Shown here piece by piece: positions 1-33,884 of a stretch of DNA of 33,884 nt (the first letter of the stretch is position 1; each line of letters begins with the position of its first letter). The notes beneath the pieces were generated by a model that was not told the DNA's origin, did not search any database, and saw nothing but the letters and a program-made list of their open reading frames with translations. Made by a program: the position numbers and the translations under genes. The stretch lies in contig CANQBK010000017.1 of assembly GCA_947589485.1 (NCBI GenBank), positions 1 to 33,884 of the forward strand, read 5' to 3'. This stretch comes from an uncultured Clostridia bacterium (GTDB lineage: Bacteria > Bacillota > Clostridia > Oscillospirales > Acutalibacteraceae).

Positions 1-10
1 GCAGGAGGGG

Positions 11-119
11 CGAAAAACAGTCCGGTGGACTGTTTTTCGGTGGGGAACCCACGCAAGGGGTTCCCCGTGAACAATAGGTTTTTGCCTTTGTTAATGATAG
101 TTAAGGGCAAAGCCCTTAA
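11..119. repeat. Cluster of perfect inverted repeats at the window's left edge, including a TTAAGGGC-AAA-GCCCTTAA fragment of the dispersed repeat tail
   Basis: CGAAAAACAGTCC-GGT-GGACTGTTTTTCG (11-39), GGGGAACCC-acgcaag-GGGTTCCCC (42-66), TTAAGGGC-AAA-GCCCTTAA (101-119). Confidence 0.8.
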
Positions 120-126
120 ATTTTAT

Positions 127-321
127 TTACAGATTATCTTCGGGTATCTCTGAAAGGTAATCATCGTAATATTCCTGAGCCTCAACTTTTTCGTTGTCCG
201 TTATGCCGTTCGACACAAAATCCACATATTCGTCAACACAATACGGGTCATCGTCATCTGTCCAACTTCCGTCAGATTTGTAAAACGGATTTTCGTCTTT
301 AATGAGTTTTCTCTTGTCCAT
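127..321 (-). CDS. Small acidic hypothetical protein (64 aa)
   Basis: ORF with D/E-rich composition, no competing ORF, upstream AT-rich region; no family recognised. Confidence 0.5.
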   Translation of the reverse strand: MDKRKLIKDENPFYKSDGSWTDDDDPYCVDEYVDFVSNGITDNEKVEAQEYYDDYLSEIPEDNL

Positions 322-383
322 ATTTAATACCTTCTTTCACCATTATATTATAACCTGTAAAAGAATTATTAAACATGGAAATT

Positions 384-1307
384 TTAAAAAGCCTTTATAT
401 CATTTACGTCATAAGGTGTTTGCTGATATACAAAATAATTGAGCCAGTTTGAATACAATATTGTCGCATAACTGCGCCATGTGAGATTCGGAAACGCCGC
501 AGGGTCATTGCCCGGAAAATAATTGTACGGCAAATTCGGCTTTATATTTTTTTTGCAGTCACGAAAATATTCGTTTGCAAGCGTGTTCCTGTCGTATTCC
601 GCATGCCCGAATACAAAAAACTGCCGTCCGTTTTTGTTTGCAACAATTGCAACTCCGGCAATATTTGAGGAGGCAAGAATTTCAAGCTCACTGTGCTTTC
701 TAATATCGGAGCGATGTATGCCTGTATATCGTGAATGAGGCAAAAGTATTTTATCGTCAAAACCTCTCATAAGAGGGTGAAATATATCCATAACTCTGTG
801 TACATAAATACCGGACAGCTTTTCGGGAAGCGTATACTTCGGAATGTTGTAATGGTGATACATAGCCGCCTGAGCGCCCCAACATATATGCATTGTACTG
901 TAAACATTATGCACAGACCAGTCCATAATTTCGCACAGTTCGTCCCAATAGTCAACTTCTTCAAAAGGCAGTTGTTCAACGGGAGCGCCCGTAATAATCA
1001 TACCGTCAAAAAATTGATCCTTTATCTCATCAAAGGTTTTATAAAATTTTGTTAAATGTTCCTGCGACGTATTTCTTGAAATATGAGTAGCAGTCTGTAA
1101 AAGCTCAATGTCCACCTGTAACGGTGTATTTCCAAGCAAACGCAAAAGCTGTGTTTCGGTTTCTATTTTTGTCGGCATTAAATTTAATATAACAATTTTT
1201 AACGGTCTTATATTCTGCGATTCGGCACGCTCCGTTGACATTACAAATATATTCTCCGATTCAAGTGTTTTAAACGCCGGAAGCTCACTTTGTATTTTTA
1301 TCGGCAT
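384..1307 (-). CDS. metA: MetA-family homoserine O-acyltransferase (probable O-acetyltransferase)
   Basis: [23 protein letters not shown]...[25 protein letters not shown]...TGAPVE...HICWGAQAA; Shine-Dalgarno ggagag before ATG. Confidence 0.95.
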
Positions 1308-1505
1308 TATTCATTCTCTCCTTTATTTGCGGCAATTATCCAAAACGGACAAAACACTGTCAAAATTCATATTCTTTTATTATATCATATCATTTTATAA
1401 TATCACAACATTATAATGTGACATCTTCTCCCCGTCTGTAATTAAAGTTATGACATTCATACTCATTTTACTAAAAATCCCACCGAAATACAGTGGGATA
1501 ATAAA

Positions 1506-2363
1506 TTATGAATTTAACTCAACAAACCGTCTTATTTCGGCAAGATTATTTTTTGTATCCTTTACTCCCAAATCGTACACTTCTTTAAGCTTGTTTGTAT
1601 CCGTACAGTAACGGCTTATGGTAATAGGCTCGGACGGCTGAATAATAAAAGCATTGCCTTTTTCACGCTCCGAACGGCACAATTCCCGTTCACTGTTATA
1701 AATGGCTGCACGGTTTTCCATAGTCTTAATAAATTCGGGATACTTTTTATATTTGCTTTTTAAAAGTATCTTTGGAAAATCGGATTTATTTTCTTTTACA
1801 TAAGATTCCTCACGGGTCAGGACAACAACATTTTTCGTCATACCGTCCTTTATTGCACAGTCAATGGGAATAGGAGCGGATATGCCCCCGTCAAGCAGTT
1901 TAAGTCCCCTGTATTCAACAATATTTGAAATAACCGGAAGTGAAGACGACGCTATAACCGCCGTAAAATCGCCCTTTAAATCATTTTTATCAAAGAACAC
2001 GGGCTTTCCCGTTGTACAGTCGGTTGTGCCTATACGAATGTTCATATCGGATTTGTAAAACTCGTCAAAATCAAACGGCAGCAATTTTGTTGAAAGTTCT
2101 CCAAAAATAAAATCAAAACCGAAAAGACTTCCCGTTCTAAGCAGAAGTCCAAAGCTCAGGTACCTTTTATCCGAAGCGTACTTCATATATATATCACGGT
2201 TCCTGCCGTGTTGCTTTGACAAGTAAGACAAAGCATTACAGGCGCCCGCCGATATTCCGTATGTAACATCAAAATAAATGTTGTTTTCAATAAAAACATC
2301 AAGTACCCCGGCAGTATACGCTCCCCGTGTACCACCGCCTTCAAGAATCAATGCCGGCAGCAT
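1506..2363 (-). CDS. Patatin-like phospholipase family protein
   Basis: LILEGGGTRGAYTAGVLD oxyanion motif, GISAG (GXSXG), DGG dyad motif (LLDGGISAPIPI). Confidence 0.9.
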   Translation of the reverse strand: MLPALILEGGGTRGAYTAGVLDVFIENNIYFDVTYGISAGACNALSYLSKQHGRNRDIYMKYASDKRYLSFGLLLRTGSLFGFDFIFGELSTKLLPFDFDEFYKSDMNIRIGTTDCTTGKPVFFDKNDLKGDFTAVIASSSLPVISNIVEYRGLKLLDGGISAPIPIDCAIKDGMTKNVVVLTREESYVKENKSDFPKILLKSKYKKYPEFIKTMENRAAIYNSERELCRSEREKGNAFIIQPSEPITISRYCTDTNKLKEVYDLGVKDTKNNLAEIRRFVELNS

Positions 2364-2411
2364 AACAATATCACTCCATAAATAATATTATCGGTCAAAG
2401 AATAATTTCAT

Positions 2412-2792
2412 TCAGCCTTGGCTCAATTCCCTTATTCTGTCAATCCGTCCCAAAAGGTATAAATATCCGAAAAGTGTTTCAAGTCCGGTTGCCGTGTGAT
2501 AATCGGCGCTTGACGCATTTTTCGGTGTATGAGTGGTATGTGCATTTCGTCCCCGCCGATAAACATCAGCCTCTTCTTCGGTAAGCATAGGTTCAATATT
2601 CCGCATAAGAGCCGCTTGTGCCTCACACCGTACACGTTCAACTTTTAAATTGTTAAGCTGCTTAACGGGACGGTTAGCCGCACAAACAATATCTTCACGC
2701 ACAATAAGGTCAAATACCCCATCGCCGACAAACGCAAGTGTAAGCGGACTTAACTCACGGGGATTACATTCATAAGAAGATAACAAGCCCAA
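2412..2792 (-). CDS. mrnC: Mini-ribonuclease III (RNase III domain, no dsRBD)
   Basis: LAFVGDGVFDLIVRE ... LMRNIEPMLTEEEADVYRRGRNA... typical Mini-III length and motifs. Confidence 0.85.
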   Translation of the reverse strand: MGLLSSYECNPRELSPLTLAFVGDGVFDLIVREDIVCAANRPVKQLNNLKVERVRCEAQAALMRNIEPMLTEEEADVYRRGRNAHTTHTPKNASSADYHTATGLETLFGYLYLLGRIDRIRELSQG

Positions 2793-2835
2793 AACATCAC
2801 CTCCAAAGTAAATACAAAATCTTAATTTTTCTTAA

Positions 2836-4107
2836 CTATTCCACAAAGTCAAACTCAACGTCATATATGCTGACAGTATCTCCCTCATTTATTCCCGCAG
2901 CTTTGAGAGCATCTATTACTCCGGCGCTGATAAGTACACGCTGAAAATATCCCATTGACTCCGAATCGTCAAAATTAATTGTTCTGAGTACCCTCAACAG
3001 CCATTCACCCTCAACAAAAAATACTCCGTCCCTATTCGTGACATTAACCTTACGGTCTTTAAATTCATTGCCATCAAAAACGGGGGCAGGATCCGGCTCA
3101 TACCTTACAACAGGCGGCAGCTTTGAAAGCTGCTCTCTTATTTCGTTCAGTAAGGGTTTTACCTCATAAGCAATAGCCGCCATAATGGGGAAAAATTTAT
3201 ATCCTTGACTTTCAATGTAATTTTTAAAGTCCTCTATTGTTTCCTCGTCGGTCAAATCACACTTGTTGCCGACAACTATCATCGGACGTTTTGCAAGATC
3301 GGGATTGAACTTTTCCAACTCATTGTTAATTGTAACGAAATCCTGTTTCGGGTCACGCCCCTCGCTGCCCGAAACATCAACAATATGAACAAGAAGCCGA
3401 CAGCGTTCAATATGCCTCAAAAAACGATGACCCAAGCCCGTACCGTTATGTGCGCCCTCTATAAGTCCCGGAATATCAGCCATAACAAAAGACGAACCCT
3501 CGCCCATATTAACAACACCGAGAACAGGCGTAATCGTTGTGAAATGATAATCGGCAATAACAGGCTTTGCCTCGCTTACAACAGAAATAAGAGTAGACTT
3601 TCCTACATTCGGGAATCCTATAATTCCAACGTCGGCAAGCAGTTTCAATTCAAGCTGTATCTCATATTCCTCACCCGGAAGCCCGGGCTTTGCAAATCTT
3701 GGAGTTTGGCGTGTTGGGGTGGCAAAATGAATATTTCCCCATCCGCCGTTTCCGCCCTTGGCAACAACAACCGGCTCATTGTCGGAAATATCGGCAAGTA
3801 TTCTTCCGCTTTCCGATTCCCTGACAACCGTTCCCACCGGTACACGAATAATAAGGTCAGGCGCCTTTTTTCCGTTACAGCGTCCTCCTCGTCCGTTTTC
3901 TCCCTTTTGTGCAATATATTTTCTTTTGTATCTAAAATCCGAAAGTGTTGACAAGTTGCTGTCAGCCTGAAATACAATATTTCCGCCCTTGCCACCGTCG
4001 CCTCCGTCGGGACCTCCCGACGCAACATATTTTTCACGATGAAACGCAACCGCACCGTCGCCACCGTCGCCTGCTTTTATAAAAATTTTTGCTGTATCCA
4101 CAAACAT
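2836..4107 (-). CDS. obgE: Obg-family GTPase
   Basis: FVDTAKIFIKAGDGGDGAVAFHREKYV, Gly-rich Obg fold, GFPNVGKSTL, DIPGLIEGA, NKCDL, C-terminal OCT domain. Confidence 0.97.
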   Translation of the reverse strand: MFVDTAKIFIKAGDGGDGAVAFHREKYVASGGPDGGDGGKGGNIVFQADSNLSTLSDFRYKRKYIAQKGENGRGGRCNGKKAPDLIIRVPVGTVVRESESGRILADISDNEPVVVAKGGNGGWGNIHFATPTRQTPRFAKPGLPGEEYEIQLELKLLADVGIIGFPNVGKSTLISVVSEAKPVIADYHFTTITPVLGVVNMGEGSSFVMADIPGLIEGAHNGTGLGHRFLRHIERCRLLVHIVDVSGSEGRDPKQDFVTINNELEKFNPDLAKRPMIVVGNKCDLTDEETIEDFKNYIESQGYKFFPIMAAIAYEVKPLLNEIREQLSKLPPVVRYEPDPAPVFDGNEFKDRKVNVTNRDGVFFVEGEWLLRVLRTINFDDSESMGYFQRVLISAGVIDALKAAGINEGDTVSIYDVEFDFVE

Positions 4108-4124
4108 ATATTATCCGCCTTTCG

Positions 4125-5924
4125 TCAAGCAATTTGATATATTGTATATGTACGATGAAAAATTGTATATTTGCCTATATACTTAAACATTGTCGAATAC
4201 GGCATATTCTTAAAGACAGCGTAGTATTCCTGCAAGTTTATTTCTGATGTTTTATTTGTATCTTTTTCGTTACACAAAATAATATCATTACCGTTTACAT
4301 TTTGTTTTGAAAATTCATTCAAAAACAAATACACTTTTTTGTCGGTTTTAAGTGAAGCCATCTTTTTTTCAATATCCTTATCTTCCGTAATATATGTCAT
4401 AAAAACCTTATCAGCATCATAGATTTCAAACGGAAGAACGGATATAAGCCACGTTTGGTCATATTGCGTATCAACAAAAATACATTCACTGTCTGCCGTA
4501 AGCTCGCTTAAACTGTTTATTGTTCGTTCATTGTCAAACAGATAAGTTATACCCCTTCCTGCAAGAGAGTGTAATACGACAGCCGAAAATATTATTGTAA
4601 GCACAATTTTTCTGAACTTAAACCTTGTAAATATAAAATAAGCAAAATATACAAACAACAATGCAACAAGCGGATATACAATAAACATATAGCGATTAAC
4701 ATACTGCATATCCATAAAATTTATACGGTAAGCCGTAAAAATACAAATAACGGCAACACATATAAAAAACAAATAAAACAACGGATTAATTTTTTTAACA
4801 TCTTTTTTAAAGCCTTTTATTATTTTACCAAACCTAAGGCATTTTATTTTTTGGGGAAGGTTTTTAAATCCGCATAAGAATTTTTTTACGCTCGGATTAT
4901 TTCTGAACAAATATAAAATCGGCAATGAGAAAATCACCGCAATAAGTATAAATACAGGAACCGTGTACAGCAACACCAAAGGCTCCGAACCCATAATCGA
5001 CATAATATCCCTTAAAATATAATTGCACAAAAGATCAAGCTGTTTAATAAAAATAGGGAATGATGTATCGCCCGATTCCTGAAGCAGTTGAGAAACCGTA
5101 TACGGAAAAATCAAAATCGAAAGCACGGTTCCGCCAAGCACAGAAAATCCGTATTTCCAAAAGCTTTTATATTGTTTCTTGACAAGGTAGTATATACAGA
5201 AAAACACAGCCGTAAAAAAGGCTATTATCAAAAACGAATGATGAGTAAGCGCACCCAACGCAGTAACAATTACCAAAGAGAGATACATTTTCTTTGTCGG
5301 CTTATATTGATTTACAAGCAATTTAGAATGGAGATACATAAATATAACCGTCCACATTACAAGCATACAATACATTCTTATAAATATAGTAATATCTATT
5401 GCGCCTGCACAGAATCCCCAAAGCAAGCAAACCAAAAGAGCGAGATATTTTGATTTAAGCATATTTTTTGAGAGCTTATAAAGAAATATCTGAGTTACAA
5501 TAAAGCAAATATAATTAATTATATATCCAAACACGGGTGAAAACGTATTCGGAAAAAAGGAACAGATTGTGTGCAAAACCGCATAATACAAGGGAGGGTG
5601 TCTGTCTTTTGATTGATTATACCATACGGAATCATATCTAAATGTTTCGTCGGGTTGTACGGTAATATATTCTCTTAAAGCATCGCCCGAAATCCATTCA
5701 TTAACGTTTTTATAATCTTTTTGCCATATATAATCGACATATATAAAAGGTTCATAGAAGCTGTTTGATAATCCGTAGCTAAAAACCTCATCGGAATGAT
5801 ACCCTTTTTTTCTATCTACAATTATATCGGTAATATTAAGCATTTGCAGTACGATTATTACAACAAGTATGATTACCGAAACAAATTTAAGATTTTTTAT
5901 TTTATTTAATTTTTCTTTCAACAT
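4125..5924 (-). CDS. Polytopic membrane protein resembling GT39/PMT-type glycosyltransferases
   Basis: About 600 aa, many TM segments, N-terminal ...RKGYHSDEVFSYGLSN... acidic loop and DRHPPLYYAVLH motif; start placed at MLKEKLNK (good GGAGGGG SD), not the ORF-track start at 5993. Confidence 0.75.
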   Translation of the reverse strand: MLKEKLNKIKNLKFVSVIILVVIIVLQMLNITDIIVDRKKGYHSDEVFSYGLSNSFYEPFIYVDYIWQKDYKNVNEWISGDALREYITVQPDETFRYDSVWYNQSKDRHPPLYYAVLHTICSFFPNTFSPVFGYIINYICFIVTQIFLYKLSKNMLKSKYLALLVCLLWGFCAGAIDITIFIRMYCMLVMWTVIFMYLHSKLLVNQYKPTKKMYLSLVIVTALGALTHHSFLIIAFFTAVFFCIYYLVKKQYKSFWKYGFSVLGGTVLSILIFPYTVSQLLQESGDTSFPIFIKQLDLLCNYILRDIMSIMGSEPLVLLYTVPVFILIAVIFSLPILYLFRNNPSVKKFLCGFKNLPQKIKCLRFGKIIKGFKKDVKKINPLFYLFFICVAVICIFTAYRINFMDMQYVNRYMFIVYPLVALLFVYFAYFIFTRFKFRKIVLTIIFSAVVLHSLAGRGITYLFDNERTINSLSELTADSECIFVDTQYDQTWLISVLPFEIYDADKVFMTYITEDKDIEKKMASLKTDKKVYLFLNEFSKQNVNGNDIILCNEKDTNKTSEINLQEYYAVFKNMPYSTMFKYIGKYTIFHRTYTIYQIA

Positions 5925-5950
5925 AGCCCCTCCCCTCATCATTATATTTC

Positions 5951-6182
5951 GGCGCAGTGCCTGCGCCCTCAATTCGCGGTGCCGAGCCGGCACGGGCGAT
6001 TCGCGTTGTCGCTCACTCCGTTCGCTCTTACTGAAAGCAATAAGTACATTCGCGCGGCGTTAGCTAATATTCCCATAATTAAAAGTTTCGCTCAAGCCTT
6101 TTCAAAGGCTTGCGGATTCCAAAGGCAGAGCCTTTGGTGGGTTTTTAAGGGCGAAGCCCTTAACTGCGCCGGAGCCCTTAAC
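5951..6182 (+). repeat. Composite intergenic repeat array B: M1-M2-core-tail plus a truncated second tail
   Basis: GCGCAG-TGC-CTGCGC, GTGCCG-AGC-CGGCAC, core ...CGCTCACTCCGTTCGCTC...CGCGCGGCGTTAGC...ATAATTAAAAGTTTCG, then three tail hairpins; same sequence recurs in arrays C-F. Confidence 0.95.
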
Positions 6183-6224
6183 AAAAAAACGCCCAACACA
6201 AAGCAAGCGAGCTTGTGAAGGGCG
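6183..6224 (-). terminator. Rho-independent terminator downstream of rpmA
   Basis: Minus strand CGCCCTTCACAAGC...GCTTTGTGTTGGGCG followed by TTTTTTTGTT. Confidence 0.8.
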
Positions 6225-6239
6225 AACAATCACGTTTTT

Positions 6240-6521
6240 TTAATCTGCGGCGTAAACGGAAACCTGCTTGCGGTCACGTCCGACACGCTCAAATTTTACG
6301 TTACCGTCTATCTTTGCAAAAAGCGTATCGTCGGATCCTTTACCGACATTGTTGCCGGGATGAATGTGGGTTCCGCGCTGTTTTACAAGAATATTTCCTG
6401 CAAGAACAAACTGACCGTCGGCACGCTTTGTACCAAGACGTTTCGATTCAGAATCACGACCATTCTTTGTGGAACCGCCGCCCTTTTTATGAGCAAACAA
6501 CTGAACATTAATTTTAAGCAT
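6240..6521 (-). CDS. rpmA: 50S ribosomal protein L27 with Prp-cleavable N-terminal extension
   Basis: [51 protein letters not shown]. Confidence 0.98.
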
Positions 6522-6525
6522 CTCA

Positions 6526-6846
6526 TTACACCTCCGTATAATTTACCTGTAAATAATCAGGATATTGCTCTTCCGTATTAACAAGGTGAAGTCTCAATCC
6601 TTCAAAAATATCACGGCAAGAAAGCATATCCTTTCTGTCAACCATAAGGTACATATCCCCGTCTTCGGCTTCGGCAACGGCATTGACATTAAGCACATCG
6701 GTAACCGTGTTTGCCGCCATATACGCCGCCGATGATACAAAAGCGCACACAACGTCACGCCCCGCTTCATCCATACCCGAATGACCTCTTATGTGAAAGC
6801 CAAGGATTTCCCCGTTTTTGGTTATAAAAAACTCTGCATTAATCAT
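6526..6846 (-). CDS. prp: Ribosomal-processing cysteine protease Prp
   Basis: [27 protein letters not shown] (GH and DxVCAxVS motifs), located between rplU and rpmA. Confidence 0.93.
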
Positions 6847-6885
6847 TTATAATTAAACAAATTCGGCTGTATCGCCCGACCTCAC

Positions 6886-7191
6886 TCAGTCTATGGATTC
6901 AATCTGAACCTTTGTATAGAACTGTCTGTGACCCATCTTGCGCTTTTCGCCTTTTTTGGGCTTGTAGGTAAATACAGTTATTTTCTTTGACTTACCTGTT
7001 TTTATAACCTTGCCCGTAACCTTTGCATCCTCAATATAAGGATTACCAACCTTAAATCCCTCGTCATTGCTTATTGCAACAACCTTGAATTCAACCTTTG
7101 AGTCGTCCTCGGCATCCAGCTTTTCAACATAAATAACGTCACCGTTATTAACCTTGTACTGCTTTCCGCCTGTTTCAATTACTGCGTACAT
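6886..7191 (-). CDS. rplU: 50S ribosomal protein L21
   Basis: [38 protein letters not shown]...[18 protein letters not shown]; start set at MYAVIETGG. Confidence 0.97.
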
Positions 7192-7275
7192 TATGGCACC
7201 TACCTGTTTTATAAACTCGCTGCCCAAAGGCGAAGCAAACAGCTTACTTTACAAAAAGCCTACGGCAAGCGGCTT
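7192..7275 (-). promoter_or_regulatory. Candidate L21 (rplU) ribosomal-protein leader
   Basis: About 80-nt 5'UTR between a good promoter and rplU with AAGCC...GGCTT hairpin and a TTTGGGCAGCGAG segment; synteny fits the L21 leader class but no covariance search was possible. Confidence 0.5.
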
Positions 7276-7279
7276 TAAT

Positions 7280-7309
7280 ATAATAGCATATCCGCACCGT
7301 TTTTGTCAA
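7280..7309 (-). promoter_or_regulatory. Sigma-70-like promoter for rplU-prp-rpmA
   Basis: Minus strand TTGACA (7304-7309), 18 bp spacer, TATTAT (7280-7285). Confidence 0.75.
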
Positions 7310-7344
7310 GCAGTGCGGATAAACCTTTTATTGCCCTTTAAAAA

Positions 7345-8121
7345 TCAAAACTTTCTGAAACGGTTGTAACGTGACTCAATCAGCTTTTCGGGAGCAATTG
7401 CCATTTTCTTTTCAAATGTGCTTGCTATAAGATTTTTTAAACTGTCAAACAGCTTACTGTCAACATCTTTCGGTTCACGAATTATTCTCTCAATAACCCC
7501 GAGTTTAAACAAATCCTGAGATGTCAGCTTCAAACATTCCGACGCTTCTGCGGTTTTGGACGAATCCTTCCACAAAATGCTTGCACAGCCCTCAGGCGAA
7601 ATAACCGAATAAATTGCATTTTCAAGCATCCATACTTCATCAGAAACAGCAAGTGCCAAAGCTCCGCCGCTGCCGCCCTCTCCTATAAAAATAGAAAGTA
7701 TGGGCGTTCTTAGCGTCATCATCTCCATAAGATTTTCCGCAATCGCCTGTCCTTGTCCGCGTTCCTCCGCACCTATTCCGCAATAAGCTCCCGATGTATC
7801 AACAAAGCATATTACAGGTCGCTTAAATTTCTCCGCCTGTTTCATAAGGCGCAGCGCCTTACGGTAACCCTCAGGGTGAGAGGAACCAAAGTTGCGGTAC
7901 ATTCTTTCTTTAAGGTTCCTGCCTTTTTCAAGACCGATTACAGTAATCGGCTCACCGTTCAATTCGGCAATTCCGCCCACAACCGCTTTGTCGTCCGAAA
8001 AACGTCTGTCACCGTGAAGCTCAAAAAAACTGTCCCCAAAAATTCGGGTTATATAATCAATAGATGTCGGGCGGTCGTTGGCTCTTGCCGCAATAACGCA
8101 ATCATACGCGCTCATCTTCAT
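7345..8121 (-). CDS. accA: Acetyl-CoA carboxylase carboxyltransferase subunit alpha
   Basis: [34 protein letters not shown]...[45 protein letters not shown]. Confidence 0.96.
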
Positions 8122-9007
8122 TGACCTCCTCTTTTTTCGCTTTACAATGCAGCTTTAACAGCTTTGCAAGGGTTTGTTTCATATCTTTACGCTGAACCAC
8201 AGCGTCCACAAATCCTTTTTCAAGCAGAAATTCCGCCGATTGAAAATCCTTTGGCAGCTTTTGTCTTATAGTTTGCTCAATAACTCTCGGTCCCGCAAAA
8301 CCGATAAGTGCGTGCGGCTCGGCAAGAATAATATCGCCCTCCATAGCAAAGCTGGCGGTAACTCCTCCCGTGGTCGGGTCCGTAAGAACGGTTATATACA
8401 ACAGTCCCGCATCGCTGTGCAGCTTTGCCGCTCCGCTTGTTTTTGCCATCTGCATAAGCGACATAATGCCCTCCTGCATTCTGGCTCCGCCCGAAACGGT
8501 AAATATCACTATCGGCAGTTTGTGTTCGGTTGCATATTCAAACGCACGGGTAATTTTCTCACCCGTAACCGTACCCATTGACCCCATCATAAACTGTGAG
8601 TTCATTACAGCAATAACCGTATCCGTACCGCCGATTTTCGCCGTTCCCGTAATAACCGATTCATTTTCGCCGCTGTTTATTTTCGCATTTTTTAATTTTC
8701 TTGTATAGTCGGGAAAATCAATAATATTTTTAGAGCTCATATCGGCGTCCGTTTCCGAAAAAGTTCCCTCGTCCACGGTCATTTCTATGCGCTGTCTTGC
8801 GGCAATTCTAAAATGATAGTTACATTTCGTACATACCTTGTGATTATCGACCAAATCCGATGAGAGTATCACATTTTTACAAACGGGACATTTGACCCAC
8901 AACTCTTCGGGAATATACGGATGATTCTGTGCAAACTCTCCCTGATTTTCCAGTTCATTCTTTGGCTTTAAAAAGTTAAAAATATCTTTTGTATTCAACG
9001 CATACAC
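8102..9007 (-). CDS. accD: Acetyl-CoA carboxylase carboxyltransferase subunit beta
   Basis: Zn-ribbon [47 protein letters not shown]. Confidence 0.96.
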
Positions 9008-9080
9008 CTGACCATTCGTTACTTATTTTTCGCAAATTATCACGGACCCGTATCTGTCAAAAAAGAGGTCACAAACCGCC

Positions 9081-10427
9081 TTATTCCTCATTTTTCTTAA
9101 ATTCGTTCATAAAATCGGTTGTGTATTCACCTGAAACAAAGGAGGGATCCGACAAAATTTCGATATGTAAATCCCTGTTGTGTTTAACTCCGTCAATAAT
9201 AATTTCGCTGAGCGCCATCTTCATTTTTCTTATTGCAAGTTCGCGTGAACGTGCCTGCACTATGAGCTTTCCTATCATAGAATCATAATAAGGCGGTATT
9301 GAATAATCCTGATATATTGCCGTGTCAAAACGCACTGCGGGACCTCCGGGAACGTGCAGGAATTTTACGGTTCCACAGCTCGGACAGAAGTTTCTGTCGG
9401 GGTCCTCTGCGTTTATACGGCACTCTATTGCGCTTCCGTGCATAAACACCTTATCTTGTGTCACTGTCAGTTTTGCTCCTGATGCAATCCTTATCTGCCA
9501 CTGTACAATATCAAGTCCTGTAACCATTTCGGTCACAGCGTGTTCAACCTGAAGTCTTGTATTCATTTCCATAAAGTAAAAATTTTTATCCTTGTCAAGC
9601 AAAAACTCCACTGTTCCGGCATTTTCGTAATTAACTGCCTTTGCGGCTTTAATTGCGGCGTCCATCATTTTCTCTCTTACGTCCGGAGTAATTGCGGGCG
9701 AGGGGCTTTCTTCAATGAGCTTTTGATTTTTCCTTTGAACGGAACACTCACGCTCACCAAGACAAACAACATTGCCGTATTTGTCGCTGATAAGCTGCAT
9801 TTCAACGTGTTTAACAGGATGAATAAAACGCTCCATATAAACGGCTCCGTCACCAAAAGCACTTTGTGCCTCCGCTTTTGCCGACAAAAAGGCATTGTCA
9901 AAATCTTCAATTTTGTCTACACGCCTTATACCTCTGCCGCCGCCGCCCGAACGTGCCTTTACCAAAAGCGGAAATCCGATTTCCATTGCCTTAGTGCGTG
10001 CTTCGGCAACATCTTCTATAATACCGCTTCCGGGAGTTATGGGAACACCTGCGGCTTTCATTGTTTTTCTTGCCTCGTCTTTGTCGCCCAATCGTTCAAT
10101 CATTTTTGAACTCGGACCTATAAACTGTATGTTGCACCGTTCGCAAAGCGAAACAAACTTGGCATTTTCAGAAAGCAAACCATAACCGGGGTGAATTGCC
10201 TGCGCCCCGGACACAACTGCAACCTCCAAAATAGCCGCCATATTTAGGTAGCTGTCAGAAACCTGCGGTCCGCCGATACAATAGCTTTCGTCCGCCATAC
10301 TTACATGCAGTGCGTTTCTGTCCGCCTGAGAATAAACCGCAACCGTCGATATTCCCATTTCTCTGCATGCCCGTATAATCCTTACGGCAATTTCGCCGCG
10401 ATTTGCAATCAATATTTTTGAAAACAA
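9081..10427 (-). CDS. accC: Biotin carboxylase
   Basis: MFSKILIANRGEIAVRIIRACREMGI...ERECSVQRKNQKLIEESPSPA...MEMNTRLQVEHAVTE. Confidence 0.97.
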   Translation of the reverse strand: MFSKILIANRGEIAVRIIRACREMGISTVAVYSQADRNALHVSMADESYCIGGPQVSDSYLNMAAILEVAVVSGAQAIHPGYGLLSENAKFVSLCERCNIQFIGPSSKMIERLGDKDEARKTMKAAGVPITPGSGIIEDVAEARTKAMEIGFPLLVKARSGGGGRGIRRVDKIEDFDNAFLSAKAEAQSAFGDGAVYMERFIHPVKHVEMQLISDKYGNVVCLGERECSVQRKNQKLIEESPSPAITPDVREKMMDAAIKAAKAVNYENAGTVEFLLDKDKNFYFMEMNTRLQVEHAVTEMVTGLDIVQWQIRIASGAKLTVTQDKVFMHGSAIECRINAEDPDRNFCPSCGTVKFLHVPGGPAVRFDTAIYQDYSIPPYYDSMIGKLIVQARSRELAIRKMKMALSEIIIDGVKHNRDLHIEILSDPSFVSGEYTTDFMNEFKKNEE

Positions 10428-10430
10428 CGG

Positions 10431-10850
10431 TTACACCCTTTCAACAAGAGCAAACGAAAACTCAGCAGAAACACAGAGCTTTCCGTCCACATAGCCCTTA
10501 CCCTTAATAAAATAGAATATTCCACGATTTTTGGTAAGCTCGCACTTAATTTCAAAGGTATCGCCCGGCAACACCTTATTTTTGAACTTAGCTTTTTCTA
10601 TTCCGGTAAAATACGGAATACTTACCGCAGACTTTTCAGCAATTATCACCGAGCTTGCCTGAGCCATCATCTCACATAAAATAACTCCGGGTACAACCGG
10701 ATTTCCGGGAAAATGACCGTCAAGGAACCATTCATCGCCGTTTATGTGTTTTTTTCCCTCACAGGTATTTTCTCCTGTTTTGCTTGCCTCATCAATAAGC
10801 AGCATAGAATTTCTGTGCGGTATTACATTTTTTAATTCTTCTTTGTTCAT
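10431..10850 (-). CDS. fabZ: 3-hydroxyacyl-ACP dehydratase FabZ
   Basis: IPHRNSMLLID...DGHFPGNPVVPGVILCEMMAQA; start set at MNKEELKN with SD ggaagg. Confidence 0.95.
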   Translation of the reverse strand: MNKEELKNVIPHRNSMLLIDEASKTGENTCEGKKHINGDEWFLDGHFPGNPVVPGVILCEMMAQASSVIIAEKSAVSIPYFTGIEKAKFKNKVLPGDTFEIKCELTKNRGIFYFIKGKGYVDGKLCVSAEFSFALVERV

Positions 10851-10885
10851 TATAATACAACCTTCCAAAAATTAAAACAACGAAA

Positions 10886-11365
10886 TTATTTTATCATAAA
10901 CAATGGCTGACCGTATTCCACAACCTGACCGTTATCCACACAGATTTTGGTAATTTCTCCGCTTTTTTCAGCCGTGACCTCATTCATAAGTTTCATTGCC
11001 TCTATCAAACACAAAACGTCGCCTTTGTTTACCTTTGTACCAACGGATACATAAGGTTCCTTATCAGGAGAAGGCGCCGAATAAAACACTCCTACCATAG
11101 GTGAAGTAACTGCCGAAGAACCGTCTTGTATTTGTTCCGATTGCTCCGGCTGAATAAATGGTGAGTTTGACTGGATTGTTTCGGTTGCGGCAGGCGCTTT
11201 TACGGTGGACGTCACCGTTATCGGTTCTGCTGCGTTTACTGAAACATATTCTTTTTTTTGGACGATGACAAGATGTTCACCCTCCGAATTTTTTATATCG
11301 AGCTTAGTCGCCTTTGAATCATTAAAAGCACTGAGAAGTTCTTTTATTTCATCAACACTATACAT
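10886..11365 (-). CDS. accB: Biotin carboxyl carrier protein of acetyl-CoA carboxylase
   Basis: C-terminal biotinyl domain with EAMKLMNEV. Confidence 0.95.
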   Translation of the reverse strand: MYSVDEIKELLSAFNDSKATKLDIKNSEGEHLVIVQKKEYVSVNAAEPITVTSTVKAPAATETIQSNSPFIQPEQSEQIQDGSSAVTSPMVGVFYSAPSPDKEPYVSVGTKVNKGDVLCLIEAMKLMNEVTAEKSGEITKICVDNGQVVEYGQPLFMIK

Positions 11366-11411
11366 TTTAACAATCCCACCTTATAAATATAATAAAATTT
11401 TGTAAAAGCCC

Positions 11412-12119
11412 GTGCGGCGCAGTGCCTGCGCTGTCAATTCGCGTTGTCGCTCACTCCGTTCGCTCGTACTGCAAACCAAAACTACATTCGCGCGGCGTTA
11501 GTTATTTTAACCATAGTTAAAAGTTTCGGTGCGGTGCCCGCACTGTCGATTCGCGTTATCGCTCGCTCCGCTCGCTCGTACTGCAAACCAAAACTACATT
11601 CGCGCGGCGTTAGTTATTTTAACCATAGTTAAAAGTTTCGGTGCGGTGCCCGCGCTCTCAATTCGCGGTGCCGAGCCGGCACGGGCGATTCGCGTTGTCG
11701 CTCGCTCCGCTCGCTCGTACTGCAAAAGATAAGTACAGTCGCGCGGCATAAGTTTATATTCCCATAATTAAAAGTTTCGGTCAAGCCTTTTCAAAGGCTT
11801 GCGGATTCCAAAGGCAGAGCCTTTGGCAGGTTTTTAAGGGCGGAACCCTTAACCATCAATTTCCCTGCTTGTACTGCAAACCAAAACTACATTCGCGCGG
11901 CGTTAGTTATTTTAGCCATAATTAAAAGTTTCGGTCAAGCCTTTTCAAAGGCTTGCGGATTCCAAAGGCAGAGCCTTTGGCAGGTTTTTAAGGGCGGAGC
12001 CCTTAACGCGCAGTGCCTGCGCACTCAATTCGCGGTGTCGCTCACTCCGTTCGCTCGTACTGCAAACCAAAACTACATTCGCGCGGCGTTAGTTATTTTA
12101 GCCATAATTAAAAGTTTCG
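11412..12119 (+). repeat. Composite repeat array C: five cores and two full three-hairpin tails, between fabF and accB
   Basis: Cores ending AAAAGTTTCG at about 11528, 11640, 11770-11779, 11935 and 12119; M1-type hairpins at 11417-11431, 11529-11543, 11641 onward and 12008-12022; M2 within the third unit; tails ending near 11853 and 12007. Confidence 0.95.
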
Positions 12120-12139
12120 CACAATGGCTTATATACTTT

Positions 12140-13360
12140 TTAAATTTTCTTCATAACGATGCACGCATTGTGACCGCCAAAGCCAAACGTAGTGGAAAGC
12201 GACATAGTAAGCGGTACATTTACCGCTTTGTTCGGAGTATAATCCAAATCACATTCCGGGTCAGGTTCTTTGTAGCCTATTGTTGGCGGTACAATACCCT
12301 CATCAAGCGCCATTACCGCCGCAATCGCTTCAACCGCTCCGGCTGCACCAAGCATGTGTCCCGTCATAGACTTTGTAGAGCTTATATGAACCTTATACGC
12401 ATCATCACCAAAAGCCAGCTTAAACGCTTTTGTTTCGCTCGAATCATTCATAGGCGTACTTGTTCCGTGAGCATTTATATAAATTTCTTCTCCTCCGCAA
12501 TATCCGGACTCATCAAGTGCCAGCTTTATGCACCTTGCTGCGCCCTGTGCGTTGGGGTCGGGTGCGGTAATGTGGTAAGCGTCGCAAGTATTGCCGTATC
12601 CCGATATTTCCGCATACATCTTTGCGCCTCTTGCCTTTGCGTGTTCATATTCTTCCAAGATAAGAATACCTGCGCCTTCACCCATTACAAAACCGTTTCT
12701 GCGTTTGTCAAAAGGTATTGATGCCTGAGTGGGATCGTCACTCATAGACAGTGCCTTACAGCTTGTAAAACCTTTTATTGCAAGAGGGTGTATCGCTGCT
12801 TCCGAACCGCCTGTTATGATTGCATCGGCATACCCCGACTTTATTGCGTGGAACGCTTCTCCAACCGCATGTGTCGATGTCGAACACGCTGTAACCACCG
12901 GCAGGCACGGTCCCTTTGCATCATACGCTATTGCAATATTGCCCGACGCAATATTGCCGATCATCATAGGAATAAAAAACGGCGATATATTTTTATTGTT
13001 GAACATATTAAAGCATTGATCATAAAAAGTCTGTATGCCGCCAATTCCGGAGCCTACATATACTCCGAAACGTTCGGGCTCAATGTTTCCTTTTATGTTA
13101 CTGTCATTTACCGCCTGTGCCGCTGCGGCAATAGCGTATTGACAAAAAAGATCCAGCTTCCGACATTCTCTTTTCTCTATATATTCCATCGGATCAAAAC
13201 CTTTAACCTCGGCGGCAACTTTTGCTTTTGTCATTTCCGGGTCAAAGCTCTTAATAATATCTATACCGCAAACACCGTTTTTCATAGACGTCCAAGTGTC
13301 TTTAACATTATTTCCGACAGGCGTTACTGCGCCTAAACCTGTTATAACAACTCTCCTCAT
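12140..13360 (-). CDS. fabF: Beta-ketoacyl-ACP synthase II
   Basis: MRRVVITGLGAVTPVGN...VVTACSTSTHAVGEAF...NAHGTSTPMND...KSMTGHMLGAAG. Confidence 0.97.
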   Translation of the reverse strand: MRRVVITGLGAVTPVGNNVKDTWTSMKNGVCGIDIIKSFDPEMTKAKVAAEVKGFDPMEYIEKRECRKLDLFCQYAIAAAAQAVNDSNIKGNIEPERFGVYVGSGIGGIQTFYDQCFNMFNNKNISPFFIPMMIGNIASGNIAIAYDAKGPCLPVVTACSTSTHAVGEAFHAIKSGYADAIITGGSEAAIHPLAIKGFTSCKALSMSDDPTQASIPFDKRRNGFVMGEGAGILILEEYEHAKARGAKMYAEISGYGNTCDAYHITAPDPNAQGAARCIKLALDESGYCGGEEIYINAHGTSTPMNDSSETKAFKLAFGDDAYKVHISSTKSMTGHMLGAAGAVEAIAAVMALDEGIVPPTIGYKEPDPECDLDYTPNKAVNVPLTMSLSTTFGFGGHNACIVMKKI

Positions 13361-13391
13361 TTTACGGTAATTCCTTTCTTATATTTTAAAG

Positions 13392-14138
13392 TTAAATTGC
13401 CATACCGCCGTCAACTTTTATTACTTCTCCTGTAATATACGACGCTTCGTCCGAGGCAAGAAAAGCTGCTGTATTCGCTATATCCTCGCCCTGACCGATA
13501 CGCTTCATCGGTATTGCGGCAAGTGCGGCTTCCTTTGCTTTTTCGGGCATAGAATTTGTCATATCCGTTTCTATATAACCCGGCGCAATCGCATTTACAG
13601 TTATGTTCCTTGCGGCAAGCTCTTTTGCCACGGATTTTGTAAGACCTATTATGCCTGCCTTTGCGCTTGCGTAATTTGCCTGTCCGGCGTTTCCGTTAAT
13701 CCCTACCACAGACGAAATGTTAATTATTCTTCCGCGTCGCTTCTTCATAAAGTGCTGGTATGTACTCTTAATCATATTAAATGACCCTTTAAGATTAACA
13801 TTTATTACCCTGTCAAAATCTTCTTCTTTCATTGAAAGAACCAATCCGTCTTTTACTACGCCGGCATTGTTTACAAGAATATCAATACCGCCAAAATCCG
13901 CAATAACCTCTATTACAAGATTTTTGGCATCATTCAGGCTTGAAACGTCACAAGAATACGCCTTAGCCTTTACTCCGAGCTTTTCAATCTCTGCAACTGT
14001 TTCATTCGCCTTTTCCCTGTTGCCGGCATATACTACCGCAACATTCGCACCCAAAGACGCCAGCTTCAGAGCTATTGCCTTGCCTATTCCTCTTGACGAA
14101 CCTGTTACCACAGCATTTTTTCCGTTTAAATCCATCAT
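13392..14138 (-). CDS. fabG: 3-oxoacyl-ACP reductase FabG
   Basis: KNAVVTGSSRGIGKAIA, NNAGV, YASAKAG, GYIETDMT SDR motifs. Confidence 0.96.
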   Translation of the reverse strand: MMDLNGKNAVVTGSSRGIGKAIALKLASLGANVAVVYAGNREKANETVAEIEKLGVKAKAYSCDVSSLNDAKNLVIEVIADFGGIDILVNNAGVVKDGLVLSMKEEDFDRVINVNLKGSFNMIKSTYQHFMKKRRGRIINISSVVGINGNAGQANYASAKAGIIGLTKSVAKELAARNITVNAIAPGYIETDMTNSMPEKAKEAALAAIPMKRIGQGEDIANTAAFLASDEASYITGEVIKVDGGMAI

Positions 14139-14159
14139 ATCCGCAATTCACCCAACGCC

Positions 14160-15059
14160 TTATTTTAAAGCGTCAAGCGCCTCCTTATTTTCCGTATTTA
14201 CAGCGATTACGTCTGCATTTATCTTTTTTATAAGACCGGTAAGTGTCTTTCCTACGCCTGCCTCAATAAAGCGGTCCGCACCCTCGGCAATCATATTTTC
14301 AATTGTTGTCTGCCACTTTACCGGATTATTGACCTGCTGCGAAATAAGCAGCTTATAGTTTCCGGTATACGGACAAGCCGTGCGGTTTGAATAAACAGGT
14401 ATTTTCGGGTCGCTAAGCTCTACCGTGCCAAGGTACTCGGCAAGCGCGTCAGCCGCCTCGTTCATAAACGGCGAATGAAAAGCTCCGCTTACCGCAAGTT
14501 TTACCGCCTTGCCCTTTTCGGATTTTACTCTTTCGCACAACAAATCTATTTCATCCTCGGCTGCCGCAACAACCGTTTGAGCGGGACTGTTGTAATTTAC
14601 CGGATAAGCCTTGCCAAATTCCTTGCAAATTTCTTCAACCTTTTCCGGCGTCAATTTCATTACGGCAGCCATCGCTCCTTTATTTTTCCGAGCCGCCTTA
14701 TCCATATATTCTGCCCTTTTGCAGACCAGTTTAAACGCATCTTCGTAAGAAATCATTCCGGCAAAAGCGATTGCCGCAATTTCACCCAACGAAAATCCCG
14801 CCGTAAAGTCCGGCTTAATTCCTTTTTCAACAACCGCCTCGGCTGCCGCAAGGTCGCATATAAAAACGCACGGCTGAGTGTTCAATGTTTCTGCAAGTTC
14901 CTCCTTAGTACCCTCAAAGCACTGTTTAAGTGTACCGGGACGAATTTTTTCCGCCATATCGAACACTGCTCTCGCAGAAGGCGAAGTATCGTACAATTCC
15001 TTACCCATTCCGGGATACTGAGCGCCTTGTCCCGAAAATACAATAGCTGTTTTTCCCAT
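14160..15059 (-). CDS. fabD: Malonyl-CoA:ACP S-malonyltransferase
   Basis: TAIVFSGQGAQYPGMGKELY, GFSLGEIAAI; start set at MGKTAIVF with SD aaagga. Confidence 0.96.
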   Translation of the reverse strand: MGKTAIVFSGQGAQYPGMGKELYDTSPSARAVFDMAEKIRPGTLKQCFEGTKEELAETLNTQPCVFICDLAAAEAVVEKGIKPDFTAGFSLGEIAAIAFAGMISYEDAFKLVCKRAEYMDKAARKNKGAMAAVMKLTPEKVEEICKEFGKAYPVNYNSPAQTVVAAAEDEIDLLCERVKSEKGKAVKLAVSGAFHSPFMNEAADALAEYLGTVELSDPKIPVYSNRTACPYTGNYKLLISQQVNNPVKWQTTIENMIAEGADRFIEAGVGKTLTGLIKKINADVIAVNTENKEALDALK

Positions 15060-15108
15060 AAATAATTCCTTTCCAGACATTATATCAGTCTTTGCACAAT
15101 GCTTTCCG

Positions 15109-16068
15109 TCATTTGTTCCAGCGAATTACGCAGCTTCCCGATGTAAGACCCGCGCCGAACGCACACATTGCAACTATATCTCCCTTTTTTAGGACACCGG
15201 CGTGATTTGCTTCGTCAAGAGCAAGCGGAACACTGCCCGATGATGTATTTCCATAATGCTGTATATTGCAAAAAAATTTTTCTCTGTCAATACCAAGATT
15301 TTTTGCCGAAGCATTAATTATTCTCATATTAGCCTGATGAGGTATAACGCAGTCTATATCGCTCATTTCTATGCCCGCATCACTTACGGATTTTCTTATA
15401 CCCGCAGACATAGCGTTTACGGCAAATTTATAAACCTCTCCGCCCATCATGTGCAGAACGGCACGTTTTTCTTCATGCTCATAAAACGGCGATGAATTTG
15501 TTCCGTGAGGGATAAGAAGAACCTCATCATTTCCCACCGAAGTCAGGTTTATGGAAAGCAAATCATCTCCCTCGCCAAGAACAACTGCCGCACCACCGTC
15601 GCCGAACAAAACGCAGGTGGAGCGATCTGTCCAATCAATTATATTTGAAAGGTTATCCATAGATACAATAAGAACGTGTTTAACCTTTTTCCGTGCAAAA
15701 TAGCCATCTGCAATGTCAAGGGCATAAATGAAGCCTGAGCAAGCGGCGTTAACGTCAAATGCGGGGCAGTCTGCACCGATTTCTCTTTGAATAATACAAG
15801 CCTGAGAAGGTGTGATATTTTCTCCCCGCATTGTAGAGCATATTATAAGGTCAAGTTGTGAAGCCTGTATTCCGGCATTTTGCAAGGCATTGTTTGCCGC
15901 CTCGACTGTAAGATCCGTAATCGTTTCTTTTTTACATATACGGCGTTCTTCTATACCGGTTCTTGTACGAATCCATTCATCGTTTGTTTCAACCATAGTT
16001 GAAAGTTCGTCATTTGTCATTACATACTCAGGCACTGCCTTTCCCGTTCCCAAAATAGTAAAGCCCAT
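15109..16068 (-). CDS. fabH: Beta-ketoacyl-ACP synthase III
   Basis: MGFTILGTGKAVPEYVMTNDELSTMVETNDEWIRTRTGIEERR...AACSGFIYAL; start at MGFT with GGAGG SD (ORF-track start 16164 is upstream). Confidence 0.96.
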   Translation of the reverse strand: MGFTILGTGKAVPEYVMTNDELSTMVETNDEWIRTRTGIEERRICKKETITDLTVEAANNALQNAGIQASQLDLIICSTMRGENITPSQACIIQREIGADCPAFDVNAACSGFIYALDIADGYFARKKVKHVLIVSMDNLSNIIDWTDRSTCVLFGDGGAAVVLGEGDDLLSINLTSVGNDEVLLIPHGTNSSPFYEHEEKRAVLHMMGGEVYKFAVNAMSAGIRKSVSDAGIEMSDIDCVIPHQANMRIINASAKNLGIDREKFFCNIQHYGNTSSGSVPLALDEANHAGVLKKGDIVAMCAFGAGLTSGSCVIRWNK

Positions 16069-16168
16069 TGGTAAATCCTCCGTTTTCTGAACCTGCGGCA
16101 AAACCGAAAAAGAAAAAAATTCAAATACAAACATTCGGAATTTATAAAAAGCCCATAAAATCAATTTG

Positions 16169-16182
16169 ACGTATTTATACGT
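16169..16182. promoter_or_regulatory. Perfect palindrome ACGTAT-TT-ATACGT in the fabH leader (possible operator)
   Basis: Direct reading of sequence; about 100 bp upstream of fabH start. Confidence 0.4.
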
Positions 16183-16425
16183 TTTTTAAATTACAGGTAT
16201 ACCGCAGAAATAAATTAAATATACAAAAAAATATTATATTCGTATTAAATATATTTTTCGGGGGTATATCTCAAAAAAGAACGGCAAAACTCACCGATCA
16301 AAAGTAAATCCGACAACAAATAAAATACAGCGCACACGCCTTATATTGTGAAATATATCGGTAGCATAATCGGCAGAAACAAAGATAGATTTTAACTTTT
16401 CGGACAGCCCCTGATTTACATATCA

Positions 16426-16454
16426 ATTCTATAACAAATCCTACCATTTGTCAA
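16426..16454 (-). promoter_or_regulatory. Sigma-70-like promoter upstream of the fab cluster
   Basis: Minus strand TTGACA (16449-16454), 17 bp, TAGAAT (16426-16431). Confidence 0.7.
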
Positions 16455-16455
16455 C

Positions 16456-16674
16456 CTGCGGCGCCGAGCCCGCACTGTCAATTCGCGGCGCCGAAGCCGG
16501 CGCAGGCAATTCGCGTTATCGCTCGCTCCGCTCGCTCGTATTGAGAGCAATAACTACATTCGCGCGGCGTTAGTTAATGTTTCCATAATTAAAAGTTTCG
16601 CTCAAGCCTTTTCAAAGGCTTGCGGATTCCAAAGGCAGAGCCTTTGGTGGGTTTTTAAGGGCAACGCCCTTAAC
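16456..16674 (+). repeat. Composite repeat array D: chimeric hairpin-M2-core-tail
   Basis: GCGCCGAGCC|CGCACTGTCAATTCGCG, GCGCCG-AAGC-CGGCGC, core, three tail hairpins. Confidence 0.95.
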
Positions 16675-16690
16675 TGTAAATTATATTAAC

Positions 16691-17185
16691 TTACTTAACC
16701 GTTGATATAGAAATTTTCGGTGTTTTTATTTCGGTGATATTGCCGTCACTGTCGGTAAAGACACTCAAATCATTACTTCCGTTCTTTTTTTCAAATTCAA
16801 AAATTCCGTCATTGACCGCTTTAAATTTCATATTTTGCCCTCCGCTTATGCTGTCAAGCAATTCTATTACAGTCATCGGGACAGAATCACCCTCAATAAT
16901 GGGAGTGTCCGTTCTGCATATAAGACTTCCAAGAGATAAGGAATACTTCCCGTCCGCACGTCTTACCGTCATTCCTTTTATCGTTTCAGGCGAATTGAAT
17001 TGTATTGATGCCGTTGTGGGGCTTACATAGTTTATTATGCAATTGTAACTTTCGCTTCCGCTTTTAACAACCGCCTTACTGTCAATAGCCGTGCTTATGT
17101 CCGGAACCTTTGGCTTGCTTACACAGCCGACAAGAAATAAAGAAACAACAAAAGCACTTATAAACGCAATACATCTTTTCAACAA
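16691..17185 (-). CDS. Putative lipoprotein (164 aa)
   Basis: N-terminal signal with lipobox LFLVGC. Confidence 0.75.
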   Translation of the reverse strand: MLKRCIAFISAFVVSLFLVGCVSKPKVPDISTAIDSKAVVKSGSESYNCIINYVSPTTASIQFNSPETIKGMTVRRADGKYSLSLGSLICRTDTPIIEGDSVPMTVIELLDSISGGQNMKFKAVNDGIFEFEKKNGSNDLSVFTDSDGNITEIKTPKISISTVK

Positions 17186-17202
17186 ATCACCGTCCGTTTG
17201 TG

Positions 17203-18729
17203 TCAGAAAATGTACTTCAGCTCTTCAACAATATCGCTTGGAAGCATTGCTCTTTTTGAATATTTCTCCGCACATTTGTCGCCTGCAAAACCGTGATAAT
17301 ACACTGCGTAAACAGCCGCCTTTTTTGGAGACATACCCTGTGCAAGAAACGAACCGAGCATACCTGCAAGCACATCGCCGCTTCCTCCCTTTGCCATACC
17401 GTTGTTTCCGGTACGGTTGACATATACATTGCCCTCCGGAGTCGCAATAAGTGTGTTTGCGCCTTTGAGTACAAGCGTTACTCCGTATTCTTCGGCAAAT
17501 TTTTTCGCCGTACCGTATCTGTCACGCTGTACCGATAATATATCCGTACCTGCCAGACGTGCCATCTCTCCCGGGTGGGGAGTAAGTACAACAGAAGCCG
17601 CTGAATCCCTCAGTACATCTATATTCATACAAACGGAGTTTATTCCGTCCGCATCAAGTACAACAGGCTTTGTTGAATTTTTTATAACATTCGACACAAT
17701 CCTTACCGTGTTTTCGTTTACACCAAGACCGCAGCCTATTAAAACCGTATCGCAGCTTTCAATTGAATGTGAAATAACTTTTTCATATCCGTCAAAGCTC
17801 ATTTTCCCGTCATCTGTTTGGTCAATCGGAACAAAAACCGCCTCAGTAAGAGCTTGAGAAACAATAGGATATATTGATTTCGGAACGGCAGCTTTCACTA
17901 AACCTACGCCCGTCCTCAAAGCCGCACCTCCGGAAAGTACGGCTGCACCTGCCATACCATAGCTGCCGCACATCATAAGCAATGTTCCGTTAGTTCCCTT
18001 GTGAGCCGATATTTTTCGGGGAACGATCGGATTTTCCTCAACAAATTCGTCCGAGGTACTCATAACGCAGTTACATCTGTCAATAATTTTTTTCGGTATG
18101 CCTACGTCGGCGGTAATAACTTCACCGCAGAAGTCCATTGACGGATATAAAATATGAAGCGGCTTTAACGCCGTAAACGATACGGTAATATCTGCGTTAA
18201 AACAACCGTTAGGTATTTCGCCGCTGTCACATATAATACCGCTCGGCAAATCAACGGCAATTTTATATGCGTTCACATTACTGTTGCACAAAGAAACAAT
18301 TTCAAGCGTCTGCTTATCAAGACCGCCACGAAAACCTATACCGTATATCGCATCTATTATCATATCGCTTTCCGAGATAATTTTTTCACACTCGAATTTC
18401 CGCAAACCGTAAGACAACACCTTAACATTGCTCGGAAGCCTTTCAAAATTCATTTTCGCAAGTTCCGTTTTCGGTTTATCGCCGCTCAGAATAACCGAAA
18501 CATTACAGTCCTTACTCGAAAGTATACCTGCTGTAACAAAACCGTCGCCGCCGTTGTTTCCCGAACCGCACAAAACACATATATTTTTAAGTTTGTTTTT
18601 TTGTATTAAATCGAGTGCCGTTTCGGCTGTTTTTGTTCCGGCTCTTTCCATAAGTACACTCATCGGTATTCCTTGTTCCTCCGCAAGCCGTTCGGCTTTC
18701 CTCATTTCATTTCCCGACATAACTTTCAT
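17203..18729 (-). CDS. nnr: Bifunctional NAD(P)H-hydrate epimerase / ADP-dependent dehydratase
   Basis: N-terminal epimerase CGSGNNGGDGFVTA; C-terminal dehydratase VLDADGIN, LTPHPGEMARL, LVLKGANTLIA, GNNGMAKGGSGDVLAGMLG; start at MKVMSGNEMRKAER. Confidence 0.94.
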   Translation of the reverse strand: MKVMSGNEMRKAERLAEEQGIPMSVLMERAGTKTAETALDLIQKNKLKNICVLCGSGNNGGDGFVTAGILSSKDCNVSVILSGDKPKTELAKMNFERLPSNVKVLSYGLRKFECEKIISESDMIIDAIYGIGFRGGLDKQTLEIVSLCNSNVNAYKIAVDLPSGIICDSGEIPNGCFNADITVSFTALKPLHILYPSMDFCGEVITADVGIPKKIIDRCNCVMSTSDEFVEENPIVPRKISAHKGTNGTLLMMCGSYGMAGAAVLSGGAALRTGVGLVKAAVPKSIYPIVSQALTEAVFVPIDQTDDGKMSFDGYEKVISHSIESCDTVLIGCGLGVNENTVRIVSNVIKNSTKPVVLDADGINSVCMNIDVLRDSAASVVLTPHPGEMARLAGTDILSVQRDRYGTAKKFAEEYGVTLVLKGANTLIATPEGNVYVNRTGNNGMAKGGSGDVLAGMLGSFLAQGMSPKKAAVYAVYYHGFAGDKCAEKYSKRAMLPSDIVEELKYIF

Positions 18730-18966
18730 ACTTATCACCTCAGACAAAATATTTCATTAACGCAATTTATCGTTCTTTTTTATTGCGTAAGATTTTCCGT
18801 TTGTAAAAATTAACTTTAAATAAAATCTCAAAATCGTATTAATTATATATTATCACCGAAACCAAAAACTTTCAATTAAAAAACCGTTTGCAACACATAA
18901 TTGCAAACGGCATAAAATCACAAATAAAAATATATTTTACATTTAGTTCGGTAAAAATAATTTTTA

Positions 18967-19593
18967 TTATTTTTCTTTCTTTGCGGACTTTTTCTCATCG
19001 GATTTTTTCTCATCATTCTTTTTCATCAAAGTAAATTTCTTTTTAAGGTCTATCGAAAAATAAGGTCTTATCATTTCAATAGTTCTTTCGTCGGGAGTAA
19101 ACAAGAGCAGTGCCGGCTTTTGTTTTATTTTATCGTGAATAACAACATAATATGTATCGAGAGACATTTCGTCCACGGCGGCTTTTAATACCATATCGAA
19201 CTTTTTTGTGTCGATTTTTCTTTTTCCCGTTTCGGGGTCGATAAACTTATCCATATTGTCAATAGACTTAACATCAAAAACAGTAAGCCTTTTACGTCTG
19301 GATTTGCCTTTTATCCTGTCAATACGCATCTCGCCCAAAACAAAGGTATACTCATATTCAACTCCCGAATTTTTTATTATATAGTATATCAAATAAATTC
19401 CCAAACCCAACAGTAAAATGGCAATAGGAACCAACCACCCGAAAAACGCCGACAAATATACGCTGAAAAATATAATAACAACAATAAGCACAAGAGAAAC
19501 AACAATAGTTGAAACGGCTGACGGTGACATCTTTCTTTTTACTATTTGCTCACCGTAGTTATTCATAGAATTAACCTGCATATATTTTTCCAT
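18967..19593 (-). CDS. Hypothetical membrane protein with Lys-rich C-terminus
   Basis: Two TM segments then a soluble domain; C-term NDEKKSDEKKSAKKEK; good SD ggagaa. Confidence 0.7.
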   Translation of the reverse strand: MEKYMQVNSMNNYGEQIVKRKMSPSAVSTIVVSLVLIVVIIFFSVYLSAFFGWLVPIAILLLGLGIYLIYYIIKNSGVEYEYTFVLGEMRIDRIKGKSRRKRLTVFDVKSIDNMDKFIDPETGKRKIDTKKFDMVLKAAVDEMSLDTYYVVIHDKIKQKPALLLFTPDERTIEMIRPYFSIDLKKKFTLMKKNDEKKSDEKKSAKKEK

Positions 19594-19723
19594 ATTAGAA
19601 TTTTCTCCTTTTCAACAAGTTAAGACGTATTATATCATAAGTATAGTTAATATTCAAATATTTTTTTTTGGTACAATTTATGTTAAAATAATAAAAATCA
19701 ATAACAAAACGGAGGCAATAGCT

Positions 19724-19981
19724 ATGTTATGTAAAAGTATGCCCGATATTGCGTGGTTTGAAAACGACAATCGGTATTCCGAATGTAATATGCTGTTTCA
19801 CTATATTATAATACCGAACACAAAAGATAAAACAATGACCGTAAAAATATGGCACGGCGAATTTTGTTATGAAAAAAGCATAGACAAAATAGTATCCGAA
19901 CGCACGTTTGAAATTTCAACGAGCGGCAGAAAAGAAATGATAGAATACATTATCGCTGAAGATAAAAATTATATGCAGTAA
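19724..19981 (+). CDS. Hypothetical protein (85 aa)
   Basis: ATG with strong SD ACGGAGGC at proper spacing. Confidence 0.6.
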   Translation: MLCKSMPDIAWFENDNRYSECNMLFHYIIIPNTKDKTMTVKIWHGEFCYEKSIDKIVSERTFEISTSGRKEMIEYIIAEDKNYMQ

Positions 19982-19988
19982 CGGTTAC

Positions 19989-20921
19989 TCAACAATTTTG
20001 CTCATCGTGTTCTTCACTTTTTTCCGTAACGGTTACTTCAACAGGCTCCGAACCTTGCGGCAGCATATTTTTTAAATTTCCCGACCTTTTTATATGCGTT
20101 CCGATTATTTCCGAAACGTCGCTTACCGCTATAAAAGCAGACGAATCAATATTTTTTATAATATCCTTAAGTTCACGAATTTCAAAACGTGTAAGAACGC
20201 AGTAAAGAACCACCTTTTTGCCGCTTACAAGTCCCTCTCCCTCCATAATGGTGACCGTTCTGCCCAAACGGGTATATATCTGTTCAGAAATTTCCTTTGA
20301 ATCATTTGTTATAATCATTGCCGCCTTTGTTTTATCCATACCCGACTCAACAATATCAAGAACCTTTGATGTAATAAAATAAGTAAGCAGACTGTACATA
20401 GCCCTGTCAAAACCGAAAGCAAACCCTGCAATTGCAAATATTATAACATTAAAAATCAATACCGTTTGTCCCACGGAAAATTTATATTTTTTATTTAAGA
20501 GTATTGCCACGGTTTCCGTTCCGTCAAGACAGCCGCCGAATTTTATAACCAAGCCGACGCCCGTACCCAAAAGCAGTCCCCCAAAACAAACCGCAAGCAG
20601 GTATTGATTTGTTGCGTTTGCCATCGGAGCGAATATTTCCAAAAACACCGAAAATACAAGCATTGCAAATGCCGACTTTACGATAAATGCTTTTCCGATT
20701 TTTCGTGTTCCCACAATTAAAAACGGAATATTTAATGCCACGGTCAAAATACTTAACGGAATACCTGTAAGGTTATTTATCATAATTCCTATACCAACAA
20801 CGCCGCCGTCAAGTATTGTACACGGAACAAGAAATTCCTCAATTGCAAACGCCGCCACAATCGAGCCGAGTGCTATACCTGCAAAATCAATTATTCTCCT
20901 TAAAACACTGTTACTAAACAT
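19989..20921 (-). CDS. YitT family membrane protein (DUF2179 C-terminal domain)
   Basis: GSIVAAFAIEEFLVPCTILDGGVVGIGIMINNLTGIPLSI..., C-terminal AAMIITNDSKEISEQIYTRLGRTVTIMEGEG. Confidence 0.93.
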   Translation of the reverse strand: MFSNSVLRRIIDFAGIALGSIVAAFAIEEFLVPCTILDGGVVGIGIMINNLTGIPLSILTVALNIPFLIVGTRKIGKAFIVKSAFAMLVFSVFLEIFAPMANATNQYLLAVCFGGLLLGTGVGLVIKFGGCLDGTETVAILLNKKYKFSVGQTVLIFNVIIFAIAGFAFGFDRAMYSLLTYFITSKVLDIVESGMDKTKAAMIITNDSKEISEQIYTRLGRTVTIMEGEGLVSGKKVVLYCVLTRFEIRELKDIIKNIDSSAFIAVSDVSEIIGTHIKRSGNLKNMLPQGSEPVEVTVTEKSEEHDEQNC

Positions 20922-21009
20922 TATTCATACCCCTTCGCTTCCACAAAAATATTTATTTTTTTCATTACAGTTACATTATATATTAACAAAAAAATTTATG
21001 CAAACCAAT

Positions 21010-21358
21010 CGCAGTGCCTGCATAGTTAAGGGCTTTGCCCTTAAAAACCCACCAAAGGCTCTGCCTTTGGAATCCGCAAGCCTTTGAAAAGGCTTGAGCG
21101 AAACTTTTAACTATGGGTACATAAACTAACGCCGCGCGAACGCACTTATCTTTTGCAGTAAGAGCGAACGGAGTGAGCGACAACGCGAATCGACAGTGCG
21201 GGCACCGCACCTTGACCGAAACTTTTAGTTATGGGTACATAAACTTATGCCGCGCGAACGTACTTATTGCTTTCAGTACGAGCGAACGGAGTGAGCGACA
21301 ACGCGAATCGACAGTGCGGGCACCGCACCGCGAATCGCCTGCGCCGGCTCGGCGCGGT
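21010..21358 (-). repeat. Composite repeat array E (opposite orientation): M2-M1-core-scar-M1-core-tail
   Basis: Tail hairpins 21024-21100, two cores, hairpins CGGTGCGGTGCCCGCACTGTCGATTCGCG (x2) and GCGCCGAGCCGGCGC on the minus strand. Confidence 0.95.
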
Positions 21359-21387
21359 GTAGACTTACAAAAAGGAGGAATATTTTT

Positions 21388-22305
21388 ATGACACTGCAAC
21401 AGCTTAAATACATAATACAAACAGTTCAATACGGCTCTATAAGCACAGCGGCACAAAAGCTCTTTATAACACAACCGAGCCTTTCAAAATCAATATCGGA
21501 ACTCGAAAAAGAAATGGGTATAACTATTTTCTATCGCAGTAATCGCGGAGTATGTCTTTCCGAGGACGGAACAAAATTTTTATCCTACGCAAGGCAGGTT
21601 GTTGAACAGGCAGAACTGCTTGAACACCGCTATAAAAACGGTGCGCCCGTCCGCAGAGTGTTTGCCGTGTCTGCACAGCATTACGCATTTGTGGTAAACG
21701 CATTTGTTGCACTTGTCAAAGAATATGAAAAGGAAAAATACGAATTTTCGCTTCGTGAACTCAGAACAAACGATATTATTGAAGATGTGCGTACTTTCAG
21801 AAGTGAGGTGGGAATTTTATTTTTAAGCAATTTTAACCGTGAGGTAATATTAAAACTCCTCCAAAACTCGAATATACAATTTAACTCTTTATTTACGGCA
21901 AAACCGCATATCTTTGTAAGCAGAAAAAATCCTCTTGCCAAACTGGAAAAGGTCACCCTTGAAAATTTAAAGGATTACCCTCGATTGACTTACGAACAGG
22001 GCGAAAACAACTCTTTCTACTTTTCTGAGGAACTACACAGCACGGTTGACAGTCCAAAAAGTATCATAGTTTCCGACCGCGCTACATTGTTTAATCTTTT
22101 AATAGGTCTTAACGGCTATACCATATCTTCAGGTATATTAAGCAGTGATTTAAACGGAAATGATATTGTTTCGGTTCCTCTCGAAAGCAACGAAATTATG
22201 GAAATAGGCTATATTTACAATACGGACAGACCTTTGATACCCATTGCAAAACGATATATTGAACATTTAAACAGCTATATCCTCCATTATAAAAAACCTG
22301 TATAG
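21388..22305 (+). CDS. LysR-family transcriptional regulator
   Basis: MTLQQLKYIIQTVQYGSISTAAQKLFITQPSLSKSISELEKEMGI HTH; SD aaaggagg. Confidence 0.96.
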   Translation: MTLQQLKYIIQTVQYGSISTAAQKLFITQPSLSKSISELEKEMGITIFYRSNRGVCLSEDGTKFLSYARQVVEQAELLEHRYKNGAPVRRVFAVSAQHYAFVVNAFVALVKEYEKEKYEFSLRELRTNDIIEDVRTFRSEVGILFLSNFNREVILKLLQNSNIQFNSLFTAKPHIFVSRKNPLAKLEKVTLENLKDYPRLTYEQGENNSFYFSEELHSTVDSPKSIIVSDRATLFNLLIGLNGYTISSGILSSDLNGNDIVSVPLESNEIMEIGYIYNTDRPLIPIAKRYIEHLNSYILHYKKPV

Positions 22306-22338
22306 TTTTTATCTATATCTAAGCATACTTTATTTATA

Positions 22339-22368
22339 TTAACACATACCTCAACATTGAGTTATAAT
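22339..22368 (+). promoter_or_regulatory. Candidate metE promoter
   Basis: TTAACA (22339-22344), 18 bp spacer containing CTCAA-CA-TTGAG, TATAAT (22363-22368). Confidence 0.6.
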
Positions 22369-22453
22369 ATTTGACGTGAGTTTACCCCTTTACTTAGGGT
22401 TTATTTCCGTATAACTCATATCATTTATATATTTCAAAGAAAGGTAATGTGAA

Positions 22454-24730
22454 ATGAAAACATCAATTGTAGGATACCCCAGAATAGGCTCTTTGCGAGA
22501 ACTTAAATTTGCCTGTGAAAAATATTTTAAAAATGATATTGACGAAACGCAGCTTAAAGATACAGCCAAAAAAATACGGCTGCAAAATTTAACGGAACAA
22601 AAAAACAGCGGACTTGATTTTATACCGTCAAATGACTTTTCGTTTTACGATGGAGTTCTCGACACGGCTTTTCTCCTAAACGTAATTCCCAAAAGATACA
22701 AAAATTTAAATTTGTCAAAAGCGGATACTTATTTTGCAGCCGCAAGAGGTTATCAGGGAACCAAAGGCGATGTCAAGGCTTTGTCAATGAAAAAATGGTT
22801 CAACACAAATTATCACTATATAGTGCCTGAATTTGAAGATGATACACAAATAAAAATATCCGACTGCAAACCGTTTGAACTTTTCTCCGAGGCTCTTGAC
22901 AACGGGGTTAAAACAAAACCTGTTCTAATAGGTCCGTTTACTTTTCTTCAGCTTGCAAAATATACGGGACAAAAAAACAAAAATGATTTTTGGGAAAGTA
23001 TTTCAAACACATACCGAGATATTATAAAAAAGCTCTCGGAGCTTGGAGCCGAATGGATACAAATTGACGAACCTTATCTTGTCAAAGATTTAAGCAAAGA
23101 GGATACAGAACTTTTTACCAACATATACAAAATAATTCTTAAAGATAAAAATACGTCAAAAATACTTTTACAAACATACTTCGGTGATATAAGAGATTGC
23201 TTCAATGCAGTGTATGAACTTGATTTTGACGGTATAGGGCTTGACTTTACAGAGGGCAAAGAAACACTAAACATAATAAAGTCAAACGGCTTTCCGAAAG
23301 ATAAAATACTCTTCGCGGGAGTTGTAAACGGTAAAAATATATGGAAAAATAACTACGCAAAAACATTGAACATATTAAACGAATTAAAAAGGCTGTCCGT
23401 TAAAACCGTTATAGGCTCCTCGTGTTCATTTCTTCATATACCTTATACTCTTAAAAACGAAAAAAATCTTTCCGAGGATTATAAAAAATATTTCTCATTT
23501 GCAAGCGAAAAGCTATGTGAGCTTCAGGAACTAAAAAAAATCTGCGAATCCGAAAATCCGCTAAAAGCCCCCGAATATATATCAAACGCAGTCCTTTTTT
23601 CCGAACCGCGCAGCGGACACAGACCCGATATAGCAGAAAAAATAAATTCTCTGTCGGAAAAGGACTTTACCCGCAAACCGGCATTTGCCGAACGGGAAAT
23701 TATTCAAAAAAACCGGCTCAGTCTTCCCCTTTTCCCGACTACCACCATAGGCTCATTCCCTCAAAGTGCGGATATACGTTCCGTCAGAGCCGCATTTAAA
23801 AAGAAAGAAATATCGGAAAACGATTACGAGAGTTTTATTAAAGACAAAATAGTAAAATGTATACGGCTCCAAGAAGAACTGGGATTTGACGTTCTTGTAC
23901 ACGGAGAATTTGAAAGAAATGATATGGCGGAATATTTCGGTGAACATCTTGACGGCTTTATTTTTACGGAAAAAGCGTGGGTTCAATCATACGGTACAAG
24001 ATGTGTTAAGCCTCCGATAATATGGGGCGATATTTCACGTTCAAAGCCAATAACGGTAAAATGGTCGGTATTTGCCCAAAGCCTTACGGATAAACCGGTC
24101 AAAGGAATGCTTACCGGACCTGTTACTATTCTTAACTGGTCATTCCCGAGAGAGGACATTTCTTTAAAAGAAAGCGCATTTCAATTAGCCCTTGCCATTC
24201 GTGAGGAAGTAGAAGAGCTTGAAGCCAACGGAATAAAGATAATTCAAATTGACGAGGCGGCTCTAAGAGAAAAACTCCCCCTAAGAAAATCAGATTGGAA
24301 CACAGAATATCTTGACTGGGCTATACCTGCATTCCGTCTTGTACACAGCGGTGTAAAGCCCGAAACCCAAATACACACTCATATGTGTTACAGTGAATTT
24401 GACGATATTATTGAAGAAATAGACAATATGGACGCCGATGTCATAACATTTGAGGCAAGCCGCTCGGATTTGGCAATTCTTGATGTACTGAAAGAAAAAA
24501 ATTTCCGCACGGAAGTCGGTCCCGGCGTCTATGACATTCACTCTCCCCGTATTCCGCAAAAAGATGAAATCAAAAATACGCTGAAAAAAATAACGGAACG
24601 AATCTCACCCGAAAAGTTGTGGGTAAATCCCGACTGCGGACTGAAAACAAGAGGAATTGACGAAACCGTTCCGAGCCTTAAAAATCTTGTTGATGCAGCA
24701 AAAGAGATTCGCAGCGAAACAAAAGTTTAA
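22454..24730 (+). CDS. metE: Cobalamin-independent methionine synthase (5-methyltetrahydropteroyltriglutamate--homocysteine S-methyltransferase)
   Basis: MKTSIVGYPRIGSLRELKFACEKYFK...TTTIGSFPQ...THMCYSEF...WVNPDCGLKTR. Confidence 0.98.
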   Translation: MKTSIVGYPRIGSLRELKFACEKYFKNDIDETQLKDTAKKIRLQNLTEQKNSGLDFIPSNDFSFYDGVLDTAFLLNVIPKRYKNLNLSKADTYFAAARGYQGTKGDVKALSMKKWFNTNYHYIVPEFEDDTQIKISDCKPFELFSEALDNGVKTKPVLIGPFTFLQLAKYTGQKNKNDFWESISNTYRDIIKKLSELGAEWIQIDEPYLVKDLSKEDTELFTNIYKIILKDKNTSKILLQTYFGDIRDCFNAVYELDFDGIGLDFTEGKETLNIIKSNGFPKDKILFAGVVNGKNIWKNNYAKTLNILNELKRLSVKTVIGSSCSFLHIPYTLKNEKNLSEDYKKYFSFASEKLCELQELKKICESENPLKAPEYISNAVLFSEPRSGHRPDIAEKINSLSEKDFTRKPAFAEREIIQKNRLSLPLFPTTTIGSFPQSADIRSVRAAFKKKEISENDYESFIKDKIVKCIRLQEELGFDVLVHGEFERNDMAEYFGEHLDGFIFTEKAWVQSYGTRCVKPPIIWGDISRSKPITVKWSVFAQSLTDKPVKGMLTGPVTILNWSFPREDISLKESAFQLALAIREEVEELEANGIKIIQIDEAALREKLPLRKSDWNTEYLDWAIPAFRLVHSGVKPETQIHTHMCYSEFDDIIEEIDNMDADVITFEASRSDLAILDVLKEKNFRTEVGPGVYDIHSPRIPQKDEIKNTLKKITERISPEKLWVNPDCGLKTRGIDETVPSLKNLVDAAKEIRSETKV

Positions 24731-24771
24731 CAGTTTCGCCCTTGAACGGCAGCGGCACTCGTATACAAAAT

Positions 24772-24816
24772 CCCCAAATTACCATAAGACAAATGGCAAT
24801 TTGGGGATTGCTTTTT
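24772..24816 (+). terminator. Rho-independent-like terminator after metE
   Basis: CCCCAAATTaCCAT...ATGGcAATTTGGGG then attgcTTTTT. Confidence 0.75.
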
Positions 24817-25190
24817 GATGAATAAAAATTGAAAGCTGCCTATTATACGTCTTTTAATATGCCCCACATCTGTATAGGTGTGGTAGAATGGCGAAATATT
24901 CACTTAATAAGGATAATCGGAGTATTTACAGAGTGAGAAAAACGAGTTGTAAGAAAGTCGGAACAAAACGTATTAAAATCAAAAATTTTATTGTAAATTA
25001 TGCGGATAAGAAATATAATAACTATAATATCAAAGGTCGGACGGGGTGAACATATTTAATCAAATAACTTTAAATTAGTTAATACATAAATTAATTGAAA
25101 ACAATCTATTAAAACAAGGATAGTCATAAGTCGAGGTTTATAAAATTACAAAGCAAATATATAATTACAGTAAGGAGAGTAAAAGATATT

Positions 25191-25439
25191 ATGCTGAAAT
25201 TAGTAAACATAACAAAAAATGATAAATTTATTGAAGCCGACTATATTCCTGAAAGCAGTAACGAGAAAGCTCATGTAGTTTTGAATTTGACAACAGGTGA
25301 GAGTAAATCGGAAGTTATTGAAGAGTACGGCTCAATGTACAGTAGGATGGCTGTTAATGGTTTGTTACGAATTATGGATGAACTAAACAGAGGCAAAATA
25401 AGTGAAATTCCAAAAGAAAGACTTGTTATGTGGTACTGA
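25191..25439 (+). CDS. Hypothetical protein (82 aa), C-terminal IPKERLVMWY
   Basis: Good SD aaggagag; compact acidic/amphipathic ORF. Confidence 0.65.
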   Translation: MLKLVNITKNDKFIEADYIPESSNEKAHVVLNLTTGESKSEVIEEYGSMYSRMAVNGLLRIMDELNRGKISEIPKERLVMWY

Positions 25440-25692
25440 TAAAATTATTCCTCTTTCGGCTCGAACCCGATACCGTTATATCCGAAATAAGATGTATTAT
25501 GTTCACCGCGAAATATTAAGCCCTTTGGTATTCTGTTATGAAATGCTTTACATCATTTCACCGGCGGTTGCTCTCGTATGCCACAATTACACCTACTGCA
25601 TATAAAATTTTTTGCCGCCTTGTGCAGTACCTTTAATTTATATGTTATTATTATGATAATGATTTTATCAAATATTGTATTACCGTGTTAAA

Positions 25693-25723
25693 AAGCACTT
25701 TGCTTGATTGTCGCAAAGTGCTT
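25693..25723. other. Perfect 10-bp inverted repeat
   Basis: AAGCACTTTG-cttgattgtcg-CAAAGTGCTT. Confidence 0.75.
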
Positions 25724-25845
25724 GATATTTAACTGATTCTAAATAAAGTGAAATGGCTTTAAGTGTCCTCAACTCTGTAAATGTATAAAAATAAAAGAAT
25801 CACCGAATTGCGTTTTATAAAACGATAATTCGGGGATATAAATTT

Positions 25846-25870
25846 AAAATCCGCTCAACAAGCGGATTTT
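25846..25870 (-). terminator. Terminator-like hairpin downstream of tRNA-Ser
   Basis: AAAATCCGCT-caaca-AGCGGATTTT, 10-bp perfect stem ending in T-run on the minus strand. Confidence 0.65.
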
Positions 25871-25880
25871 AAGCATTGAG

Positions 25881-25970
25881 CGGAGAGTGAGGGATTCGAA
25901 CCCTCGAAACGGTTGTTGCCGTTTACACGATTTCCAATCGTGCTCCTTCGACCGGCTCGGACAACTCTCC
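25881..25970 (-). tRNA. tRNA-Ser (anticodon GGA), no encoded CCA
   Basis: Minus strand GGAGAGTTGTCCGAGCCGGTCGAAGGAGCACGATTGGAAATCGTGTAAACGGCAACAACCGTTTCGAGGGTTCGAATCCCTCACTCTCCG; long class II variable arm. Confidence 0.95.
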
Positions 25971-26099
25971 TTATTTACGGTTCAATGATTTATGACATAA
26001 GTCATAACACCGTATGAGAGTATAACATATACTTTCCCAAAAATCAAGTATTTTTAAAAGAAATTTTCTGTCTTTTTAAATAATAGCCGGCACAGCTTC

Positions 26100-26363
26100 T
26101 TATGTATTGTAAAAAGAAAATATATAAATGAGCTTTTTTATAAGGTCAGTATTGACATTTATACTGTCAAAAAAATCCTTTGCGTGAATAAGCTGTTCCC
26201 TGAGCTTACACAAATGCTCATTTTCAATATCCTCAATATGGGTACCGTGGTCAATAATATTTTTGATTATGAAAAAACACGAAACATCGTCTGAAGAATC
26301 TTCAAAAAATTCGATAAGTCCGTCCATCTCGGCAAGCTCTTCATCGGTAAGTCTGATAGTCAT
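26100..26363 (-). CDS. Hypothetical protein (about 87 aa)
   Basis: Start placed at MTIRLTDEELAEMDGLIEFFEDSSDD with AAGGAG SD. Confidence 0.55.
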   Translation of the reverse strand: MTIRLTDEELAEMDGLIEFFEDSSDDVSCFFIIKNIIDHGTHIEDIENEHLCKLREQLIHAKDFFDSINVNTDLIKKLIYIFSFYNT

Positions 26364-26652
26364 ATTAATTATCTCCTTTTCCTTAATTTCCTGCATAAAC
26401 GGCAGTCATTTGTTATTTTAAAGTGTTATACAAATACGCTACGAAAGGACGTAATGTATTTTATATAGCTGAACAAACCGTCAAAATCCGCAATACGCAA
26501 GCATTAAACGTATTATATATTTTTTTCGCATATATTTCAAGTGAATTTTACAATAAAAAGAATTTGTTTTCAGCAATACACAAACCGCCTGTATATCGCT
26601 TAAATGCAGTGCAGTTTTTATAATGTTGAAAACTACATATTTTAATTTATAT

Positions 26653-26701
26653 AAAAAACAAACGGGAAGTTCTCGGTCCGCAGGAAAGAGAACCCCCGTT
26701 T
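26653..26701 (-). terminator. Rho-independent terminator downstream of fba
   Basis: Minus strand AACGGGgGTTCTC...GAGAACtTCCCGTTTGTTTTTT. Confidence 0.8.
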
Positions 26702-26792
26702 TAAATCAGCCGAATAAATTAAGATTTCAGCATTGCCGTATAAATTTTGAGTTTAATTACAAAACTTAAATAAGACAAACCAAATAAGAAAA

Positions 26793-27659
26793 TCAGGCTT
26801 TGTTTACAGAACCGAAAAGCTCCATTTTTTCTTTAACGGTAGCCTTTATTGCCTCAAAGCCGGGAGCAAGAAGTTTTCTTGGGTCAAAGCCTTTTCCCTG
26901 CTGGTCCTTTCCTGCTTCGATGTATTCTCTTGTTGCGGCAGCAAACGAAAGCTGGCACTCTGTATTCACGTTAATTTTTGAAACTCCGAGAGAAATAGCC
27001 TTTTTAATCATATCCGCAGGAATACCTGTACCGCCGTGAAGAACAAGCGGCATTTCACCTGTAAGCTGCTGAATCTTATCGAGTGTTTCAAAACTCAAAC
27101 CTTCCCAATTTTCGGGATATTTTCCGTGAATATTTCCGATTCCTGCTGCAAGCATAGTTACGCCGAGGTCGGCAATCTGCTTACATTCCTGCGGGTCGGC
27201 ACATTCGCCCTTGCCTATAACTCCGTCTTCTTCTCCGCCGATTGCGCCTACTTCGGCTTCAATGGAAAGACCCTTTTCCTTGCATATTGAAACAAGCTCC
27301 TTAGTCTTTTCAATGTTCTCCTCTATCGGATAATGTGAACCATCGAACATTACCGAGCTGAAACCTGCTTCTATACATTTCTTTGCGCCCTCGTAAGAGC
27401 CGTGGTCAAGATGAAGTGCAACCGGGACCGTAATGTTAAGCTCTTCAAGCATACCGTTTACCATACCTACAACTGTTTTGTAGCCGCACATATACTTTCC
27501 GGCGCCCTCGGAAACACCCAAAATAACGGGAGAGTTATTCTCCTGCGCCGTAAGAAGAATGGCTTTTGTCCACTCAAGATTGTTAATGTTAAACTGACCT
27601 ACGGCATAATGACCCTTTTTTGCCTTTGTAAGCATTTCTGCTGCATTTACCAATGGCAT
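26793..27659 (-). CDS. fba: Class II fructose-1,6-bisphosphate aldolase
   Basis: MPLVNAAEMLTKAKKGHYAVGQFNINN...LDHGSYEGAKKCIEAGFSSVMFDGSHYP...LVLHGGTGIP; start at MPLVN. Confidence 0.96.
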   Translation of the reverse strand: MPLVNAAEMLTKAKKGHYAVGQFNINNLEWTKAILLTAQENNSPVILGVSEGAGKYMCGYKTVVGMVNGMLEELNITVPVALHLDHGSYEGAKKCIEAGFSSVMFDGSHYPIEENIEKTKELVSICKEKGLSIEAEVGAIGGEEDGVIGKGECADPQECKQIADLGVTMLAAGIGNIHGKYPENWEGLSFETLDKIQQLTGEMPLVLHGGTGIPADMIKKAISLGVSKINVNTECQLSFAAATREYIEAGKDQQGKGFDPRKLLAPGFEAIKATVKEKMELFGSVNKA

Positions 27660-27988
27660 TGTAATCACGCTCCAAATTCTTTTTATTTTCGTATAATGTA
27701 ATTGTGGCACATCATACTTACAATTTTTATTATACATTAAAAAAAAACAAATATAAAGATATTTTATAAATTTTTTAAAACATTTTTAAGGGAATCTGAC
27801 TCTCGGTATAAATTTTTTTGTTTACAATCCCGCCAAACACGCCGTCGGCAAAAAATTCAGACGGTACAGTGTATATACCTTGACTTTTTGACGAAAAAGC
27901 GGTATTTTTATATATGTATTTTACAAGTATTTTTATAAAAAATGCTCGTTTTAAAGTTAACGAACAATTTCAACAAGGGGTTTTCACA

Positions 27989-29185
27989 ATGCTTACACTC
28001 GATAAAATCTATCATGCTTCTTATGTTTTGAAAGACGTGGTAAGACCGACCGATATGATTAGAGCAACAAAGCTGTCGGACAACTGCGACCTTTATTTAA
28101 AAACCGAAAATCTTCAGATTACCGGTGCATTCAAAGCGAGGGGCGCATATTATAAAATTTCTCAGCTTACAGACGAAGAAAAGGAAAGGGGCGTGATTGC
28201 CTGTTCCGCCGGCAACCATGCTCAAGGCGTTGCACTTGCCGCGACTACTCACGGCATTAAATCCCTTATTTGCATACCGAACACCGCCCCCATATCAAAA
28301 GTTGAGGCAACTAAAAAATTAGGCGCCGAGGTGTGCCTTGTGGAGGGTACCTATGACGACGCCCACGACAAGGCGGTTGAACTTCAAAAGGAAACCGGAG
28401 CGGTATTTATTCATCCGTTTGACGATGAAATGGTAATTGCGGGTCAGGGTACGATAGGTCTTGAAATCCTTGAACAGCTTCCCGACGTTGACGCTGTAAT
28501 TGTGCCGATTGGCGGCGGCGGACTTATAAGCGGTGTTGCGTACTCGATAAAATCGCTGAACCCGAATGTTAAAATTTACGGTGTCCAGTCGGCAGGCGCC
28601 CCGTCAATGTATCTGTCGGTGGCACACAATAAAATAGAAACACTCGAAAACGTAAATACCTTTGCGGACGGTATCGCCGTAAAAACGCCCGGTGATCTTA
28701 CATTCGAGCTTTGCAGTAAATATGTTGACGAAATTATGACCGTGACCGACGACGAAGTTGCGACCGCGATACTTTCCCTCATAGAGAACCAAAAGCTAAT
28801 ATCCGAGGGAGCGGGTGCGGTTTCTGTTGCCGCCGCCCTGTTCAATAAATTCCCCATTAAAGGAAAAAAGGTATGCTGTTTGGTATCGGGCGGCAACATT
28901 GACGTTACGATCCTGTCAAGAGTAATAGACCGCGCCCTTCAAAAGGTAGGCAGACTTGCCGAATTTACGATTGCGCTTACCGATAAGCCCGGAGAGCTTG
29001 TTTCCGTATCAAAAATAATTGCAAAGCTCGGAGCAAATGTAGTTGCGGTAAGCCACGACAGAGCCGACCTTAATACAGACATAAATTCGTGTTACCTTCG
29101 TCTTTCCCTTGAAACACGGAACCACGAGCATATTCAGAAGATAAAAGACGAGCTTTGCAAGAAAGGCTATAAGATAGTATATTGA
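27989..29185 (+). CDS. ilvA: Threonine ammonia-lyase (PLP fold type II, C-terminal ACT domain)
   Basis: LYLKTENLQITGAFKARGAYYKI, CSAGNHAQGVA, PIGGGGLISG, C-terminal ACT-like region; start at MLTLDKIYHASYVLKDV. Confidence 0.95.
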   Translation: MLTLDKIYHASYVLKDVVRPTDMIRATKLSDNCDLYLKTENLQITGAFKARGAYYKISQLTDEEKERGVIACSAGNHAQGVALAATTHGIKSLICIPNTAPISKVEATKKLGAEVCLVEGTYDDAHDKAVELQKETGAVFIHPFDDEMVIAGQGTIGLEILEQLPDVDAVIVPIGGGGLISGVAYSIKSLNPNVKIYGVQSAGAPSMYLSVAHNKIETLENVNTFADGIAVKTPGDLTFELCSKYVDEIMTVTDDEVATAILSLIENQKLISEGAGAVSVAAALFNKFPIKGKKVCCLVSGGNIDVTILSRVIDRALQKVGRLAEFTIALTDKPGELVSVSKIIAKLGANVVAVSHDRADLNTDINSCYLRLSLETRNHEHIQKIKDELCKKGYKIVY

Positions 29186-29223
29186 TTTTTTAATATTAAT
29201 TTATGCGAAAGGAAGTTTTCACT

Positions 29224-29598
29224 ATGTCAGAAACAGTTTACACAAAAAATGCACCGGATGCGATAGGTCCTTACTCACAAGCAGTAAAGGTCAACGGTCT
29301 TGTTTTTACTTCGGGTCAAATTGCTATAAACCCCGCAACCGGCAATGTTGAAGCAACGACTATTGAGGGTCAGACGGAACAGGTTATGCTGAACCTTAAA
29401 AATCTTCTTGAGGCGTCGGGTTCATCACTTGAAAAGGCTGTAAAGACCGTTTGTTTCCTTGCAGATATGAACGACTTTGCCAAATTCAACGAGATATACG
29501 GAAAATATTTTACGGGAAAACCGGCACGTTCGTGCGTTGCAGTAAAAAGCCTCCCGAAAAATGTCCTTTGTGAAGTTGAAGTAATTGCAGAATACTAA
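29224..29598 (+). CDS. ridA: RidA family reactive intermediate/imine deaminase
   Basis: APDAIGPYSQAVKVNGLVFTSGQIAINPATG...ARSCVAVKSLPKNVLCEVEVIAEY. Confidence 0.96.
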   Translation: MSETVYTKNAPDAIGPYSQAVKVNGLVFTSGQIAINPATGNVEATTIEGQTEQVMLNLKNLLEASGSSLEKAVKTVCFLADMNDFAKFNEIYGKYFTGKPARSCVAVKSLPKNVLCEVEVIAEY

Positions 29599-29626
29599 CT
29601 TTAAAAAAACAGCAAAAAACATTGTT

Positions 29627-29658
29627 AAGGTCACAGCCGAAAAGCCGTGGCCTTTTAA
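29627..29658 (+). terminator. Terminator-like hairpin after ridA
   Basis: AAGGTCACaGC-cgaaaa-GCcGTGGCCTTTT. Confidence 0.7.
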
Positions 29659-29732
29659 TGACAAATCGGATTTTAATTTAGATATTATTCGTTCGGCAAA
29701 AATAAACAACTAAATAAAAGAGGTAAACGCTA

Positions 29733-30221
29733 ATGAAGTATTGCTATGAATGTGGAACAAAACTGACAAGCAAGGAATGTGACGGCGAGGGGATTATTCC
29801 TTATTGTGAGAAATGCCAAACATTCCGCTTTCCCTTTTTTTCTGCGGCAGTAAGTATGATCGTACAGAACCCGTCAAAGGATAAAATACTTCTTATCCAA
29901 CAGTACGGAAAAAAGAATAACGTACTTGTGGCAGGTTATATAAATAAAGGAGAAAACGCCGAAGAAGCCGTTGTCCGTGAAGTAAAGGAGGAAATCGGGC
30001 TGAATGTTACCGTCCACGATTTTAACAAAAGCGAATACTTTAAAAACACAAACACCCTGATGATAAACTTTTCTTGTGTTGTTGACAATGAAAGTCTTGA
30101 CGGTATTGACAAAAAAGAGGTTGACAAAGCCGAGTGGTTCAGCTTTGAAGAGGCAAGGAAAAAAATTATGCCAAACAGCCTTGCCGAACGTTTTTTATTA
30201 AACTTTCTTGACGGAAAATAA
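29733..30221 (+). CDS. NUDIX hydrolase with N-terminal zinc ribbon
   Basis: CYECGTKL...CEKC Zn ribbon; Nudix box GYINKGENAEEAVVREVKEEIGL. Confidence 0.92.
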   Translation: MKYCYECGTKLTSKECDGEGIIPYCEKCQTFRFPFFSAAVSMIVQNPSKDKILLIQQYGKKNNVLVAGYINKGENAEEAVVREVKEEIGLNVTVHDFNKSEYFKNTNTLMINFSCVVDNESLDGIDKKEVDKAEWFSFEEARKKIMPNSLAERFLLNFLDGK

Positions 30222-30289
30222 AATTTATATTTTAACTTAAAAGATAAAACAAAAAAAATAAAAATTAAATCAAAAAGGAAGTATCAAAA

Positions 30290-31633
30290 ATGATAACCGA
30301 TATGACAACGGGCAAACCGGGAGCGGTATTATGGAAATTTTCTATGCCGATTCTTATAAGCTCGATGTTCCAACAGATTTACAACATAGCGGACAGCGTT
30401 ATTGTCGGTCAAATTTGCGGCGACGACGCTCTTGCCGCTATCGGGGCTTCGTACAATATAACAATGATATTTATGGCATTTGCTCTTGGGTGCAATGTAG
30501 GCTGTTCGGTAGTAATCTCACAATTTTTCGGAGCAAAAAAGTATACGCTTACAAAAACGGCTATAAATACATCTTACATTTCCGTACTTTTGCTGAGCGC
30601 CTTTCTTACTGTTTTCGGGTGTATATTTTGCCGCCCGATTCTGTCACTGCTCGGTACTCCGCAGAATATTTTCAACGACGGCGCCGCCTATCTTGATATT
30701 TACACATACGGACTTTTGTTCTTGTTCTTGTATAATATATGCACGGGCATATTTACGTCACTCGGAGATTCGCAAACGCCGTTATGGTTCCTTATTGCCT
30801 CCTCAATTATAAACATAGCTCTTGACCTGATTTTTGTAGGACCGCTAAATATGGGTGTTTCGGGAGCGGCATGGGCAACATTTATCGCCCAGGGAATAGC
30901 CGGAGTTGTCGCCTTTATCGTACTAAACGACCGCATCCGCAAAAAAATTGTAAGCGAGGAAAATCCGAAGCATTTTTCCGTTCAGATATTCAAGAAAATA
31001 TGTTTCATATCAATTCCGAGTATTCTTCAAAACAGCTTTGTTTCCGTAGGCAATCTTTTGGTTCAGACTGTAATAAATCGTTTCGGCTCACCCGTTTTGG
31101 CAGGCTATTCGGCTGCTATAAAATTAAATTCCTTTTCGGTAACGTCGTTCGCCTCTCTTTCAAACGGACTGTCAAATTACACGGCTCAAAATATAGGTGC
31201 AAACAAAATCGAACGTGTAAAACAAGGCTTTAAAACATCAATAATTATGGCATTTGCAGTTGCGATACCGTTTACTGCGGCTTTTGCTTTTGCACCGCAG
31301 TTTTGTATGCAAATGTTCCTCAGCGCAGACAAGACGCAAGCAATTTCGGCGGGTGTCGATTTTCTGCATATAGTATCGCCGTTTTATATTGTAGTAGCTA
31401 CGAAGCTGATGGCTGACGGAATACATCGCGGAGCCTGCGCTATGAAATGGTTTATTGCGTCAACATTTTTCGACCTTATAATTCGCGTAATACTGTCGTT
31501 TGTTTTTGCAGATTTGTGGGGACTGAACGGAGTATGGCTCTCGTGGCCCATCGGTTGGATTTTTGCCGCACTTCTTATTCTTACGGCATATTTCTTCGGT
31601 GCATGGAAACCAAAAAAGGCTCTCGAATTTTAG
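30290..31633 (+). CDS. MATE family efflux transporter
   Basis: MTTGKPGAVLWKFSMPILISSMFQQIYNIADSVIVGQICGDDALAAIGAS... Confidence 0.96.
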   Translation: MITDMTTGKPGAVLWKFSMPILISSMFQQIYNIADSVIVGQICGDDALAAIGASYNITMIFMAFALGCNVGCSVVISQFFGAKKYTLTKTAINTSYISVLLLSAFLTVFGCIFCRPILSLLGTPQNIFNDGAAYLDIYTYGLLFLFLYNICTGIFTSLGDSQTPLWFLIASSIINIALDLIFVGPLNMGVSGAAWATFIAQGIAGVVAFIVLNDRIRKKIVSEENPKHFSVQIFKKICFISIPSILQNSFVSVGNLLVQTVINRFGSPVLAGYSAAIKLNSFSVTSFASLSNGLSNYTAQNIGANKIERVKQGFKTSIIMAFAVAIPFTAAFAFAPQFCMQMFLSADKTQAISAGVDFLHIVSPFYIVVATKLMADGIHRGACAMKWFIASTFFDLIIRVILSFVFADLWGLNGVWLSWPIGWIFAALLILTAYFFGAWKPKKALEF

Positions 31634-31637
31634 ACAT

Positions 31638-31680
31638 AAAAATCCCGATACTTAATGCTCTTTTAAGTATCGGGATTTTT
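31638..31680. terminator. Bidirectional intrinsic terminator between MATE gene and cysK
   Basis: AAAAATCCCGATACTTAA-tgctctt-TTAAGTATCGGGATTTTT, 18-bp perfect stem. Confidence 0.9.
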
Positions 31681-31745
31681 TATATTAAATCAACTTCCTT
31701 GACCAAAAGTTCGGGTCAACATTTTCTGAAATTTTACGGTAAAAA

Positions 31746-32681
31746 TCATTTGCTTGCAAAAAGCTCGGTAGAAAGGTATCTTTCTCCCGTATCGGGAAGA
31801 ATTACAACTATATTCTTATCCTTATTTTCGGGACGGGACGAAACCTGAATTGCAGCCCAAAGAGCCGCACCGCTTGAAATTCCGACAAGGATACCCTCGG
31901 ACTCGGCAAAATTTCTTCCTGTTTCAAAAGCCGCCTCATTCGGTATTTTTATAACCTCGTCGTAAATCGAGGTATCAAGAGTATCGGGAACAAATCCTGC
32001 GCCTATTCCCTGAATTTTATGCGGTCCCGATTTACCCTCCGACAAAACCGGAGATGTTTCAGGTTCCGCCGCAATTACTTTAATTTCGGGATTTTTACTT
32101 TTCAGGAATTTTCCTGCGCCGCTAAGCGTTCCGCCCGTGCCGACGCCTGCAATAAATATATCCACGCTGCCGTCGGTATCTTCCCAAATTTCGGGACCCG
32201 TGGTATCAAAATGTACTTGTGGGTTTGCCTTATTTTGAAATTGACCCAAAATAACCGAGCCTTCAATTTCCTCTTTAAGCTCATTTGCTTTTGCGATTGC
32301 GCCTTTCATTCCTTTTGCGCCTTCCGTAAGTACAATCTTTGCACCGTATGCCTTAAGCAAGTTTCTTCTTTCAATACTCATAGTTTCGGGCATAGTCATA
32401 ATTGCATTATAGCCTCTTGCCGCAGCAACAGACGCAAGACCGATTCCTGTATTGCCGCTTGTCGGTTCAATAATTGTAGCTCCCGGTTTAAGCAGACCTT
32501 TACGTTCGGCATCGTCAATCATCGCCTTTGCAACTCTGTCTTTCACGCTTCCTGCGGGATTAAAGTATTCAAGTTTTACAATAATGTTTGACTTTAATTT
32601 ATAATCCCTCATAAAATTGTTTGCTTTTACAATAGGGGTTTTTCCTATAAGTTCAGTGATACTGTTATAAATTTTTGACAA
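31746..32681 (-). CDS. cysK: Cysteine synthase A
   Basis: [22 protein letters not shown]...[16 protein letters not shown]...[11 protein letters not shown]...[14 protein letters not shown] start with AAGGAG SD. Confidence 0.95.
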
Positions 32682-32907
32682 TGATATACACTCCTTAAAA
32701 TTAATTTTTTTTAATATAATTATTATAAAAATTACCTGCGTTGTCAACATCGTTTACCGAATAGCGGACATAAAATTTTAAACATAGCTTCACTTCTTTC
32801 AAAATCATAGTTAATCTATATGTTTTGTATATTAATAATATCACGCATTAATTATGTTGTCAAGCAATATTTAGCATTTTATTTAACACATTTTATTTAC
32901 ATTTTAT

Positions 32908-33417
32908 TTAAGCACTATAAAACAACGGAGTGGAGGGCGGAAAAAAAGTAAAGCCCGCGAACAGCAAAGTCACTCCCAAAAATAAAATTATTCCCGAAAT
33001 ATTAAGAAATACATTTTGATTTTTTTCGTTTAAAATCAATTTTGTACTTATGCGGAACGATATTAAGACCGACAAAATAAAAATTAAAATATCAAACACA
33101 AGTATGCTTTTTCCAAACAGCAGAGTGTAAGCATAAAAAATCAACGGAATAAATATCATACCGCACATTACGCCCACAAACCGAGAAAACAAAAATCCGT
33201 TTATACGTTTTCCGAACAAAAAATATTCTGCGGCCACATAAAACATAAACGGAAAGAACAGAAGTTTTAAGTGTTCCCAAACGCTATCGTTTACCGGTGT
33301 AAATATTCCGACTATTATATTATTTCCGAAAGCATTATACAAAAAATGGTTAATCATTCCCAAGGCACATACAAAAATAATACCGAAAGATTTTCCGCAA
33401 AACAAACTTGTCTTCAT
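32908..33417 (-). CDS. DUF6512-like integral membrane protein
   Basis: GMINHFLYNAFGNNIIVGIFTPVNDSVWEHLKLLFFPFMFY motif; several TM segments. Confidence 0.75.
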   Translation of the reverse strand: MKTSLFCGKSFGIIFVCALGMINHFLYNAFGNNIIVGIFTPVNDSVWEHLKLLFFPFMFYVAAEYFLFGKRINGFLFSRFVGVMCGMIFIPLIFYAYTLLFGKSILVFDILIFILSVLISFRISTKLILNEKNQNVFLNISGIILFLGVTLLFAGFTFFPPSTPLFYSA

Positions 33418-33490
33418 ATCAATCCACCCTTAGACATATTCCGTATAATTATATGCCTTAAAGATAGGATTATTGCCTTTAGAACATAAA

Positions 33491-33838
33491 TGCCGCACGA
33501 AAAACTTTTTGCTTTCAGTACGAACGGGAGAATAGATAGTTAAGGGCTCCGCCCTTAAAAACCTGCCAAAGGCTCTGCCTTTGGAATCCGCAAGCCTTTG
33601 AAAAGGCTTGACCGAAACTTTTGACTATGGGTACAATAGCTAACGCCGCGCGAATGTACCTGTTGCTTTCAGTACGAGCGAACGGAGTGAGCGACAACGC
33701 GAATTGACAGCGCAGGCACTGCGCCGAAACTTTTAATTATGGATACATTAACTAACGCCGCGCGAATGTACTTGTTGCTTTCAGTACGAGCGAACGGAGT
33801 GAGCGACAACGCGAATCGCCTGCGCCGGCTCGGCGCAT
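33491..33838 (-). repeat. Composite repeat array F (opposite orientation): M2-core-M1-core-tail plus degenerate core fragment
   Basis: Tail hairpins 33538-33610, two full cores, GGCGCAGTGCCTGCGCTGTCAATTCGCG and GCGCCGAGCCGGCGCAGGCGATTCGCG on the minus strand. Confidence 0.95.
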
Positions 33839-33844
33839 TTTCGC

Positions 33845-33864
33845 CCGCCTTTTTTAAAAGGCGG
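33845..33864. repeat. Inverted repeat at the window's right edge, start of a different repeat
   Basis: CCGCCTTTT-TT-AAAAGGCGG followed by cagggtcaagggacagcgtc. Confidence 0.7.
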
Positions 33865-33884
33865 CAGGGTCAAGGGACAGCGTC

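Follow-up and report, generated by a model that had tools for sequence, protein, structure and literature searches.

The window analysed here, 33,884 nucleotides long, is contig 17 of a draft genome that totals 2.39 Mb and is split into 160 contigs. It carries a fatty acid synthesis operon whose genes, in the order given by the initial annotation, read fabH-fabD-fabG-fabF, then accB-fabZ-accC-accD-accA, all on the minus strand. The closest named relatives of its FabF come from uncultured Clostridiales/Ruminococcus genomes, namely RUG669 (80%) and RUG11816 (74%). Between fabF (12140-13360, minus strand) and accB, encoding BCCP (10886-11365, minus strand), lies a gap of 774 bp, and 713 bp of it are taken up by a repeat array (11407-12119). 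As had been noted, the array nearly fills this gap in an otherwise tight operon. It begins approximately 20 bp past the fabF stop codon and leaves the ribosome-binding site of accB (AAGGTGGG) undisturbed. The array proved real, a five-copy family being found at 11407-12119 with Tandem Repeats Finder scores of 382-497, and, as noted, no other element of the window is as large, the remaining four measuring 223-351 bp. Thus, a highly structured insert of 700 bp is tolerated within an operon of essential lipid-synthesis genes.

Repeat analysis resolved the array into a mosaic of two kinds of module, arranged as B B B C B C B, located on the plus strand and hence antisense to the operon. It is thus not the simple five-core repeat of the earlier description but a B/C mosaic in which one B copy is truncated at its 5' end. 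The five B units of approximately 112 nt, one of them truncated, are accompanied by two C modules of three hairpins each, and the five-copy family shows spacings of 112, 139, 154 and 186 bp. On the plus strand, units 1 (11415-11526, including an A hairpin) and 2 (11527-11638) are followed by unit 3 (11658-11780), which has an additional A hairpin and, by comparison of copies, forms a separate subtype. Unit 4 (11867-11934) is truncated at its 5' end and lacks the A and GA hairpins, and unit 5 (12006-12119) comes to within 20 bp of the stop codon of fabF. A complete B unit starts with a GC-rich A hairpin, a linker, (G/A)ATTCGCG, and the GA hairpin (TCGCTCACTCCGTTCGCTC), and continues through a variable stretch to an AT-rich end, AAAAGTTTCGG. 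The C module consists of three consecutive hairpins, p5 (CAAGCCTTTTCAAAGGCTTG), p6 (CCAAAGGC-AGA-GCCTTTGG) and p7 (TTAAGGGCGGAGCCCTTAA). Both copies lie on the plus strand, C module 1 at 11782-11852 (p5 11782-11801, p6 11808-11826, p7 11834-11852) and C module 2 at 11936-12006 (p5 11936-11955, p6 11962-11980, p7 11988-12006). Elsewhere in the genome the modules are combined as B-C, B-B-C and B-C-B-C, or in nested or inverted arrangements. A coding role was rejected, the frames of the array being merely 36-67 aa long, plus one of 228 aa antisense to fabF. A search of Rfam 15 returned no RNA family over its gathering score; two matches to nos_TCE (E 0.5-1) were attributed to chance.

Mutual information was calculated over 95 B copies without presupposing any fold. 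Among the strongest signals were pairs 17-23 (AT/CG/GC) and 14-26 (CG/TA) of the A hairpin, represented in unit 1 by GCGCAG-TGC-CTGCGC (11417-11431), the stem of which covaries over the 95 genomic copies. Equally among the strongest were pairs 49-55 (AT/GC) and 46-58 (CG/TA) of the GA hairpin (11447-11465 in unit 1, minus strand). Pairing reached 97.5% and 98.7%, compared to shuffle means of 88% (maximum 91%), and dropped to 0-52% when the partners were slid. The four G.A mismatch positions of the GA hairpin are identical in 95 of 95 copies, drawn from 54 arrays, and are located between and outside the covarying pairs. Read on the minus strand, this hairpin is GA-GC-GA-AC-GGA-GT-GA-GC-GA, in which two tandem G.A blocks accompany a GNA-type loop. 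In relatives the same GA-hairpin core carries other loops, including GCA and GCAA, and compensatory changes occur in the p5 and p6 stems as well. A further stem, p4 (GTACT...AGTAC), had been suspected by eye; pair counts did not support it, although the columns used were perhaps one out of register. Template switching at quasi-palindromes would erase mismatches, and their invariance therefore points to selection; together with the covarying flanking pairs, it suggests selection on a folded single strand. Both RNA and DNA accommodate tandem G.A pairs stably but not the complementary T.C mismatches, and the folded strand of the GA hairpin is thus probably the minus strand. Invariant tandem G.A mismatches with covarying neighbours offer a concrete and testable way into the question of how repeats of this kind are recognised.

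The array is one of five element copies in the window. The others are found at 5947-6169 (plus strand), separating the rpmA terminator from the gene that follows; at 16459-16682 (plus strand), upstream of fabH; at 21022-21348 (minus strand), between divergent YitT-family and LysR-family genes; and at 33489-33839 (minus strand), followed by another repeat module cut by the contig end. The third of these fills the YitT-family/LysR-family gap and ends approximately 40 bp ahead of the LysR start codon, so that the promoter of the LysR-family gene must be in or beyond the repeat. The module at the contig end (33840-33884) has hairpins of its own (CGCCCGCCTTTTTTAAAAGGCGG... AAGGGACAGCG...), and its copies adjoin elements on contigs C1, C7 and C9. 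In a census of 1.04 Mb of the genome, taken as plain stretches, we counted 64 clusters, corresponding to one per 16 kb and 1.6% of the DNA; they hold 1-5 B units with C modules, and the fabF-accB array is the largest. Genome-wide, a degenerate GA-hairpin pattern had 303 exact instances, compared to 0 for the reversed control pattern. The family thus comprises extragenic palindromes in more than 100 copies and in mosaic clusters, as do REP/BIME sequences. With genes called in the sample by a simple coding-potential script, only one of the 64 clusters overlapped a called gene, whereas random placement expects 58.7. For 39 clusters both neighbouring genes were known, giving 24 tandem, 10 convergent and 5 divergent gaps against a background of 679, 65 and 70, respectively. 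Convergent gaps are consequently enriched (odds ratio 4.5, Fisher p = 5e-4). In tandem gaps, 11 elements lie on the strand of the genes and 10 on the opposite strand (n = 21).

Comparison with sister species revealed empty sites. The fabF-accB gap measures 15-143 bp in 29 congeners and contains the element in none of them; RUG669 and congener G026 share an identical junction. Likewise, at the junction of rpmA with the next gene, the two congeners that have that gene in the same place (G050 and G004) show no element, and the rpmA terminator directly adjoins the gene. The neighbour in the window (4125-5924, minus strand) encodes a protein of approximately 600 aa with no Pfam match. Homologues (46-47%) occupy the same place in G050 and G004, and in G002 an obg-like gene, judged by eye, stands instead. 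Both inserts hence appear lineage-specific, the array apparently having entered the operon after the lineage had split from these relatives. With regard to a target-site duplication of the MITE type, the nearest empty sites are too diverged for base-by-base alignment. A different short repeat (GAGTGGAGAGTGGA... / GCATTATGAATTATGCATT-like) occupies the fabF-accB gap in L139, L143, L144 and L148 (G004, G011, G045 and G022), indicating that unrelated repeats entered this spot in sister species and that the gap tolerates insertions.

The array itself appears to have grown partly by local duplication, as judged from the likeness of its units. Units 1, 2 and 5 share 93-97% mutual identity, and the truncated unit 4 has the same core (97%). 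Unit 3 is only 83-85% identical to units 1, 2 and 5, its best match (95%) being a copy on contig C5. Over all B copies, identity was 0.84 within arrays and 0.80 between arrays, a difference reached in 0 of 1000 permutations. This likeness is a sign of local change in copy number and agrees with the variability that had been expected; the actual number of copies is uncertain in a draft of 160 contigs. Contigs C1, C3, C7, C9, C11, C14, C16 and others start or finish inside the repeat, which is probably the chief reason why the assembly is so fragmented. In short-read assembly, tandem copies become mis-joined, and with numerous contigs ending in the repeat, the array might be a chimaera of unrelated copies created in the draft. 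We consider such an artefact scarcely credible, since the flanks are a continuous fabF and accB with a normal stop codon and ribosome-binding site, and the internal copies have array-specific sequence in common.

The initial annotation had proposed a dedicated device, in which an attenuator, a processing site or an internal promoter uncouples fabF from accB-accA. The location within an essential operon and the strong folding of the array (z -2.6 on the operon-sense strand, z -4.4 on the antisense strand) would suit such a role, as would a promoter-like sequence, TTGACC-18-TAAAAT, directed toward accB (11938-11909, minus strand), which agrees with the consensus at 10 of 12 positions. However, matches of this kind are not above chance in the region, which holds two promoter-like sequences compared to 1.1 +/- 1.2 after shuffling. 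Terminator-like matches, likewise two, are near the shuffle mean and all antisense to the operon. Element copies in general are richer in promoter-like sequence, at least 9 of 12 positions matching on the minus strand of 37 of 95 B copies and of 9 of 95 shuffled ones, but the -10 hexamer varies (TACATT, TAAAAT, TACATA and others); a minus-strand promoter consensus was therefore demoted to a rival explanation. Hundreds of copies elsewhere, the avoidance of genes, the preference for convergent gaps and the even orientation (11:10) argue against a dedicated terminator, attenuator or promoter, and sister species do without the insert. The array thus shows no sign of a purpose-built switch, and we regard the proposed device as quite unlikely. 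An incidental promoter, or an incidental effect on accB-accA levels, is possible, and the strong folding makes effects on mRNA decay or partial attenuation conceivable, as reviewed for BIME and ERIC insertions (PMC3049150). Any effects of the array on the operon are probably incidental.

Selection might instead act on the hairpins as RNA: transcribed elements could stabilise RNA, serve as RNase sites or yield small RNAs from a promoter of their own. Covariation, GNA/GNRA-like loops on one strand and promoter-like sequence on that same strand are consistent with this. However, a role in mRNA would orient the elements with the genes, and their orientation relative to tandem genes is random; this points rather to DNA in single-stranded form while the element is mobilised, or to a free-standing RNA. 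Judged from the orientation of these 21 elements alone, single-stranded DNA during mobilisation is likelier than mRNA. Enrichment in convergent gaps furthermore suggests tolerance rather than use, and Rfam gives no matching family, so that selection as RNA seems unlikely. A true REP/BIME system, with a REP-associated tyrosine transposase as its mobilising enzyme, would account for palindromic, mosaic, intergenic repeats in hundreds of copies that form single-strand hairpins. Yet none of 16 element-bearing genomes had a match to that transposase (NF047646) above the cut-off, and no GTAG or CGTC tag was noticed by eye in the unit alignments and flanks. The intact Y1 protein of the genome is an IS200/IS605 transposase (143 bits versus 33 bits), and none of the four Y1 loci inspected has an element beside it. 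A true REP/BIME system is accordingly very improbable. Two other parents were also rejected: an IS200 parent, because the Y1 genes are not flanked by the element, and a transposon bounded by terminal inverted repeats, none being found in 1.04 Mb.

Taken together, the array is most likely a copy, expanded locally, of a mosaic palindromic repeat that is dispersed over intergenic regions and behaves as a non-autonomous mobile (selfish) element, a reading to which we assign a probability of about 0.75. Its many copies, the empty sites in sister species, the avoidance of genes, the lack of a consistent orientation and the covarying hairpins all argue for it. Under this interpretation, the hairpins would be recognised as single-stranded DNA by a mobilising enzyme, and the array would have grown after insertion through tandem duplication. 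The fab-acc transcript would read through it, and any effect on fabF or accB mRNA, be it through spacing, RNA decay or partial attenuation, would be a by-product. More speculatively, and on balance doubtful, the elements could represent mobile mosaic repeats of a new class. Their transposition signal would be a single-stranded hairpin containing a pair of tandem G.A blocks, recognised by an enzyme other than a RAYT or a known insertion-sequence transposase, perhaps one that phages carry.

Among known systems, the BOX elements found in Streptococcus pneumoniae and S. suis are modular (boxA-boxB(n)-boxC), intergenic and hairpin-forming, with variable internal copy number and a patchy occurrence across species (PMC3049150). 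Pneumococcal BOX, RUP and IS elements are over-represented between convergent genes, in a test of the same design as ours (PMC3049150). The present element shares with BOX its modular, intergenic and hairpin-forming character, the variable number of middle units, the convergent enrichment and the patchy spread, a likeness at the level of architecture and published description. It differs in host group, nested modules, invariant tandem G.A mismatches and the rarity of inverted ends. REP/BIME sequences are GTAG- and CGTC-tagged palindromes (PMC3733652) associated with RAYTs (PMC2817692). Common to these and our element are hundreds of short extragenic palindromes in mosaic clusters, single-strand hairpins and alternative complementary stem residues, whereas its units are longer (approximately 112 nt versus 20-40 nt), with no tag noticed and no RAYT above the cut-off. 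Like MITEs, the element is small, non-coding, folded, present in high copy and missing at orthologous sites of relatives; unlike them, it has no consistent terminal inverted repeats, an inverted end sequence occurring in just 3 of 43 clusters, and no parent insertion sequence in the sampled contigs. The element is best read as a new family of mosaic palindromic repeats that behave like pneumococcal BOX or enterobacterial BIMEs but, with no RAYT above the cut-off and inverted ends rare, are classed as neither. The observation is real and ordinary in kind; what is new is the family. Its core hairpin strings are absent from the literature searched, and the repeat surveys checked do not name the host group. 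The family is thus without description in that literature, its host belonging to an uncultured gut/rumen-type group of Bacillota.

The distribution of the two modules among relatives was also analysed. A search with the A-B-C unit gave matches in 50 of the 61 genomes sampled from the genus. Among the matches listed, those outside the own genome cover module C alone, which suggests that the B core hardly occurs outside this species. The GA hairpin with its linker was found as a pattern in 8 of 61 congeners, the own genome included. Module C is patchy in the family: of 150 genomes, 23 contain it, as do 23 of 135 genera (both counts with the own genome), and in another genus (G151) 56 of 56 bases are identical. 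A plasmid search gave no match to the element. An exact 24-base piece of C was present in four viral contigs, in two of which it lies between or beside clear phage structural genes. The patchy spread of the C module and its viral copies would fit horizontal movement, as far as sequence comparison can indicate. On the viral contigs, C-module hairpins were observed among tape measure and tail genes (L249:7935-8277) and among baseplate genes (L246, near 8777).
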